NCBI GenBank assembly: GCA_017416805.1
Contig: JAFQBB010000019.1
Coordinates: 34,642-98,641, forward strand
Reading direction: 5' to 3'
DNA from: Bacteroidaceae bacterium
GTDB taxonomy: Bacteria > Bacteroidota > Bacteroidia > Bacteroidales > Bacteroidaceae
DNA: 64,000 nucleotides
Shown: piece after piece, positions 1 through 64,000 of the stretch
Layout: every line of letters starts with the position of its first letter
Numbering within the stretch: the stretch's first letter is position 1
Position numbers and translations under genes: made by a program
Notes under the pieces: model-generated
Seen by the model: the letters and a program-made list of their open reading frames with translations, nothing else
Databases searched by the model: none
Told to the model about the DNA's origin: nothing

Positions 1-1
1 A

Positions 2-739
2 AATGAAGAAAATATCCACTGGATTGTAAAGGAATATGGAGCGGAGCCATTAAATATTCCCATAAATAAAGAATGGGGAATATGTGGAAATATCTCTAAT
101 GAAACCGATAAGAAAACAATGGACCTACCGGTTTATCGTTTTTTTCCTTCACATGTACGCGGTGAAGGATTCTTTTTAGTTGTGTTACGTAAACCTGTCA
201 ACGATACGCCCAAACAGGAACAGGCATTTTCCGGTTTTACCCCTTCGGCTAACGCCATATCCAAAAAGCCCAAAAGAGGCAACACTGACAAGCAACCTTT
301 CACCGACGAATGCCAGACCTGGCTTGTTGAATCAGATAATTATACCTGGCATTTTGCCAAAGACACCCTCACGGCCATACCGCGAAAATGGGGAGACATT
401 ATGCCCTTGCTGCAAAAGCACTTGACTGTAATCCAACTTGGTATCCCTACAGCGATATGGAAAGGTAAGAATTGGATTCCGCACCATGCTTTAGCCATGA
501 GCAAAGCCTTGAATCTAGAGGCTTTTCCTCGTGTAGAACTTTCTTATGCCGATGCCATCACCTATTTGCGTCACGAAGCTATCGTCATGGACGCTTCTGT
601 TCCGCGAGGAATAGTATTGGTGGCTTATCGGGGTCTTCCGTTAGGTTTTGCCAAAAACATTGGCAACCGGGCCAACAATCTCTATCCTTCCGAATGGCGC
701 ATCCGTAGCGGTTACACTCCCGAAGAAGTGTCTATATAG
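2..739 (+). CDS. RsmB/RsmF-type 16S rRNA (cytosine-C5) methyltransferase, C-terminal part (5' cut by window edge)
   Basis: The frame is open from base 2 and ends at TAG 737-739, leaving 245 residues of a longer protein. The SAM-binding catalytic domain lies outside the window. What remains is the linker and the RNA-binding (PUA-like) C-terminal domain of the YebU/RsmF group. The diagnostic stretch is the RFFPSHVRGEGFF segment near residue 45, the usual R-x-x-P-x-x-x-x-GEGFF signature that ends the methyltransferase fold, followed by LRK. The tail with LGIPTAIWKG and the late RGLPLGFAKNIG segment fits the RsmF C-terminal domain, which helps place the enzyme on 16S rRNA. An internal ATG at 119 is not the true start, because conserved sequence continues upstream. 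Family assignment is firm; the exact target cytosine cannot be told from this part. Confidence 0.85.
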   Translation, partial: NEENIHWIVKEYGAEPLNIPINKEWGICGNISNETDKKTMDLPVYRFFPSHVRGEGFFLVVLRKPVNDTPKQEQAFSGFTPSANAISKKPKRGNTDKQPFTDECQTWLVESDNYTWHFAKDTLTAIPRKWGDIMPLLQKHLTVIQLGIPTAIWKGKNWIPHHALAMSKALNLEAFPRVELSYADAITYLRHEAIVMDASVPRGIVLVAYRGLPLGFAKNIGNRANNLYPSEWRIRSGYTPEEVSI

Positions 740-790
740 CCTCAATTATCCAAATACAAGCAGCTTGAAAGAAAAAAACTAAATACTTAT

Positions 791-821
791 TTTGTTCTTA
801 TCTCAACTTGCTGTATCTTTG
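791..821 (+). promoter_or_regulatory. Bacteroidetes-type promoter of tsaB
   Basis: TTTG at 791-794 and TATCTTTG at 814-821 are separated by 19 bp. This matches the -33/-7 consensus used by the Bacteroidetes primary sigma factor. Transcription should start near 828, about 28 nt before the chosen tsaB ATG at 856. That placement argues against the upstream in-frame ATG at 808. Confidence 0.75.
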
Positions 822-855
822 CCACTCAGTAATCTATAATTTAGACGATAAAGAA

Positions 856-1548
856 ATGTCATGTATCTTACATATTGAAACTTCTACCGAGGTTTGCTCT
901 GTTGCATTAAGCGAAGAGGGAGTTTGTATATTTTCTCAAGAAGACAATGAAGGCCAACAACATGCAATAAAATTAGGAACATTTGTTGACGAGGCTCTTT
1001 CTTTTGCAGACAGTCATGCAATTCCTGTGGATGCCGTAGCTGTAAGCTGCGGGCCTGGCTCTTATACAGGATTACGTATCGGAGTTTCAATGGCCAAAGG
1101 CATTTGTTATGGACGAAATCTGCCGCTTATCGGCCTTCCTACTTTAGAAGTAATGTGTGTGCCAATATTGCTGCGCCATGAGTTGCCGGAAAATGCGTTA
1201 CTCTGTCCCATGATTGATGCACGCCGCATGGAAGTTTACGCTTCCATATACGACAGGTCACTCAATATGGTACGTTCCACAACTGCTGACATTGTGGATG
1301 AGAACTCCTATCAAGAATTTTTGGATGAATCCCCCATGTATTTCTTTGGTAACGGTTCGCAAAAGTGCAAAGAAAAAATCACTCATCCTAATGCTCATTT
1401 TATAGAGGGTATCCGTCCATTGGCAAAATGGATGTTTCCATTAGCAGAAAAGGCTGTAGCGCAAAATGATTACAAGGATGTTGCTTATTTTGAACCTTTT
1501 TATTTAAAAGAGTTTGTAGCCACTGTTTCCAAGTCTAAAATCCTATAA
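856..1548 (+). CDS. tsaB: tRNA threonylcarbamoyladenosine biosynthesis protein TsaB
   Basis: A 230-residue ASKHA-fold protein that works with TsaD, TsaE and TsaC to make t6A at position 37 of ANN-decoding tRNAs. The N-terminal CILHIETST strand (first phosphate-binding element) and the AVSCGPGSYTGLRIGVSMAKG segment near residue 60 are the family hallmarks. TsaB lacks the metal site of TsaD and acts as its scaffold. The start at 856 was chosen because the protein then begins MSCILHIETS as homologues do, and because a good promoter lies just upstream (TATCTTTG at 814-821); the in-frame ATG at 808 would fall inside that promoter. It is the first gene of a probable tsaB-DUF4290-murA-rimM unit. Confidence 0.93.
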   Translation: MSCILHIETSTEVCSVALSEEGVCIFSQEDNEGQQHAIKLGTFVDEALSFADSHAIPVDAVAVSCGPGSYTGLRIGVSMAKGICYGRNLPLIGLPTLEVMCVPILLRHELPENALLCPMIDARRMEVYASIYDRSLNMVRSTTADIVDENSYQEFLDESPMYFFGNGSQKCKEKITHPNAHFIEGIRPLAKWMFPLAEKAVAQNDYKDVAYFEPFYLKEFVATVSKSKIL

Positions 1549-1574
1549 CAAGATTATTAATTCTGAAGCAAAAA

Positions 1575-2186
1575 ATGAAATATAATACACAAGAACGCCG
1601 ATTGCCAATGCCGGAATATGGCCGGGGCATACAAAATATGGTAGATCACGCACTAACTATAGAAAACAGGGAAGAGCGCCAACGCTGTGCTAATTCTATC
1701 ATCAAAATTATGGGCAACATGTATCCCCTATTAAGAGACCTTCCCGATTTCAAGCATAAATTATGGGATCATTTAGCCATTATGGCCGATTTTAAATTGG
1801 ACATTGATTATCCGTATGAAGTAGTCAAACCTTCCACTTTGACAGACAAACCAGCACAGATACCTTATCCTACAGGACGTATCCGATATCGGCATTATGG
1901 ATATTTCTTGGAAGAACTTATAAAAAAGGTTTTAGAAATGCCCGAAGGTGAAGAAAAAGCACAATTAATACACCTTATCGCTATACAAATGCGAAAGAAT
2001 TTCATTACTTGGAACAAAGATTCGGTAGAGATTCAGAAACTTATTTCAGACTTGGCAAACTATACCAATGGTGCTATTCTATTGAAAGAAGAAGACTTAG
2101 AGATTAACGAATTGGAACCTTCTGCGGCCAAACGATACCGTGCAGCTTTCGCACTACAACGCCGCCGACCGGCAAGAAAAAAATAA
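1575..2186 (+). CDS. DUF4290 domain protein
   Basis: A 203-residue soluble protein of a Bacteroidetes-specific family of unknown function. It begins with the family pattern YNTQERRLPMPEYGR and has the conserved stretch with KIMGNMYPLLRDLPDFKHKLWDHL. The C-terminus is strongly basic (ends RRRPARKK), which would suit nucleic-acid or ribosome contact, but that is inference only. It lies 26 bp after tsaB and 17 bp before murA, so it is almost certainly cotranscribed. In related genomes, as I recall, DUF4290 is a regular neighbour of murA and rimM, which hints at a role in translation or envelope growth. No signal peptide or membrane segment is seen. Confidence 0.85.
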   Translation: MKYNTQERRLPMPEYGRGIQNMVDHALTIENREERQRCANSIIKIMGNMYPLLRDLPDFKHKLWDHLAIMADFKLDIDYPYEVVKPSTLTDKPAQIPYPTGRIRYRHYGYFLEELIKKVLEMPEGEEKAQLIHLIAIQMRKNFITWNKDSVEIQKLISDLANYTNGAILLKEEDLEINELEPSAAKRYRAAFALQRRRPARKK

Positions 2187-2203
2187 CTTTATTATCTGCA
2201 ATT

Positions 2204-3514
2204 ATGGCTTCATTTATTATAGAAGGAGGGCATAGACTTAATGGGGAAATATCTCCTATGGGTGCCAAGAATGAAGTGTTGGAAATTTTGTGTGCCATTC
2301 TGCTGACAAAAGAAGAGGTAACAGTACACAATGTTCCTGACATTTTGGATGTAAACAATCTTATCCAATTGATGCGCGACATGGGGGTAAAGGTTTCCCG
2401 CACGCAGACAGACACCTATACTTTCCGGGCAGACAACATAGACCTCTCTTACATACAAAGTGAGGAATTCATGCAAAAGTGCAGTAGTTTGCGTGGTTCT
2501 GTAATGCTGTTAGGCCCTTTGGTCGCACGATTCGGGAAAGCGCTTATTTCCAAACCTGGAGGAGACAAAATCGGAAGAAGACGAATTGATACCCATCTGC
2601 TAGGAATACAAAAACTGGGAGCAGAATTCTCATACAATCCCGAGCAAGGAGTTTTTGAACTTCTTGCGCCTGCAGAAGGTCTGAAAGGTACATACATGCT
2701 CCTCGATGAAGCTTCTGTGACAGGTACAGCCAACATCGTAATGGCCGCTGTGTTAGCTCATGGTACGACCACAATCTATAATGCGGCATGCGAGCCTTAC
2801 ATCCAACAACTATGCAGAATGCTCAACCGTATGGGGGCAAAAATTAGTGGAATAGGCAGCAATCTGCTTGTCATAGAAGGTGTAAACTCGTTAGGAGGAT
2901 GCGAACACCATGTACTACCCGACATGATAGAAGTCGGCAGTTTTATTGGAATGGCAGCAATGACTCGCAGCGAACTGATAATAAAGAATGTATCATACGG
3001 GAATTTAGGGATTATCCCAGAAGCTTTTCGCCGTTTGGGCATCCACCTTGAGCAACGTGGTGACGACATCTATATTCCAGCGCAAGAGCATTACGAAATA
3101 GAATCTTTTATTGATGGTTCCATTATGACCATTGCAGACGCGCCTTGGCCAGGACTTACCCCAGACCTGTTAAGCGTACTTCTTGTTGTTGCCACCCAGG
3201 CTAAAGGAAGTGTGCTGATTCACCAAAAAATGTTTGAAAGCCGTCTGTTCTTTGTGGACAAGCTGATTGACATGGGAGCCCAAATCATTCTTTGTGATCC
3301 ACACCGTGCTGTCGTTATCGGCCATGACCATAACTTCACCCTCCGTGGACGGAAAATGTCTTCACCCGACATACGTGCCGGTATAGCTTTGCTCATTGCC
3401 GCATTAAGTGCAGATGGTGTGAGCCGCATAGACAATGTGGAACAAATAGACCGGGGATACCAAGATATAGAACAACGACTTAACGCCATTGGCGCACGGA
3501 TAACAAGAGTATGA
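2204..3514 (+). CDS. murA: UDP-N-acetylglucosamine 1-carboxyvinyltransferase (MurA), Cys-to-Asp active site
   Basis: A 436-residue EPSP-synthase-fold enzyme that transfers enolpyruvate from PEP to UDP-GlcNAc, the first committed step of peptidoglycan synthesis in the cytoplasm. The N-terminal [10 protein letters not shown] contains the substrate-binding Lys/Asn pair (K22, N23). The catalytic loop reads [13 protein letters not shown]: Asp121 (codon 2564-2566) stands where most MurA enzymes have the catalytic, fosfomycin-alkylated Cys (PGGC). The same replacement is established in Mycobacterium and Chlamydia, where the enzyme stays active but resists fosfomycin. The C-terminal half has the expected [12 protein letters not shown] stretch. 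The stop codon overlaps the rimM start by 4 nt (ATGA), so the two genes are probably translationally coupled. Function is firm; resistance is inference from the residue. Confidence 0.96.
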
Positions 3515-4026
3515 TAAAGAAAGAAGAAGTTTACCGCATAGGATTATTAGCCAAACCACACGGCATTAAAGGAGAAATCGCATTTCATTTTACTGATGAT
3601 ATTTTCGATCGTACTGATGATTGCGGCTATCTCATTTGCCTCATGGATGGAATCATGGTTCCTTTTTTTATCGAAGAGTACCGTTTCAAGGGTGACACGG
3701 TGGCGTTGGTAAAGTTTGAAGGGATAAATACGGCCGAACAAGCACGCCGGTTCACCAATATTGAAGTTTATTACCCGACTCGCTTTGCAGAAGAAAACGA
3801 CGAACTTTCCTGGAGTTATTTTGTTGGATTTCACATTCTAACCAAGGAATTGGAAGGCTTGGGTGAAATTGAAGCGGTAGATGAATCAACCATCAACACC
3901 CTTTTTATCGTGCGACGTCTCGATGGCAGTGAACTTCTCATCCCTGCCCAAGAGGCTTTCATTACTGAGATGGACCACAAACTTCGGACAATCACCATGG
4001 ATCTTCCTGAAGGGATGATAGAGTAA
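3511..4026 (+). CDS. rimM: Ribosome maturation factor RimM
   Basis: A 171-residue protein that binds ribosomal protein S19 and helps assemble the head of the 30S subunit. The N-terminal RimM domain carries the signature [17 protein letters not shown] (residues about 11-27). The C-terminal PRC-barrel runs from about residue 95, including the [16 protein letters not shown] segment. Length fits the family. It overlaps murA by 4 nt and ends the operon. In several Bacteroidetes dxr follows nearby, but here a 250-bp gap and a separate trxA promoter come next. Confidence 0.95.
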
Positions 4027-4201
4027 TCCGTCCTTTAAACGGATACCCTTCCCTTTAAATTAAAAAGAGATTGCCACACACACTCTCTCTCTCTTTCTCT
4101 CAAAATTCTACATTTAGCCAAAAAACGTTGCCATAAAAAGTACATATTCCTGCATATAAAAGTATAATTGCATTCTTTTTTGAAAAAATAAGCCAACTTC
4201 T

Positions 4202-4233
4202 TTTGTTCTTCCCACGGCTTTATACTATCTTTG
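4202..4233 (+). promoter_or_regulatory. Promoter of trxA
   Basis: TTTG at 4202-4205 and TATCTTTG at 4226-4233 are 20 bp apart, the Bacteroidetes -33/-7 pattern. The expected leader to trxA is about 40 nt. The rest of the 4027-4279 gap holds only a CT-rich stretch (about 4080-4100) and no other feature I can support. Confidence 0.75.
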
Positions 4234-4279
4234 CAAAAGAAGATAACCGAAATATTAACCCTATAAAGAATTAAAGACT

Positions 4280-4594
4280 ATGGCATTAGAAATTACAGAC
4301 GGCAATTATGAAGAATTGGTAGCTCAAGGAAAACCTATGGTGTTAGATTTTTGGGCCACTTGGTGCGGACCTTGCAAGAAAATTGCACCAGATATTGAAG
4401 CATTGGCAGAAGAATTTGAGGGACAAGTTATTGTGGGAAAATGTGACGTGGACGAGAATGATGAATTAACTTCGCGTTTCGGAGTCCGCAACATTCCAAC
4501 CGTTCTGTTCATCAAAAACGGTGAGGTAATAGACAAGCAAGTGGGTGCTGCACCTAAGTCTGCTTTTGCTGATAAGATAAAAGCCATGCTTTGA
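4280..4594 (+). CDS. trxA: Thioredoxin
   Basis: A 104-residue cytoplasmic thioredoxin, a general protein-disulfide reductase recharged by thioredoxin reductase. The redox motif WCGPC is at residues 28-32 (Cys29 and Cys32), preceded by VLDFWATW, and the cis-proline is in RNIPTVLF. There is no signal peptide, so this is the cytosolic form rather than an envelope TlpA-like protein. It has its own promoter and is followed after 54 bp by an acidic hypothetical gene that may be cotranscribed. Confidence 0.95.
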   Translation: MALEITDGNYEELVAQGKPMVLDFWATWCGPCKKIAPDIEALAEEFEGQVIVGKCDVDENDELTSRFGVRNIPTVLFIKNGEVIDKQVGAAPKSAFADKIKAML

Positions 4595-4648
4595 CTTTCA
4601 AAAAGACAATCTACAAATCTAAGTTGAATCCCCTAAAAAATATCAGCT

Positions 4649-4987
4649 ATGAGTTCTGAAGACGATTTCTTATTGGATGATGCTGCAGATGATGCCAAAA
4701 CTATTGCATTCATCAGAAACTATTTGCCACAAGAGCTAAAGGAACGTTTCTCGGATGATGATTTATACTACTTTCTGGATCTCATCATTGATTATTATGC
4801 CACAAGCGGTTGCTTGGATGCAGAACCGGATGAAGAAGGATATATTAACATCGATCAGGATGAAATCGTACAATATTTGCTGAGCGAATCAGCCAAAGAA
4901 GGTATGGGAGGTTTCACCGAAGAAGAACTTCTTTTTGTTGTGCAAGGCGAAATGGAATATGGAAACACTTTGACGGATGAGGAATAA
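4649..4987 (+). CDS. Conserved acidic hypothetical protein downstream of trxA
   Basis: A 112-residue, very acidic protein (N-terminus MSSEDDFLLDDAADDAK; many DE pairs throughout) with no signal peptide or membrane span. I do not recognise a characterised domain. The middle (LPQELKERFSDDDLYYFLDLIIDYY) looks like two helices, and the protein is probably all alpha. Proteins of this kind are common in Bacteroidales next to thioredoxin, but I know of no function. Codon use and the 54-bp spacing to trxA support a real, cotranscribed gene. Confidence 0.7.
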   Translation: MSSEDDFLLDDAADDAKTIAFIRNYLPQELKERFSDDDLYYFLDLIIDYYATSGCLDAEPDEEGYINIDQDEIVQYLLSESAKEGMGGFTEEELLFVVQGEMEYGNTLTDEE

Positions 4988-5043
4988 GGATATACTCCTT
5001 TTTCCTTGAGTTTCAACTTTCGCAAGTGGAAAATGGAAATAAA

Positions 5044-5090
5044 GGGAGATAAAAGCCAATACGTTGCGATACATTTGGCCTTTATCTCCC
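5044..5090. repeat. Long near-perfect hairpin after the trxA unit
   Basis: Arms 5044-5059 and 5075-5090 pair over 16 bp with one mismatch around a 15-nt loop. The arms read GGGAGATAAAAGCCAA and its near reverse complement. No T-run follows, so it is not a classical terminator. The words GGAGATAAA and GGCCAA recur in the dispersed repeat at 44.9, 54.6 and 63.7 kb, so this may be a relic of the same family. Confidence 0.6.
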
Positions 5091-5231
5091 CAAAGAACGA
5101 AGCGGTATCTCCCTTTATCGGATTACCCCGAAAACCTGGTTGTAACGTTGTCCTTCGATTTGTCGAAATATTAGGTTTTTCTGCCATTTGGTTGAAAGTA
5201 TGCCCGATACAAGAAAACTGGCCTAAAAAAC

Positions 5232-5309
5232 GAACATATGTTCAAGAACCAATGAACATATGTTCAAGTGCCAACGAACATATGTTCAAGTGGCCATGAA
5301 CATATGTTC
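5232..5309. repeat. Four-palindrome array 1 (GAACATATGTTC x4, 22-bp period)
   Basis: The perfect 12-bp palindrome GAACATATGTTC occurs at 5232-5243, 5254-5265, 5276-5287 and 5298-5309. The period is exactly 22 bp, so every spacer is 10 bp; the spacers differ but all start with AAG. The array lies in a 540-bp gap between convergent units (the 112-residue gene and the tRNA cluster). Open frames across it are artefacts. It shares its layout, but not its sequence, with the arrays at 17.97 and 32.26 kb. Confidence 0.9.
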
Positions 5310-5500
5310 CTATTTTCTCCCTAATTTCAACCAAATTACAGAAAGAACCAAATTATTATGGCATGTTACAGATACACCCCAAGAAGAGATAGGGGAAAAT
5401 GGGTTGCAACTTGTTTTTCGGACTAATCAGTCATTTGTTTACAACCGGGTTTCCGACTGACTTCATTAAATGACTATCCCTAGATTAAAATCAATATAAA

Positions 5501-5530
5501 AAAAGGAACTCAGAAAAGAGTTCCTTTTTT
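5501..5530. terminator. Bidirectional intrinsic terminator at the end of the tRNA cluster
   Basis: Stem AAAAGGAACTC / GAGTTCCTTTT (5501-5511 and 5518-5528) with a 6-nt loop. T-runs flank it on both strands. It sits directly after tRNA-Gly on the minus strand and closes that transcript. Confidence 0.8.
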
Positions 5531-5534
5531 CAAG

Positions 5535-5607
5535 AGCGGAAGACGGGGCTCAAACCCGCGACCCTCAGCTTGGAAGGCTAATGCTCTATCAACTGAGCTA
5601 CTTCCGC
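5535..5607 (-). tRNA. tRNA-Gly (TCC)
   Basis: A 73-nt cloverleaf on the minus strand. Acceptor GCGGAAG pairs with CTTCCGC, the D-arm is GCTC/GAGC, and the anticodon stem TTAGC/GCTGA holds loop CTTCCAA with anticodon TCC. The T-arm is GCGGG-TTTGAGC-CCCGT. CCA is not encoded. It is the last gene of the Thr-Tyr-Gly cluster. Confidence 0.95.
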
Positions 5608-5615
5608 AATTTTAG

Positions 5616-5698
5616 TGGGCAAAGATGGATTCGAACCACCGAAGGCGTAAGCCAGCAGATTTACAGTCTGCCCCATTTGGCCACTCTGGTATTTGCCC
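5616..5698 (-). tRNA. tRNA-Tyr (GTA)
   Basis: An 83-nt class II tRNA on the minus strand. Acceptor GGGCAAA pairs with its 3' partner (one wobble), the anticodon stem CAGAC/TCTG region carries anticodon GTA, and a long variable arm (about 5650) is present as expected for bacterial tRNA-Tyr. It is 8 bp from tRNA-Gly and cotranscribed. Confidence 0.95.
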
Positions 5699-5717
5699 AA
5701 CGTTTTCTTTTTAGGAG

Positions 5718-5791
5718 AGCCTCTTGTCGGATTCGAACCAACGACCCCGAGATTACAAATCACGTGCTCTGGCCAACTGAGCTAAAGAGGC
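5718..5791 (-). tRNA. tRNA-Thr (TGT)
   Basis: A 74-nt cloverleaf on the minus strand. Acceptor GCCTCTT/AAGAGGC, anticodon loop TTTGTAA with anticodon TGT, and T-loop TTCGAAT. It is the first tRNA of the cluster, about 100 bp downstream of hpf. Confidence 0.95.
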
Positions 5792-5889
5792 ATTTTCTAA
5801 AACTTGCAGCCGTGTACACAACTCACGGTGCGAAAACGGCTGCAAATTTAGAGGTTTATTTTGAAATACACAAACTTTTAGCAACTTTT

Positions 5890-6189
5890 TTATTTGCCAC
5901 GCTGTTTTTCTTTGTATTTCAATATTTGTTTTTCAAGGGCATCCACCCCTTCATCTATTGACTCTTCGAATGTATCGCAAACCTTTTCCACGTAAAATTC
6001 TTCACCAGGCACGAAAACTCGGATGTCGGCTTCTTTATTTTTAGCAGTCTCAGGCTTAACGACTTTTAATGACACCTCTACCTTTCTTATTTCATCGCAA
6101 TACTTTTCGAGTTTGCCAACTTTCTTCTGAACAAACACTTGCAACTTTTCAGTCGCATCGAAATGGATAGATTGAATTCTAATGTCCAT
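5890..6189 (-). CDS. hpf: Short-form ribosome hibernation promoting factor (HPF/YfiA family)
   Basis: A 99-residue S30AE-domain protein that binds the 30S decoding region in slow growth and blocks translation. It starts MDIRIQSIHFDATEKLQ, with the beta-alpha-beta-beta-beta-alpha pattern of the family, and ends with a basic helix (QILKYKEKQRGK). It lacks the C-terminal dimerisation domain of long HPF, so it is the short form. It lies 17 bp downstream of the xerC-like gene and upstream of three tRNAs, all on the minus strand and probably read from the rpsU promoter. Confidence 0.92.
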   Translation of the reverse strand: MDIRIQSIHFDATEKLQVFVQKKVGKLEKYCDEIRKVEVSLKVVKPETAKNKEADIRVFVPGEEFYVEKVCDTFEESIDEGVDALEKQILKYKEKQRGK

Positions 6190-6205
6190 ACGTACCTCCT
6201 TTGTT

Positions 6206-7087
6206 TTATGCTCTTGGATGAGCGAGTTTATAAACTTTTTTTAGCTCTTCAAATGTTGTATGAGTATAAATCTCAGTCGCCGCCAAACTTTCATGCCCCA
6301 ACAACTCTTTGACAACACCCAGCTCTGCTTGATTGTTGAGCATTGCTGTTGCGAAAGAATGCCTTAACACGTGCGGACTTCTTTTTTTCAAACTCACAAC
6401 CTTCGAGAGGCAATTCTTTACCAAGTTTTCAACTTTTGTCCTGCTGATACGCATACCCTTTTCGTTCACGAACAAGGCATCCGTTAATCGAGGACAAATC
6501 TCATCCCGCATGCCGACATACATCTGCAACGATTCGCCAAGCTCCTCTCCGAAAGGTATTATCCGTTGTTTATTCCTCTTTCCCGTAACTTTAATTCTCT
6601 TCGCAGAGAAATCAACATCACTATCATTCATGCCTACAAGTTCTGCAAGACGCACTCCTGTTGCATAAAACATCCCGACTATCATTTTATCACGGCAAGC
6701 GAGAAACCCCTCACCAAAATCAGTCTCATCAAGCAAACGATCCATATCGGCCTCTTTCACAAAAACAGGAAGAGGTTTCTTCCGCTTAGGCCCTTGAACT
6801 TTTACTAGAGGATCTTTCTTTATCTGTCCTCTTTTCATCAAGAACTTATAATATGATCGCAACGAACTCAATTTCCGATTCACCGATGTGGCGGTATATC
6901 CCTGATCCATCAGGTAAATCATCCAACAACGAACGATATCTGCATCTATCGTATCCCAGTCCAACTCTCTTTCCACCGAAAGATAGTATTCACGAAATTT
7001 TGCCAAATCCGTTTTGTAAGCAGTTACCGTACATACGGAATAGCCACGTTCAAACTGGAGATACTCCAAAAAAGATTCTACCAACAT
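6206..7087 (-). CDS. Tyrosine recombinase of the XerC/XerD group
   Basis: A 293-residue recombinase with an N-terminal SAM-like core-binding domain (residues about 3-85) and a C-terminal catalytic domain. The catalytic set is visible: Arg146 (TGVRLAEL), Lys near 170 (TGKRNKQR), His239 and Arg242 (HVLRHSFA), His265 (LLGHESL) and the nucleophile Tyr274 (EIYTHTT). The protein is likely to act in chromosome-dimer resolution at dif or as a Xer paralogue. The ATG at 7087 was chosen; a GTG three codons upstream (7096) is an alternative. It sits between rpsU and hpf, an arrangement I recall as common in Bacteroides, so this is a housekeeping gene and not a phage integrase. Which Xer role it fills cannot be settled here. 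Confidence 0.9.
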   Translation of the reverse strand: MLVESFLEYLQFERGYSVCTVTAYKTDLAKFREYYLSVERELDWDTIDADIVRCWMIYLMDQGYTATSVNRKLSSLRSYYKFLMKRGQIKKDPLVKVQGPKRKKPLPVFVKEADMDRLLDETDFGEGFLACRDKMIVGMFYATGVRLAELVGMNDSDVDFSAKRIKVTGKRNKQRIIPFGEELGESLQMYVGMRDEICPRLTDALFVNEKGMRISRTKVENLVKNCLSKVVSLKKRSPHVLRHSFATAMLNNQAELGVVKELLGHESLAATEIYTHTTFEELKKVYKLAHPRA

Positions 7088-7174
7088 GGTCGTCACTTCT
7101 TTTTTTTCAGCGACGAAAATACGTAAAAGAATTCAATAATCCAAAAGAATTGCAGGATTATTTCTAAACTTTAA

Positions 7175-7366
7175 TTAATCTTCTACTTGATGAAGCTTCT
7201 GAACATATACAGCATGCTCTTTTTTGAGTCTGTTCTTAACAGAGGGTTTGTCAAACTGCTGACGAGCTCTCAACTCTTTTACTACACCAGTTTTCTCAAA
7301 TTTTCTCTTGAACTTCTTCAGCGCTCTTTCAATGTTCTCGCCTTCTTTTACAGGTACTACAATCAT
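7175..7366 (-). CDS. rpsU: 30S ribosomal protein S21
   Basis: A 63-residue basic protein starting MIVVPVKEGENIERALKKFKRKFEK, the S21 signature. S21 sits near the anti-Shine-Dalgarno end of 16S rRNA. It is first in the rpsU-xerC-like-hpf-tRNA unit, with a clear promoter at 7421-7451. Confidence 0.97.
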   Translation of the reverse strand: MIVVPVKEGENIERALKKFKRKFEKTGVVKELRARQQFDKPSVKNRLKKEHAVYVQKLHQVED

Positions 7367-7420
7367 TTTGTTTTTATTAATTTATGTTAGTTAAACAGTA
7401 ATTTCCACGAAATCAGGGCG

Positions 7421-7451
7421 CAAAATTACATATACTTTCTTGAACAACAAA
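7421..7451 (-). promoter_or_regulatory. Promoter of rpsU
   Basis: Read on the minus strand: TTTG (7451-7448), 19 bp, TAATTTTG (7428-7421). The leader to rpsU would be about 48 nt. Confidence 0.75.
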
Positions 7452-7557
7452 AACTTTCAGACATTATTTATCTATTTTTTAGTTTTATCTGCCAAAAAGC
7501 AATCCGCCCTATACCTTATTATATATATAAGAAAGGGAAGTATTTTTTCAGAAAAGG

Positions 7558-7597
7558 AATGCGGGACACAAAGGTCAATTCCTTCGCGCCCCGCATT
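7558..7597 (-). terminator. Probable terminator of mdh
   Basis: Arms AATGCGGG (7558-7565) and CCCGCATT (7590-7597) form a stem about 27 bp beyond the mdh stop. On the minus strand it is followed by CCTTTTC, a modest T-tract. Confidence 0.55.
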
Positions 7598-7623
7598 ATA
7601 TCCTTTGCCTCAACGAGGTATGA

Positions 7624-8625
7624 TTACTGGATATTGGGGTTCAGTTTGTGCCACTCGCTTGTAGGAGGAAGCACACCCATACCGATCACTTCGTCACGCA
7701 ATGCGCAGAGGTGCTTGTAGCTTGCCTGAAGATTGGCAACTTCTTCGGGAGTACCGTTTACGGCCTTGTAAGAAACACCATCCTTGGTGATTTCTGTCTC
7801 CATAGCCATCATGATATGGTCAAATCCTTCTGAATGTACATATGTACCTGCAGGCCATTTGAAGGATTCACCACCCATAGCGGCACGAATCATCTCTACA
7901 GAAACGTATGAAGGACTCTGGAAAGAAGAACGTCCGCGCAGATCGATAATCTTCTTACCACCCTGGATCACATCTTGCTTCATAGCTGCCCATTGCTCTT
8001 CGGTCAACTTGTCGGTACCGATAAGGTCAGTCAACGGAGTACCATCCACCTTAGCGGTTGATGCGAATACGGCCATCTGCTCGCCATGGCCTCCGTAAGT
8101 ACGACAATTTTCCACCTTGCTCTGGAGTACACCGAAATGCTTTGCCAACGCGCTCTGCAAGCGAGTACTGTCGAGAGCGGCCAATGTGCTCACCTGTGAA
8201 GGTTTCAAGCCAGAATAAAGTAATGTGATAAGGCCAGTGATATCAGCAGGATTAAAGATAACTACCACATGTTTTGCATCGGGACAATATGCTTTGATAT
8301 CTTTACCAAGTTGTTCGGCAATAGCTGCATTACCTTTCAACAGGTCTTCACGAGTCATACCGGCCTTACGAGCTGCACCTCCTGAAGAGATGATATACTT
8401 GGCATCTGTCAAAGCCTCCTTGATATCAGAAGTGAAAGTAATGTTCACACCTTCAAAAGCGCAATGATACATCTCTTCAGCCACACCCTCCAACGCAGGA
8501 GCAAAGGGGTCATACAGACAGATGTTCGGGGTCAGACGCATCATGGCTGCACACTGAGCCATGTTAGAACCAATCATACCAGCTGCACCTACGATAGTCA
8601 GCTTGTCATTCGTCAAAAAACTCAT
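7624..8625 (-). CDS. mdh: Malate dehydrogenase (LDH/MDH superfamily)
   Basis: A 333-residue NAD-dependent dehydrogenase that interconverts malate and oxaloacetate. In Bacteroidetes it serves the reductive branch that leads to fumarate, succinate and propionate. The Rossmann fingerprint TIVGAAGMIGSN is at residues 9-20; IFNPADITGL, LDSTRLQ and the YGGHGEQM region (catalytic His) follow. It is longer than E. coli Mdh and belongs to the Bacteroidetes subgroup. It is monocistronic, with a -7 box at 8684-8691 and a downstream stem. Reaction is firm from the motifs; no sign of lactate specificity was assessed. Confidence 0.92.
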   Translation of the reverse strand: MSFLTNDKLTIVGAAGMIGSNMAQCAAMMRLTPNICLYDPFAPALEGVAEEMYHCAFEGVNITFTSDIKEALTDAKYIISSGGAARKAGMTREDLLKGNAAIAEQLGKDIKAYCPDAKHVVVIFNPADITGLITLLYSGLKPSQVSTLAALDSTRLQSALAKHFGVLQSKVENCRTYGGHGEQMAVFASTAKVDGTPLTDLIGTDKLTEEQWAAMKQDVIQGGKKIIDLRGRSSFQSPSYVSVEMIRAAMGGESFKWPAGTYVHSEGFDHIMMAMETEITKDGVSYKAVNGTPEEVANLQASYKHLCALRDEVIGMGVLPPTSEWHKLNPNIQ

Positions 8626-8683
8626 ACTCTTAATCTTAATTATATTTTATACGGATTGAATTCTCCATTCTTTTTTACGCAGG

Positions 8684-8716
8684 CAAAGGTAGTCAATATC
8701 TTTTAGAAGGGCGAAA
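8684..8716 (-). promoter_or_regulatory. Promoter of mdh
   Basis: TACCTTTG on the minus strand (8691-8684) is a good -7 box. The -33 element is weak (TTTC at 8716-8713, 21 bp away). The leader is about 50 nt. Confidence 0.55.
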
Positions 8717-8940
8717 GAAACAATTCATAAAGTAAGTTAATTTCGCTCATACAAATCATTTCCTTTCTGTCCCACCGGTTTCTATGGCCAAATTGCTTTT
8801 CCCATGTAGCAAAATGGCATTCTCTCAGAAGCCCACTCCATGTGCAAGACATCGGACAAACACAAAAAAAATCCGAAATGTTTCTTCCGCAAGGAAATAT
8901 GTGGTATATTTGGCCTATCAAATCTGAAGAAGGAAAAACT

Positions 8941-10746
8941 ATGAATATGGAAAAGTCCTATAACACCCTTGTACACGAGCGTATCGACCAGCTACGCGAA
9001 TATATGAGAAGAGACGGCGTACAAGCTGTCATTATCCCCAGCACTGACCCGCACGGAAGTGAATATGTACCCGACCACTGGAAATTGCGCGAATGGATTT
9101 CAGGTTTCAACGGCTCGGCAGGTACGGCGGTCATTACGCTGAACGAGGCGGCCCTGTGGACAGATTCGCGTTACTTCCTGCAAGCCGAGGAACAATTGGC
9201 AGGGACAGGTATCACCCTGATGAAAGAAAAGTTCCCCGACACCCCCTCCATCACCGATTGGTTGGGTAGTGTGTTGAAAAGTGATGACACGGTAGGTATC
9301 GACCCTACGGTGAACAGCCACGATCAGGCAGAGGCATGGGCCAACGAACTGATGAGAAGATTCGGCATCGGCCTTACCCACATCCCTACAGAGTGGTGGG
9401 ACGAATTGTGGCCACTCCGCCCTCTCCTACCCTATGAAGAGATTGACATTCAACCACTTCCTTTGGCCGGAGAAAGTTGTGCTGACAAATTGGCACGCAT
9501 CCGCAAGGAGATTGGTGCAAAGACACTTGTCATTTCTGCCCTCGATGACATTGCCTGGACGCTGAACCTTCGAGGCACCGATGTACATTGCAATCCCGTA
9601 GTGGTAAGCTACCTCATCATCACCCCCAACGAGGCTCATTTTTTTGCCCTACCTGAGAAAAAAACTTTCCCCGTGGAGGAATATTTACGCGAGAACAAAG
9701 TGGTCTTTCATCCCTACGATGACTTCTATCGCAAGGTGGCCACCTTTGACACTTACCCCATCTTGCTCCCTACAAATTGTAATGTAGAAATCAGCACCCG
9801 GTGCCAACACCTCATCGACGAAGGACGATGTTCCTTCGCCCCCTCGCCCATCCCAGCTATGAAGGCCATCAAGAACGAAGCGGAAATTGAAGGTTTCCGC
9901 AAGGCGATGGTGCGCGACGGCATTGCCCTCGTCCGCTTCCTCATCTGGTTAGAGGAGAAAATGGAGCAGGGCGAAGAGGTGACCGAGCTGAGTGCCGACC
10001 GTGAGCTGACACGCCAACGCTCGTACCAAGCACTCTTCCGCGACATCAGTTTCGACACCATTGCCGGATACGGCACCCACGGCGCCATCGTGCACTACGA
10101 ACCTACACCCGAGAGCGACATCCCCCTGGAGCCACGAGGCCTGCTCCTGCTCGATAGTGGTGCACAATATATGGACGGCACGACGGACATCACCCGCACC
10201 ATCCCCCTCGGCCCACTGACCGACGAAGAGTGTCGCGACTATACACTGGTGCTGAAAGGCAACATCGCCCTCAGCCGCGCCCACTTCCCCCACGGCACAT
10301 GTGGCACCCAGCTCGATGTGCTTGCCCGCCAATTCATGTGGGCCGAGGGCATCAACTTCCTCCACGGCACGGGCCACGGCGTAGGCTCTTACCTGAACGT
10401 ACACGAAGGCCCTCACCAGTTCCGCATGAACCACATGCCCGCCCTGCTGCTCCCCGGCATGACGGTGACCAACGAACCGGGTATCTATCGCCCCGGCCGC
10501 CACGGTGTGCGCATCGAAAACATGATGCTTATCGTACCCGACCAGGAGACGGAGTTCGGCACCTACTACAAGTTCGACATCCTCTCTCTCTGCCCCATCG
10601 ACACACGCCCCATCGTCCGCGCCCTGATGACGCCCGACGAACTCCAATGGCTCAATACCTACCATCAACGGGTGTACAACGAATTGGCTCCGCACCTCGA
10701 TGAAGCAGAGGCCGCATGGCTGAGGGAGAAAACGAAGGAGATGTAA
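8941..10746 (+). CDS. Aminopeptidase P family metallopeptidase (M24B, Xaa-Pro)
   Basis: A 601-residue three-domain Xaa-Pro aminopeptidase that removes N-terminal residues before proline. Two creatinase-like N-terminal domains are followed by a pita-bread catalytic domain. The dinuclear metal ligands are visible in order: two Asp in LLLDSGAQYMDGTTDITRT, His in LHGTGHGVGSYL, and two Glu in VTNEPGIY and GVRIENMM. The size and the extra C-terminal domain match eukaryote-like APP1. The start at 8941 (MNMEKSYNTLVHERI) was chosen because homologues begin there; a TATATTTG box lies at 8905-8912. The last third of the gene is clearly richer in G+C and in C-ending codons than the first third, which creates long false reading frames on the other strand. 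Confidence 0.93.
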   Translation: MNMEKSYNTLVHERIDQLREYMRRDGVQAVIIPSTDPHGSEYVPDHWKLREWISGFNGSAGTAVITLNEAALWTDSRYFLQAEEQLAGTGITLMKEKFPDTPSITDWLGSVLKSDDTVGIDPTVNSHDQAEAWANELMRRFGIGLTHIPTEWWDELWPLRPLLPYEEIDIQPLPLAGESCADKLARIRKEIGAKTLVISALDDIAWTLNLRGTDVHCNPVVVSYLIITPNEAHFFALPEKKTFPVEEYLRENKVVFHPYDDFYRKVATFDTYPILLPTNCNVEISTRCQHLIDEGRCSFAPSPIPAMKAIKNEAEIEGFRKAMVRDGIALVRFLIWLEEKMEQGEEVTELSADRELTRQRSYQALFRDISFDTIAGYGTHGAIVHYEPTPESDIPLEPRGLLLLDSGAQYMDGTTDITRTIPLGPLTDEECRDYTLVLKGNIALSRAHFPHGTCGTQLDVLARQFMWAEGINFLHGTGHGVGSYLNVHEGPHQFRMNHMPALLLPGMTVTNEPGIYRPGRHGVRIENMMLIVPDQETEFGTYYKFDILSLCPIDTRPIVRALMTPDELQWLNTYHQRVYNELAPHLDEAEAAWLREKTKEM

Positions 10747-10763
10747 ATAATTTTATGGAGTTA

Positions 10764-10889
10764 GAGGAGTTATCGCAGGCTTTGCCTGCTAGCCAAATGA
10801 TTTGCAAAACCATTGGCTTTTTTCGCTCCGCTCAAGGGAACTTCTCCTTACGAGCGAAGTGAAAACTTTTAGCGAAGCGATAACTCCTC
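10764..10889. repeat. Nested inverted-repeat element, possible multi-hairpin RNA
   Basis: Outer arms GAGGAGTTATCGC (10764-10776) and its exact complement (10877-10889) enclose three smaller hairpins: GCAGGC/GCCTGC (10775-10789), AGCCAA/TTGGCT followed by six T (about 10791-10824), and TTCGCTC/GAGCGAA (10822-10828 with 10852-10858). The minus strand of the middle part matches the dispersed repeat CTTGAGCGGAGCGAAAAAA found at 44.9, 54.6 and 63.7 kb. It fills the gap between the aminopeptidase and carbonic anhydrase genes. Confidence 0.7.
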
Positions 10890-10914
10890 AAACTTCCCAA
10901 AATATAATCAAACT

Positions 10915-11433
10915 ATGGCACTTATCAAATCAGTACGTGGGTTCACCCCACAAATAGGAAAAGAGTGCTACCTGGCCGAAAACGCCACCATCGTAGGCGA
11001 TGTGGTGATGGGCGACCAGTGCAGCATCTGGTTCAACACCGTGTTGCGTGGCGATGTGAACAGCATCCGCATCGGCAACCGCGTGAACATTCAGGACGGA
11101 AGCGTGCTCCACACGCTTTACGAGAAATCCACCATCCGCATCGGCGACGATGTATCCGTCGGTCACAACGTCACCATCCACGGAGCCGATGTCGATGACT
11201 TTGCCCTCATCGGCATGGGCGCCACCCTGCTCGACCATGCCCACGTGGGGCGCGGTGCCATCGTGGCGGCCGGGGCTCTCGTATTGGCCAACACACAGAT
11301 AGGCCCGGGCGAACTGTGGGCAGGCGTACCCGCCAAGTTCATCAAGAAAGTGGCTCCCGACCAGGCCAAGGAAATCAACGAGAAGATTGCCAACGGTTAC
11401 ATCATGTATGCCGGATGGTATAAGGAGGAGTAA
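10915..11433 (+). CDS. Gamma-carbonic anhydrase family hexapeptide-repeat protein
   Basis: A 172-residue left-handed beta-helix protein of the YrdA/CaiE/gamma-CA group. Hexapeptide repeats run from about residue 20 to 140 (for example ATIVGDVVMGDQCSIWFNTV). Possible Zn-ligand histidines are in VLHTLYE, VGHNVTIHG and the later LLDHAHVG. A short amphipathic C-terminal helix follows. Members may hydrate CO2 or transfer acyl groups, and the substrate cannot be told here. It stands alone, and a terminator-like structure follows. Codon use is rich in C-ending codons like the end of its upstream neighbour. Confidence 0.88.
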   Translation: MALIKSVRGFTPQIGKECYLAENATIVGDVVMGDQCSIWFNTVLRGDVNSIRIGNRVNIQDGSVLHTLYEKSTIRIGDDVSVGHNVTIHGADVDDFALIGMGATLLDHAHVGRGAIVAAGALVLANTQIGPGELWAGVPAKFIKKVAPDQAKEINEKIANGYIMYAGWYKEE

Positions 11434-11452
11434 CCCAAATTAGTTCAAGACA

Positions 11453-11518
11453 CAAAGGCATATAAACACAAAAGTTTATTGGTAAACTGAATTTTTGCGT
11501 TTTTGTGCCTTTGTTTTT
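11453..11518 (+). terminator. Terminator after the gamma-CA gene
   Basis: CAAAGGCA (11453-11460) pairs with TGCCTTTG (11506-11513), with an inner hairpin AGTTTA/TAAACT (11472-11487). A T-run (GTTTTTT) follows on the plus strand. Confidence 0.55.
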
Positions 11519-11628
11519 TACCCTTTTGCACCAAAAATACATTTCTCCTGTTACAAATCGTGTCGCTTATCGTTTAGCTTTATAGAAAGGACAAACTGAC
11601 ATGCACCAATCAAAGTGAATAACTGCCC

Positions 11629-12147
11629 ATGAGCGAAGAACATCTCATATCCATCTTTACCCACATGAGGAAGCGGCTCAGGCGGCTGGCCATGCAATTC
11701 CTGCCCGACGAGGAGGATGCCGACGATGCCCTGCAAGAGGCTTTCTGCCGCTTGTGGCCACGGGCAGATGCACTCGCAAATGCCGAGCAGGCCGAGGCGG
11801 CAACCACCCTGACGGTGCGCAACCTGTGCATCGACGAGGTGCGCCGACGAGACCGACGGCCGACCCTGGAGCTGGAGCCCGAACGGGACGGGGAGAGGGA
11901 ACAGGCCGCACCTTCGCCACAAGAGGAGATGGAACGGAAAGAGCAGTTTGCCCTGGTAGAGGCGCTGTTTCACCAACGGCTGACGCCCCTGCAACAACAG
12001 ATTTTCCGCATGAAGGAATACGAGGAGAAGAGCTACGAAGAAATTGCCACCCTGTTGGGCATGGAGCAGACGGCCGTCAGGATGAACCTGTCGAGAGCCA
12101 GAAAGCTGCTGAGAGAAGAATACCGGAAGAGAGAGTTACACCCCTAA
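11629..12147 (+). CDS. ECF-type RNA polymerase sigma factor
   Basis: A 172-residue sigma-70 family protein with only regions 2 and 4. Region 2 runs over residues about 10-70 (RRLAMQFLPDEEDADDALQEAFCRLW; NLCIDEVRRRDRR), and region 4 has the helix-turn-helix near residues 115-165 (LTPLQQQIFRMKEYEEKSYEEIATLLGMEQTAVRMNLSRARKLL). It is followed after 12 bp by a one-span protein that looks like its anti-sigma factor, then by two secreted or envelope proteins. The four genes read as one stress or envelope-response operon. The signal it answers to cannot be inferred. Confidence 0.9.
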   Translation: MSEEHLISIFTHMRKRLRRLAMQFLPDEEDADDALQEAFCRLWPRADALANAEQAEAATTLTVRNLCIDEVRRRDRRPTLELEPERDGEREQAAPSPQEEMERKEQFALVEALFHQRLTPLQQQIFRMKEYEEKSYEEIATLLGMEQTAVRMNLSRARKLLREEYRKRELHP

Positions 12148-12159
12148 TCATCAGAGACT

Positions 12160-12639
12160 ATGACCGAAAAAGATTATCAATACTGGAAAGAGATGGCCCG
12201 CCGCTACTTCGATGCCGAAACCACCGAAGCGGAGGAACGGATGCTGAAACGATTTGCCGCCTCACCCGAAACCGACGGAGCCGAATGGGACGAACTGCGT
12301 GCGGTGATGGGCTATGCCACCGTTGGCAAACGCTTACGCAGACAAGCCGCTTCCATTACCAGCATTATACCCTTCCGCCCGAGACGGCGATGGATACCTG
12401 CGGTGGCGGCAGCCTCCATCCTGTTGGCACTGGTGTCAGTCCCCACCATGAAGTGGCTGACGGCCGACGAAAGCGCGGAGAAGGACATTTGCATTGCCTA
12501 CGTCAACGGCCACCGGGTGACCGACCCGACCCAAGTGATACAGGCCATGCACCACGCCATGTCGCACGTGCAACAGGTGAAGCCGATGACCACCGTAGAG
12601 GAACAATTGGGAAGCATGTTTGAACTGATGAAGAAATAA
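12160..12639 (+). CDS. Putative anti-sigma factor, single-span membrane protein
   Basis: A 159-residue protein with a cytoplasmic N-terminus rich in charged helices (residues 1-75), one hydrophobic span at about 82-100 (WIPAVAAASILLALVSVPTMKWL) and a short C-terminal periplasmic part. That layout and its position directly after the ECF sigma gene are the basis for the call. No zinc-binding HxxxCxxC motif is present, so it is not a ZAS-type anti-sigma factor. The periplasmic part contains many Met and His residues (MHHAMSHVQQ), which may be of interest for metal sensing, but this is speculation. Confidence 0.7.
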   Translation: MTEKDYQYWKEMARRYFDAETTEAEERMLKRFAASPETDGAEWDELRAVMGYATVGKRLRRQAASITSIIPFRPRRRWIPAVAAASILLALVSVPTMKWLTADESAEKDICIAYVNGHRVTDPTQVIQAMHHAMSHVQQVKPMTTVEEQLGSMFELMKK

Positions 12640-12651
12640 ACAACCACATAT

Positions 12652-13098
12652 ATGAAACGACTGAAAACCATACTGACCATCTTCGTGCTGGCCACCCTTC
12701 CGGCCCTGGCACAAGAGGATTTGAAGATTGGAGAGTTGTTCGGCAACGACTACATCAAGAAGTACAAAGCCACGGAAGTGATGGTGCAGGGAAAGGAACT
12801 GAAGCCATACGACCTGACCCTCTTCCGCAGTGTGACCTTCGACAATGGGAAAGCTCTGTCTGAAAAGATAGAAAAGTGGATTGAGACAGACAGCCGCAAT
12901 GCCTACGACAAGGAGGTGGGCCGGATAAATGGGAGACTCTACTACGGATTCTTCTGCCTGCCGCCGCAAAAGGGGAAAAACCGCTACCTGTTCTACCGCA
13001 ATGCCGCCCTGCAATCCGACAGCAGAGACCTGAGTCTGAGCGTGGTGTACATGGAAGGACACGCCACACTGGAGCAACTGAAGACAATGTTCAAGTAA
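12652..13098 (+). CDS. Secreted hypothetical protein of the ECF operon (resembles DUF6108)
   Basis: A 148-residue protein with a cleavable signal peptide (KRLKTILTIFVLATLPALA, cut before QEDLK). The mature part is small and mixed alpha/beta. It resembles the Bacteroidetes family I know as DUF6108, whose function is unknown, though I am not certain of that label. It starts 12 bp after the anti-sigma gene and 26 bp before the next envelope gene, so it is probably under control of the same sigma factor. Confidence 0.65.
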   Translation: MKRLKTILTIFVLATLPALAQEDLKIGELFGNDYIKKYKATEVMVQGKELKPYDLTLFRSVTFDNGKALSEKIEKWIETDSRNAYDKEVGRINGRLYYGFFCLPPQKGKNRYLFYRNAALQSDSRDLSLSVVYMEGHATLEQLKTMFK

Positions 13099-13124
13099 TA
13101 AACAATAAAAAAAACATACTGACT

Positions 13125-14012
13125 ATGAAGAAAAAGATTTCAACCCTGATTGCACTCGCCCTGCTGACAACCCCGGCCATGGCCCAACAAGAGATGACAC
13201 GCGAAGTGTTCCTGGAACCCAATGAGGTGATTATCGAAAGTTCAAACGACTCGATGAGCGTAACCATACACGGACGGCAAGGGGAACCCAACTTCCATTA
13301 CAACCACACCGTCGTGTTGGCACAGGACGAAGTGACGGTGACGCGCGAACGCCGCACAGACATCATAGAGTTCAACATCCCCTTCAGCAAGAAGAAGAAA
13401 GAGCATAACACACGACGCCCCCATAGTAAAGCCACCATGCGCGGCTTCGGCGTGGGCTTTGTGGATGCACTGGACACGCCCGACGGGATGAATGTCGATA
13501 TGGGTGCATCCTACGAGCTGATGGCTCCCTCCATCTTCGAGTGGGCTTGGTATCCGGGACGCTCGTCGTTCAACGTATCCATCGGTGTGGGCCTCAACTG
13601 GAAGAACTACCGCATGACCGACCGCAACCGCTTCATCCCCGAGGGAGACGACATCGTCATCGGCCCTTATCCCGAGGGAGCCGCCATCGAGTTCTCGCGC
13701 CTGAAGGTGTTCAGCTGGATGGTGCCCATGCTGATGAGCTACGAGTTCAACGACTGGCTGGAGTTTCGCCTCGGCCCCGTGGTGAACATCAACACCCATG
13801 CCAGCCTGAAGACCCGCTACAGCCTTGATGGGGAAGGTAAAAAGGAGACCCACAACCTGCAACACTACAACCGCCTGACCGTAGATTTGATGGGCGCCGT
13901 CTGCATCAAAGGATTAGGCTTCTACGTAAAATATTCGCCCTGCGAAGTGCTCGACACCGACTATGCCCCCAGCTTCAAAGGCATCTCTACGGGCCTCATC
14001 CTCGGTTTCTAA
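13125..14012 (+). CDS. Outer-membrane beta-barrel-like protein, last gene of ECF operon
   Basis: A 295-residue protein with signal peptide KKKISTLIALALLTTPAMA. The N-terminal third is soluble (residues 22-100, ending in a basic SKKKKEHNTRRPHSK stretch). From about residue 105 alternating hydrophobic strands and aromatic girdle residues suggest an 8-stranded barrel: GFGVGFVDAL, WYPGRSSFNVSIGVGLNW, MVPMLMSYEFNDWLEFRLGPVV. It ends in Phe (LILGF), the usual outer-membrane insertion signal. I do not recognise a named family. A strong terminator follows. Confidence 0.7.
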   Translation: MKKKISTLIALALLTTPAMAQQEMTREVFLEPNEVIIESSNDSMSVTIHGRQGEPNFHYNHTVVLAQDEVTVTRERRTDIIEFNIPFSKKKKEHNTRRPHSKATMRGFGVGFVDALDTPDGMNVDMGASYELMAPSIFEWAWYPGRSSFNVSIGVGLNWKNYRMTDRNRFIPEGDDIVIGPYPEGAAIEFSRLKVFSWMVPMLMSYEFNDWLEFRLGPVVNINTHASLKTRYSLDGEGKKETHNLQHYNRLTVDLMGAVCIKGLGFYVKYSPCEVLDTDYAPSFKGISTGLILGF

Positions 14013-14070
14013 AGGGAAAGAGTTGAAACATTAAGAGAACATCAAGATTAAATAAATGTACGCGCGCAAA

Positions 14071-14110
14071 AGAGCCAAGGTCGTCGGGATGACGTGCCTT
14101 GGCTCTGTTT
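14071..14110. terminator. Intrinsic terminator between convergent genes
   Basis: AGAGCCAAGG (14071-14080) pairs perfectly with CCTTGGCTCT (14097-14106), with inner CGTC/GACG. It is followed by GTTTG. It lies between the ECF operon and the minus-strand ATPase gene and may serve both. Confidence 0.75.
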
Positions 14111-14118
14111 GTATAGTC

Positions 14119-15294
14119 TCAATAGTTGAGCCCGAACTGCCAGAGGGGAACGAAGATACCATGCCCGCGCTCTATATCGTCGCGCACCACAATACCGTTT
14201 GCCAACCCCTCAACCTGTTTTTTCCCTTTCTTTCTTCCGCCAACCTCAAATGTGTATTGACCAATAGAAAAATCAGAGTCACGGGATGAAGTGACATCAT
14301 TCCTCACTCGCATTTGGTTATAAAAGAAAGTCTCGCGCAAATTTCCCACATCAGGCGAACCTCCTGCGAGCACAGTCATCAAACTGGGATTATCCACATA
14401 CACCTTCTCCACTTTCCCCAATCCGCGCATTCCTCCCGTGTCATCGCGCAACTGGCCTATCATCCCCGCTCGTTCAAGATAGTAGAGATAGTCTGGTATA
14501 TTATTCTTGCTCACCCCTATCTCAGCAGCCAAATTCAATGCGTTGGGCTTGTAGGGAGCCAAGGATGCCACGACCGAAAGCATCTGCTTCAACTTACGGG
14601 CAGTGGACATCTTCATGTCGGCATACTGGGGTATGTCGTTCTCCACAGTCTGCGCCACCACTTGCTCCATTCTCAATTCAAAGCCCCCTTCGGAAGCAAA
14701 TGGGTAATAACCATTCTTGAGATACTCCCTGAACAGTGGCAACGGATGTTGTATGTCCGGCAAATCCACCTGATGGGACAAAATCTCCTCCAAGGCATAC
14801 ACCGGTGAAGAGACCCCATGATACATTTCCAAATATTCACGGAAAGAGAGTCCCTGCATCTGATACATCAGCGCCCGGCGGCTCAAGTCAGCTTCACCCT
14901 GTTGGATGTCCAATACGGAAGAGCCGGTAAACACAATGTGCAAGTCGGGATGAACATCGTATATCTGTTTCAATTCCCTTGACCACCCCTTGTACTTATG
15001 CACTTCATCGATATAGAGATGGGTTCCTCCCTCCTTCACAAACTCATCGGCCAAGTCCACCAGCCGATGCATCGTGAAATAAAGATGGTCGGCCGACACA
15101 TACAGGTGGTTTCCCACCGTCCGATGCTCCAACAAGTACTGCAAAACCATGGTGGATTTCCCCACACCACGCGGTCCCATAATGCCCACAAGCCTGCTGT
15201 CCCAACTCACCTGAGTGTACATGTAGCGATGGAAAGAGACGGGGATTCGCTTCAGCACCTCATCCATATAATTGTAAAGTGTCACGTCTATCAT
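14119..15294 (-). CDS. AAA ATPase with C-terminal DUF4143 domain
   Basis: A 391-residue AAA_14-type P-loop ATPase. Walker A GPRGVGKST is near residue 40, Walker B LYIDEVHKY near residue 94, and sensor-like FTGSS near 120. The C-terminal half has a winged-helix-like part (LNLAAEIGVSKNNIPDYLYYLERAGMI) and a nuclease-like DUF4143 domain (FEVGGRKKGKKQV). These proteins are abundant in Bacteroidetes, often in many copies. Their function is unproved, and a role in DNA or antitoxin-like processes is only suggested. The gene is on its own behind a promoter with repeated palindromes (15339-15417), suggesting tight, possibly self-, regulation. Confidence 0.85.
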   Translation of the reverse strand: MIDVTLYNYMDEVLKRIPVSFHRYMYTQVSWDSRLVGIMGPRGVGKSTMVLQYLLEHRTVGNHLYVSADHLYFTMHRLVDLADEFVKEGGTHLYIDEVHKYKGWSRELKQIYDVHPDLHIVFTGSSVLDIQQGEADLSRRALMYQMQGLSFREYLEMYHGVSSPVYALEEILSHQVDLPDIQHPLPLFREYLKNGYYPFASEGGFELRMEQVVAQTVENDIPQYADMKMSTARKLKQMLSVVASLAPYKPNALNLAAEIGVSKNNIPDYLYYLERAGMIGQLRDDTGGMRGLGKVEKVYVDNPSLMTVLAGGSPDVGNLRETFFYNQMRVRNDVTSSRDSDFSIGQYTFEVGGRKKGKKQVEGLANGIVVRDDIERGHGIFVPLWQFGLNY

Positions 15295-15321
15295 AGTGCA
15301 TCAATGCATTGGTTTTCGGTG

Positions 15322-15417
15322 CAAAGATATACATTTTTCCCTCAATGAGGGACGTTTTTATTGATTTTTTCCCTCATTAAGAGATAAAATAATCCATTCC
15401 CGTCCCTCATTAAGGGA
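15322..15417 (-). promoter_or_regulatory. ATPase promoter with three operator-like palindromes
   Basis: On the minus strand the -7 box TATCTTTG is at 15329-15322. Three copies of a 13-bp palindrome of form CCCTCAWTRAGRG start at 15339, 15371 and 15404 (spacing 32 and 33 bp, about three helical turns). The middle copy is imperfect. The first lies between the -7 box and the expected -33 position, where a repressor would block RNA polymerase. Confidence 0.65.
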
Positions 15418-15434
15418 AAAAGTAATCTTCCTCC

Positions 15435-17846
15435 TTACTTCATGATTGTCTCCACCGGCCTTTCCTTGGCCGCACGCCAGCTCTGTACGGTGACGGTGAG
15501 GCAGACGACAATCGCCACGATGAGGAAGGCCACGCCGAAGAGCCACCAGTGCATGGGGGTGCGGTAGGCGAACGACTCTATCCACCTATTATATAAGGTA
15601 TAAGCCACGGGGGCGGCCAGAATGAAACAGACCATGAGCGTGCGGAGGTACTGCATGTTGAACATCACGAGGATGCCGCGTGTGGTAGCACCGAACACTT
15701 TGCGGATGCCAATCTCCTTACGCTTGGCGCGTGTCTCGAAAAGGACAAGGCCGAAGACTCCGATGAGGGGAATGAGGAGGGAGACTATCGCGCCGACAAG
15801 AAGGAGTTTCAATTGTTTCATTTCGTTGGCATAAGCCTGACCGAGCACATCATCAGGCTTGCAATAAGTCAATTTACACTGTCCTTCAGAGATTTTCTGA
15901 TTTTGCTCGTCAATAAAGCGGATAGCCTCATCAACTTTGCTGGGAGAGGCCACACGCACAACAAAGTTAGAGCCCTGACCTCCACCAGAACAAATGGCCA
16001 TGGGAGAGATTTCATTGCGGAGACTCTTGTGGTGGATATTCTCCATAAAGCCGACAATTTCATGATTTCCTACAACATCGTGCAGCTTCAAACCAAATTG
16101 TTGGCGGGCCGCTTCGTTGAAGATTGCCACATCCTTGTCTTCGTCTTCGGCACGGAAGTTGCGTCCTTCTGTCACTTTGATTCCAACCGTAGTCAGAAAG
16201 TTGTACCCTGAATATTCCGCATTGAATGCTATATTTCGGCCATTGTGCTCACGTCCCCATCCCTGAAATTGGTCTTGCCCTAAAACTGCGCTTGACCACG
16301 ACACTTCACTGATAGCAGGAGAGCTCTTTATCGCCTGCATCATGGGGTCAAGGTAATTGAACCATTTGAACCGATGCGTCTTTATCAGATAGTCTTCGGA
16401 GACTTCTACATAAACCACCAAATCGCGGTCGTACCCTACGGAGGAGGTGCGTATATAATAATGTTGGGCAGAAAAGAGAAGTAACACCAACAGGATGACC
16501 AAAGAGACCGTAAACTGAAACGCAATCAGCACACGACGGAACATCTGACCGGCGGGCGAAAGGGCAAAGTTCCCGTTTATCACCAAAGCAGGCTTGCGTG
16601 TGGTCAGATACCAGGCAGGATAGCAACCGGCCACAACAGGAAGCAGCATCATCAAAGCGAGCATTATCAGAAGCGTCTCGCCATTCTTGGCAAAAGCAAG
16701 GTCACACTTCAGCAAGTCGTTCAAGAATCCCAAGTGAATGATGACATTCATCAAAAGCATCGATAAAGTGATTGCCATCAAGGTGTTGAAGACTGCTGTT
16801 TTCAACATCTTCCACCTAAGCGAAGCCGACTTTGCCCCAAGGATACGCCGCACATTGACCTCCTTTATCTGATAAGGCACCATGGCCATCGCAAAATTGA
16901 CATAATTGATGGCGGCAATCACTATCACCAACAATGCCACCAAAGTCAAGGCCCACACCAAAGTCTCATTCCCATTGCGCTTGCCAAAAAACATATCTTC
17001 AAATCTGTCATCCTTATGATGCTCGTTCTGAATGAAATAAACATCATGCAAAGGGATGAACGTAAAATGGGAGGCAGTTTCCCTCAAAAGAGTGCTGTTT
17101 GCCAAAAGTTCCTCCGAGATGGCCTCACTTTCCGCTCCTTCGCGCAATTTGACAAACAGACAATGATTCCAACTCCCCTCATCTTTCCATAGTTCATCCT
17201 GCTGTTGTTCGCTCAAGCATCGGTACACTTCGTTTTCCATGTGGCTGTTGGTGGGAAAGTCCCTGTAAACCGCACCAACGTTCACTTCCGTATAGTGCTT
17301 GTCCCATAGTCCTTTCACCCGACATTGCCGGCCGACATAAGAGTCTGCTTCGCCGAAGAGTTTTTTGGCCAAACTCGAAGAGATGAATACATTGTGCGAA
17401 TCGCGAAAAGCGGCCGTATCACCCTCGAGAAGGTCAAACGAGAATACATTGAACAGTTCAGGTGTGGAGTAACGGATGTTTGCCATCAAGGGTTCAGCGC
17501 CTTCATTCTCCACAGGGATAAATTCCTTTTCTCCATCCAGGTAATATATCCCTGCATGGCTTTCAAACTGTTGGCTGCTTTTGACAATCTCCTCCATGAA
17601 AGAGGCAATGTAGGTGTCTTGTTCATCCCTTATCCCAAATTCCTTGAATGCTTCATCAAACTTCTTATTCCGATGAAACACCTGACACACCCTGTCCGCA
17701 TCCTTGTGGAAGCGGTCAAAGGTGACGTGCCACATCACTTCTGCCATCAGCACGTAGAAGATGACGAATGCCAGACTGAGGCCCAACAGATTGAGCCAGA
17801 AGGCCGCACCGCGTGCGGCGAAGAGGTTTTTCAAATAATCTTTCAT
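15435..17846 (-). CDS. ABC transporter permease of the MacB/FtsX type
   Basis: An 803-residue inner-membrane protein. After an N-terminal span (residues 15-37), a large periplasmic MacB_PCD domain follows (40-280), then three spans (about 295-315, 345-365, 395-415). A second half repeats the pattern, with a span near 435-460, a second periplasmic domain and three C-terminal spans (about 680, 730, 770). The segment RKEIGIRKVFGATTRGIL before the last spans is typical of FtsX. Such 800-residue duplicated permeases are numerous in Bacteroidetes and normally work with a MacB-like ATPase, which is not next to this gene. Substrate (peptide, lipoprotein or mechanotransmission) is unknown. Confidence 0.88.
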   Translation of the reverse strand: MKDYLKNLFAARGAAFWLNLLGLSLAFVIFYVLMAEVMWHVTFDRFHKDADRVCQVFHRNKKFDEAFKEFGIRDEQDTYIASFMEEIVKSSQQFESHAGIYYLDGEKEFIPVENEGAEPLMANIRYSTPELFNVFSFDLLEGDTAAFRDSHNVFISSSLAKKLFGEADSYVGRQCRVKGLWDKHYTEVNVGAVYRDFPTNSHMENEVYRCLSEQQQDELWKDEGSWNHCLFVKLREGAESEAISEELLANSTLLRETASHFTFIPLHDVYFIQNEHHKDDRFEDMFFGKRNGNETLVWALTLVALLVIVIAAINYVNFAMAMVPYQIKEVNVRRILGAKSASLRWKMLKTAVFNTLMAITLSMLLMNVIIHLGFLNDLLKCDLAFAKNGETLLIMLALMMLLPVVAGCYPAWYLTTRKPALVINGNFALSPAGQMFRRVLIAFQFTVSLVILLVLLLFSAQHYYIRTSSVGYDRDLVVYVEVSEDYLIKTHRFKWFNYLDPMMQAIKSSPAISEVSWSSAVLGQDQFQGWGREHNGRNIAFNAEYSGYNFLTTVGIKVTEGRNFRAEDEDKDVAIFNEAARQQFGLKLHDVVGNHEIVGFMENIHHKSLRNEISPMAICSGGGQGSNFVVRVASPSKVDEAIRFIDEQNQKISEGQCKLTYCKPDDVLGQAYANEMKQLKLLLVGAIVSLLIPLIGVFGLVLFETRAKRKEIGIRKVFGATTRGILVMFNMQYLRTLMVCFILAAPVAYTLYNRWIESFAYRTPMHWWLFGVAFLIVAIVVCLTVTVQSWRAAKERPVETIMK

Positions 17847-17960
17847 AAATTTGGTATGTTTTAAAGTCCTTTTTTCTATTGCTTCACTCTCTTTTTGGTT
17901 TTGCCTAAGGGAAAAGTTGGTTTGCCTTGCTCTTTTTCCGTTTTGCCTTTAGTCAAAAGT

Positions 17961-18042
17961 TTAATCATCGACGATAACTATGTAATCATCGTCGATAACT
18001 ATATAAACATCGTCGATAATCATGTAATCATCGACGATGATT
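17961..18042. repeat. Four-palindrome array 2 (CATCGWCGAT core x4, 21-bp period)
   Basis: Palindrome cores CATCGACGAT or CATCGTCGAT are centred at 17971, 17992, 18013 and 18034, exactly 21 bp apart. With an 11-bp unit the spacers are all 10 bp. The last copy extends to a perfect 17-bp palindrome (18026-18042). The array lies in the 550-bp gap between the divergent permease and porP genes. The gap also holds a possible porP promoter (TATTTTTG 18280-18287) and nothing else I can support. Confidence 0.9.
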
Positions 18043-18279
18043 AAAGTTTTCGCATTAGTCAGACAAGTTTTTGCTGGTGTCAAACCGATTTCTCTCCGTA
18101 GCATATTCATTTTTTCTTTTCTAAAGAATGGAAACGTCCCCATGAAAAGAGGAAGAAACCCTTCATTTCTACTCCACAAAATTAGGATTCCGAATAATTA
18201 CCTCCAAGAAAAAATCGAAAAATCGTCTTTTTGAGAGTAAAAGTGTCCAAAAATTGGACACGGGTTTTCAGGAAATGTG

Positions 18280-18287
18280 TATTTTTG
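18280..18287 (+). promoter_or_regulatory. Probable -7 box of the porP-gldKLMN operon
   Basis: TATTTTTG fits TAnnTTTG. The nearest -33 candidate is TTGG at 18254-18257, with a rather long 22-bp gap. The expected leader is about 100 nt. Confidence 0.45.
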
Positions 18288-18395
18288 CACAAAACAGCCT
18301 TCAGGAGGATTTTTATGAATGGTTAGCACCTATCTTTTTTGTAATCATCCACATTAAAGAAAAATAAATTGCGTTTTTTTCCGTTTATGCAGTTA

Positions 18396-19349
18396 ATGAA
18401 CACTAAAAAATATCTGTTGGTCTGGTTGTTTTTGTTGGTCGGATGGCAAGCAAAAGCACAGTTTGATGCCCATTTCAGTCATTACTGGGCATTGCAACCT
18501 TATTTTAATCCGGCAGGTATAGGAACCGTAAAAAAACTGAATATCAACGGAACCTATAGTTCACAACTGACAGGTTTTACCCGCCATGCGAAAAGTATGT
18601 TCTTTTCGGCAGATATGCCTCTCACATTCATAAACGACCACCACAATGCCGGATTGGGATTGTTCAGCGAAAGCATCGGTCTATTTACCAACCAACGTTT
18701 GTTTGGCCAATACGCTTTTCGCACCAAATTATGGGGAGGACAAATATCCGGAGGTATCAGCATCGGTTTATTAAGCGAGAAGTTCGACGGCAGTAAGGTT
18801 GATTTTGGCGAAGCGGAAGGTTCAGAAAAGAACGACCCGGCTTTCCCTACTTCCGAAGTCGAGGGAACCGCTTTCGATTTGGGATTTGGCTTGCATTATA
18901 TGCACCCCCTGTTTTGGATTGGAGTGTCCGCTTCTCACCTTACTTCACCTGAGATTCTTTTGGGTGAAACCAATGAATTTCAGATAAGTCCAACTTATTA
19001 TTTAATGGGAGGATGCAATATTCCACTAAAAAATCCGTTACTTTCCATACAGCCCTCTGTCATGATGCAATCGGACGGAGTGGGTTTCCGCTCTGACATA
19101 ACAGGACGGTTTACTTACACACACGATGAAAAGAGCTACTATGCAGGTATAGGGTATAGCCCCACCATTTCGTGTACATTTTTAATCGGAGCATTCTTTC
19201 AGGGCATTAATTTCGGATATGCCTACGAACTGTTCACGAGCGAAATTGGAGCAGCAAACGGAAATCACAGTCTGTTCATCGGCTATCAGATGGACCTGGA
19301 TTTCTTCAAAAAAGGAAAAAACAAGCATAAAAGTATAAGGATATTGTAA
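18396..19349 (+). CDS. PorP/SprF family type IX secretion membrane protein
   Basis: A 317-residue outer-membrane protein with signal peptide (NTKKYLLVWLFLLVGWQAKA, then QFDAHFSHYW). The opening FSHYWALQPYFNPAGIGT is the PorP/SprF signature (Q/Y-x-x-P-x-x-x-NPA). The rest alternates barrel-like strands and Gly-rich turns and ends with a basic tail. PorP/SprF proteins connect the GldK/N ring or PorE to the outer membrane. The ATG at 18396 was chosen because it starts the signal peptide; ATGs at 18369 and 18387 are in frame. It is 12 bp upstream of gldK, so it heads the T9SS core operon. Confidence 0.85.
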   Translation: MNTKKYLLVWLFLLVGWQAKAQFDAHFSHYWALQPYFNPAGIGTVKKLNINGTYSSQLTGFTRHAKSMFFSADMPLTFINDHHNAGLGLFSESIGLFTNQRLFGQYAFRTKLWGGQISGGISIGLLSEKFDGSKVDFGEAEGSEKNDPAFPTSEVEGTAFDLGFGLHYMHPLFWIGVSASHLTSPEILLGETNEFQISPTYYLMGGCNIPLKNPLLSIQPSVMMQSDGVGFRSDITGRFTYTHDEKSYYAGIGYSPTISCTFLIGAFFQGINFGYAYELFTSEIGAANGNHSLFIGYQMDLDFFKKGKNKHKSIRIL

Positions 19350-19361
19350 CGAAATATCAGC

Positions 19362-20798
19362 ATGAAGAGAAAATTCTTATTTTTAGGTTTACTTGCCACT
19401 GTGCTACTCACCGGATGTATGGGAGGCGGCAAAAATGCCATGGCATCAGGCGGCGAATTGACAGGTATCAATGGGACAAGCCTCAGCGAACCGGCGCCCT
19501 ATGGAATGGTACTGATTGAACGCGGTTCTTTGAAAATAGGATCCGAAGAAACTGATAGCCTTTGGGGCACAAGCATTCCTTCGCGGGAGATATCGGTCGA
19601 TGCATTCTGGATGGACGACACAGAAGTTACCAATGCTGAATACCGGCAATTTGTATTTTGGGTACGCGATTCCATCATCCGCGAACGTTTGGCCGACCCC
19701 GCTTATGGAGGTGACGAAACATACAAGATAGAAGAAGACGAATATGGTGAACCTGTCACTCCACACCTCAACTGGAAGAAGAAAATTCCTTGGAAGAAAC
19801 CAACGGAAGATGAAGAACGCGCCATACAGAGTGTTTATAAACGGCATCCCATTGACGGCACTTACATGTTGGACGCCAGCCAAATGAACTACCGCTACGA
19901 AGTATTTGATTATGTGCAGGCTGCATTGAGACGAAATCGCTTGAATCCGGCAGAACGTAATCGGAATACGGATATTGCGGTCAACCCCGATGAAGTTGTA
20001 ATGATATCAAAAGATACCGCCTACATCGATGATGAAGGACGAATTGTAAGAGAAACTATCACCCGCCCATTAAGCGGATTGCATGATTTCTTGAATACAT
20101 ACATTATTAATATATATCCTGATACAACATGTTGGGTGAACGATTTCCAGAACGTGAATAATGAAACCTACATGAGATTGTATTTTAGCCATCCAAACTA
20201 CAGCAATTACCCGGTAGTAGGGGTAAGTTGGGAACAAGCAAATGCTTTCTGTGTATGGCGTACCCAGTTCCTTCTAAAAGGACTTGGAAAGGCCGCACAA
20301 TATGTACAACGCTACCGTCTGCCGACCGAAGTGGAATGGGAATATGCGGCTCGTGGCAAAGAAGGAAATCCTTTCCCCTGGACACAAAAGGAATCAAAAA
20401 GCGAAGACGGATGCTTCTTTGCCAATTTCAAACCCGATCGTGGTAACTACACTAAAGACGGAAACCTTATCACATCAAAAGTCGGAACATACGATGCCAA
20501 TTCCAATGGCTTGTATGACATGGCAGGAAATGTAGCAGAGTGGACCTCAACAGTTTATACAGAAGCAGGTGTACTCTCTATGGGAGATATAAACCCTAAT
20601 ATCGAATACAACGCGGCTAAGGAAGATCCCTATGCCATGAAGAAAAAAAGTGTGCGAGGAGGTTCGTGGAAAGACCCCGAAACTTTCATCCGTTCTGCTT
20701 GGCGAACTTATGAATATCAGAACGAAACCCGTTCATACATTGGTTTCCGTTGCGTACGTACACAAGTCTCAAACAGTAACAAAAAACAGAAAAGATAA
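19362..20798 (+). CDS. gldK: Type IX secretion lipoprotein GldK
   Basis: A 478-residue outer-membrane lipoprotein: signal with lipobox LLTGC (Cys19), then a formylglycine-generating-enzyme/sulfatase-modifying fold. The FGE-like signatures MVLIERGSLKIGS, DDTEVTNAEYRQFV, VVGVSWEQANAFCVWR, RLPTEVEWEYAARG, MAGNVAEWTST and VRGGSWKD appear in order. The catalytic Cys pair of true FGE is not conserved in GldK, which forms a periplasmic ring with GldN in T9SS. A long insert (residues about 100-260) separates the first two FGE motifs, as in other GldK/PorK proteins. It is followed by a 134-bp gap before gldL. Confidence 0.93.
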   Translation: MKRKFLFLGLLATVLLTGCMGGGKNAMASGGELTGINGTSLSEPAPYGMVLIERGSLKIGSEETDSLWGTSIPSREISVDAFWMDDTEVTNAEYRQFVFWVRDSIIRERLADPAYGGDETYKIEEDEYGEPVTPHLNWKKKIPWKKPTEDEERAIQSVYKRHPIDGTYMLDASQMNYRYEVFDYVQAALRRNRLNPAERNRNTDIAVNPDEVVMISKDTAYIDDEGRIVRETITRPLSGLHDFLNTYIINIYPDTTCWVNDFQNVNNETYMRLYFSHPNYSNYPVVGVSWEQANAFCVWRTQFLLKGLGKAAQYVQRYRLPTEVEWEYAARGKEGNPFPWTQKESKSEDGCFFANFKPDRGNYTKDGNLITSKVGTYDANSNGLYDMAGNVAEWTSTVYTEAGVLSMGDINPNIEYNAAKEDPYAMKKKSVRGGSWKDPETFIRSAWRTYEYQNETRSYIGFRCVRTQVSNSNKKQKR

Positions 20799-20932
20799 CG
20801 GCAAGTACAAGGTACAATTTACAAGGTACAATTTGCCATGTGGATTGATAGCTTGAATTGTTTGTACATGTGAATTATAACTTAAAGAAAAATAGGATTG
20901 TACATTGTACATGATAAATTGTAAATGAAATT
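20799..20932. repeat. Short direct repeats between gldK and gldL
   Basis: The 14-mer ACAAGGTACAATTT is present twice in tandem (about 20813-20842), and TTGTACATTGTACATG follows near 20898. The same vocabulary (TGGTAAATTGTACATGAAAT) recurs before the gene at 54748. It is simple intergenic repeat sequence and no promoter is evident. Confidence 0.6.
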
Positions 20933-21784
20933 ATGGGAATCAAGGAATTGAACATATTAGCTAAGATACAGCGATGGCTCAATAGCGTAAATGGAAAGAC
21001 TTTTATGAACTATGCATACAGTTGGGGTGCTGCTGTAGTGGTATTAGGAGCCTTATTCAAAATTACACACTTGCCAGGAAGCAACCTTATGCTTTTCATT
21101 GGTATGGGCACCGAGGTCCTCGTATTCTTTATCTCCGGTTTCGACCGTCCCTTCGATGTTGGCCTGCAACGCGAAATAGCCGAAGCTGAAGCATCTGAAC
21201 AGACAACAACAGTTGCAGCCGGAGGAACTGCTGCCCCTGTTATTGTAGGCGGTGGCAGTGGAGTTATTGGTGGAGGTACGGTAGTTATTGCCGGTGGCGG
21301 TCCTGCCGTAATTGGTGGCGGCTATGCAGGTAATGCAAGTGCTACTGTTGACGAAACCGTGCCTCAAAATGAAACACCTGTAGCAGTTAGCGGCACCGGC
21401 GCCCCCGTAGTCCTTGGTGGTGGCGGCGGTTATGTAGGAGGCCCTGTTGGCGGACAACCTTTCACCACCGAAATGGAAGAGGCTACCGCCAAGTATGTAG
21501 AGCAATTGCAGAAACTGACAGAAACTTTGGCAAAAGTCTCTAAACAAGCAGAACTGATGACTGGTGAAACTGAAGAAATGGCTGTAATGAACCGCAACAT
21601 CACCGGCATTAACGCCATGTACGAATTACAGTTCCGCACCGTCAGCGCACAGATGGCAACCATTGACCAAATAAACGAGGAAAATCGCAAGATGGTGAAA
21701 CGCATAGAGGAACTGAATGCGGTCTATACCCGTATGCTTGAAGCAATGACTACCAATATGAATATGAATTTGAATAAGCAATAA
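20933..21784 (+). CDS. gldL: Type IX secretion / gliding motor protein GldL with a Gly-rich insert
   Basis: A 283-residue inner-membrane protein. GldL forms the pentameric stator of the proton-driven GldLM motor that powers T9SS. Two transmembrane helices are at residues about 27-45 and 51-69. The conserved membrane acidic residue is Glu61 (GMGTEVLVFF), with KITHLPG between the helices. A cytoplasmic coiled-coil tail follows (178-283). Between them residues 94-177 form a Gly/Ala/Val-rich low-complexity segment (for example VIVGGGSGVIGGG) of about 80 residues, longer than in the GldL proteins I remember. The gene is followed by gldM after 94 bp. Confidence 0.92.
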   Translation: MGIKELNILAKIQRWLNSVNGKTFMNYAYSWGAAVVVLGALFKITHLPGSNLMLFIGMGTEVLVFFISGFDRPFDVGLQREIAEAEASEQTTTVAAGGTAAPVIVGGGSGVIGGGTVVIAGGGPAVIGGGYAGNASATVDETVPQNETPVAVSGTGAPVVLGGGGGYVGGPVGGQPFTTEMEEATAKYVEQLQKLTETLAKVSKQAELMTGETEEMAVMNRNITGINAMYELQFRTVSAQMATIDQINEENRKMVKRIEELNAVYTRMLEAMTTNMNMNLNKQ

Positions 21785-21878
21785 TTCCGTTGAGAGGATA
21801 CTGGCTAACGAGCACAAAGCCATGCGGCTCAAATACCTCGTTAACCTGTCAACTTGTCAACTTGTCAACTCAAAAACT

Positions 21879-23447
21879 ATGGCAGGAAACAATCATGGCG
21901 AAAGTCCACGCCAAAAAATGATAAATCTGATGTACTTGGTGTTGTTGGCCATGCTGGCACTCAATGTTTCATCAGATGTACTACAAGGGTTTTCGTTGGT
22001 AGATGAAAGCCTGAACCGCTCCACGGCTAATGCCACCATGCAAAACCAAGCTATCTATCGCGACTTTGCCGACTATATGGAAAAGAATCCCGAAAAAGCA
22101 GGCGAATGGAACGAACGGGCTCTCTACGTCAAAAGTATTTCTGATTCACTTTATAATCTGGCCGAGGATTTGAAATGGCGTATTGTACGTACGTCCGATG
22201 GCGATGATGCGGATATAGCAAATATAGAAAATAAAGAGGACCTGGAAGCCGCCACAACCGTAATGTTAGCCCCCATCAGTGGTAAAGGCGAAGATTTGTA
22301 CAATGCTATCAACAACTACCGTGAGGCAATCCTACAAATGGTGACCGACACCGTACAACGCCGCATCATCAGTGACAACCTCAGCACTGAAGTCCCCCAA
22401 AGCGGCCTTTTGTTAGGCAAGAACTGGCAAGAATATATGTTCGAGAATACCCCCGTAGTGGCGGCCGTCACACTGCTTACCAAATTGCAAAGCGACGTAC
22501 GTTATGCAGAAGGCGAAGTATTACACACTTTAAAGAACAACATAGATGTAGGTGACTTGCGTGTAAACCAGATTGACGCTTTTGTCATTCCCAATTCACA
22601 AAGTGTAGTACGAGGCAGTAAATTCAGTGCACGCATCATTCTTGCAGCTGTCGATTCAACCCAACGTCCTGACATCTATATCGGAGGCAAGCCTTTCAAT
22701 AACGAAACCGGAATTTACGAAGCCATTTGCAACTCCACAGGTGATTACACACTGGATGGCTACATGGAATTGGTGCAAGGCAATGGCGAAGTACTCCGCC
22801 GCGACTTTTCGCAGAAATATACCGTAGTCGAACCCTCTGCTACAGTTTCGGCGACATTGATGAACGTTCTTTATGCAGGATATGAAAACCCTATCAGTAT
22901 TTCCGTGCCAGGGATTCCCAACAACCGTATCCGCGCTACCATGTCAAATGGAACACTGACCCCCATGGCCGGAGGTTTCATTGCCCGTCCTAACGAAATT
23001 GGCAAAGATGCAGAAATCACTGTTTCCGCCGAGGTTGAAGGACGTACTCAAGTGATGGCAAAACATACCTTCCGCGTACGCCAACTACCTGACCCCATGC
23101 CTTTCATTGAATACACAGACCAAGACGGCAACGTCAAACGTTACCGTGGTGGAGGTGCCCCTCTATTGAAAGGACAACTGTTGCAATCTGAAGGAATCGT
23201 TGCAGCTATCGATGACGGGTTGCTCAACATTGGTTTCCGCGTCATCAGTTTCGAGACTCTATTCTTCGACAACATGGGAAATGCCGTACCTGAAGTAAGT
23301 GAAGGCTCTAAGTTCTCTGCACGTCAGAAGGATCTTTTCCGCCGTCTTTCTCGTGGTAAACGCTTTTTCATTACAGGGGTAAAGGCCGTAGGACCTGATG
23401 GCATTGAACGACAACTTCCTGCTGCATTGGAAGTAAAAGTACAATAA
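21879..23447 (+). CDS. gldM: Type IX secretion / gliding motor protein GldM
   Basis: A 522-residue inner-membrane protein with one N-terminal span (MINLMYLVLLAMLALNVSS, residues 14-32) and a long periplasmic part of four stacked domains that reach the GldK/N ring. The basic residue just before the span (Arg11 in SPRQKM) matches the Arg that pairs with the GldL glutamate in proton transfer. The start at 21879 (MAGNNHGESPRQKM) was chosen because homologues begin MAGxx and because the upstream ATG at 21822 runs through a CTTGTCAA short repeat. It is 39 bp from gldN. Confidence 0.94.
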   Translation: MAGNNHGESPRQKMINLMYLVLLAMLALNVSSDVLQGFSLVDESLNRSTANATMQNQAIYRDFADYMEKNPEKAGEWNERALYVKSISDSLYNLAEDLKWRIVRTSDGDDADIANIENKEDLEAATTVMLAPISGKGEDLYNAINNYREAILQMVTDTVQRRIISDNLSTEVPQSGLLLGKNWQEYMFENTPVVAAVTLLTKLQSDVRYAEGEVLHTLKNNIDVGDLRVNQIDAFVIPNSQSVVRGSKFSARIILAAVDSTQRPDIYIGGKPFNNETGIYEAICNSTGDYTLDGYMELVQGNGEVLRRDFSQKYTVVEPSATVSATLMNVLYAGYENPISISVPGIPNNRIRATMSNGTLTPMAGGFIARPNEIGKDAEITVSAEVEGRTQVMAKHTFRVRQLPDPMPFIEYTDQDGNVKRYRGGGAPLLKGQLLQSEGIVAAIDDGLLNIGFRVISFETLFFDNMGNAVPEVSEGSKFSARQKDLFRRLSRGKRFFITGVKAVGPDGIERQLPAALEVKVQ

Positions 23448-23486
23448 AAGGGGTTCAACTCTTAAAAAAAGAAAATACATCATAAT

Positions 23487-24521
23487 ATGAAACGATTATT
23501 ATTCATAGTTTTTGCAGTTTGCCTGACCATGCAAATGGTAGCGCAACCGGCACGTCGCAGAAATCAGGCCAAGGAAACCGACAAGAAAGAAAACTCTTCC
23601 GTCGCCTTATCCGAGCGTGCCAAAATCCAGTATAATGTTACTACGACCATACCAGAAGAGGTTGTATGGAAACGCGATATTTATCGTACAGTAGATTTGG
23701 AAAAGGAGCAGAATGCTGTACTTTATTATCCTGTAGAGCCTATCGGCAAACAGATGAACCTTTTCACATTACTTTTTAAACTTTTGCTCAATAATGAGAT
23801 TCCTGCATATGAATATCGTCTCGACGGCACTGAGCAACTCACTGCCGATAGCAAAGTTAAGGTACAAGATGTGCTTGACCGCTTTCATGTGCTCTATGAA
23901 GAGAAAGATGGAAAGTTTACCGTAGAAAACAGTGATATCCCTTCGTCAGAGGTCTTGAGCTATTATATCAAAGAAAGTTCTTTTTATGACCAACGTACAG
24001 CAACCTATCAGACGCGTATCACAGCTCTTTGTCCTGTATTGCATCGCGATGACGGATTTTCCGAGCAAGCAACCAAATACCCCATGTTTTGGGTCAACTA
24101 CGATGAAGTCAGCCGCTATTTGGAACGCATGGAAGTAATGACAAGCAGTTACAACAACGTCTCCAACATGAGCATCAACGATTTCTTTATCACCCATCGT
24201 TACAAGGGCGAAATCTACAAGACAACCAACTTACGAAATCTGACTTTAGCCCAATATTGCAAGACTGATAGCGCCTTGACGAAAGAACAAGAACGTATCG
24301 AGCAACAACTCCAAAGCTTTGAACGTAATCTGTGGGAGGCTCCAAAAGTTGAAGAGCCTGTTGACACAACGACAATAGATAAAGAAAAAGAGAAGTCAAA
24401 AAAATCATCGCGCCGCGCAAACCGTGACAAGGATAAGGAAGAAAAAGTAGAAAAGAAAAAAGAGCGCAAATCTTCAAGCCCATCAGCTCCGCGCATTTCC
24501 GTACGAAGACAGCGCAGATAA
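23487..24521 (+). CDS. gldN: Type IX secretion periplasmic protein GldN
   Basis: A 344-residue secreted protein: signal peptide KRLLFIVFAVCLTMQMVAQ, then the GldN domain with VVWKRDIYRTVDLEKEQNAVLYYPVEP. It forms the ring with GldK. The C-terminal 60 residues (after about 285) are Lys/Glu/Arg/Ser-rich low-complexity sequence, a disordered basic tail. Last gene of the porP-gldKLMN operon. Confidence 0.93.
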   Translation: MKRLLFIVFAVCLTMQMVAQPARRRNQAKETDKKENSSVALSERAKIQYNVTTTIPEEVVWKRDIYRTVDLEKEQNAVLYYPVEPIGKQMNLFTLLFKLLLNNEIPAYEYRLDGTEQLTADSKVKVQDVLDRFHVLYEEKDGKFTVENSDIPSSEVLSYYIKESSFYDQRTATYQTRITALCPVLHRDDGFSEQATKYPMFWVNYDEVSRYLERMEVMTSSYNNVSNMSINDFFITHRYKGEIYKTTNLRNLTLAQYCKTDSALTKEQERIEQQLQSFERNLWEAPKVEEPVDTTTIDKEKEKSKKSSRRANRDKDKEEKVEKKKERKSSSPSAPRISVRRQRR

Positions 24522-24540
24522 AATCTTTTTTCATAAAAAG

Positions 24541-24572
24541 TTTGCGCGTATCAAAATTATGCGCTATCTTTG
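24541..24572 (+). promoter_or_regulatory. Promoter upstream of greA
   Basis: TTTG at 24541-24544, 20 bp, TATCTTTG at 24565-24572. Transcription should start near 24579, about 17 nt before the hairpin at 24596 and 130 nt before greA. Confidence 0.75.
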
Positions 24573-24595
24573 CAAAAGAAATATAGCAAAAGGGG

Positions 24596-24630
24596 TTCCG
24601 ACACGAACAATGTCGGAATTCTTTTTTGTT
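24596..24630 (+). terminator. Intrinsic terminator inside the greA leader
   Basis: TTCCGACA (24596-24603) pairs perfectly with TGTCGGAA (24611-24618) and is followed by TTCTTTTTTGTTTT. It lies between the greA promoter and the greA start. It could end the gldN transcript, attenuate greA, or produce a short leader RNA. Confidence 0.75.
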
Positions 24631-24707
24631 TTATCCAAGAGCCCGAAAAGAAGTATCAAGTAAGGCACCTTAAATTGAATAATAATAACATTTAAAGGAA
24701 ATAAGTT

Positions 24708-25172
24708 ATGGCATATATGTCGGAAGAAGGCTACAACAAATTAGTAGCCGAGTTAAGAGAAATGGAAACAGTCCAACGTCCTGAGATTTCAAGGCAAATT
24801 GCAGAGGCGCGCGACAAGGGTGACTTGTCAGAGAATTCAGAATATGATGCAGCCAAAGAGGCACAAGGCATGTTGGAATTAAAGATCAGTAATCTGAAAG
24901 CCATCATCAGCGAAGCCAAGATTATTGACACCTCCAAATTGGATACCAGTACCGTACAAATTCTCTCAAAGGTCGAGATGAAAAACGTGAAAAATGGCAT
25001 GAAAATGGTATATACCATTGTATCAGAAAGTGAAGCTAATCTGAAGGAAGGAAAAATCTCGGTAAATACTCCTATAGCACAAGGATTGTTGGGCAAGAAA
25101 GTGGGCGATGTAGCAGAAATCACCATCCCACAAGGAAAGATTACATTGGAAATTGTAAACATTTCATTCTAA
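24708..25172 (+). CDS. greA: Transcription elongation factor GreA
   Basis: A 154-residue factor that rescues backtracked RNA polymerase by stimulating transcript cleavage through the secondary channel. The N-terminal coiled coil carries the acidic tip DKGDLSENSEYDAAKE (residues about 39-54), with the catalytic Asp/Glu pair. The C-terminal FKBP-like domain holds LLGKKVGDVAEITIPQG. It is followed after 7 bp by the HIT gene, a common pairing in Bacteroidetes. The leader contains an intrinsic terminator, so expression may be attenuated. Confidence 0.95.
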   Translation: MAYMSEEGYNKLVAELREMETVQRPEISRQIAEARDKGDLSENSEYDAAKEAQGMLELKISNLKAIISEAKIIDTSKLDTSTVQILSKVEMKNVKNGMKMVYTIVSESEANLKEGKISVNTPIAQGLLGKKVGDVAEITIPQGKITLEIVNISF

Positions 25173-25179
25173 TTCTATT

Positions 25180-25572
25180 ATGGCAAGTATTTTTACACGA
25201 ATTGTTGCCGGGGAGATTCCCAGTTACAAGATTGCAGAAAACGAGCAATTCTATGCCTTCCTTGATATAAACCCTTTACAGAAAGGACATACATTAGTTA
25301 TTCCCAAACGTGAAGTGGACTATATCTTCGACCTTGAAGACGAGGAATTGGCAGCAATGCATCTTTTTGCCAAGAAGATAGCAAACGCTATCCGCAAGAC
25401 CTTTGATTGTAAAAAAGTTGGTGTTGCAGTTATGGGAATGGAAGTGCCTCATGCACACATCCATCTCATTCCTATCAATAAGGAAAAAGATATGGTTTTC
25501 TCCAATCCGAAGCTGAAACTTTCTCGAGAAGAATTTGAGGAAATAGCAAAAGCTATACAGAAAAATATGTAA
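25180..25572 (+). CDS. HIT family (HinT-like) nucleotide hydrolase
   Basis: A 130-residue histidine-triad protein. It begins with the HinT pattern IFTRIVAGEIPSYKI, and the triad HAHIHLIP (residues about 89-96) contains the nucleophilic histidine. HinT enzymes hydrolyse adenosine phosphoramidates and aminoacyl-adenylates. It lies 7 bp after greA and ends the operon before a terminator. Confidence 0.93.
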   Translation: MASIFTRIVAGEIPSYKIAENEQFYAFLDINPLQKGHTLVIPKREVDYIFDLEDEELAAMHLFAKKIANAIRKTFDCKKVGVAVMGMEVPHAHIHLIPINKEKDMVFSNPKLKLSREEFEEIAKAIQKNM

Positions 25573-25647
25573 AAACACATCAAGAAGTGTGCTCCACTCT
25601 TTAATCCAAGACCACAAATAGGGGTCAACAAGTCTCAGTAATACAAA

Positions 25648-25690
25648 AATAAAGCCCTTTGTAAATAAAAAGATTACAAATGGCTTTATT
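25648..25690. terminator. Terminator between HIT gene and tRNA-Leu
   Basis: AATAAAGCC..TTTGTAA pairs with TTACAAA..GGCTTTATT around a short A-rich loop, with one unpaired base on each side. T-rich on both strands, so it can end both the plus-strand greA-HIT unit and the minus-strand tRNA unit. Confidence 0.7.
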
Positions 25691-25699
25691 GTATGTGAG

Positions 25700-25784
25700 T
25701 ACTCGAAGCGGGACTTGAACCCGCACAGCCGCAATGGCCAAGGGATTTTAAGTCCCTCGTGTCTACCGATTCCACCATTCGAGC
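25700..25784 (-). tRNA. tRNA-Leu (TAA)
   Basis: An 85-nt class II tRNA on the minus strand. Acceptor GCTCGAA/TTCGAGT (G-U first pair), anticodon stem AGGGA/TCCCT with loop CTTAAAA (anticodon TAA), a long variable arm and T-loop TTCAAGT. Confidence 0.94.
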
Positions 25785-25805
25785 ATCCTTTTGTGGGGAG
25801 GGAAG

Positions 25806-25878
25806 AGCGGAAAACGAGGCTCGAACTCGCGACCCCAACCTTGGCAAGGTTGTGCTCTACCAACTGAGCTATTTCCGC
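25806..25878 (-). tRNA. tRNA-Gly (GCC)
   Basis: A 73-nt cloverleaf on the minus strand, acceptor GCGGAAA, anticodon stem CAACC/GGTTG around loop TTGCCAA, anticodon GCC. It is 21 bp upstream of tRNA-Leu and shares its promoter. Confidence 0.95.
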
Positions 25879-25911
25879 ATAATCTTGAGGGTTGCTTTTC
25901 TAATTCGGGCG

Positions 25912-25942
25912 CAAAGATAGGTCAAATTCTTAATCTGGCCAA
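25912..25942 (-). promoter_or_regulatory. Promoter of the tRNA-Gly/tRNA-Leu unit
   Basis: On the minus strand TTGG (25942-25939), 19 bp, TATCTTTG (25919-25912), about 33 bp before tRNA-Gly. Confidence 0.7.
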
Positions 25943-26241
25943 GTTTTTTGAGAGTTTTTTTAAGTTTTCACTATTCTAAACCATCTATTTTGAGCTATAA
26001 CCTATAAGGCCTAAATCTTCTATAGCCAACCGTCTGAACCGCTTCCTCATGTGGGTAAAATGGATATGTGATATTCTCCACCATGGGCAGTTATATTCTT
26101 TTGTGGGCACATCAGTTTGTCTTTCCTATAAAGATAAACGATGAAGAGGGGGGGGGAGAGGTATTGTAACTGGAAAAGTTTGATTTTTGTGCAAAAAAAA
26201 GAAGGAAAAGGAAGGTGTTCTGGGACTGTGTCATCAAAAAT
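25943..26241. other. Intergenic stretch with a G9 tract, no gene seen
   Basis: Between the tRNA promoter and the end of the amidase gene. Contains a run of nine G at 26148-26156. I see no coding frame with family signal, no promoter pair and no stable terminator here. Confidence 0.5.
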
Positions 26242-27048
26242 TCAAGGTTTATAGTCTGAGGCTATTCCATCGGCGATCCATCGTGCTAATGCCTGGCGAT
26301 TGCTAGGGATAATCAAACGTTTTTGGTCTTGTTTATTGCGAATATTCCCAAGTTCCAAGAAAACCCCTACGGGTGCAGTATTACGTAGCACATACAGGTT
26401 GCGTTCGCTCACCGTTCCTGTAAATCCTCTTCCTGGCTGATGTTTCTTGTATTTAGCTTCGAATGTTGAACGTATTTTGTTTGCCAATTGTTTGCCCAAT
26501 TTGCTTCCTTTGGCATGATAGAAATAAACATCCGTTTGCTTGCTTGCACTACGACTGTCTATATGAATAAAAATGGCTCTTTTATATTTACTTTTATCCT
26601 TACGGTATAGTTCATTAATTTTAGCAACTCGTTGATATAGCCGGTCTGTTTGGTTAAGGGGAATCTCTTTTCCCATGCATGTCTCTCGTTTGCTGTTTGG
26701 TAAAATACGCCCTTCGCGTATTCCATCTTTTTTATCTTGGATGATGATGTGCACCTTGGCACCACGCTGCATCAATTCACGTGCCAGTCTCAGTATGATA
26801 TCGTAAGCATATTCATCTTCGTGTAGAGGTCGGCCTTGATAGATACCGATGGCACCAGGGTCTGGACCTCCATGTCCTGCAACTAAATAAAAACAAGCAC
26901 CAGACAAATCATTTGAAGCGATGGTATAATTTGCCAATGCTTTCCCGAAAAGAGGTTCCTTCCTTGTTTGTCCTTTATTGTTTTGGGCTTGGATAGGAAG
27001 CAGTAAGGATAATAAAACAAAGATAAAATATAAGAGGAGAGCTTTCAT
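26242..27048 (-). CDS. N-acetylmuramoyl-L-alanine amidase (Amidase_3 type)
   Basis: A 268-residue exported zinc amidase that cuts the bond between MurNAc and the stem peptide. Signal peptide KALLLYFIFVLLSLLLPIQA. Zn ligands and catalytic residues appear in the expected order: His in VAGHGGPDPGA, Glu in PLHEDEYAYD, His in AIFIHIDSRS, and the catalytic Glu in GVFLELGNIRN. Downstream of and only 26 bp from an outer-membrane protein gene on the same strand, so both are probably cotranscribed. A role in cell separation or wall turnover is likely; no cell-wall-binding repeats are present. Confidence 0.9.
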   Translation of the reverse strand: MKALLLYFIFVLLSLLLPIQAQNNKGQTRKEPLFGKALANYTIASNDLSGACFYLVAGHGGPDPGAIGIYQGRPLHEDEYAYDIILRLARELMQRGAKVHIIIQDKKDGIREGRILPNSKRETCMGKEIPLNQTDRLYQRVAKINELYRKDKSKYKRAIFIHIDSRSASKQTDVYFYHAKGSKLGKQLANKIRSTFEAKYKKHQPGRGFTGTVSERNLYVLRNTAPVGVFLELGNIRNKQDQKRLIIPSNRQALARWIADGIASDYKP

Positions 27049-27074
27049 CGCAGGACTTGTTCGTAATTCAGATG

Positions 27075-28145
27075 TCAGAAAAGTTTTGAGAGTATAAATT
27101 TCTCGGGATAGATACGCAGGATTATCAGCTGTGAATTGTCAATCTTCTTTTCTGTATAATGGAATGAAGCAGTCACGTGACATTGGATATAATTCTTATT
27201 TAATAGATAAAATGTAACATCTGTCCGGTTATACAGGTTGCTCCGATAGTATGGATCTCCTTGGTGAAGTGCTATTCCGTATGTATCATAATCAGAGAAC
27301 TGTTCCTTTCCGGCATATAAGCGATCGCGTAATTCAAAACGCCATTTTCTGAATTTTACATCACCTAAAAATCCTACAGGCAGTTTCCATTTCATATCTG
27401 TTCGGTCGCGATTACATGAAAGCATCATACCTATATTTATAGTAAAGGCATCAAGCCAATTGAGACGGCTACTTTCCACTCCTATATATGGATTCAACAT
27501 CAATTTGTCATAAACATAAAAGTTTTCCGATTCTTCTGGTACAGAGAAATGCGTAAGCTGGAAATTCCAACCTGCATAAAACTCTTTTTTATTAAAACGT
27601 CCGTCACTGACAATTTCGAATATTTCGCGTTCGGTAGGCCCTTGTTTGTTACGCCAATTGCAATATAGTTCTGCATATCCATTGCGCCCTGTATATTGAA
27701 TAAGAGCTCCACTTAAGTTTGGAGAATAATAGCGTATAGAGTCGTAAAGAAATATATCAGGAAGTTCAGACTTCAGTCGTTCACGCGGAAAAGCCCCAAA
27801 CGCCCCAGAAAAATGTCCTTGTTCATAGTGGTAATAAAAGGTGAAAGCAGTTTCTGCCAATCCCTTCTCTCCAAAGTTTTTAATACCCAATCCGCCTATC
27901 ATTATTTGGTTGGCCCCGAATTGCAAACCTATTTCTCCAGCCAATTGTGATCCGAAAATGGTTTGAGAACGTTGATAGGGGCTATTTACTTCCCGGTTAT
28001 CAAAAAAATTGTAGTTGGTTACCCCCAATACGATATCAGCCTTTCTTTTCTCTTGTGCACAAAGGCTTGAAGAGGCATCTATAAGAAAAGAGACTATAAT
28101 TAGCATGAACCAGTTGGTACGCAAAAGATTTAAGATTCTTGGCAT
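27075..28145 (-). CDS. Putative outer-membrane beta-barrel protein upstream of amidase
   Basis: A 356-residue protein with a signal peptide (LLRTNWFMLIIVSFLIDASSSLCA, cut before QEKRKAD). The mature part consists of alternating strands with many Tyr, Phe and Asn and Gly-rich turns, such as IGLQFGANQIMIGGLGIKNFG, AFTFYYHYEQGHFSGAFGAF and GYAELYCNWRNK, and ends in Phe (ILSKLF). It looks like a 14- to 16-strand barrel. I do not recognise a named family. Its -7 box TATATTTG (28184-28177, minus strand) faces away from the divergent PBP2 gene. Confidence 0.65.
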   Translation of the reverse strand: MPRILNLLRTNWFMLIIVSFLIDASSSLCAQEKRKADIVLGVTNYNFFDNREVNSPYQRSQTIFGSQLAGEIGLQFGANQIMIGGLGIKNFGEKGLAETAFTFYYHYEQGHFSGAFGAFPRERLKSELPDIFLYDSIRYYSPNLSGALIQYTGRNGYAELYCNWRNKQGPTEREIFEIVSDGRFNKKEFYAGWNFQLTHFSVPEESENFYVYDKLMLNPYIGVESSRLNWLDAFTINIGMMLSCNRDRTDMKWKLPVGFLGDVKFRKWRFELRDRLYAGKEQFSDYDTYGIALHQGDPYYRSNLYNRTDVTFYLLNKNYIQCHVTASFHYTEKKIDNSQLIILRIYPEKFILSKLF

Positions 28146-28279
28146 GAGGCTTATCAGTATTGTTTTATGTTTTGTGCAAATATAATGCTATTTTGACAAA
28201 TTCTTCTCAATTCCTGATAATTTTGTCATATTTCCAAAAGTAAAACAATGCTTCTGGCAAAAGTGAACACAAAAAACTG

Positions 28280-28287
28280 TATTTTTG
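28280..28287 (+). promoter_or_regulatory. -7 box of the PBP2 gene
   Basis: TATTTTTG fits TAnnTTTG and would give a leader of only about 15 nt. No clear -33 TTTG is present 19-20 bp upstream. Confidence 0.45.
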
Positions 28288-28308
28288 CAGGCAAAATAAT
28301 GCATCAGG

Positions 28309-30153
28309 ATGAAAAAACATAGTCTGGATAATCGAAAATATGTCATAGGAAGTGTAGTCGTGGGTATTGTACTCATTTACATCTTTCGCCTGTTTTCGTT
28401 ACAGATAGTGAGTGAAGAATACAAAAAACATGCGGACAGCAATGCTTTTCTGAAAAAAACTCAATATCCTTCTCGTGGTGTCATGTACGATCGCTATGAC
28501 AGTCTTTTGGTATATAACCAACTTGCCTATGATGTCACATTCATTCCACGTGAGGTAGAAGTCTTTGACACTCTTGACCTTTGCAATTCGTTAGGCATCA
28601 CTTTGGAGTATTTTGAGAAACGAATGAAGGATATACGTAATCGAAAACTTAATCCTGGATATTCACGTTTTACACATCAAACATTGCTTACTCAGTTGTC
28701 AAGTGAAGAGTTTTCGGTATTTCAAGAAAAACTTTTTCGTTTTCCCGGATTTTACGTACAAAGGCGCAGCATCCGTCAATATAGCTGTAATGTAGGAGCT
28801 CATGTGTTGGGTGATGTTGCAGAAGTTTCTAAAAAAGATATTGAAAACTATGAATACTACAAACGTGGGGACTATATAGGAAAACAAGGAATAGAGCGAT
28901 TCTATGAAAAACAATTGCGAGGAGAAAAAGGAGTCGAAATTTTGCTTCGTGATGTGCATGGACGTATTCAAGGCCGTTACATGGACGGAGCGATGGACAT
29001 AGCTTCAACTCCAGGGAAAAATCTTAAATTGGGATTAGACATAAAGCTCCAAGCATTGGGTGAACATCTGCTGGAAGGAAAGATTGGTAGTATTGTGGCC
29101 ATTGAACCTAAAACGGGTGAAATCCTCTGTATGGTAAGTGCGCCTTCATTTGACCCTCATATGATGGTCGGTCGCCAACGGGGAGTAAATCATCTGGAGT
29201 TGTCGCGCGATGGATGGAAGCCCCTGCTTAACCGTGCCATTATGGGGTCTTATCCGCCAGGTTCCACATTCAAGACATCGCAAGCTCTTACATTTCTTGA
29301 AGAAGGTATCATTAATGAGCATACTGCCTATCCTTGTCATGGCGGATTTGTCCATCGTGGCTTACGGGTAGGTTGTCATGCCCATAGCTCGCCTATCTCT
29401 GTCATTCCTTCATTGGCAACTTCATGCAATGCTTTTTATTGTTGGGGGCTTTATTATATGATAGGTTCGCGTAGTAAATATGGTTCAGTGCAGAATGCCA
29501 TGAATCGTTGGCGAGACTATATGGTCTCTATGGGATTTGGTTATCCTCTTGGTGTGGATTTGCCGGGAGAGAAGCGTGGACTTATCCCCAATGCGCAATA
29601 TTATGACAAGGCTTACCGTGGTTCATGGAACGGTATGACTATCATCAGTATTTCCATCGGACAGGGTGAAGTGAACCTTACCCCCCTTCAGATTGCAAAT
29701 CTTGGGGCCACCATTGCCAATCGGGGTTATTTCATCACTCCTCACGTCGTGAAAGAAATAGAAGGTGTTCCTCTTGACACACTTTATACGACTCCTCGTT
29801 ATACAATGGTTTCAGAAAAAAACTATGGCATCATAGTGGAAGGAATGCGTCAGGCCGTATTGAATGGAACTTGCCGTGGGGCAGATTTGCCTGGAATTGA
29901 AGTGTGCGGCAAGACAGGAACGGCCCAGAACCGTGGTAAAGACCATTCTATTTTTATGGGATTTGCCCCCAAGGATAATCCTCAAATAGCTGTTGCCGTA
30001 TATGTAGAGAATGGAGGCTTTGGTGCGACTTTTGGTGTACCCATTGGTGCGCTCATTATGGAACAATACATCAATGGAAGGCTTTCTCCCGAAAGTCAGG
30101 CTAAGGTTGACTACATCCGTGAGCGTGCTATTTATTATGATGGCGACAGATAG
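28309..30153 (+). CDS. mrdA: Penicillin-binding protein 2 (elongasome transpeptidase)
   Basis: A 614-residue class B PBP: one N-terminal span (residues 11-31), a pedestal/dimerisation domain (about 50-230, with SRGVMYDRYDSLLVYN and the VLGDVAEVS segment) and a transpeptidase domain. The active-site motifs are SxxK at Ser319-Lys322 (PPGSTFKTS), SxN in TSCNAFY, and KTG in VCGKTGTAQNRG. It cross-links side-wall peptidoglycan with RodA. In related genomes mrdA normally lies in an mreBCD-mrdA-rodA cluster. Here the upstream gene is divergent and the next gene is an acyl-CoA ligase with its own promoter, so it stands alone. Start codon has little alternative. Confidence 0.94.
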   Translation: MKKHSLDNRKYVIGSVVVGIVLIYIFRLFSLQIVSEEYKKHADSNAFLKKTQYPSRGVMYDRYDSLLVYNQLAYDVTFIPREVEVFDTLDLCNSLGITLEYFEKRMKDIRNRKLNPGYSRFTHQTLLTQLSSEEFSVFQEKLFRFPGFYVQRRSIRQYSCNVGAHVLGDVAEVSKKDIENYEYYKRGDYIGKQGIERFYEKQLRGEKGVEILLRDVHGRIQGRYMDGAMDIASTPGKNLKLGLDIKLQALGEHLLEGKIGSIVAIEPKTGEILCMVSAPSFDPHMMVGRQRGVNHLELSRDGWKPLLNRAIMGSYPPGSTFKTSQALTFLEEGIINEHTAYPCHGGFVHRGLRVGCHAHSSPISVIPSLATSCNAFYCWGLYYMIGSRSKYGSVQNAMNRWRDYMVSMGFGYPLGVDLPGEKRGLIPNAQYYDKAYRGSWNGMTIISISIGQGEVNLTPLQIANLGATIANRGYFITPHVVKEIEGVPLDTLYTTPRYTMVSEKNYGIIVEGMRQAVLNGTCRGADLPGIEVCGKTGTAQNRGKDHSIFMGFAPKDNPQIAVAVYVENGGFGATFGVPIGALIMEQYINGRLSPESQAKVDYIRERAIYYDGDR

Positions 30154-30214
30154 GAATTGGCATTATTGATGAAGGAGTGGACAAGGCGTGAAGAAGGCTT
30201 TTTCTGAACATATT

Positions 30215-30245
30215 TTTGCATTTAATATTATTTGTTGTATCTTTG
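30215..30245 (+). promoter_or_regulatory. Promoter of the acyl-CoA ligase gene
   Basis: TTTG at 30215-30218, 19 bp, TATCTTTG at 30238-30245. Leader of about 30 nt. Confidence 0.75.
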
Positions 30246-30283
30246 CGCCCGATAACTGTTTAAAATGAAACTAATTTAAGAAT

Positions 30284-32185
30284 ATGAAGAAAACACTTGT
30301 AGATTTGTTTGAAGCGTCGGTCAGCAAATATCCTAACAACACTTTCTTGTTGGAGAAGACCGGCAAACAGTTTGAACCTACCACCTATACAGAGGTAAAG
30401 AAACAGGTATATCGTCTTGGTGCCGGTTTGCAAGCCTTGGGTGTGAAAAAGGGTGATACCATGGCTCTGTTGAGCGAGGGACGTAACTTATGGGTCATTG
30501 GCGAACTGGCCATGTTTTATGCCGGAGCAGTCAATGTTCCACTAAGCATCAAATTGGAGGAGAGCAACGACCTGCTGTTCCGCCTGAAGCATGGCGATGT
30601 GAAGTATATAATGGTCAGCGGTACACAGTTGAAGAAAGTGCGTGCCATCAAGGATCAGTTGACATTGGTGGAAAAAGTGATTGTGTTTGACGAGCAGAAG
30701 GAATATGAGGACAAGGAGATTGCTCTGGCTGAAGTGCTCAATATGGGTGACGAGTTCCTGAAGACACATACGATGGACGAGTTTCTCAGTGTGGGACGCT
30801 CCATCCAGAACGATGACTACGCTACAATCACCTATACCAGCGGTACGACGGCCGACCCTAAGGGAGTGGTACTTACTCACCGTAACTACACGGCCAACGT
30901 GGAGCAAGCTCTCACATTGGTGCACATTACCGAGGAGTGGCGTACACTCATCATCTTGCCTCTCGACCATTGCTTTGCACACGTGGTAGGATTCTACATC
31001 ATGATGTCTGTAGGTGCTACGGCTGCCACCGTACAAGTGGGCCGCACACCATTGGAGTCGCTGAAGAACATACCTCTTAACATTAAGGAGGTTCGTCCCC
31101 ACTTCATCCTCAGTGTGCCTGCCTTGGCCAAGACGTTCAAGAAGAACATCGAGCAAGGTATCCGCGCCAAGGGAAAGACCACACTGCGCCTGTTTAACAT
31201 CGGATTGAAGGTGCGTCAGATTTACTTTGGTGAGAGCAACCTCGACTTCAAGGGATGGCGCTATCTCTTGAAACCTCTCGTATGGATGTTTGACAAGATT
31301 CTGTTCTCCAAGGTGCGCGAGAACTTTGGTGGCGAACTGCGCTTCTTCATTGGCGGAGGTGCCCTGTTGGACAAAGACCTCCAAAAGTTCTACGTAGGTG
31401 TAGGAATGCCCATGTATCAGGGCTACGGTTTGAGCGAAGCCACGCCGGTAATTTCCAGCAATGGTCCCGACCTCTATCGGTTCGGTTCAAGCGGCAAACT
31501 CGTAAAACCCATCGAACTGAAGATTTGCGACAGCGAAGGCAAAGAAGTGCCATTGGGCGAAATGGGCGAAATCGTAGTGAAAGGCGAGAACGTGATGGCC
31601 GGATACTGGAAGAATCCCGAATCGACTGCCGACACTGTGCGCGACGGATACCTCTATACCGGCGACCTTGGCTACATGACCAAGGAAGGTCTGCTCTACG
31701 TGAAGGGACGCTTCAAGAGTCTGCTTATCAGTAGTGACGGTGAAAAGTACAGTCCCGAAGGAATCGAGGAGTCACTTGTCGAGAAGTCATGTTACATCGA
31801 TCAAGTGATGCTCTACAACAACCAGTCGGCCTACACTACTGCCGTCATCGTCCCCAACCGTGACCAGCTCACCCGCAAATTGAAGGAGCAGGGTCTCAGT
31901 CTCGACACCGAGGAAGGCCGCAAGGCTGCCCTGCAGAAGCTGGAAAGCGAACTGAACAAGTACAAGAAGGGTGGCGAGTTCGAAGGCATGTTCCCCGAGC
32001 GTTGGCTGCCCAGCTGCTTCGCCGTGTTGGCCGAGCCGTTCACCGAGCAGAACCAGATGATCAACAGCACCATGAAGATGGTGCGCGGCAAGATTGAGAA
32101 GGCATACGCCGACCGAATTGCCTACATGTACACAGCGGAAGGCAAGCAGTTGCTTAACCGGCAGAACCTGGATGCGTTGAAATAA
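30284..32185 (+). CDS. Long-chain fatty acid--CoA ligase (FadD15-like)
   Basis: A 633-residue ANL-superfamily adenylate-forming enzyme that activates fatty acids to acyl-CoA. The P-loop-like A3 motif is YTSGTTADPKGVVLTH (residues about 184-199), A5 is GYGLSEATPVIS, A7 is YTGDLGYM, A8 is GRFKSLLISSDGEKYSPEGIEE, and the catalytic Lys of A10 is in the GKIEKAYADR region. Length and motifs match the long-chain bacterial AMP-binding group. Codon use is biased to C- and G-ending codons in the second half, suggesting high expression. Monocistronic, with its own promoter and terminator. Confidence 0.92.
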   Translation: MKKTLVDLFEASVSKYPNNTFLLEKTGKQFEPTTYTEVKKQVYRLGAGLQALGVKKGDTMALLSEGRNLWVIGELAMFYAGAVNVPLSIKLEESNDLLFRLKHGDVKYIMVSGTQLKKVRAIKDQLTLVEKVIVFDEQKEYEDKEIALAEVLNMGDEFLKTHTMDEFLSVGRSIQNDDYATITYTSGTTADPKGVVLTHRNYTANVEQALTLVHITEEWRTLIILPLDHCFAHVVGFYIMMSVGATAATVQVGRTPLESLKNIPLNIKEVRPHFILSVPALAKTFKKNIEQGIRAKGKTTLRLFNIGLKVRQIYFGESNLDFKGWRYLLKPLVWMFDKILFSKVRENFGGELRFFIGGGALLDKDLQKFYVGVGMPMYQGYGLSEATPVISSNGPDLYRFGSSGKLVKPIELKICDSEGKEVPLGEMGEIVVKGENVMAGYWKNPESTADTVRDGYLYTGDLGYMTKEGLLYVKGRFKSLLISSDGEKYSPEGIEESLVEKSCYIDQVMLYNNQSAYTTAVIVPNRDQLTRKLKEQGLSLDTEEGRKAALQKLESELNKYKKGGEFEGMFPERWLPSCFAVLAEPFTEQNQMINSTMKMVRGKIEKAYADRIAYMYTAEGKQLLNRQNLDALK

Positions 32186-32211
32186 AACATCAATAATTTC
32201 TTACATTCTGA

Positions 32212-32241
32212 GGGCCTTGGACAGACGTTCCAGGCCCTTTT
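32212..32241 (+). terminator. Terminator of the acyl-CoA ligase gene
   Basis: GGGCCTTGG pairs with CCAGGCCC with one bulged T, followed by TTTT. Begins about 26 bp after the stop codon. Confidence 0.75.
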
Positions 32242-32258
32242 CGCAGATGCCAATCGGA

Positions 32259-32344
32259 CCCCACGCGTGGGGTACCATCATACCCCACGCGTGGGGTATC
32301 GATATAGGGCACGCGTGGGGTGCAAAGGTACCCCACGCGTGGGT
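32259..32344. repeat. Four-palindrome array 3 (CCCCACGCGTGGGG x4, 24-bp period)
   Basis: Copies at 32259-32272 and 32283-32296 are perfect 14-bp palindromes (16 bp with flanking A/T). Copies at 32307-32320 and 32331-32344 have two and one changed bases on one arm. Starts are exactly 24 bp apart, giving 10-bp spacers that start with T and end with A. It lies between the convergent acyl-CoA ligase and rubrerythrin genes, 17 bp after the terminator. The remaining 180 bp up to the rubrerythrin stop hold no other feature. Confidence 0.92.
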
Positions 32345-32526
32345 TGTAACGAACTGATTACAAGCATCTTACAAACACCGATGGAGAAGTTTTATCTACA
32401 GACACAGAAATACGAAATTTCATTACATACTAACGGGAATGTGTATCATAATGAAGCCATTTGTTTTTTTAGGCACGGATTTTATTTTTGACCTTACCCT
32501 CTGACAAAACTGCCACCACTTCAAGT

Positions 32527-33105
32527 TCAGAAGTTCACCTCCTCCAACTGGAAGTAAGCCCTTTCGTGCAGACATGCCGGACACTTGGCCGGAGCCTCCT
32601 TGCCCCGGTGTATGTATCCGCACTTGCGGCATTGCCATACAACCTCCTGCTCCCGTCTGAATACCTGCTCGCGCTCAATGTTCATCATCAGCCGCTGGTA
32701 ACGCTTCTCGTGCGCCTGTTCCGCGATGATAATCCGGCGGTACATTTCTGCCACGGCCGGGAATCCCTCCTTGTCTGCCACCTCGGCAAAGGCAGGATAT
32801 AGCTCGAAAGCCTCCTCGTGTTCGCCTGCAGCCGCTTCTTTCAGGTTCTGCAAAGTTGTCCCGATAACTCCGGCAGGGTAAGTAGCCGTAATACTGACCA
32901 TTCCCCCTTCAAGAAACTTGAACATGCGTTTGGCATGCATCCGTTCCTGTTCTGCTGTTTCAAGGAAAATGGCAGCAATCTGTTCGTATCCCTCTTTTAT
33001 GGCAGCTTTGGCAAAAAACGTGTACCGGTTTCTTGCCTGTGACTCTCCTGCAAACGACGTGAGCAGATTCTTCTCTGTCAACGTCCCCTTAATACTTTTG
33101 CTCAT
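32527..33105 (-). CDS. Rubrerythrin
   Basis: A 192-residue peroxide-reducing protein of anaerobes. N-terminal ferritin-like di-iron four-helix bundle with ligands in AGESQARNRY, ETAEQERMHAKR, GEHEEAF and IAEQAHEKR. The C-terminal rubredoxin-like domain has CRKCGY (residues about 158-163) and CPACLHERA, forming the Fe(SCys)4 site. It reduces H2O2 using electrons from rubredoxin, and a rubredoxin gene lies 2 kb away at 35106-35267 on the same strand. Oxidative-stress regulation is expected but no PerR/OxyR-like site was identified. Confidence 0.95.
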   Translation of the reverse strand: MSKSIKGTLTEKNLLTSFAGESQARNRYTFFAKAAIKEGYEQIAAIFLETAEQERMHAKRMFKFLEGGMVSITATYPAGVIGTTLQNLKEAAAGEHEEAFELYPAFAEVADKEGFPAVAEMYRRIIIAEQAHEKRYQRLMMNIEREQVFRREQEVVWQCRKCGYIHRGKEAPAKCPACLHERAYFQLEEVNF

Positions 33106-33308
33106 GATTAAATGAATTTAGTTTCCCGATGGAAACAATATGACCAATCAAAAAGTTTGCATTTTATCCATTTTTGGACATTTTTCACTTTGCAGGGTAA
33201 AAAAGTGGCAGCCAATAGCATTCCTTTGTCATTTTTTACTATTTTTGCAACGGTTTTGTAACCATCGTGTAAATAGCATGTAATATAATAACCTTTTTAT
33301 AGAAAAGT

Positions 33309-35003
33309 ATGGAATATTCATTTTATGATTTCTTCAAGCTGTTAGGCTCGTTGGCATTGTTCCTCTACGGAATGAAAATAATGAGTGAAGCTCTGCAGAA
33401 ATTTGCAGGAGACCGTTTGCGCAGTATCCTTACAGCAATGACCACAAACCGTGTGACGGGAGTGTTGACCGGTATGCTTATCACTATGCTTATCCAGTCC
33501 TCATCAGCCACAACCGTCATGGTAGTCAGTTTTGTAAATGCAGGCTTGCTCACATTGGCCCAATCCATAGGTGTAATCATGGGTGCCAACATCGGAACCA
33601 CTGTGACGGCCTGGATTATCTCAATTCTTGGTTTCAAGGTCAGTCTGGCCGATTATGCCCTCCCGCTTTTGGCCTTAGGAGCCATTCCTGTGCTTTTCGC
33701 ACAAAATAGCAACAAGAAATCTATCGGTGAATTCATTTTCGGTTTCTCATTCCTTTTCATGGGCTTGTCCATGCTTCAGAGCAATGCGCCCGACTTGAAG
33801 CATAATCCCGAGATGTTGGCCTTCCTGCAGAACTATACCGATATGGGGTTCTTCTCTGTCATCCTCTTCGTCCTTATCGGTACGGTATTGACAATGATTG
33901 TGCAAGCCTCAGCTGCCACCATGGCCATCACGCTGATTATGTGTGCCAACGGATGGATATCCTTTGAGCTGGGAGCAGCCTTGGTGTTGGGTGAAAACAT
34001 CGGAACTACCATCACCGCCAACTTGGCCGCGATTACGGGTAACACACAAGCCCGACGAGCAGCTATGGCCCACTTGATGTTCAACGTTTTCGGTGTAATT
34101 TGGGTACTGATTGTCTTCTCTCCTCTGACAAGCGGTATCACATGGTTTGTCCACAATGTATTGGGCAGTACCGACACTGAAGTGGCCGTACCTTTGATGC
34201 TTTCGGCCTTCCACACAACGTTCAATGTATGCAACGTACTCCTCCTCATCTGGTTTGTGAAGTTTATTGAGAAGACGGTATGTTTCCTTATTCCCACCAA
34301 GCAAGACGAGGACGAGGAGTTCCGTCTCCGTTTCATCTCGGGTGGTATGCTTTCTACGGCTGAGCTTTCCATCCTGCAGGCCCGTAAAGAGATTAACCTT
34401 TTCGCACAACGTACACACAAGATGTTCGGCATGGTCCGTTCCTTGATGACCGAAAAAAACGACAGCGATTTCAACAAGACCTTCAGTCGTATTGAAAAAT
34501 ACGAAAGCATCAGCGACAACATGGAGTTGGAAATAGCCAACTACCTCAATCAGGTATCAGAAGGACGGCTCAGTTCTGAGAGTAAGTTGCAAATCCGTGC
34601 CATGCTGCGCGAAGTTACAGAGATAGAAAGCATTGGCGACAGTTGCTACAACCTGGCTCGTACTTTCAACCGCAAACACAGTGGCAAGGAGGACTTCACC
34701 CTGAAGCAATATGAGCGTATCGGACAGATGATGAGCCTTACTGACCAGGCATTGGAGCAAATGATCCGTCTGTTGGAGAATCCTACACATACCGATGTTA
34801 ACCAGACATTCAACATCGAAACCGAAATCAACAATTACCGTAACCAGTTGAAAAACCAGAACATCCTCGATGTGAACAATAAGGAATATGGTTACCAAAT
34901 GGGGGTCCACTACATGGATATTATCGGCGAATGCGAAAAGCTAGGCGACTATGTAGTTAATGTGGTGGAAGCACAAACCGATGTACGTGAGAAAAAACAA
35001 TAA
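33309..35003 (+). CDS. Na/Pi cotransporter family protein with PhoU-like domain
   Basis: A 564-residue inner-membrane protein. Residues 1-320 contain two inverted Na/Pi repeats, with QSSSATTVMVVSF and GANIGTTVTAW in the first and VQASAATMAIT and GENIGTTITAN in the second. These QSS and GxNIGTT motifs bind Na+ and phosphate. The C-terminal 200 residues are helical and PhoU-like (RTHKMFGMVRSLM ... YCEKLGDYVVNV-type pattern) and may regulate transport. A -7-like TATTTTTG is at 33240-33247. A terminator follows. Phosphate as substrate is by family. Confidence 0.9.
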   Translation: MEYSFYDFFKLLGSLALFLYGMKIMSEALQKFAGDRLRSILTAMTTNRVTGVLTGMLITMLIQSSSATTVMVVSFVNAGLLTLAQSIGVIMGANIGTTVTAWIISILGFKVSLADYALPLLALGAIPVLFAQNSNKKSIGEFIFGFSFLFMGLSMLQSNAPDLKHNPEMLAFLQNYTDMGFFSVILFVLIGTVLTMIVQASAATMAITLIMCANGWISFELGAALVLGENIGTTITANLAAITGNTQARRAAMAHLMFNVFGVIWVLIVFSPLTSGITWFVHNVLGSTDTEVAVPLMLSAFHTTFNVCNVLLLIWFVKFIEKTVCFLIPTKQDEDEEFRLRFISGGMLSTAELSILQARKEINLFAQRTHKMFGMVRSLMTEKNDSDFNKTFSRIEKYESISDNMELEIANYLNQVSEGRLSSESKLQIRAMLREVTEIESIGDSCYNLARTFNRKHSGKEDFTLKQYERIGQMMSLTDQALEQMIRLLENPTHTDVNQTFNIETEINNYRNQLKNQNILDVNNKEYGYQMGVHYMDIIGECEKLGDYVVNVVEAQTDVREKKQ

Positions 35004-35039
35004 ATCTTAAGGGAGGATTTCTTAAGATAACTGAAAGGT

Positions 35040-35095
35040 GAAGAGTGAAGAATCATAATGGGAAAGACCATTGGATTCTTCACTCTTCGTTTTTT
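35040..35095. terminator. Strong bidirectional terminator
   Basis: A perfect 15-bp stem (35040-35054 with 35074-35088; arm begins GAAGAGTGAAGAATC) followed by GTTTTTTC. It separates the convergent Na/Pi and rubredoxin genes. Confidence 0.85.
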
Positions 35096-35105
35096 CATGC
35101 TTCGT

Positions 35106-35267
35106 TTAATTTACTTCCTCAAACGAATCTTTGCCTACTCCACAAATGGGGCATACCCAATCTTCTGGAATCTCCTCAAAGGGAGTACCTGGAGCTATAC
35201 CGCTATCCGGATCTCCCACACTGGGGTCATACTCCCAGTCACACACTGTGCATACATACTTTTTCAT
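35106..35267 (-). CDS. Rubredoxin
   Basis: A 53-residue gene easily missed for its size. The minus strand reads [14 protein letters not shown] from 35267 and ends FEEVN at 35106. The two iron-binding knuckles are CTVC (Cys6, Cys9) and CPIC (Cys39, Cys42), with the classical [12 protein letters not shown] and [13 protein letters not shown] segments between. It is a one-electron carrier and the likely donor for the rubrerythrin encoded 2 kb upstream on the same strand. A TATTTTTG -7 box is at 35393-35386 (minus strand), giving a leader of about 110 nt. A strong terminator follows the stop. Confidence 0.95.
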
Positions 35268-35385
35268 ACAAATACTGTTTTTCTTCGTGAGCCCTCTGAT
35301 TTCATATATTAATAAGGAATAAGAGCACTCATCATGGTTAATGATTATAGGAACTGATAATTCCCCTTTTAATTTTTATTTTCTG

Positions 35386-35393
35386 CAAAAATA
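35386..35393 (-). promoter_or_regulatory. -7 box of the rubredoxin gene
   Basis: TATTTTTG on the minus strand. No convincing TTTG is seen 19-20 bp upstream, so confidence is limited. Confidence 0.4.
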
Positions 35394-35472
35394 CAACAAT
35401 TAATTCACATAATTGTTTTATGTATAGCCAAAATAATATGCTCATTTCAAGAAAAGGGTGTACCTTTGCTGC

Positions 35473-36078
35473 ATGATTGTTAATGACACCTATAAAACCA
35501 TATCCTCACAAGCAGAAGGAATCTATACAGAGAAGCGTAGCAAGTTTATTGCTATAGCCATCCCTGTACGTTCTTTGGAGGAAATAAAGGAGCATTTGGA
35601 CAAATACCAGAAGCAGTATTATGATGCTCGCCATGTCTGTTATGCCTATATGTTGGGGGCTGAGCGGAAGGATTTCCGTGCCAATGACAATGGAGAACCT
35701 TCAGGCACCGCAGGAAAGCCTATATTAGGCCAGATTAACTCTAATGAACTGACCGATATCCTTATCATTGTAGTACGTTACTTCGGAGGTATTAAATTAG
35801 GAACCAGCGGACTGATACAAGCGTATAAAGCTGCTGCCGCTGAAGCTATAGCTGCCACCGAAATTATAGAATGTACGGTTGATGATGATATTGAAATAGC
35901 GTTTGAATATCCATTTATGAATGATGTCATGCGTATAGTTAAAGAAGAAAACCCTCAACTGATATCCCAGTCTTACGATATGGATTGTCTGATGTGTTTG
36001 CGTATTCGTCGGTCAATGCTTGGCCGGTTACGCCAACGGTTGGAGAAAGTGGAGACACTTCGTTTCATAGGAGATTGA
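35473..36078 (+). CDS. YigZ/IMPACT family protein (UPF0029)
   Basis: A 201-residue protein. The N-terminal UPF0029 domain has the signature KRSKFIAIAIPV and GEPSGTAGKPIL..LTDILIIVVRYFGGIKLGTSGLIQAY (residues about 70-120). A C-terminal ferredoxin-like DUF1949 domain follows. Bacterial function is poorly defined, and the eukaryotic homologue IMPACT regulates translation. The start at 35473 (MIVNDTYKTI) fits homologues. A TACCTTTG box at 35461-35468 is only 4 bp away, so the mRNA may be leaderless. Confidence 0.9.
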   Translation: MIVNDTYKTISSQAEGIYTEKRSKFIAIAIPVRSLEEIKEHLDKYQKQYYDARHVCYAYMLGAERKDFRANDNGEPSGTAGKPILGQINSNELTDILIIVVRYFGGIKLGTSGLIQAYKAAAAEAIAATEIIECTVDDDIEIAFEYPFMNDVMRIVKEENPQLISQSYDMDCLMCLRIRRSMLGRLRQRLEKVETLRFIGD

Positions 36079-36201
36079 GTTACAACATATTATTTGCATA
36101 ATAGTTGTATTAAAAGTCTCTTTTATGTTAATAGAATATAAACATTAAAGGACGTCTGCAAATTTTGTTTAACATGTTTTATAGTGTGTTATATAATAAT
36201 G

Positions 36202-36209
36202 TACATTTG
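36202..36209 (+). promoter_or_regulatory. -7 box of the LruC lipoprotein gene
   Basis: TACATTTG fits TAnnTTTG, about 73 bp before the start. The -33 region is AT-rich (TTTTA near 36178) but has no clear TTTG. Confidence 0.45.
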
Positions 36210-36281
36210 CAAACCAATATTGTGTTTTAGTAGAGACGTGTGGAGCTAATTATAAATCTACGTATTATAAAATTCTGAACA

Positions 36282-38507
36282 ATGAAGAAAGTCTTATTCA
36301 AATCTGTGATGGTAGCCGTTTTGGCTGGTACAATTCCGACAGCATGTGTCGATGTAGAGGACAAATACGATCCTAATGCCTTAATTCAGCAGCAGCAACA
36401 ACAATACAACCAAAGTTGGACCGATTCTTTCGGTGCGATTGATCCTGGTCAAACTTGGAATACAGCCCGTCAGGTTTCGGTCGATATGCATTTGCAGGGA
36501 ATCGCCTCAGGGGTAAGTAATGTAAATATATATACTGCAAGGCCCGGCAATCCCTCTTGTGTGAGATTGGCCTCCAAGAATCTGTCAGGAAATGCTTCTA
36601 TCTCATTCGATATGCCTAAGGCATTGAACTATATTTATGTCACTGTTTCCAACATGCCAACTCTGAATGGATATTACGAGATAAGACAGGACAAAGCTGT
36701 AGTTGCGTTAAACAATGCTTTTACCCGCGCAGACGAGAGTTGCAATGTAACCTTAGGACCAACTATTGAGATGGGAACCTTTCATAGCTATGATACAAAT
36801 GCAAACGAACCCTATCAGGGCAAGCTTTATTCATTGAATGGAGTGACAAAAACCAATGCCAAAGCCTGGAGGTTCCTTGATTATTTGCCCTTGTATGGCA
36901 AGGATGGAGTTTTTCCTGAAGGACGTGATAACCTTACTCCATTGGGTTCCTCCGAGTCGGATATCATATATACCACTACCGAAGCCGGTCCTGTAGAGAT
37001 ATCTTATATATTCGGCTCTACCAGTCCGAAAAATCAGATGGGGTATTTCTACTACAACGAAGGTGCAACGATTGAAGAGATATGCAATGCAGACAAGTAC
37101 CTGTTGTTGAGTGACGCTCGTCCAACCTCAAGCATCAGTGTCAGCGGTTTGCAAAACGGTTTCTCCTATACCGAAGATTATCATTTGGGAAATTGGTTCC
37201 TATATAATGTGTATGAAGAAAATGGAGTATCTGTATTCAATGGTGGCGATCCTTGGGTAACAGGTTCAACCTACAAATTGGTATATTTCGATGAACATGG
37301 CAACGCAAGTTATGATTTTCCTGCAGGCTTGAATATCGGATTCTTTATCATATCGGATGGTATGAGTAAAACCTCCGAAGTGGGAGACTACATCTACTAT
37401 TCTATGCCTTCGGTTAATAGGGAGACAGGAAAAGCTTATCAAGCTGATGGTGGAACGTGGGATAATCCGAATTATAAGGGACTGGTCAAGACTGTTACTT
37501 ATAAATACGGGGATGATGTCCTTTTGGGATTTGAGGATCAGGCGGATAACGACATGAACGATATGCTTTTCTGCATAGGTGGAAACCTCACTACAGACGA
37601 TGATATTGAGGATGTACCGGTAGAGGAGCCGAAAGATCAGGAGTGGATTCTGGCTTGCGAGGATTTGGGAGCTATTGGCGACTTTGACTTCAACGATGTG
37701 GTATTCAGCATACAACATGCAAGTGGTTCTGGAAAGGCTAAAGTCACTCCGCTTGCAGCAGGCGGCACATTACCTATATATATACGTTATAATGGAAACC
37801 AGATTGGTGGTGAAGTTCACGAGATGTTTGGAAAACCTGTCAACGAAATGGTCAATACCCAAACAGGACGTTACGAGGCAACAGCCCAGTCTGTCGAGAT
37901 TGATGTCAATGCAGACCTTACTATGTCATCAGGAAATATGGGAGGATTTTCAATTCTTGTTCAAGGAATCTCTGGCGGTCAGGCCGAAGCGGTAGTGGCA
38001 GCTCCTACGGCAGGCAGTGCTCCGCAAATGATTTGTGTACCAACAGGATGGGCATGGCCTAAGGAAAGAGAAAGCATAGTAAACTCCTATAAAGGATTTG
38101 GAGAATGGGGTGCCAATTATCAGACCAGTACCGATTGGTATGAGAATCCTACGGGAAAAACCATTGATGGAGATTATACTGCAAAAAGTTATACAGAAGT
38201 GGTTCCCGAGATTCCTCCTGTAAGCGATTATGGAACCAATGTAAACGCTGTTTCCGGACAACCTATCAGTGCAGACTATTTTGCCAATGTAGGCGCAACT
38301 TGTACCTTGATTTTGGTCGAATCCAATGGCTTCAATGGGGTTTTGAAGAAATTTGGTGAATGGGTCGAATGCCAGGATGTAAACGGATATGTCGATGGTG
38401 GCGTTGTTGAAATTGAGTTGAAAGCCGAACTCTTGCCTGCTGCCAAAGAAGGAAAACTGGAATTTTGTGGATATTCAGGAAATTATCCTGCCATATACAT
38501 AAAATAA
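36282..38507 (+). CDS. LruC-domain surface lipoprotein
   Basis: A 741-residue lipoprotein: signal with Cys at IPTAC, then a Q-rich linker. Two acidic, calcium-binding-like motifs are characteristic of LruC domains: GFEDQADNDMNDMLFCIGG and EDLGAIGDFDFNDVVFSIQ (residues about 410-480). The C-terminal domain (DUF4842-like) has WAWPKERESI and WYENPTGKTIDGDY. The family is named from a Leptospira immune-recognised lipoprotein and is frequent on Bacteroidetes surfaces; ligand unknown. It is monocistronic, followed by a strong terminator. An Asp/Asn-rich fold suggests metal dependence. Confidence 0.8.
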   Translation: MKKVLFKSVMVAVLAGTIPTACVDVEDKYDPNALIQQQQQQYNQSWTDSFGAIDPGQTWNTARQVSVDMHLQGIASGVSNVNIYTARPGNPSCVRLASKNLSGNASISFDMPKALNYIYVTVSNMPTLNGYYEIRQDKAVVALNNAFTRADESCNVTLGPTIEMGTFHSYDTNANEPYQGKLYSLNGVTKTNAKAWRFLDYLPLYGKDGVFPEGRDNLTPLGSSESDIIYTTTEAGPVEISYIFGSTSPKNQMGYFYYNEGATIEEICNADKYLLLSDARPTSSISVSGLQNGFSYTEDYHLGNWFLYNVYEENGVSVFNGGDPWVTGSTYKLVYFDEHGNASYDFPAGLNIGFFIISDGMSKTSEVGDYIYYSMPSVNRETGKAYQADGGTWDNPNYKGLVKTVTYKYGDDVLLGFEDQADNDMNDMLFCIGGNLTTDDDIEDVPVEEPKDQEWILACEDLGAIGDFDFNDVVFSIQHASGSGKAKVTPLAAGGTLPIYIRYNGNQIGGEVHEMFGKPVNEMVNTQTGRYEATAQSVEIDVNADLTMSSGNMGGFSILVQGISGGQAEAVVAAPTAGSAPQMICVPTGWAWPKERESIVNSYKGFGEWGANYQTSTDWYENPTGKTIDGDYTAKSYTEVVPEIPPVSDYGTNVNAVSGQPISADYFANVGATCTLILVESNGFNGVLKKFGEWVECQDVNGYVDGGVVEIELKAELLPAAKEGKLEFCGYSGNYPAIYIK

Positions 38508-38530
38508 GATTGTCTTTCTAACATATACAT

Positions 38531-38576
38531 AAATAATATTGGTCTCTGAAGCCTCAGGGGCCAATATTATTTTTAT
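38531..38576 (+). terminator. Terminator of the LruC gene
   Basis: AAATAATATTGG (38531-38542) pairs with CCAATATTATTT (38561-38572), then T-rich sequence. The loop also contains CTGA/TCAG. Confidence 0.8.
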
Positions 38577-38601
38577 TGGTGTCCGACAAATTCCTATCGA
38601 A

Positions 38602-38750
38602 GCTGTGTCAAAAATGCCACCATTTAATTCTTCATCCGCAGATGACGCAGATAACGCAGATAAATTATAACCTATCGGGTATAATAGGAAGGAATAATCT
38701 GCGTCATCTGCGCAATCTGCGGATGAAAAGTGAATTATGACACATCCCCC
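38602..38750. repeat. MITE-like palindromic element, copy A (diverged)
   Basis: Ends TGTGTCA (38604-38610) and TGACACA (38738-38744). Inner arms of about 30 bp (38631-38661 with 38697-38727) are built from GATGACGCA-type repeats around a loop with AACCTATCGGGT. Copy A is the most diverged; copies B, C and D lie at 42.3, 45.0 and 63.9 kb. The 38751-38953 remainder holds a second small palindrome (TACGGTA/TTACCGT, about 38790-38815) and a -7 box, TACTTTTG at 38883-38890, for the GH2 gene. Confidence 0.8.
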
Positions 38751-38882
38751 TACAGGAAACGCCTCCGTGGCTGAAGTGTCCCATAAAAAAAATTACGGTA
38801 GCAGTTTTACCGTTTTTTATGGAAATTGCAAATCTTCCATCCTTTATGATAGAATTTACATGGTAATGTAAGAAAAATAGCA

Positions 38883-38890
38883 TACTTTTG
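38883..38890 (+). promoter_or_regulatory. -7 box of the GH2 gene
   Basis: TACTTTTG fits TAnnTTTG; leader of about 57 nt. No clear -33 element. Confidence 0.4.
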
Positions 38891-38953
38891 CCGATATAAA
38901 AAAATTACGGGCGATCGGTAAATCGTCAATAACAACCCTAACAACAATATCCA

Positions 38954-41900
38954 ATGAAACTCTATGCAAGATTGACCGCACTGGTGATGTGCGCACTGAT
39001 GCTTCCGGCATTAGCGATGGCCAAGGGCTACGACAGAGAGAAGTACAACTTTAATCCCGAATGGTTGCTACACGTAGGCGACTTGGAAGGAGCGGAGAAA
39101 ACCGATTTTCCTGATGCAGATTGGGAGAAAGTGACCCTGCCTCGTGCACACAACGAGGATGAGGTGTTCAAGGTTGACATCAAACACCTGACCGACACCA
39201 TCGCCTGGTACCGCAAGCACTTCCGTCTGCCCAAGACCGCCAAGAACAAGAAGGTGTTCATCGAGTTCGAGGGTGTGCGCCAAGGAGCCGACTTCTACCT
39301 GAACGGCCACTATCTGGGTCTGCACGAGAACGGCGCCATGGCCGTAGGCTTCGACCTGACACCCTATATCAATTATGGGGGTGAGAACGTGATGGCTGTC
39401 CGCACGGACAACAATTGGGACTACCGCGAAAGGGCCACCAACACCAAGTACCAGTGGAGCGACCGCAACTTCAATGCCAACTACGGCGGACTGCCCAAGA
39501 ACGTGTGGTTGCACGTGACGGACAAACTCTATCAGACACTGCCCCTCTACAGCAACATGAAGACAACGGGTGTCTATGTCTATGCCAAGGACATACAGGT
39601 AAAGAGCCGCAAGGCCATTATCCACGCCGAGTCGGAGGTGAAGAATGAATACAAGAAAAACCTGACCGTGGGCTATGAAGTAGAGGTAGTGGACCTCGAC
39701 GGCAAGTCCGTAGCCACATTCAACAGCGAGCCGGTGGTGATTGCCAAAGGGGAGACTGCCACCTTGAGTGCCGAAGCACCGCTCAGCGGCCTGCACTTCT
39801 GGAGCTGGGGATATGGTTATCTGTATAAGGTAAAGACCCGCCTCATCGTGGACGGTGATGTGATGGACGAGGTGGTGACCCGCACAGGTTTCCGCAAGAC
39901 ACGCTTTGGCGAAGGCAAGGTGTGGATCAACGACCGCGTGTTGCAGTTCAAGGGGTATGCCCAGCGCACCAGCAACGAATGGCCGGGTGTAGGCTTGAGT
40001 GTACCTGCCTGGATGAGCGACTACAGCAACGGACTGGCCGTAGAGGGAAATGCCAACTTCTTCCGCTGGATGCACATCGCAGCCTGGAAGCAGGACATCG
40101 AGAGTTGCGACCGCGTAGGTGCCATGCAGATGTTGCCAGCCGGCGATGCCGAAAAGGATCGCCAAGGCCGCCAGTGGGAACAACGCACCGAACTGATGCG
40201 CGATGTCATCATCTATAACCGCAACAATCCGAGTGTCATCTTCTACGAATGTGGCAACGAGGCCATCAGCCGCGAGCACATGATAGAGATGAAAGCTATC
40301 CGCGACCAGTACGACCCTCACGGCGGACGTGCCATCGGTAGCCGCGAGATGCTGGACATCCGCGAGGCAGAATATGGCGGTGAGATGCTCTACATCAACA
40401 AGAGCTGCCACCACCCCATGATTGCTACCGAATATTGCCGCGACGAGGGACTACGCAAGTATTGGGACAACTACAGCTACCCCTACCACAAGCATGGCGA
40501 TGGAAACACAGGCTACCATTCGACTGTGACCAATACTACGGCTCCCAAGAAAGATGCCAGTGCCTATAACCAGAACCAAGACCTGCTGACCGTAGAATGG
40601 GTACGCCGTTGGTACGACTACTGGCGTGAACGTCCCGGTATGGGCCGACGGGTGAACTCTGGTGGTGCCAAGATTATCTTCAGCGACACACAGACACACT
40701 TCCGCGGTGCAGAGAACTACCGTCGCAGTGGCGTGGTAGATCCCCTGCGCATACCCAAGGACGGATACTTTGCCCACAAGGTAATGTGGAACGGTTGGGT
40801 AGATATCGAAGAACATGGCACACACATTGTGGGACATTGGAACTATGAAGGCAGACCCCATCCCGACCTTCCCCAAGGGGAAGGAGTAGATACTCCGCAA
40901 AATGCTAAGCATGACATTTCACTCCCCTCCCTTGTGGAGGGGCAAGGGGGAGGGTCCGCCGTCATCAAACCCGTCTATGTAGTCTCCACCGGCGACAAAG
41001 TGGAGCTCTTCATCAATGGAGAATCACAAGGTTTCGGTCGTCAGGACTACCGTTTCCTCTATACCTTCGACAGCATCCAGTGGAAGCCGGGAACCATCGA
41101 AGCCGTATCGTATATAGTGACAAGTGACGAGCTACAAGCTACAAGTAATCCTGCGGCACAAAACTCGTCACTCGTAGCTCGTAACCCATCACTCAACGTG
41201 ACAAGTGACGAGTTACAAGCTACAAGTAATCCTGCGGAACAAAACTCGTCACTCGTAACTCGTAACTCATCACTCAAAGAGGTGAGCCGTGCTGCCCTGA
41301 AAACGGCAGGCAAGCCTCATCACCTGAAGCTGACACGCATGGCCAATCCGGCAGGCAGCTTTGCCGATGGACACGATATTGTAATGGTACAGGTAGAGGT
41401 AGTGGATGCCGAGGGTAACCGCTGCCCGCTGGCTAACGACATGGTAGATTTCACGCTCGAAGGTCCGGCCGAATGGCGTGGCGGTATCGCACAAGGTCCC
41501 GACAACTATGCCTTTGCCACCTCGTTACCCGTAGAGTGTGGTATCACCCGCGTATTGGTACGCTCGACCACCGAAGCAGGTGAAGTAAGACTGACAGCTA
41601 AAGCAGAGGGATTAGGTACTGCCACAGAGAATTGGACAACCATCCCCGTAGAAGTGGTGAACGGACTGAGCAAGCACTTCCCCGGCGAACTCCTCCCCTG
41701 CCGTCTGGAGCGTGGCGAGACACCGCTCACTCCGTCGTACACCGACAAGAAGGTGGATGTACAGATTGTGGATGTAAAAGCCGGTGTCAATCAGGAAACA
41801 GCTACCAACAGTTTCGACGACAACGAACTGAGCGAATGGCGCAACGATGGCAAGCTCAATACAGCTTGGATTACCTACAAGCTCAACCGCCGCGCTGCAG

Positions 41901-42226
41901 TGGATGACATCTGCATGAAACTTACCGGTTGGCGCCAGCGCAGCTACCCCATTGAAATCTTTGCAGGCAAGCAACTCATCTGGAAAGGCAATACCGAAAA
42001 GAGCCTTGGCTACATCCATCTGAACATTGAGCACCCCATCCTGACCGATGAGATTACCATCCGCCTGAAAGGAGCCGCCCAAGAGGGCGATGCTTTCGGA
42101 CAAATCGTGGAGGTGGTGGAACCCAAAGCAGGCGAACTCGACCTCTTCAAGGCCAAAGATGGCGACAAGACCCGCAACGAACTCCGCATCGTAGAGATTG
42201 AGTTCCTGGAGACGTTGCAGCAATAA
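38954..42226 (+). CDS. Glycoside hydrolase family 2 protein with in-frame repeat insertions
   Basis: A 1090-residue exported glycosidase. Signal peptide (LYARLTALVMCALMLPALAMA), sugar-binding jelly roll (about 30-190), Ig-like domain (195-310), TIM barrel (315-625), then Ig-like domains and a C-terminal discoidin-like module (about 940-1090). The acid/base is Glu436 (YECGNEAIS) and the nucleophile probably Glu493 (IATEYCRDEG). Substrate is unknown; beta-galactoside or uronide polymers are usual in Bacteroidetes. Residues 633-669 and 722-775 are translated intergenic repeats: the first resembles the CCCTCC/GGAGGG hairpin repeats of the 55-59 kb region, the second is a 27-residue unit present twice (VTSDELQATSNPA...). 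Both fall in loops between strands. No SusCD pair is adjacent. Confidence 0.88.
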   Translation: MKLYARLTALVMCALMLPALAMAKGYDREKYNFNPEWLLHVGDLEGAEKTDFPDADWEKVTLPRAHNEDEVFKVDIKHLTDTIAWYRKHFRLPKTAKNKKVFIEFEGVRQGADFYLNGHYLGLHENGAMAVGFDLTPYINYGGENVMAVRTDNNWDYRERATNTKYQWSDRNFNANYGGLPKNVWLHVTDKLYQTLPLYSNMKTTGVYVYAKDIQVKSRKAIIHAESEVKNEYKKNLTVGYEVEVVDLDGKSVATFNSEPVVIAKGETATLSAEAPLSGLHFWSWGYGYLYKVKTRLIVDGDVMDEVVTRTGFRKTRFGEGKVWINDRVLQFKGYAQRTSNEWPGVGLSVPAWMSDYSNGLAVEGNANFFRWMHIAAWKQDIESCDRVGAMQMLPAGDAEKDRQGRQWEQRTELMRDVIIYNRNNPSVIFYECGNEAISREHMIEMKAIRDQYDPHGGRAIGSREMLDIREAEYGGEMLYINKSCHHPMIATEYCRDEGLRKYWDNYSYPYHKHGDGNTGYHSTVTNTTAPKKDASAYNQNQDLLTVEWVRRWYDYWRERPGMGRRVNSGGAKIIFSDTQTHFRGAENYRRSGVVDPLRIPKDGYFAHKVMWNGWVDIEEHGTHIVGHWNYEGRPHPDLPQGEGVDTPQNAKHDISLPSLVEGQGGGSAVIKPVYVVSTGDKVELFINGESQGFGRQDYRFLYTFDSIQWKPGTIEAVSYIVTSDELQATSNPAAQNSSLVARNPSLNVTSDELQATSNPAEQNSSLVTRNSSLKEVSRAALKTAGKPHHLKLTRMANPAGSFADGHDIVMVQVEVVDAEGNRCPLANDMVDFTLEGPAEWRGGIAQGPDNYAFATSLPVECGITRVLVRSTTEAGEVRLTAKAEGLGTATENWTTIPVEVVNGLSKHFPGELLPCRLERGETPLTPSYTDKKVDVQIVDVKAGVNQETATNSFDDNELSEWRNDGKLNTAWITYKLNRRAAVDDICMKLTGWRQRSYPIEIFAGKQLIWKGNTEKSLGYIHLNIEHPILTDEITIRLKGAAQEGDAFGQIVEVVEPKAGELDLFKAKDGDKTRNELRIVEIEFLETLQQ
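40850..40960 (+). repeat. Hairpin repeat inserted in frame in the GH2 gene
   Basis: Sequence with CCTTCCCCAAGGGGAAGG and CTCCCCTCCC...GGAGGGGCAAGGGGGAGGG arms. It encodes residues 633-669 between HWNYE and VIKPVYVVS, which are normally nearly adjacent in this domain. Length preserves frame. Confidence 0.7.
41117..41278 (+). repeat. Two tandem 81-bp repeat units inserted in frame in the GH2 gene
   Basis: Units 41117-41197 and 41198-41278 are near-identical (81 bp = 27 codons). Each is an imperfect inverted repeat (GTGACAAGTGACGAG near the left, ACTCGTCACTCGTAAC near the right). It replaces a beta-turn between EAVSY and EVSRAALKTAG. CTAGTCACTC-type sequence also occurs in intergenic repeats at 45.25 and 54.46 kb. 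Confidence 0.85.
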
Positions 42227-42300
42227 GAATGTTCGTTGACAAAGGACAAGTTGCCCCTACCCGCACATTTTACCTCTGTATGTTGCACAAAAAAAAGGGG

Positions 42301-42450
42301 GGGGATGTGTCAAAATGCTTTCTTTTCATTCTTTAGACGCGGATGACGCGGATGACGCAGATAAATTATAACCTATCGGGTATAATAATCAAGAAAAATC
42401 CGCGTCATCCGCGTCATCCGCGTCTAAAAAGTTAATTTTGACACACCCTC
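42301..42450. repeat. MITE-like palindromic element, copy B
   Basis: Terminal inverted repeats GGATGTGTCAAAA (from 42303) and TTTTGACACACCC (42436-42448). Inner arms beginning AGACGCGGATGACGCGGATG pair almost perfectly over about 27 bp with 42400-42425; the apex is AACCTATCGGGT. It is preceded by A8G8 (42289-42304). It fills most of the 310-bp gap between the GH2 and recombinase genes. Confidence 0.9.
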
Positions 42451-42538
42451 CTTTTTTCTTATCTACTGATAAAAAGAGACGGAAGATTCATTTCCACTTC
42501 AAATAATCATCAGTATTCTCTAATTATTTTTTTAAGTT

Positions 42539-43507
42539 ATGGCAACTACAAGAAACAGATTCAAGCCATCGTTCAGGATTGATGGCAAATCAAGTAAAAT
42601 TGGCTCAGATGCACCCAAACATTACCTGTATCCATTTATGGAGAGTATCATTTCCAATCTGAAGGAACTGGGGAAAATACGCACTTCCGAGACATATACA
42701 TCAACGTTAAGAAGTTTCAAGCGTTTCCGGAATAATAGGGACTTGCCTTTAAACAAAATAGATTCGGATGTGATGATTGCGTATGAGGCCTACCTCCGCA
42801 ATTGTGGAATAAGCCCCAATTCATCGTCATTCTATATGCGCAATCTTCGGGCTGTCTATAACCGCGCTGTAGAAAAAAGGTTTACCCCTCAGCGACACCC
42901 GTTCAGGCGTGTATATACCGGTATAGAGAAAACTCTCAAACGGGCCATACCGATTGAGGTTGTCAGAGAAATCAGGAATTTGGATTTATCCATGAAACCT
43001 GCTCGCGATTTTGCCCGCGATATGTTTCTGTTCTCGTTCTACACCCGTGGCATGTCATTTGTAGATATGGCATATCTGCAGAAGAAAGACTTGCGTGGCA
43101 ACATATTGTCATACCGCCGGCGCAAGACCGGGCAACAACTCTTTATCAGGTGGGAACAATGTATGCAAGATATCCTGGACAAATACGACACCACACATTC
43201 TCCCTATCTGCTGCCAATCATCCAACTGGACCGCCCGATGGATGAACGCAAACAGTACGTTTATACGTCCCACAAAATTAATCGCAATCTGAAACTTCTC
43301 GGTTGCCAACTGGGGCTGTCCATCCCCTTGACCATGTATGTAAGCCGTCATGCCTGGGCCAGCATTGCCCACAGCAAGAATATACCCCTATCACTGATTA
43401 GTGAAGGTATGGGACACGACTCGGAAACCACCACACGCATCTATCTGGCCTCATTGGACTCTGCCGCTATAGACAACGCGAACCGCATCATAATCAGTTC
43501 TCTGTAA
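42539..43507 (+). CDS. Tyrosine recombinase (phage-integrase family) of the Bacteroidetes surface-locus type
   Basis: A 322-residue recombinase: N-terminal SAM-like domain (residues about 25-125) and catalytic domain. Catalytic residues: Arg in FYTRGMSFVD, Lys in YRRRKTGQQ, the second Arg in YVSRHAWAS (the usual HxxR His is replaced, as in many Bacteroides integrases), His in GMGHDSETTT and Tyr in RIYLAS. This group includes invertases that flip promoters or cassettes at capsule and fimbria loci, and conjugative-element integrases. Its neighbours (a truncated surface-protein cassette, palindromes and a fimbrial operon) favour an inversion or cassette-exchange role, but no conjugation genes are present. 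Which site it acts on is not shown by the sequence. Confidence 0.88.
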   Translation: MATTRNRFKPSFRIDGKSSKIGSDAPKHYLYPFMESIISNLKELGKIRTSETYTSTLRSFKRFRNNRDLPLNKIDSDVMIAYEAYLRNCGISPNSSSFYMRNLRAVYNRAVEKRFTPQRHPFRRVYTGIEKTLKRAIPIEVVREIRNLDLSMKPARDFARDMFLFSFYTRGMSFVDMAYLQKKDLRGNILSYRRRKTGQQLFIRWEQCMQDILDKYDTTHSPYLLPIIQLDRPMDERKQYVYTSHKINRNLKLLGCQLGLSIPLTMYVSRHAWASIAHSKNIPLSLISEGMGHDSETTTRIYLASLDSAAIDNANRIIISSL

Positions 43508-43728
43508 CAGGGCTATACAACTATTGTCAATCAATCCTTTTCGAGCCGATCAAAGAGATTATGATTAAAACTCATACAATAAGGGAGCCAACGCCCCATG
43601 CTATCAGAAAATCCATACTCAAATCTTTTATTGAAAGAAAGAGGTTCGCGTCTCACGACGAAAACCTCCAAGTGTGTTAATCTATTAACATGAATTATTG
43701 GAAAAATCCAATAAGGGAATGTTCTTTA

Positions 43729-44811
43729 TCAGTTGGCTGCTACCACAGTCCAAGTGCTGCCATTCTTGACAGCTTCATAACCATCGGCTACCCAAGTTGA
43801 GGGGTCGAATCCGAAAGTTCCACCGGTAATGATAACTGTACCAGTGCCCAAAATACCGGCAGTGTAACCGCTACGGGTAGAGGCTTTACCGAAAGTTCCG
43901 CCTGTCACATAAACCGTAGTACCGGCATTGGCATAGATGTATGCACGCTTTTGGTTCAAAGTCTTGCTGAATGAGAAGTTACCGCCATTGATAGTGATAG
44001 AAGCTCCCTCTCCTTCAGTATAAAAAAGGTAACGGCCCGAAGTACTGGTTGTATTGACAGCCAGATTACCACCGTTGAAAGTAACTTCAGCACCATCCAC
44101 AGCAGCAACACCGCCACCTAATGAATTGATATTGGCATTGTCAATTGTAAGCGAACTTCCTGCATCGGCAATAAAACCATAATCAGCAGGTGAGCCGGTA
44201 GTCACTTCAGAAGTTTCGTCCATGTCGATGACAACTTCTCCATCAGCTTCATTAACCTGAATATATGCTGTTTTGATAGTCTCTACATCAGGATGGTTCA
44301 AGGCCACTGCTATTGCTTGTGCAGAAGAACCGATAAATGCATCTGCCTCATTCACAATAAGCATGGCTGTTCCGTCCTGACTACCTACATAAGTTTTATG
44401 GAAAGGGGTAGCAACCTCACCAGAGTTGTTTGTATTTGTGAACGTATTTCCCTCAACACCACAGTTCTTCACGTTCACCACAGTAGCATTGCCTCGGATA
44501 ACACCGATGAACTCACTGTTGGCACGCGTAGCAGTACCGTTCTGGATAGTATTGATGGTTGAGTTCTTCACCCAGCAGTTTTCAATGTAGTTGTTACCGG
44601 AAGCGATGCATCCGATCAATCCGGCAGTAGAACCGCTTTCGTTAGCGATGTCGTGGTTGTTGATTTCAACACCTTCAACACGGCAGTTCAATACCTTAAC
44701 CTGATTTTCGGCTACGAAACCAATGAGAGCGCCAACCTTCTGGGTACCCTTCAGCTTGGAGTCTTTAACGACTACATTTCGTGTACATCTCTTCGCAAGA
44801 GATGTAGACAA
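43729..44811 (-). pseudogene. 5'-truncated surface-protein (GLUG/adhesin-like) cassette
   Basis: About 360 residues of open frame with no ATG start and no signal peptide; the only candidate start is a TTG at 44811. The first part has repeats of GALIGFV and GLIGCIASG type (GLUG-like motifs). The rest is an Asn/Thr/Gly-rich beta-helix with recurrent GGNF, GGTFG elements (residues about 210-350), ending NGSTWTVVAAN. The frame continues upstream into repeat sequence shared with 54.3 kb, so the homologous part starts near 44777, next to a 23-bp palindrome. It points against the fimbrial operon. It is either a broken adhesin gene or a silent cassette waiting to be joined to an expressed 5' end. Confidence 0.65.
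44784..44806. repeat. 23-bp palindrome at the break of the truncated cassette
   Basis: TACATCTCTT and AAGAGATGTA are perfect 10-bp arms around CGC. The element lies exactly where the surface-protein homology stops. It could be a recombination site. Confidence 0.75.
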
Positions 44812-44896
44812 TTCTACTTTAGGGAAATTAAGAATGAAAGCCGATAGCGCCGCTTGCGGTGGGGGTTGAAAATAAAACGCAGAGACGCAGAGTTCC

Positions 44897-45112
44897 TTTT
44901 AAAGAGAGATAAAGGGAGATAGATGGAGATAAAAGGAGACGTTTCCTTGAGCGGATCGAAAAAAGGCCAAATGTGTTGCTTGTAGGGGCATCCCTTGTGG
45001 GTGCCCGGTGATATGCCTGCATCACATTTCCGGAGGGTGTGTCATAATTAACTTTTTAGACGCAGATGACGCGGATGACGCGGATTTTTCTTGATTATTA
45101 TACCGATAGGTT
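44897..45112 (+). repeat. Long direct repeat, left copy (about 210 bp)
   Basis: Nearly identical to 63723-63929. It begins TTTTAAAG.GAGATAAAGGGAG, includes CTTGAGCGG(A/T)TCGAAAAAAGGCC-type sequence, a GGGCA/TGCCC hairpin, and the first half of the MITE-like copy. The two copies face the same way and bracket the fimbrial locus. Confidence 0.88.
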
Positions 45113-45182
45113 ATAATTTATCTGCGTCATCCGCGTCATCCGCGTCTAAAGAATGAAAAGAAAGCATTTTGACACATGCCCC
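45032..45182. repeat. MITE-like palindromic element, copy C (inverted relative to B)
   Basis: Starts GGAGGGTGTGTCA and ends TTTTGACACATGCCCC. Inner arms of GACGCGGATGACGC type pair over about 27 bp with apex ACCGATAGGT. Opposite orientation to copy B. Together with 44811-45262 it accounts for most of the 700-bp gap before the fimbrial operon; a composite tail with CACTAGTAGCTAGTAG follows at about 45230. Confidence 0.9.
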
Positions 45183-45262
45183 TACGGCACGCGCTTTGAA
45201 CTTTGAACCAAAGGAGTGTAGGAGTTCCGCAACCCACTAGTAGCTAGTAGCTAGTCACTCAA

Positions 45263-45333
45263 TGTCTTATACTGCTATAGGTAGACACATTTTAATTGTT
45301 AGTAAATGTGTCTACCTATAGCAGTATAAGACA
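45263..45333. repeat. Perfect 30-bp inverted repeat with 11-nt loop
   Basis: Arms 45263-45292 and 45304-45333 are exact reverse complements (left arm begins TGTCTTATACTGCTATAGG). TTTTT follows at 45336-45340, so it could end upstream transcription. It lies 55 bp before the G-tract promoter of the fimbrial operon. Confidence 0.92.
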
Positions 45334-45387
45334 CATTTTTGCATATAAAAAGGAGCAAGAATAGAGTTTAACCTACATTAACATTTA

Positions 45388-45423
45388 GGGGGGGGGTAAT
45401 TTAAGGATATTTCTTTACCTTTG
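45388..45423 (+). promoter_or_regulatory. Fimbrial operon promoter with G9 tract in the -33 region
   Basis: TACCTTTG at 45416-45423 is a good -7 box. A run of nine G (45388-45396) occupies the place of the -33 element, ending 19 bp upstream of the -7 box. TTTA directly precedes the run. A change in G number would shift the -33 element relative to the -7 box. Confidence 0.65.
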
Positions 45424-45519
45424 CCGTGATTTTCAATTCTCTTGCGAAGAGAATAATAAGCAATCATTGCTCTCTGACAGATAAAATTGCATCTGCAAAC
45501 ATAGTAAAACGACAAAATA

Positions 45520-46971
45520 ATGCAACAATATACACACAACCTTTTGCTGTATTCTTGTGCCCGTACTCCAAAAAAGGGAGCACAGGGTTTGTTTGTGTAT
45601 ATCTGGTTGTTATTTTTCCTTTTCTCTTCCCTCCCATCAAGAGCTGCCATGCAGACCCAAGTGAATGCGGGCCAGCAAGGAGACTCTGTAGTGGTTGTCC
45701 CCGAAACCTTCCGCGACAAGATTGGTATCCGCACCAATGTGGTCGATTGGGTGGCCACCATCCCCAACATCAGCTTTGAATACGAGGCGCTTCGCTCGCG
45801 CTACTACAAGAACCCATACACCATCGGAGCTACCATCCGTTGGAACTGGAACACATGGAGCAAGTACAACCCCTCCATGGTGTTCAACCTATTTGATGTG
45901 CGCATCGAGGGGCGCAAGTATTGGAACACGCAGAAAGACCGGACAAATATAAAGAAGTTGGAGGATGGGCAATATGAAATAAGTTCCCAGAAATATAAGA
46001 ATGGAGGTATGATGACTGTTACTGACACCGTACCTTACTGGAAGTACCTCTACCGGCAAATGGGTAAGATAGACCGTGCTGATGCCCGTGAGGAGCGTGG
46101 CTACTATTTCGGCTTCTACCTGGGCTACCACAACTACTCCTACAAGTTCGGCTCCACCGGCCGTCAGGGCAATGCCGTCAGCGGCGGAATCACGGGTGGA
46201 TACACCATACCTCTTTATTCCTATAAGGGGAAAAAGCGCGACGGCTACATAGACCTCGACTTGGGTGGCAGCCTCGGAATATTCTATACAAACTTTGACG
46301 AGTATGGCTACGATGCCGAGAGCAACTGTTACCCCGTCACAGCGGCCAATCGGAGTGCCATCTTCCCCTTCGTCACCGAAGTGCGTCTGGCCCTTGTCTA
46401 TCGCTTCAAGTCAGTACGCCAGAAGATGCCGCTTACGGATAAGGGTGCTCGTACGTCGCGTATCGGTTACTTGAACGAACGCATACTGGAACGTGGCCGC
46501 CACCGCGACTCGATAGCTACTGCCAAACAAAAAGTACGCGACTCGATAGCCACTGCCAAGCAGTTGCGCCGCGACACATTGAAGATGCTCAAGCGCGACA
46601 AGTTCCTGGCCGACTCGTTGGCAAATGTGCAGAAACAATTCCGCAAGGATTCCATCAAGCTGGCCCGCCAGCAGGAGAAGGCACTGGCCGACTCACTCAA
46701 GCTGATGCGTAAGCGACTGGTATCCGAAGGCATAGACATAGACTCTATAGGCATTGACACCATCAGCGATGTCAACCAGGCCATCCGCCGTGCTGCCGAT
46801 GCCCTGCGCGGCATAGGAATGAAGGTCGATGTCGTACCGGACAACCGTACGGGCGAAACACCACCAGCCGGAGATACAACCTCCGAGGGTGAGAACAAAC
46901 AGCCGCCCGGCAAACCCGAAGAGGAAGAAAAAGAGGAAATCGAAGAAGGTGAACTCTTTATAGATTTTTAG
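45520..46971 (+). CDS. DUF3575-domain protein heading the fimbrial operon
   Basis: A 483-residue exported protein. A long N-terminus with hydrophobic core LFVYIWLLFFLFSSLPSRAA is a signal peptide. Residues about 60-300 form the DUF3575 barrel-like domain (DKIGIRTNVVDWVATIPNISFEYE; GYYFGFYLGYHNYSYKFG), typical of the first gene in Mfa/FimA-type loci. A charged coiled-coil follows with repeated DSIATAK and DSLAN units (about 330-410), and then a Pro/Glu-rich tail ending EEIEEGELFIDF. The tail motif EIEEGE recurs in the pilin-like protein at 53063. A role in assembly or anchoring of fimbriae is inferred from position. Confidence 0.8.
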   Translation: MQQYTHNLLLYSCARTPKKGAQGLFVYIWLLFFLFSSLPSRAAMQTQVNAGQQGDSVVVVPETFRDKIGIRTNVVDWVATIPNISFEYEALRSRYYKNPYTIGATIRWNWNTWSKYNPSMVFNLFDVRIEGRKYWNTQKDRTNIKKLEDGQYEISSQKYKNGGMMTVTDTVPYWKYLYRQMGKIDRADAREERGYYFGFYLGYHNYSYKFGSTGRQGNAVSGGITGGYTIPLYSYKGKKRDGYIDLDLGGSLGIFYTNFDEYGYDAESNCYPVTAANRSAIFPFVTEVRLALVYRFKSVRQKMPLTDKGARTSRIGYLNERILERGRHRDSIATAKQKVRDSIATAKQLRRDTLKMLKRDKFLADSLANVQKQFRKDSIKLARQQEKALADSLKLMRKRLVSEGIDIDSIGIDTISDVNQAIRRAADALRGIGMKVDVVPDNRTGETPPAGDTTSEGENKQPPGKPEEEEKEEIEEGELFIDF

Positions 46972-47145
46972 CCCCCTCTGGCTCCCCCCCGACTGGAGGA
47001 AGAGAAATAGCAAAAGTCCCTCCCTAAAGTCCTTAGATTCTTTAAAGTCCTTAAAGACCTTAGAGTCCTTAAAGACCCCGGTGGAGGGAAATAAATAGTC
47101 AAATAGTAAATAAAACAGTTTCCCCTTGTGGGCCTACTATAATTG

Positions 47146-48582
47146 ATGAAACACTGTTGGCAACATATCATTTGTCTGACGGCCATCCTCACGGTGGCGG
47201 TGATGCATTCTTGCACAGAGGTGGAACTGTGCGAGAACCCCGACCATCCCCATCATGCCAAGCTTGCATTCAAGTTCAACTGGGACGGGGTGACACCTGA
47301 CGGTAGAAATCCGAGAGATGTGGACAGCATGATGGTGATAGCCAACCGTATCATCAACTCATGGCGTGCAGGGTTCCTTGTAGAGCTTCCCAAAGAAAAA
47401 GAGGGCACAGTGGCGGAAGGGGAAACCATATTCGGAGTATTGGAAAGTTACGAGTCTGTGGTCGGACCGGAAACCGGTGAAACAGAAAATGGTGAGCAAA
47501 CAGAAGGAGAAGGAACAGGTAAAAATGAGGGACAAGGGACTTCTGCCCCCCAAGGCTCCTATTTGCCGGTATGGAATACTAAAAACGTCTTGACACGTGC
47601 TGAAGGAGAAACAACCGGAGGAAACAATACCACAATCGTAATCCCCGAAACAGCAGGAAAGCAACGTCCTACCGGTCCGCTGGAAGTCAAAGAGGGAGAA
47701 TATCAGTTCATTGCTATCAACTACAGCCATTCGGAGTGCGAAATTGACCGGGTAGAACAATACCAGAAGGATGTGTCTGTAGCATCAACCGAACTCTTCA
47801 TCCGATACGTAACCTTCAAGAAGGATAATCCGAAATTGCAATCCTTGGGGCGTCCATGGATTGATTACAACTCTGGAATAGGGCAATTCGTGGAATCAGA
47901 GATACGTCCAACCTATCTGGGCATCAACCAAGTGTGTCATGTCCGTGCAGGCGAGACTGAAATCATTGAAATCAAGCCCGAACAGATTACCCAACGCTAC
48001 GGACTGCATTTCTCCATAGAGAAAGAACCCGGTGTGCGCATTGAGGAGATTATTGCCATTATCGGAGGTATTCCACAACGCTTCGGTGTCAGTACCAAGC
48101 ATGTGGATGTGAAAGATGTAAACAAGATGGCATTCCGCGTGCCGGTAGATGCCACTAAGATGCCGACATACGACAGTAGGAATCCAGCCTCACTCGACAA
48201 CGAGACTTCAATCCCCTTCAAGGCATCGTTCAATGCCATAGGTCTGGTGCGTAGCTACTCGCCTGAACTTCAGATGGGAGCAGGAATCTTACAACTATGC
48301 ATCTACACCAGTACCGAACGGCCCGATGCTCCCAGCCAACGTGCCAGCAAGACTATCTATGCCCTCATCAACCTCTACAACACCATCACGGAGGCACGGC
48401 CAATGAGGATTACAGAGGATAAGAAGTTCATGGTGCAGAACAGCGACACAGTCACCCTCAACATACCCAACGTGCTCCGAATCAAACAGGGGCAAATTCT
48501 TGCCAATCCTGATGGAGAAGGTGCATTAGACAAGTGGAAAGAAGTGGGCAACTCCGACAACGAGTTCAATGTGGATATATAA
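47146..48582 (+). CDS. DUF5119-domain fimbrial lipoprotein
   Basis: A 478-residue lipoprotein (lipobox AVMHSC). The N-terminal AKLAFKFNWDGV with PDGRNPRDVDSMMVIANRI is typical of DUF5119. A low-complexity acidic insert (residues about 105-140, rich in GE, TG, EN) follows; the C-terminal part resembles Mfa2-like domains (RYGLHFSIEKEPGVRIEEIIAIIGGIPQRF). DUF5119 proteins accompany Mfa-like pilins and may anchor them. An ATG three bases upstream (47143) is possible. The 170-bp gap before it contains short direct repeats of AAAGTCCTTA. The stop codon overlaps an in-frame ATG of the next gene. Confidence 0.78.
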   Translation: MKHCWQHIICLTAILTVAVMHSCTEVELCENPDHPHHAKLAFKFNWDGVTPDGRNPRDVDSMMVIANRIINSWRAGFLVELPKEKEGTVAEGETIFGVLESYESVVGPETGETENGEQTEGEGTGKNEGQGTSAPQGSYLPVWNTKNVLTRAEGETTGGNNTTIVIPETAGKQRPTGPLEVKEGEYQFIAINYSHSECEIDRVEQYQKDVSVASTELFIRYVTFKKDNPKLQSLGRPWIDYNSGIGQFVESEIRPTYLGINQVCHVRAGETEIIEIKPEQITQRYGLHFSIEKEPGVRIEEIIAIIGGIPQRFGVSTKHVDVKDVNKMAFRVPVDATKMPTYDSRNPASLDNETSIPFKASFNAIGLVRSYSPELQMGAGILQLCIYTSTERPDAPSQRASKTIYALINLYNTITEARPMRITEDKKFMVQNSDTVTLNIPNVLRIKQGQILANPDGEGALDKWKEVGNSDNEFNVDI

Positions 48583-48620
48583 TGAATAAAGAAACACATA
48601 TATATAATATAATGTACGCG

Positions 48621-50000
48621 ATGAAAACATACGGTAAACGCATCAAGCTCTTCGGACTGGGAGTGGCATCACTCTGCCTGGCCCTGTTGGCAGCAGGATG
48701 CTCCAAGTCTTACCCCGGTGTGGAGTACGACGAGCCTGACGACATGATGCTCAGCAGTCAGGAGAGGTTTGACTCCATCCCCATTCTGTTGACATTCAAT
48801 GCCCCGGAACTGAGCTTTGTCACCCGTGGAGTGGGACCCATTGACAGGGATTTCCCCGATTGGGCAAAGAGCAAAACCCGCTTCTATATCTTTGCTTTCC
48901 AAGCTCCCAACCATGCTTTCACTGATGGAAACAGCATAAGCTACAAAGAAACCATGAGTTCCAACAACCCGGACAAGAATGCCTGTCTGGTGGATGGAAC
49001 AGGTGAAAACACTGTGGGACACGGTAAGGCTGCCCGCTTCTCGACAACAGGAAACAATACCGAGTTCGACGGAAACCTTTCGTGGGTGGGCGACCCATGC
49101 TTCTATAACCAGACACATCAGGACTATAAATACAACTTCTTTGCCTACAGCATTGACGATGCTGTCTTGAACGGAACAGTAAAGAGAGACAAGGACTCTG
49201 TCTATATGGATCTGACGCTCGACGGCACACAGGACATCATATCGGGCATAGCCCGCCCGTCATCGTGGGAAAGTGTTTTGGACAGATACAAGGACCCGAA
49301 CACCGGAATATATTACTCCGAGGTGCAAGACATTGTCAGAAACGGTGTGGACAACTACACCTACAGCACCATGCTGGGACACAGGAACATACACCCGGAC
49401 TTCCAGATGAAGCACGAGCTTGTACGCTTCCAGTTCAACCTGAAAAAGGGCGACGAAGCAGCCGAAAACATCTATGTCGAGGACATTATTCTTTCAGCCA
49501 CTCATCAGGCACGCTTCACGGTGGCCCACAAAGACACTACCCGCATAGGGCTGGTGGCCAAGGGTGATACGGTGGAACACCACCTGCCGGAACTGATTCC
49601 TGCAACGGCCGACAGCGATCCTTACTACACACCCACCATGGGCGAAGGGGCTGCAGGTTTTGAAAACCAATATTCCTTCGGACTGACGGATGCCGAGAAG
49701 ATGTCCATCGGAGCGGACATCATGCTGCCGCCCCAACACTACTACAAGCTGAAACTGAAGTGCAAACAGGTGTTGGTACTCCAGGACGGCACCACGAAGG
49801 AATACTTCTTCTCGCCCGTATATAGGCTGGCTTCGCCCGTCGAGGGAAAGACCTTTACTGCAGGCAGCCAGTATGTGGTGAATATCACAGTCTATGGTCT
49901 GCAGGAGATAAGACTGAATGCCAGCGGAATGAGCTGGACCAAGGTCGAGGAAGAGGTTGATATTGACGAGGAGGAGACCAAAATTGAAAACGATATTTAA
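48621..50000 (+). CDS. Mfa-like fimbrillin family lipoprotein 1
   Basis: A 459-residue FimA-superfamily protein. Lipobox LLAAGC (Cys27). An Arg cleavage-type site, SFVTRGVG (Arg69), precedes the mature pilin-like domains: in type V pili, Arg-specific cleavage exposes a groove for strand exchange. Two transthyretin-like beta-sandwich regions follow, ending GSQYVVNITVYGLQEIRLNASGMSW, the standard C-terminal pattern. The start at 48621 gives a normal lipoprotein signal (MKTYGKRIKLFGLG); in-frame ATGs at 48582 and 48612 exist. An acidic tail (VDIDEEETKIENDI) follows the last strand. Probably an accessory or tip subunit. Confidence 0.82.
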   Translation: MKTYGKRIKLFGLGVASLCLALLAAGCSKSYPGVEYDEPDDMMLSSQERFDSIPILLTFNAPELSFVTRGVGPIDRDFPDWAKSKTRFYIFAFQAPNHAFTDGNSISYKETMSSNNPDKNACLVDGTGENTVGHGKAARFSTTGNNTEFDGNLSWVGDPCFYNQTHQDYKYNFFAYSIDDAVLNGTVKRDKDSVYMDLTLDGTQDIISGIARPSSWESVLDRYKDPNTGIYYSEVQDIVRNGVDNYTYSTMLGHRNIHPDFQMKHELVRFQFNLKKGDEAAENIYVEDIILSATHQARFTVAHKDTTRIGLVAKGDTVEHHLPELIPATADSDPYYTPTMGEGAAGFENQYSFGLTDAEKMSIGADIMLPPQHYYKLKLKCKQVLVLQDGTTKEYFFSPVYRLASPVEGKTFTAGSQYVVNITVYGLQEIRLNASGMSWTKVEEEVDIDEEETKIENDI

Positions 50001-50056
50001 TCCCCATTAAAAATAAACCAAACATTATTTTCTAATCATTAAAACAAAAAAAGAGT

Positions 50057-51676
50057 ATGAAAAAGCTTATGTATGCAGCCCTCTTCTTGGGCGCATTGAG
50101 CAGTTGCTCAGACGACAATGATGTGATTTCAAATCCTGGCGGACCTGAAAACACAGGCGACGACCAGACAGTCATCGCACTTGCGGTAGCAAACATCAAC
50201 CCTGTGGCCACAGAGACTCGTGGCATCGGTATGGTAGGCGGACTGAACGAAACTACCAACAAATGGAACGGCGAAAGCCTCTACATCCTGATGACCGACT
50301 CCGGAGCCGTGACTCCCGTTGAACCCGACTACACTTATCCGGGAATCAGCCAACACATCCTTAACAACGTGAAGGTTACTGCACCTACAGACGCAACTTC
50401 CGGACTCGTAACAGCTGCAAACACCGGTCACTACTACTACTACCCCACTGTTGGTATGTTCGACTTCTACGGCTACCACGTGGATGACGCAGCAGGCGAG
50501 AATCCTACTCCTGTGACTGTAAATGACTCTATCGTTCTTGATGTTACAATCGATGGTTCTCAGGACCTGATGGTTGCCAAGGCCGACTTTGAGGCAGACT
50601 CTGTCGCAGCTGCTACCGGTGATTGGTATGCAAAGAGCTACAAGTATAGCGCGTATGCAGCTCGTCGTAATGTTCAGCCCAGCTTGAAGTTCAACCACCT
50701 GCTCACTCAGTTGCAGTTCAACGTTATCAACAAGGGTGCAAACAACGTTATGTGGGTTGACTCTATCGGTGTTGAGTCTAAGAACGTAGCCAAAATGGTT
50801 GTTGCAGGTAAGAACTACGGAACTATCGAATGGACAGGCGACAAAGCTATGCTTTATGTAAAGAACGATTACGACGATGCCGATCGCGTTCTCGACTCTT
50901 TGGCAAAAGTGCCCTTGTTTACCGGAAATGCAGAGCTTGCCGAAGCCGTTATCAAGACCGAAAAGACCAAGGTTGGTAACCTCCTCGTAGCTGCAAGCAA
51001 CGATCAGGAACTGATCACCACTTACAAAGGTCACATCATTCTGCTCCAAAAGTTGAAGGTTACAGACTATGACAATGAAGGCAATGTAATCCCGGCTGGT
51101 GCTGAGGTAGTAGTTCGCGATACTGTTGATTTCACTATCAAATTGCCCGAAAATGTACATCCTAACTTCTTGGCTCAACATGCCTACACTGTCAACATCA
51201 CTGTTTACGGTTTGGACATGATTGAGGTTACTGCCGACTTGGCCCGTTGGGAAAACGGTGGTTCATTCGACATTGTCCCCGAAGACCAGGAAACAACAGG
51301 TGAGGATGCAGTTTACAATGAGCCCGTTATCAAGAACGCTGCATTCATCACAGACGAAGCTTCATTCAACGCATACCTTCCTGAGTCTTACAAGAGTGCT
51401 CATCCGTGGGACGAGAACACTGCAACAGATCTTCCTTGGTTGGCTGTAATGTTCGAACCGACTCCTGGAAACACACTTGAATTCGTAGTTGAGGGACCGA
51501 ACGACCACACAGTAACATTCAACAAAGACAACATGGGTGGTCTGAATACTACCGAAGAAAGAAGTCTGCTCCTCGCAAATAAGGACGAACTCGGCGTCAC
51601 ACTCAATGACATCACAGGCGATTGGACTGTTACCGTTAATGGAGGAGACGAGACAGAGATTAAAACTGGTCTCTAA
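50057..51676 (+). CDS. Mfa-like fimbrillin family lipoprotein 2, probable major pilin
   Basis: A 539-residue FimA-superfamily lipoprotein (lipobox ALSSC, Cys17) with Arg site ATETRGIG (Arg55). The first two thirds form the usual two-domain pilin (DFYGYHVDD, PSLKFNHLLTQLQFNV, HAYTVNITVYGLDMIEVTADLARWENGG). A C-terminal extension of about 125 residues follows, which the other three pilins lack. Codon use is noticeably more optimised than in the neighbours, suggesting the highest expression and so the shaft subunit; this is inference. It is second of four consecutive pilin-like genes with 16-56 bp gaps. Confidence 0.82.
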   Translation: MKKLMYAALFLGALSSCSDDNDVISNPGGPENTGDDQTVIALAVANINPVATETRGIGMVGGLNETTNKWNGESLYILMTDSGAVTPVEPDYTYPGISQHILNNVKVTAPTDATSGLVTAANTGHYYYYPTVGMFDFYGYHVDDAAGENPTPVTVNDSIVLDVTIDGSQDLMVAKADFEADSVAAATGDWYAKSYKYSAYAARRNVQPSLKFNHLLTQLQFNVINKGANNVMWVDSIGVESKNVAKMVVAGKNYGTIEWTGDKAMLYVKNDYDDADRVLDSLAKVPLFTGNAELAEAVIKTEKTKVGNLLVAASNDQELITTYKGHIILLQKLKVTDYDNEGNVIPAGAEVVVRDTVDFTIKLPENVHPNFLAQHAYTVNITVYGLDMIEVTADLARWENGGSFDIVPEDQETTGEDAVYNEPVIKNAAFITDEASFNAYLPESYKSAHPWDENTATDLPWLAVMFEPTPGNTLEFVVEGPNDHTVTFNKDNMGGLNTTEERSLLLANKDELGVTLNDITGDWTVTVNGGDETEIKTGL

Positions 51677-51699
51677 TCATCATTGCATAATATTCAATA

Positions 51700-53046
51700 A
51701 TGAATAAACTATCTTATACAACCATCCTGGCAGCAGCGTTCCTGCTGCTGCCGGGTTGTTCAGACGATGCCGCTATCGATAATGGGGTGATAGGGGAATC
51801 GCCGGAGGCTCTGGTTGGTGATAGTGAGGTAGAAATCAAACTGTCATCGAACAGTTCACCTTTGACGCGTACTGCTCATCTTTTCGAGGAAGAAAACCCC
51901 GGAACAGGTACGAGTACCTTTTCTACAATTATCGGACGCCGCCTCGGTGTGTTCTGCTTGGCCAGTGGCAAACAGATGGGAGAAGACTCTCCTGCCTACG
52001 TGACTGACCCCGACTGGAACAACAAGGGGGTGGCGGGAAAGTCCGACGTAGTGCTGTGGGGCGAATTGGCCAATGTAACACGGGGCAATCTCGCTTTTTC
52101 TGAACCAAAGTATTACCCGGCCACCAACTGGTATCGCTATGATTTCTATGCTTACCACACAAGCGCAACGGGGACTCCGGCACCTGTCCTGAGTGATGAC
52201 GGAAAGCAGGTGACCATAACGGAAACCATCGACGGACAAAAAGACATCATCTGGGGAAAAACCGGTTACCAGAACATTGCCGGTGACGGCACTGACTACA
52301 ACAAGTATGCCTACAGCGCCCGATACTTCCGCCGCCAGATGGACGATAAAGGAGCTATTACCCCTCCGTCCTTGAAGATGAAGCACAGTCTTTGCCGGTT
52401 CACCTTCACCGTTGAAGTGGGCGACGAGGCTGCCCGTGGAATAACCGTCTCATCAATCGCATTGCTCAACATGCCACAGACATTCAGCATGGTATTGGCC
52501 AACAATACATACGGGCTGACGGGCGACGAACTGGTGAGTGCACAAACCGAGGAGGGTACTATCATCCCCGGCTCTATTGACATGGACAATCGCACCGACT
52601 TCAATCTGAAAGGATATTACCAATACAAATATGACGAAAGCAAATACAGTGAAGTATATGCCGACGTCAAATGGACTATCCCCGACGACGCAACGGTGTC
52701 ATCATCCCATAGACTGAATGGTCAAGATGCCAACTGGGACGACCTTAGTGGCAAAGAGATAGTGAGCTGGCCCGACGCACATATTCTGGCTCTGCCGGGA
52801 TTGAATGAATACACACTCCGAATAGCGCTGAGGACTGCCGAGGGCACTAACCTCGTTTGCGACCAGCCGCTTCCTTTCGGAAATGCCGACGGACTGATGG
52901 GTAGCGAGGCTGTTCCTGCCAAACCTGGCTACAGCTACAACGTGACAATCAAGGTATATGGTCCGCAGGATATCGGTCTCTCTGCCGAACTGGAAGACTG
53001 GAAGACTGATGACACTATGGGCGACATCTCCATAGAACTGAACTAA
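51700..53046 (+). CDS. Mfa-like fimbrillin family lipoprotein 3
   Basis: A 448-residue FimA-superfamily lipoprotein (lipobox LLPGC, Cys20), Arg site SSPLTRTAH (Arg57). Pilin core motifs: YDFYAYHTS, GQKDIIWGK, PSLKMKHSLCRFTFTVEVGD, and C-terminal GYSYNVTIKVYGPQDIGLSAELEDWKTDD. Shares domain plan with pilin 1 (48621) and pilin 2. It is 23 bp after pilin 2 and 16 bp before pilin 4, so clearly cotranscribed. Likely a minor or ancillary subunit. Confidence 0.82.
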   Translation: MNKLSYTTILAAAFLLLPGCSDDAAIDNGVIGESPEALVGDSEVEIKLSSNSSPLTRTAHLFEEENPGTGTSTFSTIIGRRLGVFCLASGKQMGEDSPAYVTDPDWNNKGVAGKSDVVLWGELANVTRGNLAFSEPKYYPATNWYRYDFYAYHTSATGTPAPVLSDDGKQVTITETIDGQKDIIWGKTGYQNIAGDGTDYNKYAYSARYFRRQMDDKGAITPPSLKMKHSLCRFTFTVEVGDEAARGITVSSIALLNMPQTFSMVLANNTYGLTGDELVSAQTEEGTIIPGSIDMDNRTDFNLKGYYQYKYDESKYSEVYADVKWTIPDDATVSSSHRLNGQDANWDDLSGKEIVSWPDAHILALPGLNEYTLRIALRTAEGTNLVCDQPLPFGNADGLMGSEAVPAKPGYSYNVTIKVYGPQDIGLSAELEDWKTDDTMGDISIELN

Positions 53047-53062
53047 CAAAAGAGACATTGGA

Positions 53063-54202
53063 ATGAAAAAAAGAATAGCTTTACTTTCAATCAGTTCAAT
53101 GTTGCTGTTACTGAATGCGTGCAGCGACGTCTCATCACCGGCTCCCGCCATGGGAGCCGGTGATGAGGTGGCTGTACATTTCTGCGCCTCCATGCAGCCT
53201 GCCGTGGAGGTGACTCGTGCGAAGGTGACGGGCACGGACCTGACACCTCTGAAGGACGAGGGAGTAGGCATCTACGGCATAGGTCTGACAACTGAAGAGG
53301 CCGCTGCCGGATATGAGTGGGAAGAGGCTGCATGGCCGACCTTCCACCGCCAGATGAAGAACAAACAATATATTTTTGAAGAAGGAAATACACTGTCGCC
53401 TGCCGGCGGCAGACTTGACTATCACCCCTCGCGGAGCGACTCGGCACTGGCTGTATATGCCTATTGGCCCTACAGCGGAGAGGCTGACAATGAGGGACAT
53501 ATAGCAGTTGACCTGACAGAGCAGTACGACCTGCTGTATAGTGGAAAAATAATCTCGCAAGCCAACGCGGACAAGAAGTTCGACCCCATAAACCTGAAGT
53601 TCAAACATGCACTGGGGGCTGTGGCCTTCAAGTTCTGGTCCGAAAACAGCGAACTGCAAGGAAAGCAGCTCACCCGCATTGCCATCCATACGGACTATAA
53701 CCTGCAACAGGTCAAGATGCGCATTGCCGACGGCACTTTCAGTACCACAACTGCCACCCCCGGCATCTACGAGATAGACCTGACCGAAGGGGGAACGAAA
53801 GAGGCAACAATAGCATCGGCAAACAGTGGGGAGATACAACCCGTGGGAGAGGTAATGCTGCTGCCCGGCGAGGGAATCAGCCGCATCGTCCTCTATTGGG
53901 AAGGAAACAATGACCCCGAAGCCGGATGCCGCATATATACCCGAGGGACGGGACAAACACTCGCCCTCAAAGCCGGAGTATGCCAGACACTTACATTCAA
54001 ATGCATCGACAACGGCTACGCAGGCGAAGACGGCGAAATCGAAGAAGGAGAGATGATTGTCACCCCACGACCGAACGAAATAGAACAAACCGAAGGAGAA
54101 GCCGGCGAAATCGAAGAAGGGGAAATGTTCGTCACTCCCCAACCAAACGAAATGGAAGAAAACTCCAGTGAAGGTGCCGTAATCGAAGAGGGGAAAATGT
54201 AG
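53063..54202 (+). CDS. Mfa-like fimbrillin family lipoprotein 4 with repeated IEEGEM tail
   Basis: A 379-residue FimA-superfamily lipoprotein (lipobox LLNAC, Cys20), Arg site VEVTRAKV (Arg52). Pilin core: ALAVYAYWPYSGE, LKFKHALGAVAFKFW, and a last strand GQTLALKAGVCQTLTFKC. After the core the protein has a tail of about 57 residues with three copies of an (E)IEEGEM/K unit separated by VTPxPNE-type spacers. The tail is rich in Glu and Pro and resembles the end of the DUF3575 protein of the same operon (EIEEGELFIDF). Probably the last gene of the main pilin transcript, as 545 bp of repeats follow. Confidence 0.8.
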   Translation: MKKRIALLSISSMLLLLNACSDVSSPAPAMGAGDEVAVHFCASMQPAVEVTRAKVTGTDLTPLKDEGVGIYGIGLTTEEAAAGYEWEEAAWPTFHRQMKNKQYIFEEGNTLSPAGGRLDYHPSRSDSALAVYAYWPYSGEADNEGHIAVDLTEQYDLLYSGKIISQANADKKFDPINLKFKHALGAVAFKFWSENSELQGKQLTRIAIHTDYNLQQVKMRIADGTFSTTTATPGIYEIDLTEGGTKEATIASANSGEIQPVGEVMLLPGEGISRIVLYWEGNNDPEAGCRIYTRGTGQTLALKAGVCQTLTFKCIDNGYAGEDGEIEEGEMIVTPRPNEIEQTEGEAGEIEEGEMFVTPQPNEMEENSSEGAVIEEGKM

Positions 54203-54747
54203 AGGATTTAAGAATTAAAAGAATGAAGGAGTGAAGGAATGAAAGTTTTAAACTTTAAACTTTAAACTTTGAACCTTAAACAAAAGGAGTGTAGGAGTGC
54301 AGGAGTATAGGAGTGTAGACGATAGTGCTGCTTGCGATGAAGATTGAAAATAAAACGCAGAGGCGCAGAGACGCAGAGAACGGACGCTGCACGCAGCGTC
54401 CCTACAAAAGTCTCTGAGTCTTTTAAAAGAAAAAAGTCTGAGTGCCGCAATCCACTAGTCGCTAGTCACTAGTCACTCAAAGCCTCCGCGTTCTCGAGAG
54501 AGCGAATGAGGGCGAAGCGCTCAAAACGACTCCGAGTCCTCAAACAGGAAAAGAAAGAGCCTCTGTGTCTCTGTGTCTCTGCGTTCTAAATGAAGAAAGA
54601 AGTTCCTTTTGAAGGAGATAAAAGGAGATAAAGGGAGAAGTTTCCTTGAGCGGAGCGAAAAAAGGCCAATAGTCCTGCTTGAACTTTGAACTTTGAACTT
54701 TAAACTTTGAACCTTGTAAATGGTAAATTGTACATGAAATAAAGAAT
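54203..54747. repeat. Mosaic of short repeats between pilin 4 and the second DUF3575 gene
   Basis: No gene. Contains heptamer runs of TTTAAAC/TTTGAAC (about 54243-54280 and 54680-54720), AAATAAAACGCAGAGGCGCAG-type sequence (about 54345-54385) shared with 44.87 kb, the hairpin GGACGCTGC/GCAGCGTCC (54384-54403), CACTAGTCGCTAGTC repeats (about 54450), and a copy of CTTGAGCGGAGCGAAAAAAGGCC (54644-54667). Confidence 0.8.
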
Positions 54748-55308
54748 ATGAAACGTCGCATCCTATACATCGTGTTCCTCATTGGGGTACTTTTCCCCAT
54801 GGCAGGAAAAGCACAGCTGTTGGCCGTGAAAACTGACGGACTGAAATGGGCCTTGATGAGTCCCAACATCGGTGTGGAAGTGGTGACGGGCGACAAGACC
54901 TCCATTGACTTCAGCGCATACGGCAACTACAAACCGTGGGGAAAGGACATGAAGATGGTGGTCGTACAACCGGAGTTCCGCTATTGGTTCAACGGACGTC
55001 CCATGGTGCGTGAATACATAGGTTTCAGCCTCCTGGCAGCTACTCACGACATCACGTGGGGCCGCCATATCTATCAGGGCGATGCCATTGGCGGCGGACT
55101 CACCTTCGGCTACGTCTTCGACATCGGCCGCCGGTGGAACATCGAAGTCTATGCCGGCTTCGGTGCCATTGCCTACTTCCAAAAGGAATACTACGTCAAC
55201 GATAACTACGAAGACTACGAAAACGGCAGTGGCTCGAAAAACAACTCCACGGGCTACTCGCTCCTACCCACCAAACTCGGTGTGGCCATCTCGTATATCT
55301 TGAAGTAG
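54748..55308 (+). CDS. Short DUF3575-domain outer-membrane protein
   Basis: A 186-residue exported barrel-like protein: signal peptide RRILYIVFLIGVLFPMAGKA, then LLAVKTDGLKWALMSPNIGVEVV, the DUF3575 opening. Strands EYIGFSLLAATHDITWG and GGGLTFGYVFDIGRRWNIEVYAGFGAI follow, ending ISYILK. Equivalent to the barrel domain of the 45520 protein without its coiled-coil tail. DUF3575 proteins are regular members of FimA/Mfa-type loci. It opens a second unit separated from the pilins by repeats. No clear promoter was found. Confidence 0.8.
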   Translation: MKRRILYIVFLIGVLFPMAGKAQLLAVKTDGLKWALMSPNIGVEVVTGDKTSIDFSAYGNYKPWGKDMKMVVVQPEFRYWFNGRPMVREYIGFSLLAATHDITWGRHIYQGDAIGGGLTFGYVFDIGRRWNIEVYAGFGAIAYFQKEYYVNDNYEDYENGSGSKNNSTGYSLLPTKLGVAISYILK

Positions 55309-55389
55309 GAGGTTAAAAGAGATTTTAGACAGAAAAACATAAAGAAAGAACTTATGTACTTATGTTCTTATGTCTGAAAAAAGAAAAAG

Positions 55390-55735
55390 ACTTATGTTCT
55401 CCTACCACAAACGATAGAAGACGAGGAAATAGACATCCTCACCTCTCTGCCACAATGGCAGAAAGGATGACCGCCCAAAAAGGGAAAGGAAGTTAAAGAA
55501 AAACGAAGCCTGCATAAAGCGAACTCCCCCGGCCTGCGGCCACCCCCTCTATAAAAAGAGGGGGAGCTTCGGGAGCACAGGCGGAAAAGAGATTGGGGAA
55601 AGGTTGTTGGTCGCTCAAAATAACATCCCCACCACCCTACCACAACGGTAGAACGGTGAGCGCCCAAAGCTCCCCCTCTTTTTATAGAGGGGGTGGCCGC
55701 AGGCCGGGGGAGTTCAGTTAGGGAAGTTCCGATAG
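55390..55735. repeat. DUF559-associated hairpin repeats, upstream block
   Basis: Inverted pair of a 45-bp module (GAACTCCCCC..GGGGGAGCTT at about 55521-55569, and its complement at about 55668-55713). Each module contains CCCCCTCT/AGAGGGGG and GGCCTGCGGCC. Between them are ACATCCCCACCACCCTACCA and ACGGTAGAACGGTGA. The same composite of about 180 bp recurs at about 58830-59010. Confidence 0.85.
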
Positions 55736-55835
55736 AAAGAATCCGGATAGGGAGAGTTCGAATAGAGGAACTACCCAAAGGAAGAAAACTTCAAGAAAGG
55801 AATTCAAAAAAAATTGAATACACAAACTTAAGAAT

Positions 55836-58130
55836 ATGAAACAGTATATCGTAGCAATCCTGGCGCTCTGCCTTGTGGCAGTAGGTGAAGCGGTGGCACA
55901 AAAGACCATTACCGTCACTGGCCGTGTATTGACTGAGGGGACAAATGAACCATACCTCGGAGCGCATATCTATATACTGGAAAGCAAGGTACTGAAGGAT
56001 CTTGCCATAACACAGTTCAACTTAAACAAAGACAAAGGACGGGAAATTTTCTGGAAAGATGCATTGGGTTTGCCCCCCTTTAACCTCCCATACAAACAGG
56101 GAATAAGTGACGCCGAAGGTAAGTTCATCATGTACGATGTACCCGAAGGGGCCTACCTGATGTTTCTTCCGTATGTGGGTGACACAACCATACTGGCTGT
56201 TGAGGGCAGAGTAGAATTGCCCGATGTATTCATAAAGGAAGGCATAATACCACCAGTTGTTATTGATGGTAATTATCCCGGTGATATTGCAAGACCCATT
56301 CAATGTGGCCGCAATCTTCATCTGAACAGTAATGTAGTAGTGGAGAAGTCTTTCTTAAAGGACCACATGCGAATGGTAATCACCCCTTTCTACACCGAAT
56401 GTTCCATGACGAACAGTGGGGCACTGAGAACCGATACGACATTCTTGTATCCTATCACCTATTACGGTTCGCAGTATGAGCGGTCACAAGACCGCCGGTT
56501 GGGATTTGAAATAGGTCGCGACCCTTTACACCAATGGCACCGGAACATTGTCCTGGATGAACACAACCGTATGAAATTCAATACCTCTATCGTGTTGCCC
56601 GATGCAAAAAAACATTATACGGTAAAGGCTGTCATTACGTATGAAGACTTCAACTCCGTTTGGGAAAAACGAGAAACATTCTTGAAACATTGTCAGGACA
56701 ACAAACCGATGCGCTTCTTGGAGGTGACTTACGAGGATGCTATGCTCGACCCTGCCGACCCATTCTTCAAGGTAAATCCGGATATAGAGAAACACGATGC
56801 TGTAGGAAACATCAACCTGACATTCAAGGTGAATGCGGCCGAACTTGACCCTGCCAATCCCAACAATGAGGTGGAGGTGAAACGCTTGCAGGACGAGATG
56901 ATGGAGATAGAAAATTCAGCCTACAACACGTTGAACTCGCTCACCATTGTGGCCAAGTCATCGCCCGAAGGAGGCTATGCAAGAAATATGGAACTGGCAC
57001 GAAAGCGTGTACAGTCGGCCACAAGCCGCATCACAGCCGGGTTCGGACAATATACCCGCAACCGTTTGCGTGGCCATGTCAACCAAGATGCCATAGTGGC
57101 AGGATGGGACGAAGTGGCCGACAGTTTACAGGAAAGGGGACTTGCAGCCGAAGCGGAAGCAGTACGCGCCATTGTGGAGCGCCATGCAGGAAACCACGAC
57201 CGGCAGTCAGCTGAGGTACGCAGGCTTTCTTGCTACCCCCTCATAAGTAAAGAAATTCTGCCCAAACTGCGTGCGGTACAGTATCAATACACATACCAGA
57301 CCCGCCGTGCGCTGAACGATAATGAGATTTTGCAGAAATACAGCGAAGAACGGGACAAACCGGACCGGGCACTGACTCTGACACGCTATGAATATTGGCG
57401 GTTGGCCAACGTACTGAAGGACAGTACACAGCTTCCCATTCTCTATCGTCGATACTACCAGTTCACGAAAAGGCGTCTGCAACGTGCTGATGAGTTGGCG
57501 GCCTGTAACTATGCTGCCTGGTGCATCAAGCAGGGCATTGCCGATACTACCATCCTGGAACCTTATATCGACTTGCGTGTGAAGGGGGTAGATCTCAAAC
57601 GAGTGGATAGCCGCGAGATGGATGTGGTACTGAACCGTAGTGCCATCGTCAAGAATCAGGCTCTGATGTATATGCTGGCCGAGGACTATACCAAAGCATT
57701 GGCTCTTTGCTACCGGTTGCCTAAGAACCAGGAACGCGACCGGTTGGAGGCATTCATCCGTTGTCTTTATTGCGACTATGACAACGACAAATATGCAAAA
57801 ATTGTTTCGGAGACCTCACTTATCAACAAGGCTGTCATAGCCATTGCAAGAAAAGAATACCACAAAGCCGGCCCCATTGTAGAGGTACTGCTTGACGAAA
57901 CAGACCCACGCAAATACTATCTGATGGCACAGATAAAGCAAGAAACTACTGTGCCAGATCAAAATACGGAGAAAGAAATTGCCGACTTGCTGCTCAAAAG
58001 TTTCCAACTTAATGAGGAGTACGTGGAGATCGCACGTGGCGATGCTGTTTTCCTGAACATTAAAGGAGAATCCAAGGTCTTCGACATAGCTGAAAAGATG
58101 TACTTGGAATGGAAGAAGAAAGGGAAGTAA
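55836..58130 (+). CDS. OmpA/TPR-like fimbria-locus protein, paralogue 1
   Basis: A 764-residue exported protein. Signal peptide KQYIVAILALCLVAVGEAVA; N-terminal carboxypeptidase-regulatory-like beta sandwich (residues about 23-130, GRVLTEGTNEPYLGAHIYI); a middle region with an OmpA-like fold (NINLTFKVNAAELDPANPNNEVEV... and SSPEGGYARNMELARKRV, the usual xSPEGxxxxNxxLxxxRA pattern, about 325-400), which in OmpA binds peptidoglycan; and a helical, TPR-like C-terminal half (about 440-764). The protein at 59342 is a paralogue with the same layout. FimC-type proteins of P. gingivalis share part of this layout, but I cannot show a closer link. Likely envelope anchor of the pilus system. Confidence 0.75.
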   Translation: MKQYIVAILALCLVAVGEAVAQKTITVTGRVLTEGTNEPYLGAHIYILESKVLKDLAITQFNLNKDKGREIFWKDALGLPPFNLPYKQGISDAEGKFIMYDVPEGAYLMFLPYVGDTTILAVEGRVELPDVFIKEGIIPPVVIDGNYPGDIARPIQCGRNLHLNSNVVVEKSFLKDHMRMVITPFYTECSMTNSGALRTDTTFLYPITYYGSQYERSQDRRLGFEIGRDPLHQWHRNIVLDEHNRMKFNTSIVLPDAKKHYTVKAVITYEDFNSVWEKRETFLKHCQDNKPMRFLEVTYEDAMLDPADPFFKVNPDIEKHDAVGNINLTFKVNAAELDPANPNNEVEVKRLQDEMMEIENSAYNTLNSLTIVAKSSPEGGYARNMELARKRVQSATSRITAGFGQYTRNRLRGHVNQDAIVAGWDEVADSLQERGLAAEAEAVRAIVERHAGNHDRQSAEVRRLSCYPLISKEILPKLRAVQYQYTYQTRRALNDNEILQKYSEERDKPDRALTLTRYEYWRLANVLKDSTQLPILYRRYYQFTKRRLQRADELAACNYAAWCIKQGIADTTILEPYIDLRVKGVDLKRVDSREMDVVLNRSAIVKNQALMYMLAEDYTKALALCYRLPKNQERDRLEAFIRCLYCDYDNDKYAKIVSETSLINKAVIAIARKEYHKAGPIVEVLLDETDPRKYYLMAQIKQETTVPDQNTEKEIADLLLKSFQLNEEYVEIARGDAVFLNIKGESKVFDIAEKMYLEWKKKGK

Positions 58131-58135
58131 CAGGA

Positions 58136-58564
58136 ATGCAGCAGATGAAGCATGAAGATAAGAACTTCTGTTGTAATCGTACGGAACAAAAAGGATTGAG
58201 ACGTTCGCTCCGAACAAAAGGGACTGCTGCAGAGGCTGTACTCTGGACATCCTTGAAATGTTGCCAGATAGAAGGGGTGAGATGGCGAAGACAATATGGA
58301 ATAGGCTCTTATGTATTAGACTTCTATTGTCCTAAGCTGCAGCTTGCTATAGAACTTGACGGAGAACCCCATTTCTCTCCTGAAGGGTTGGAACGCGACC
58401 AACATCGCAGTGAAATGTTGGAACAGATGAAAGATATACGTGTTATCCGTTTTGAGAATTGTCTGGTTTTTGACTACCTTGACAATGTCCTTGAAACAAT
58501 ACGCGAAGAGATAAGGAAAAGAAAAGAGGAACTGGGATTCCCACCATTCTGCCAACAACGGTAG
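58136..58564 (+). CDS. DUF559 endonuclease-like protein
   Basis: A 142-residue protein of the PD-(D/E)XK-like, Vsr-related DUF559 family. Motifs: LRTKGTAAEAVLWTSL (Glu of helix 1), RRQYGIGSYVLDFYCPKLQLAIELDGEPHF (catalytic Asp and Glu-x-Asp) and IRVIRFENCLVFD. The start at 58136 (MQQMKHEDK) was chosen; an in-frame ATG at 58109 lies within the previous gene. Its last codons (PPFCQQR) are encoded by sequence that matches the first bases of the downstream 98-bp repeat, so the gene is physically continuous with the repeat family. Function unknown; a nuclease acting on these hairpins is a hypothesis. Confidence 0.85.
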   Translation: MQQMKHEDKNFCCNRTEQKGLRRSLRTKGTAAEAVLWTSLKCCQIEGVRWRRQYGIGSYVLDFYCPKLQLAIELDGEPHFSPEGLERDQHRSEMLEQMKDIRVIRFENCLVFDYLDNVLETIREEIRKRKEELGFPPFCQQR

Positions 58565-59250
58565 GAAGGTGAATACCCAAAACTCTCCCTCTGTTTATAG
58601 AGGGCGTAGCAAGGCCTAAAGGAGGATTGACTAAATGTCAATCCGTGCCGCAACGAGGAGAGCACAGTGCTCTGTGCGATGGAGGCCGTAGGCTACCCCG
58701 AAGGGGGAGGGGGTTAAAAGACATCCCCACCACCCTACCAATAACGGTAGAACGGTGACCACCCAAAGCTCTCCCTCTGTTTATAGAGGGAGTACCCGAA
58801 GGGGGAGGGAGTTAAAAATACATATCTTGTATAATCCGAACTCCTCCACCGCAAGCGGTCCCCCTCCTCTATAAACAGAGGAGGAGCTTCGGGAGCACAG
58901 GCGGAAAAGAGATTGGGAAAAGGTTGTTGGTCGCTCAAAATAACATCCCCACCACCCTACCAATAACGGTAGAACGGTGACCACCTAAAGCTCTCCCTCT
59001 GTTTATAGAGGGAGTACCCGAAGGGGGAGGGAGTTAAAAGACATCCCCACCACCCTACCAATAACGGTAGAACGGTGACCACCTAAAGCTCTCCCTCTGT
59101 TTATAGAGGGAGTACCCGAAGGGGGAGGGAGTTAAAAGACATCCCCACCACCCTACCACAAACGGTAGAACGGATGACCACCCAAAGCTCTCCCTCTGTT
59201 TATAGAGGGAGTACCCCAAAGGGGGGAGGGAGTTCCAATAAAGGGAGACC
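58539..59250. repeat. Tandem 98-bp hairpin repeats downstream of the DUF559 gene
   Basis: ACATCCCCACCACCCTACCA starts at 58721, 58943, 59041 and 59139; the last three are 98 bp apart. Each unit has ACGGTAGAACGGTGA followed by a hairpin CTCCCTC/GAGGGAG (loop TGTTTATA) and GTACCCGAAGGGGGAGGGAGTTAAAA. A diverged copy starts inside the end of the DUF559 gene at about 58539. No true coding frame: the open frames here are repeat translation. Confidence 0.9.
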
Positions 59251-59341
59251 CGTAGGGGGAGGGAGTTAAAATAGAGGAACCACCCAAAGGAAGGAAAGTT
59301 CAAGAAAAGAGTTAAAGAAATTGAATACACAAACTAAGAAT

Positions 59342-61735
59342 ATGAAACAATATATCATTGCAATCCTGTCTCTTTGCCTTGTGGCAGTGAGTGAGGCAGA
59401 TGCCCAACGCCTTATCAATGTGAAAGGCAAGGTGATGCAGATTGTAGAGAAGATGGCAATGGACGGAAAGACGACGGAACAGGCCACCCAACCTTACGAG
59501 TTTGTACACGTATATGGATTGCCAGATAAACAGGCAGTGGATTATGTCATTTCACAGTTCAAGAGTTTGATGGACCGCCAGCTTGTATGGGACGTAGCTA
59601 TCAGCCCCATGTACGACCGTCCATTCAAGGAAGCTATGACAGCTATGGATGGCAGTTACACTGTGCGCGATGTGCCTGAAAATGGCTATGTGATATTCCT
59701 GCCTTATGAAGGTGAAGCGAAGTACCTTGCCATCAACGGTATGCTGGAACTGGCAGATGTTACCTACGAGATGAGTGATGATAGTAAAGTGTTGAATGAG
59801 GTACAAGTAGTAGCAGAAGATTTGGGTGCCAGTGTCGATGCTTTGACTTTCGGAGATTTGTATATAGTGAACTCAACGATTACCCTCGAAGAAGAGTTAA
59901 TGAAGAATAATGTACGTATTCTGATTCAGCCTTACTACATAGATTGCAATCCGTCATCGCTGAAACCGGGAATGCCTGATACAGTGTTCCTTAGTCCAAT
60001 TGTAACATACGGCAACCAGAATGAGTTGACACAAGAACGCCGATTGAATTTTAACTTGAAACTTGACAGCCTGGCCAATTCCTTAGTTAAGAGAGAAGAA
60101 GATTCTTTAGGACTCGAGGAGAACGGACAAATGAAAATCGAAAAGAGATTCCGTATTCCCGATCCGAACCGTACCTACAAAGCGTATGCAGAGGTATATT
60201 ATGAGGACTATAACGGAGTTCTCGGTTACGAAGAGTTTGTCATCAAGCACTGCGAGAACAAGGAACCGATGAAGTTTCTTGATTACAACTTCGGCACGCA
60301 GATGCTTGACCCTTCCTTACCCGACTTCAAGGTGCAACCCATCGAAAGTTTTCAGGATGCTACGGGCGACATCAACCTGACCTTCCTGAACGGAAAGGCC
60401 GAGCTTGACCCCAAGAATCCCAACAACGATGTGGAGATTGCCCGCCTGCAGGACGAGATGATGGCTATCGAGTCATCATCGAACAATGTGCTCAGCTCGC
60501 TGACCGTCATTGGCAAGGCTTCGCCCGAAGGCGGTTATGAGATGAACAAGAACTTGGCACGCCGCCGCATGGACTTTGCCCTTTCGCGCATCACGGCACG
60601 ATTCAGTCAATATACCCGCAACCGCTTGCGCGGAAAGATAAAACAAGATGCCATTGTGGCCGGATGGGACGAGGTGGCCGACAGCCTGGCTGCCGACTCC
60701 ATGTTTGCCGAAGCCGAGGCTGTACGTGCCATCGTGGCACAACACGAAGGCAAGCCTGACCAGCAGTATGCCAAGATACGCCAACTGCCCAGCTACAATA
60801 CCATCAAGGAACGCTGCCTGCCCAAACTGCGTTCGGTAAAGTACCAATACACGTTCCAAACCATGCGTTCGCTCTCCGATAAGGAGATTCTGGCCAAATG
60901 GAAGGTTCATCAGGATTCTGTGGATAAAAAGATGTTCTTTGACCGCTATGAGTACTGGCGTCTGACCAATTTGGTGAAAGAACCCGCCCAATTGCCGCAA
61001 CTCTATAAGGAATATTACGAATATACCAAACGTACCCAACGCAAGCCCGACGAGCTGGCGGCCTGCAACCATGCAGCTTTCTGCATACGGGAAAGTATTA
61101 CGGATACAACCATGCTGGCTCCCTATATCCGCAAAGGACGAAACCTCAACTACAAGCAGATGAACATGGTGGAGGAGTGGGAGACCTATAACCGCGAAGC
61201 TGTGGTGGCCAACCAATTAGCCATGTATGTGTTGGCCAAAGATTATCTGAACGCACGCATCATGAGCAAGAAACTTCCCGACAACGAGACCAACCGCTTG
61301 CTGAATGCTTTCCTATATTGTCTGTTAGGATTCTACAAGAACCCCACATACGGCGACCCCGTGGCTGCGACATCGCACAACAATCGTATAGTAATACTTA
61401 TTGCCAACGGAGATTATGGTACAGCAGAAAATGTTTGCGAGAACTACTTGGAAGACAACAATCCACGCAAGTTCTATTTCTTGGCCCAAATATTCCAAGG
61501 CAAGGGAGGAGAACCGACCAAGGTAGAGGAAAATCTCATAAAATGCTGGAAGTTGGATGAGAGTTTCATTGAAACAGCCGATGCCGATGCTCTCTTTGTA
61601 GATAATAAGGGAGAAAAGAAGGAGTTCTACAGAGCTTTGGATAAATTTGAGAAATGGAAAAAGGAACAAGCTGAGAAAAAGAATCAACCGGCCGAAAGTG
61701 AAGGAGTGACAACCAATGAAGAATATACATATTAA
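59342..61735 (+). CDS. OmpA/TPR-like fimbria-locus protein, paralogue 2
   Basis: A 797-residue paralogue of the protein at 55836: signal peptide KQYIIAILSLCLVAVSEADA, regulatory-like beta domain, OmpA-like region (DINLTFLNGKAELDPKNPNNDVEIARLQDEMM; ASPEGGYEMNKNLARRRM) and TPR-like helical half (for example QYTFQTMRSLSDKEILAKW; ELAACNHAAFCIRESITDTTM). It has an acidic C-terminal extension. Start by comparison with paralogue 1; about 75 bp upstream of both starts are also alike. It overlaps the next gene by 20 nt, so the two proteins are translationally coupled and probably act together. Confidence 0.75.
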   Translation: MKQYIIAILSLCLVAVSEADAQRLINVKGKVMQIVEKMAMDGKTTEQATQPYEFVHVYGLPDKQAVDYVISQFKSLMDRQLVWDVAISPMYDRPFKEAMTAMDGSYTVRDVPENGYVIFLPYEGEAKYLAINGMLELADVTYEMSDDSKVLNEVQVVAEDLGASVDALTFGDLYIVNSTITLEEELMKNNVRILIQPYYIDCNPSSLKPGMPDTVFLSPIVTYGNQNELTQERRLNFNLKLDSLANSLVKREEDSLGLEENGQMKIEKRFRIPDPNRTYKAYAEVYYEDYNGVLGYEEFVIKHCENKEPMKFLDYNFGTQMLDPSLPDFKVQPIESFQDATGDINLTFLNGKAELDPKNPNNDVEIARLQDEMMAIESSSNNVLSSLTVIGKASPEGGYEMNKNLARRRMDFALSRITARFSQYTRNRLRGKIKQDAIVAGWDEVADSLAADSMFAEAEAVRAIVAQHEGKPDQQYAKIRQLPSYNTIKERCLPKLRSVKYQYTFQTMRSLSDKEILAKWKVHQDSVDKKMFFDRYEYWRLTNLVKEPAQLPQLYKEYYEYTKRTQRKPDELAACNHAAFCIRESITDTTMLAPYIRKGRNLNYKQMNMVEEWETYNREAVVANQLAMYVLAKDYLNARIMSKKLPDNETNRLLNAFLYCLLGFYKNPTYGDPVAATSHNNRIVILIANGDYGTAENVCENYLEDNNPRKFYFLAQIFQGKGGEPTKVEENLIKCWKLDESFIETADADALFVDNKGEKKEFYRALDKFEKWKKEQAEKKNQPAESEGVTTNEEYTY

Positions 61736-63728
61736 ATATAAGATAACATGGCTGATGGCCTGCCTGCTGATGATAGCGGCTACAGGCTATGCGCAGGAAC
61801 CAGAATTGGACTACAGCAATCTGGATACCCTTGGTTTCGACGCCCGAAAGTTCCTGGGCCAGAAGCGCTATATCCCGGAAAACAAGTCGTTCATCAAGAA
61901 AAAGAAGTGGAACGACCACCTGTTTGTGGATATTGCCGGGGGAGGACTGTGGTTTGACAACACGGCAGGAAGCCGTCGGTTGAAGAATGGGTTCTTGGGA
62001 AACCTGTATATCGGAAAGGATTTCACTTCGGTACACAGCGCACGCGTGGGAGCCGGATTCAGCCGCTTTACGGACGGCACCAGCAAGAAGGACTTCAAGA
62101 ACTTTGAGTTGCGGGGTGACTACCTGTGCAATTTCAGCTCCATGCTGAACGGATACCAGGAGAAGAGGTGGCTGGACGTTTCGGTCATTGCCGGACTGAG
62201 CTATTACCGCTGCACACTGCACGAGGATGCCACCAATGCCTTCGGTGCCAACTTCGGATTGCAGTTCCTCATCAAGGCGGGCAGCAATACGGGAGTCACC
62301 ATCGAGCCTTCGCTGGCTGTCGTGTCGGACAAGTTCGACCTGAAGGAGCGTAACAACCGCCACGGGACAAACCTCATTTACGGTGTGAAGATAGGATTGA
62401 AATACATCTTTACTGATGAAAACCTTTCCTGGCCACGCGACACGGCCAACTATTGGATGAAAAATACCTTTATCGAAGCATCGACAGGAGCCAATACTTC
62501 GCTGGATACGGACCTGCCGCTGGCGCGGGCATTGGGAAGCAAATATACGGTAGCAGCAGGAAAATGGCTGACCCCGGGCATCGGACTCCGGGCCGGTATC
62601 ACGGCAGCCGAAAACCGCTGGAAGAACAGTCTGACCTTGGCAGATGCAGGCGAGGGTGTCAAGAAAGCATACGTGCGCGAAGAGATGGCGACCCATGCCG
62701 GATTCCGCTTCGAAGCCATGCTGAACCCCTTGGGATTCGGCGACCCTGCCAAGTACGACCGCTATAAGCCGTTCCAGTTCAACATATCGTTTGGTGGCGA
62801 ACTGGGATGGATGACGAAGGCCGACCACGACAACAAGGGGAACAAACAACATCTGAAATGTAACTATATGGGACTGACCGCTGCTCTGCAGTTCCTCTAT
62901 CAGGTAGAGAACGATGTGGCCCTCTTCATCGAACCCCGCTACACATTGCTCAACTATGACATCCCCTACACAAACCGTCCGGACTTGAGCGAGGAGTACA
63001 ACGACAACCTGTTCAGCCTGAATGCCGGCGTACGCATGTATGCGCCGACCAAAGAGGAGAGGAAACAGAACGACAAGTTCCGCAGCCTCTTCGAACCGGG
63101 ATTCTATGCCGCCGTTGAGGGTGGAGTGTGCAACCTCTTGCAACTGCGCCGCTTTGATGATACTCCTATCCGGGTGGGGCTGACGGGCGGACTGGCCGGA
63201 GGTTATCGGCTCAACCCTATTTTCAGTGGCAGAGTAGGAATCTCGTATGCCCAAATACATACCACCAACCTGTATGACTACCGTGAGTATGTAGGACTTC
63301 CTACGGGTGGGGTATATCCCATGACCTATCATGGATTGTGGGATAGGACAATGTCCGTATTGGCCTTTACGGCTGCTGCCGAGGTAAACCTGTCCAACTT
63401 GTACATGGGCTACAGCCTGACACGCAAGTTTGACTTGAGTGTACATGCCGGTCCCTCTATATTGGGAGTTATCGGCAGTCAGGACCAACTGTATGACCGC
63501 GAACGTCCCATCGGTGAGAGCGAGATTGACGGTGGCTCGGTCAATGACGTCACCATCGGCCTGGAGGCAGGACTCTCCGTATCGTATGCATTGAACGATA
63601 AGATTCGCCTCTACTTGCAACCCAAAGCCGGCCTGTTCGGCAAGAAGTTTATGGAGGGAAGCGGAGCCGGCATGTCGGGCATGTCCTGTATATTCTCCAC
63701 CATTGTAGGGGCTTCTTACCAGTTTTAA
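61716..63728 (+). CDS. Large outer-membrane beta-barrel protein coupled to the OmpA/TPR-like gene
   Basis: A 670-residue exported protein. Signal peptide (KYKITWLMACLLMIAATGYA, then QEPELD). It has a repeated architecture: two barrel-like halves, about 60-235 and 240-670, with aromatic-rich strands (WLDVSVIAGLSYYRC, LIYGVKIGLKYIF, FQFNISFGGELGWM, FSLNAGVRMYAP, NLYMGYSLTRKFDLSVHAGPSILG), and ends in Phe (SYQF). The last 20 nt of the upstream OmpA/TPR-like gene overlap its start. I do not recognise a named family. Position suggests an outer-membrane partner of the fimbrial system; secretion pore or anchor are possibilities. The stop codon lies at the edge of the right direct repeat. Confidence 0.72.
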   Translation: MKNIHIKYKITWLMACLLMIAATGYAQEPELDYSNLDTLGFDARKFLGQKRYIPENKSFIKKKKWNDHLFVDIAGGGLWFDNTAGSRRLKNGFLGNLYIGKDFTSVHSARVGAGFSRFTDGTSKKDFKNFELRGDYLCNFSSMLNGYQEKRWLDVSVIAGLSYYRCTLHEDATNAFGANFGLQFLIKAGSNTGVTIEPSLAVVSDKFDLKERNNRHGTNLIYGVKIGLKYIFTDENLSWPRDTANYWMKNTFIEASTGANTSLDTDLPLARALGSKYTVAAGKWLTPGIGLRAGITAAENRWKNSLTLADAGEGVKKAYVREEMATHAGFRFEAMLNPLGFGDPAKYDRYKPFQFNISFGGELGWMTKADHDNKGNKQHLKCNYMGLTAALQFLYQVENDVALFIEPRYTLLNYDIPYTNRPDLSEEYNDNLFSLNAGVRMYAPTKEERKQNDKFRSLFEPGFYAAVEGGVCNLLQLRRFDDTPIRVGLTGGLAGGYRLNPIFSGRVGISYAQIHTTNLYDYREYVGLPTGGVYPMTYHGLWDRTMSVLAFTAAAEVNLSNLYMGYSLTRKFDLSVHAGPSILGVIGSQDQLYDRERPIGESEIDGGSVNDVTIGLEAGLSVSYALNDKIRLYLQPKAGLFGKKFMEGSGAGMSGMSCIFSTIVGASYQF

Positions 63729-63930
63729 AGGAGATAAAGGGAGATAGATGGAGATAAAGGGAGAAGTTTCCTTGAGCGGAGCGAAAAAAGGCCAAATGTG
63801 TTGCTTGTAGGGGCATCCCTTGTGGGTGCCCGGGGATATGCCTGCATCACATTTCCGGAGGGTGTGTCATAATTAACTTTTTAGACGCAGATGACGCGGA
63901 TGACGCGGATTTTTCTTGATTATTATACCC
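63723..63930 (+). repeat. Long direct repeat, right copy (about 210 bp)
   Basis: Near-identical, same-orientation match to 44897-45112. It starts at the stop codon of the 670-residue gene, so repeat and gene are contiguous. Includes CTTGAGCGGAGCGAAAAAAGGCC, a GGGCA/TGCCC hairpin and the left half of MITE-like copy D. Confidence 0.88.
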
Positions 63931-64000
63931 GACCATACCTTAGATAAATAAATAAAAGAGGTTCTCGATGAGCCGAAAGGCGAATAAAGGTTATAATTTA
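63857..64000. repeat. MITE-like palindromic element, copy D, with a 58-bp insert in its apex (cut by window end)
   Basis: Starts GGAGGGTGTGTCA like copy C. At 63930 the sequence leaves the family at the apex (TATTATACCC) and returns at 63989 (GGTTATAATTTA). The 58 bp between them (63931-63988), containing AAATAAATAAAAGAGG and CCGAAAGGCG, are absent from copies B and C. The right arm lies beyond the window. Confidence 0.75.

Follow-up and report, generated by a model that had tools for sequence, protein, structure and literature searches.

Intergenic palindromic minisatellites on a pitch near 22 bp in Bacteroidaceae, one family of them carried by a MITE

Three palindrome arrays in the window

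The window, by which we mean the whole 64,000-nt stretch of DNA from a Bacteroidaceae bacterium that was analysed, holds three arrays of short palindromes. These arrays, the MITE around the first and the permease gene beside the second are placed as follows.

5174..5348, + strand: MITE of the GAACATATGTTC family, terminal repeat to terminal repeat, from end matches
5232..5309, + strand: array 1, four GAACATATGTTC at pitch 22, from motif positions and the palindrome-array scan; spacers AAGAACCAAT, AAGTGCCAAC and AAGTGGCCAT, the third of them in the opposite orientation to that in most other copies
15435..17846, - strand: MacB_PCD/FtsX permease gene, neighbour of array 2
17886..18121, + strand: approximate extent that array 2 has in common with its L046 copy, judged by eye, no target duplications defining the ends
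about 17966..18039, + strand: array 2, four ATCGWCGAT at pitch 21, from motif positions and the scan
about 32258..32344, + strand: array 3, four CACGCGTG cores at pitch 24, from motif positions and the scan

A general palindrome-array scan of the window returned the three arrays of the original prediction and no further ones, and five Markov shuffles of the window gave 0 arrays. The predicted positions and the periods of 22, 21 and 24 bp hold with four units in each array, but the units are inexact in arrays 2 and 3: in array 2 the strict palindrome is 9 bp long (ATCGWCGAT) and occurs in three of the four units, and in array 3 the four units have in common only the 8-bp core CACGCGTG, with GGGCACGCGTGGGG as unit 3 and CCCCACGCGTGGGT as unit 4. 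The spacer, which had been given as exactly 10 bp in all three arrays, depends on where the palindrome is cut; median spacers between perfect palindromes are 10, 12 and 8 bp in arrays 1, 2 and 3, and range from 8 to 19 bp over 20 listed arrays (those of the window, samples of the window genome and of congener G008, and loci L083 and L183). What stays constant is a pitch near 22 bp and not a 10-bp spacer: 16 of these 20 arrays have a pitch of 22-23 bp and the remaining four have 21, 24, 26 and 18 bp, the families of the window themselves lying at 22, 21 and 24 bp.

Array 2 lies between the MacB/FtsX-type permease gene on the minus strand and a porP/sprF gene on the plus strand. A paralogue of this permease (38% identity over 495 columns) adjoins the L046 copy of the array, and the ATCGWCGAT array is thus found upstream of two paralogous permease genes; the L047 copy has a sigma-70-type gene on one side and a GH43 gene on the other. 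With copies in divergent promoter regions, this is, as had been proposed, the array placed for regulation. By eye its flanks are quasi-inverted (TTTTGCC.../...GGCAAAA), most clearly in L045 and L047. Array 3 lies between convergent genes for an AMP-binding enzyme and a rubrerythrin.

Dispersed families and the exchange of palindromes within a MITE

The genome from which the window comes (G000, a 3.16-Mb draft in 64 contigs, 91% complete) contains 23 GAACATATGTTC arrays, four ATCGWCGAT arrays and two CACGCGTG arrays. Two ATCGWCGAT copies, at the ends of contigs C10 and C50, differ so little that they may represent one locus assembled twice; the two CACGCGTG copies have the asymmetry of unit 3 in common. 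Congener G006 has nine ATCGWCGAT arrays, all at pitch 21 and some with the palindromic spacer GATTACGTAATC, and G024 has one further ATCGWCGAT match with different spacing. In the GAACATATGTTC family the spacers are kept by position (for instance AAGTGCCTCT, AAGTGCCAAC and GTGGCCATTT). The claim of exactly four copies fits 22 of the 23 GAACATATGTTC arrays of the window genome if degenerate units are counted, but not those of other species, in which the number ranges from 2 to 14 and is four in 20 of 52 arrays.

The GAACATATGTTC arrays of the window genome sit in a MITE of 160-175 bp with terminal repeats near GGYTCTTCTGCAATTTAGTTGAAA; taking a match as within 5 mismatches of TTCTGCAATTTAGTTG, both ends are found around 10 of the 23 arrays, one end around 12 and none around 1. 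In the window copy the left end is GGTTTTTCTGCCATTTGGTTGAAA and the right end is rich in CAACCAAATTACAG, each with 2 mismatches to TTCTGCAATTTAGTTG. Among 20 elements with both ends, drawn from both palindrome types described below, nine have flanks that match at 6 or more of 8 bases as a target duplication (four perfectly), against 3.2% of mispaired flanks; the window copy is without a duplication (3 of 8 bases match). Copying by transposition is thereby demonstrated for one family, and the suggestion in the original prediction of a copying mechanism gains support, since this MITE family has 8-bp target duplications.

Target duplications of ISL3 elements are 8 bp long. Congener G012 has a 1.56-kb ISL3-type element with the ends of the MITE (0 and 1 mismatch) and pieces of PF01610 and PF14690 in a broken transposase gene; the array scan finds no palindrome array inside it. 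In G202 the ends of the MITE lie at contig breaks and run, by eye, into coding sequence like that of the G012 element. The one broken copy and the contig-end fragments of G202 suggest that an ISL3-family transposase mobilises the GAACATATGTTC MITEs; we infer the enzyme from these because the window genome, in its 91% complete draft, has no PF01610 gene. Exact MITE ends occur in nine of 301 genomes of the family, namely the window genome, six of 14 congeners and two genomes of another genus. An IS1595-type MITE was also considered and rejected: the sole PF12762 gene of the window genome (L063) is without such ends over 3,450 bases compared.

Several other repeats lie near these elements. The MITE copies of the window, L027 and L035 are alike over about 60 bp to the left of the terminal repeat (window 5120-5174); a larger repeat thus carries these three. 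Another dispersed repeat, GGAAATCGTTAACATACA, found in the window genome and G006, abuts truncated MITE ends (flanks of L030, L032, L035, L036 and L064). Triplets of GACGCGGAT face triplets of ATCCGCGTC at window 42336-42424, 45059-45146 and 63884-63910, forming long hairpins with GTGTGTCAAAA-like ends; this hairpin element looks like another MITE family because it also adjoins MITEs in L056 and L082. In addition, the window has an intergenic 98-bp tandem unit (58943-59234, 2.9 copies, 96%) with the internal hairpin CTCCCTCTGTTTATAGAGGGAG, and 72-bp in-frame repeats (54022-54200) near the end of the ORF at 53063-54202, which has a glutamate-rich tail.

Evidence that the geometry outlives the sequence comes from this MITE lineage. 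Among 14 further end-like loci, nine have a MITE in which ATCTTAAG palindromes take the place of GAACATATGTTC, as does the right-hand match of a tenth. Seven of these, when aligned, have four 12-bp slots with 10-bp spacers in the same places as in the GAACATATGTTC MITEs; slots 1 to 4 read CATTATAAGTTC, TATCTTAAGATA, TATCTTAACTTC and TATCTTAAGATA, slots 2 and 4 being perfect palindromes and slots 1 and 3 not, and L083 of G004 has three perfect copies of the TATCTTAAGATA type. The terminal repeats are common to both MITE types and the right flank is homologous from the last palindrome to the end. By eye there is an apparent third, ATATA-rich MITE type (L060, L081, L089 and L086). Palindromes have therefore been exchanged without a change of geometry: in one lineage, GAACATATGTTC and TATCTTAAGATA fill an identical set of four slots separated by 10-bp spacers. 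Because the palindrome word can be swapped while the spacing stays, it seems to be the spacing as such that is preserved.

The array is also separable from its carrier. GTDB species contigs were scanned for two adjacent GAACATATGTTC, which gave 61 stretches: 55 from Bacteroidota (almost all from ruminant-gut records, the rumen loci being a biased sample as they were retrieved by the array itself), two Bdellovibrio-like and four from Acidimicrobiia. The latter four (Acidimicrobiia/Microthrix; L221, L238, L242 and L255) have several GAAC-N4-GTTC boxes in a row and are probably SOS promoters. None of the 55 other Bacteroidota loci has both MITE ends, and one end is found in eight, near chance (73 of 550 random places), from which we conclude that array and carrier can be parted. 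In isolate RUG14675 four GAACATATGTTC copies lie in another dispersed element, in which GCCTTTAGGC-like palindromes at 22-bp intervals form a second row, and one of the 55 loci, L251, has by eye an inner flank in common with the MITE of the window genome. The arrays of other species have spacers with a polar consensus around GGC.

With respect to genes, the 23 GAACATATGTTC arrays of the window genome fall into 12 convergent, nine tandem and 0 divergent gaps, with two at contig edges, compared with 27 convergent, 92 tandem and 35 divergent among 154 background intergenic gaps longer than 120 bp (Fisher 0.0002 and 0.007). Outside this genome the bias is less pronounced (14 convergent, 19 tandem, five divergent, seven in open frames and ten at edges; convergent versus background, Fisher 0.04).

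A pitch near 22 bp in noncoding DNA of Bacteroidaceae

The geometry extends beyond one lineage, as many other palindromes lie on the same pitch in the window genome and in a congener. The palindrome-array scan found six arrays in 400 kb of the window genome outside the window and nine in 400 kb of congener G008 (shuffles, 0), with units such as CATGCATG, TATCWGATA, CAATTATTG, GAGATCTC, GTATWATAC and CACGSCGTG; the complete genome G008 has GTATWATAC arrays. Looser scans gave two arrays in 312 kb of ten other genera, one in 252 kb from ten other families (0.67 in the shuffles) and 0 in 310 kb of four congeners. The window thus samples a class of dispersed intergenic palindromic minisatellites in Bacteroidaceae, in which unrelated palindromes are repeated 2 to 14 times at a pitch near 22 bp.

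The pitch is also seen if palindromes are left out of the search. Using Tandem Repeats Finder on noncoding DNA with periods of 10-60, period 22 accounts for 62 of 172 repeats in six Bacteroidaceae sets versus 0 of 11 in the controls (0 of 10 in ten other families and 0 of 1 in E. coli K-12; Fisher 0.009). By set the counts are 13 of 55 in the window genome, eight of 13 in G008, seven of 14 in four congeners, eight of 22 in G019, six of 15 in ten other genera and 20 of 53 in ruminant loci from which the GAACATATGTTC family had been removed. Repeated 8-mers in Bacteroidaceae noncoding DNA, with the GAACATATGTTC family masked, number 59, 38 and 41 at distances 22, 44 and 66, while other distances mostly have 5-20 but 38 are found at 21 and 34 at 14; the smaller controls have 2, 2 and 0 at 22, 44 and 66, and a 7-mer version of the count agrees. 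The two-turn pitch is therefore demonstrated across unrelated units.

Palindromic units exceed the shuffled expectation in the window genome (14 of 25 versus 4.5), in G008 (six of nine versus 1.2) and in rumen loci (12 of 22 versus 5.2). The excess is slight in ten other genera (two of nine versus 1.45) and four congeners (three of eight versus 1.45), and it is absent in G019 (three of 11 versus 3.35), where the 22-bp peak is nevertheless present. Given that the peak is found where the palindrome excess is absent or slight, palindromes are not needed for the pitch.

Shorter steps occur as well. Direct repeats of 7 bp (AACTCGT, TTTAAAC, CACTAGT, TTGAACT) lie at window 41117-41277, 54247-54281, 54453-54477 and 54679-54716 and may be compared with the peak at distance 14; tandem repeats of 11 bp, half of the 22-bp pitch (for instance CCTATGCTACG), are found in the ruminant-gut loci L224, L225, L239 and L273, and L269 has rows of 7-bp to 11-bp repeats.

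Origin of the pitch and comparison with known systems

Combining fixed pitch with free sequence, we suggest that a protein lattice on DNA, in which dimers would sit on palindromes along one face, is the most likely source of the geometry. Our best explanation, held tentatively, is that the arrays are MITE-borne palindromic minisatellites with a two-turn phasing that would suit rows of a putative dimeric DNA-binding protein on one face of the helix. In this model, (i) MITEs moved by an ISL3-family transposase would be one vehicle by which arrays are copied, (ii) a palindrome every two helical turns would place dimer sites on one face of the DNA, (iii) the putative dimeric protein would load cooperatively and in that way cause arrays to be kept, and (iv) the palindrome would track the specificity of the particular protein that binds, and the pitch would stay fixed.

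Alternatively, the arrays may be a functionless satellite, produced by slippage or hairpin-driven template switching, hitchhiking in MITEs or promoters and tolerated where no promoter is hurt, with a 22-bp pitch that reflects the geometry of the replication or repair machinery, or that of DNA under supercoiling with a turn of about 11 bp, rather than binding. This is a serious rival and a distinctly possible one. Palindromic and non-palindromic units have the pitch in common, the GAACATATGTTC MITEs of the window genome avoid divergent promoters (0 of 23), the copy number drops in whole-unit steps (L042 has two units, L055 one) and in some copies the spacers are, by eye, flipped between the palindromes. 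Moreover, imperfect units decay without compensation, being still palindromic in 0 of 18 cases in the window genome and one of 68 elsewhere. The same 0 of 18 also counts against hairpin correction, however, which should preserve palindromic units; slippage alone predicts neither one pitch for unrelated units nor an in-register swap of 12-bp palindromes, and the controls from other taxa, though smaller, are without the pitch. Because non-palindromic units share the pitch and imperfect units are uncompensated, we consider a mutational origin of the pitch nearly as likely as the protein lattice.

RNA hairpins and LexA boxes are less likely than either. That the arrays act at the RNA level, as bidirectional terminators or as 3'-end hairpins where genes converge, appears improbable, even though the GAACATATGTTC arrays have a convergent bias, the array is preceded by an A-tract and followed by a T-tract in their MITE copies, and all 56 arrays with at least three perfect units have, on each strand, a more stable fold than their dinucleotide shuffles (mean Z -7.7). 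That the GAACATATGTTC family is a row of LexA (SOS) boxes is very improbable: the reading arises because GAACATATGTTC fits the Gram-positive box GAAC-N4-GTTC (CGAACATATGTTCT is listed as an S. aureus SOS box in the accessible part of PMC11442139), and the four Acidimicrobiia/Microthrix loci with a GAACATATGTTC pair resemble multi-box promoters by eye, but the palindromes of the other arrays do not conform to GAAC-N4-GTTC, the MITE copies are found at gene ends rather than at promoters, and the PF01726 DNA-binding domain is absent from the window genome and nine of 11 genomes searched (present in two).

Returning to the protein lattice, a wider form of it would hold that a 22-bp lattice, independent of sequence, is maintained in noncoding DNA throughout the Bacteroidaceae. 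It would consist of unrelated and often palindromic units, partly spread by MITEs, and putative fast-evolving dimeric proteins would assemble on it as a silencing, partition or anti-invader coat. The palindrome would then be the changeable address and the pitch the fixed scaffold, as indicated by the in-register exchange of palindromes in one MITE lineage; we regard this wider form as rather unlikely. If a protein sets the pitch, the noncoding DNA of a dominant gut family bears the footprint of an undescribed nucleoprotein system whose binding words can be read from genomes. If a mutational process sets it, the arrays are a rare case of a quantised tandem-duplication step (22, 44, 66 bp). In both cases these MITEs provide movable sites in intergenic DNA, and one of the array families is found in divergent promoter regions by paralogous permease genes.

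Among known systems, CRISPR resembles the window arrays in its regularly spaced, partly palindromic repeats; as had been stated from the outset, the arrays are not CRISPR, their unit being 22 bp and their spacers about 10 bp and alike between copies by position rather than unique. REP/BIME elements are likewise short extragenic palindromes, clustered and in many copies per genome, but the arrays described here appear to lack a common tagged hairpin, have a fixed two-turn pitch and, in the GAACATATGTTC family, lie between DDE-type terminal inverted repeats with target duplications. The TAACTGA repeats of Beggiatoaceae, as described in the accessible part of PMC4679880, are short intergenic direct repeats with a fixed step at many loci, but they are 7 bp long and non-palindromic and thus nearer to the 7-bp and 14-bp repeats of the window than to its 22-bp arrays. 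ISL3-family MITEs are, like the GAACATATGTTC MITE, short, non-coding and bounded by terminal inverted repeats, with 8-bp target duplications and, as it appears, ends in common with an ISL3-type element; the GAACATATGTTC MITE adds a central array of evenly spaced palindromes, which is seen without these ends in other species.

The closest known kind is BrickBuilt of Porphyromonas gingivalis, in view of which the initial statement that no such element had been described was too strong. According to the available portion of PMC4596501, BrickBuilt is a 23-nt tandem minisatellite inside a MITE, intergenic, in 19 copies with variable unit number (unit AGAYCATARTATCCTCTCRTRTG), its terminal repeats (IS5-type ends, GAGACCTTTGCA) being common with a full-length insertion sequence, and lacZ fusions gave bidirectional promoter activity. 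The two have in common a near-equal unit length, a minisatellite in a dispersed intergenic MITE and the order Bacteroidales; BrickBuilt differs in its IS5-type ends, and the term "palindrom" is absent from that paper, whereas the GAACATATGTTC MITE has palindromic units, apparently ISL3-type ends and a unit exchanged within the lineage. The BrickBuilt unit has 0 matches in the window at up to 3 mismatches and 0 exact matches in the other loci gathered, and its end has 0 matches in the window at up to 1 mismatch, which sets the two apart. The GAACATATGTTC MITE thus belongs among the minisatellite-bearing MITEs, and the family-wide 22-bp comb is the new and bolder observation.
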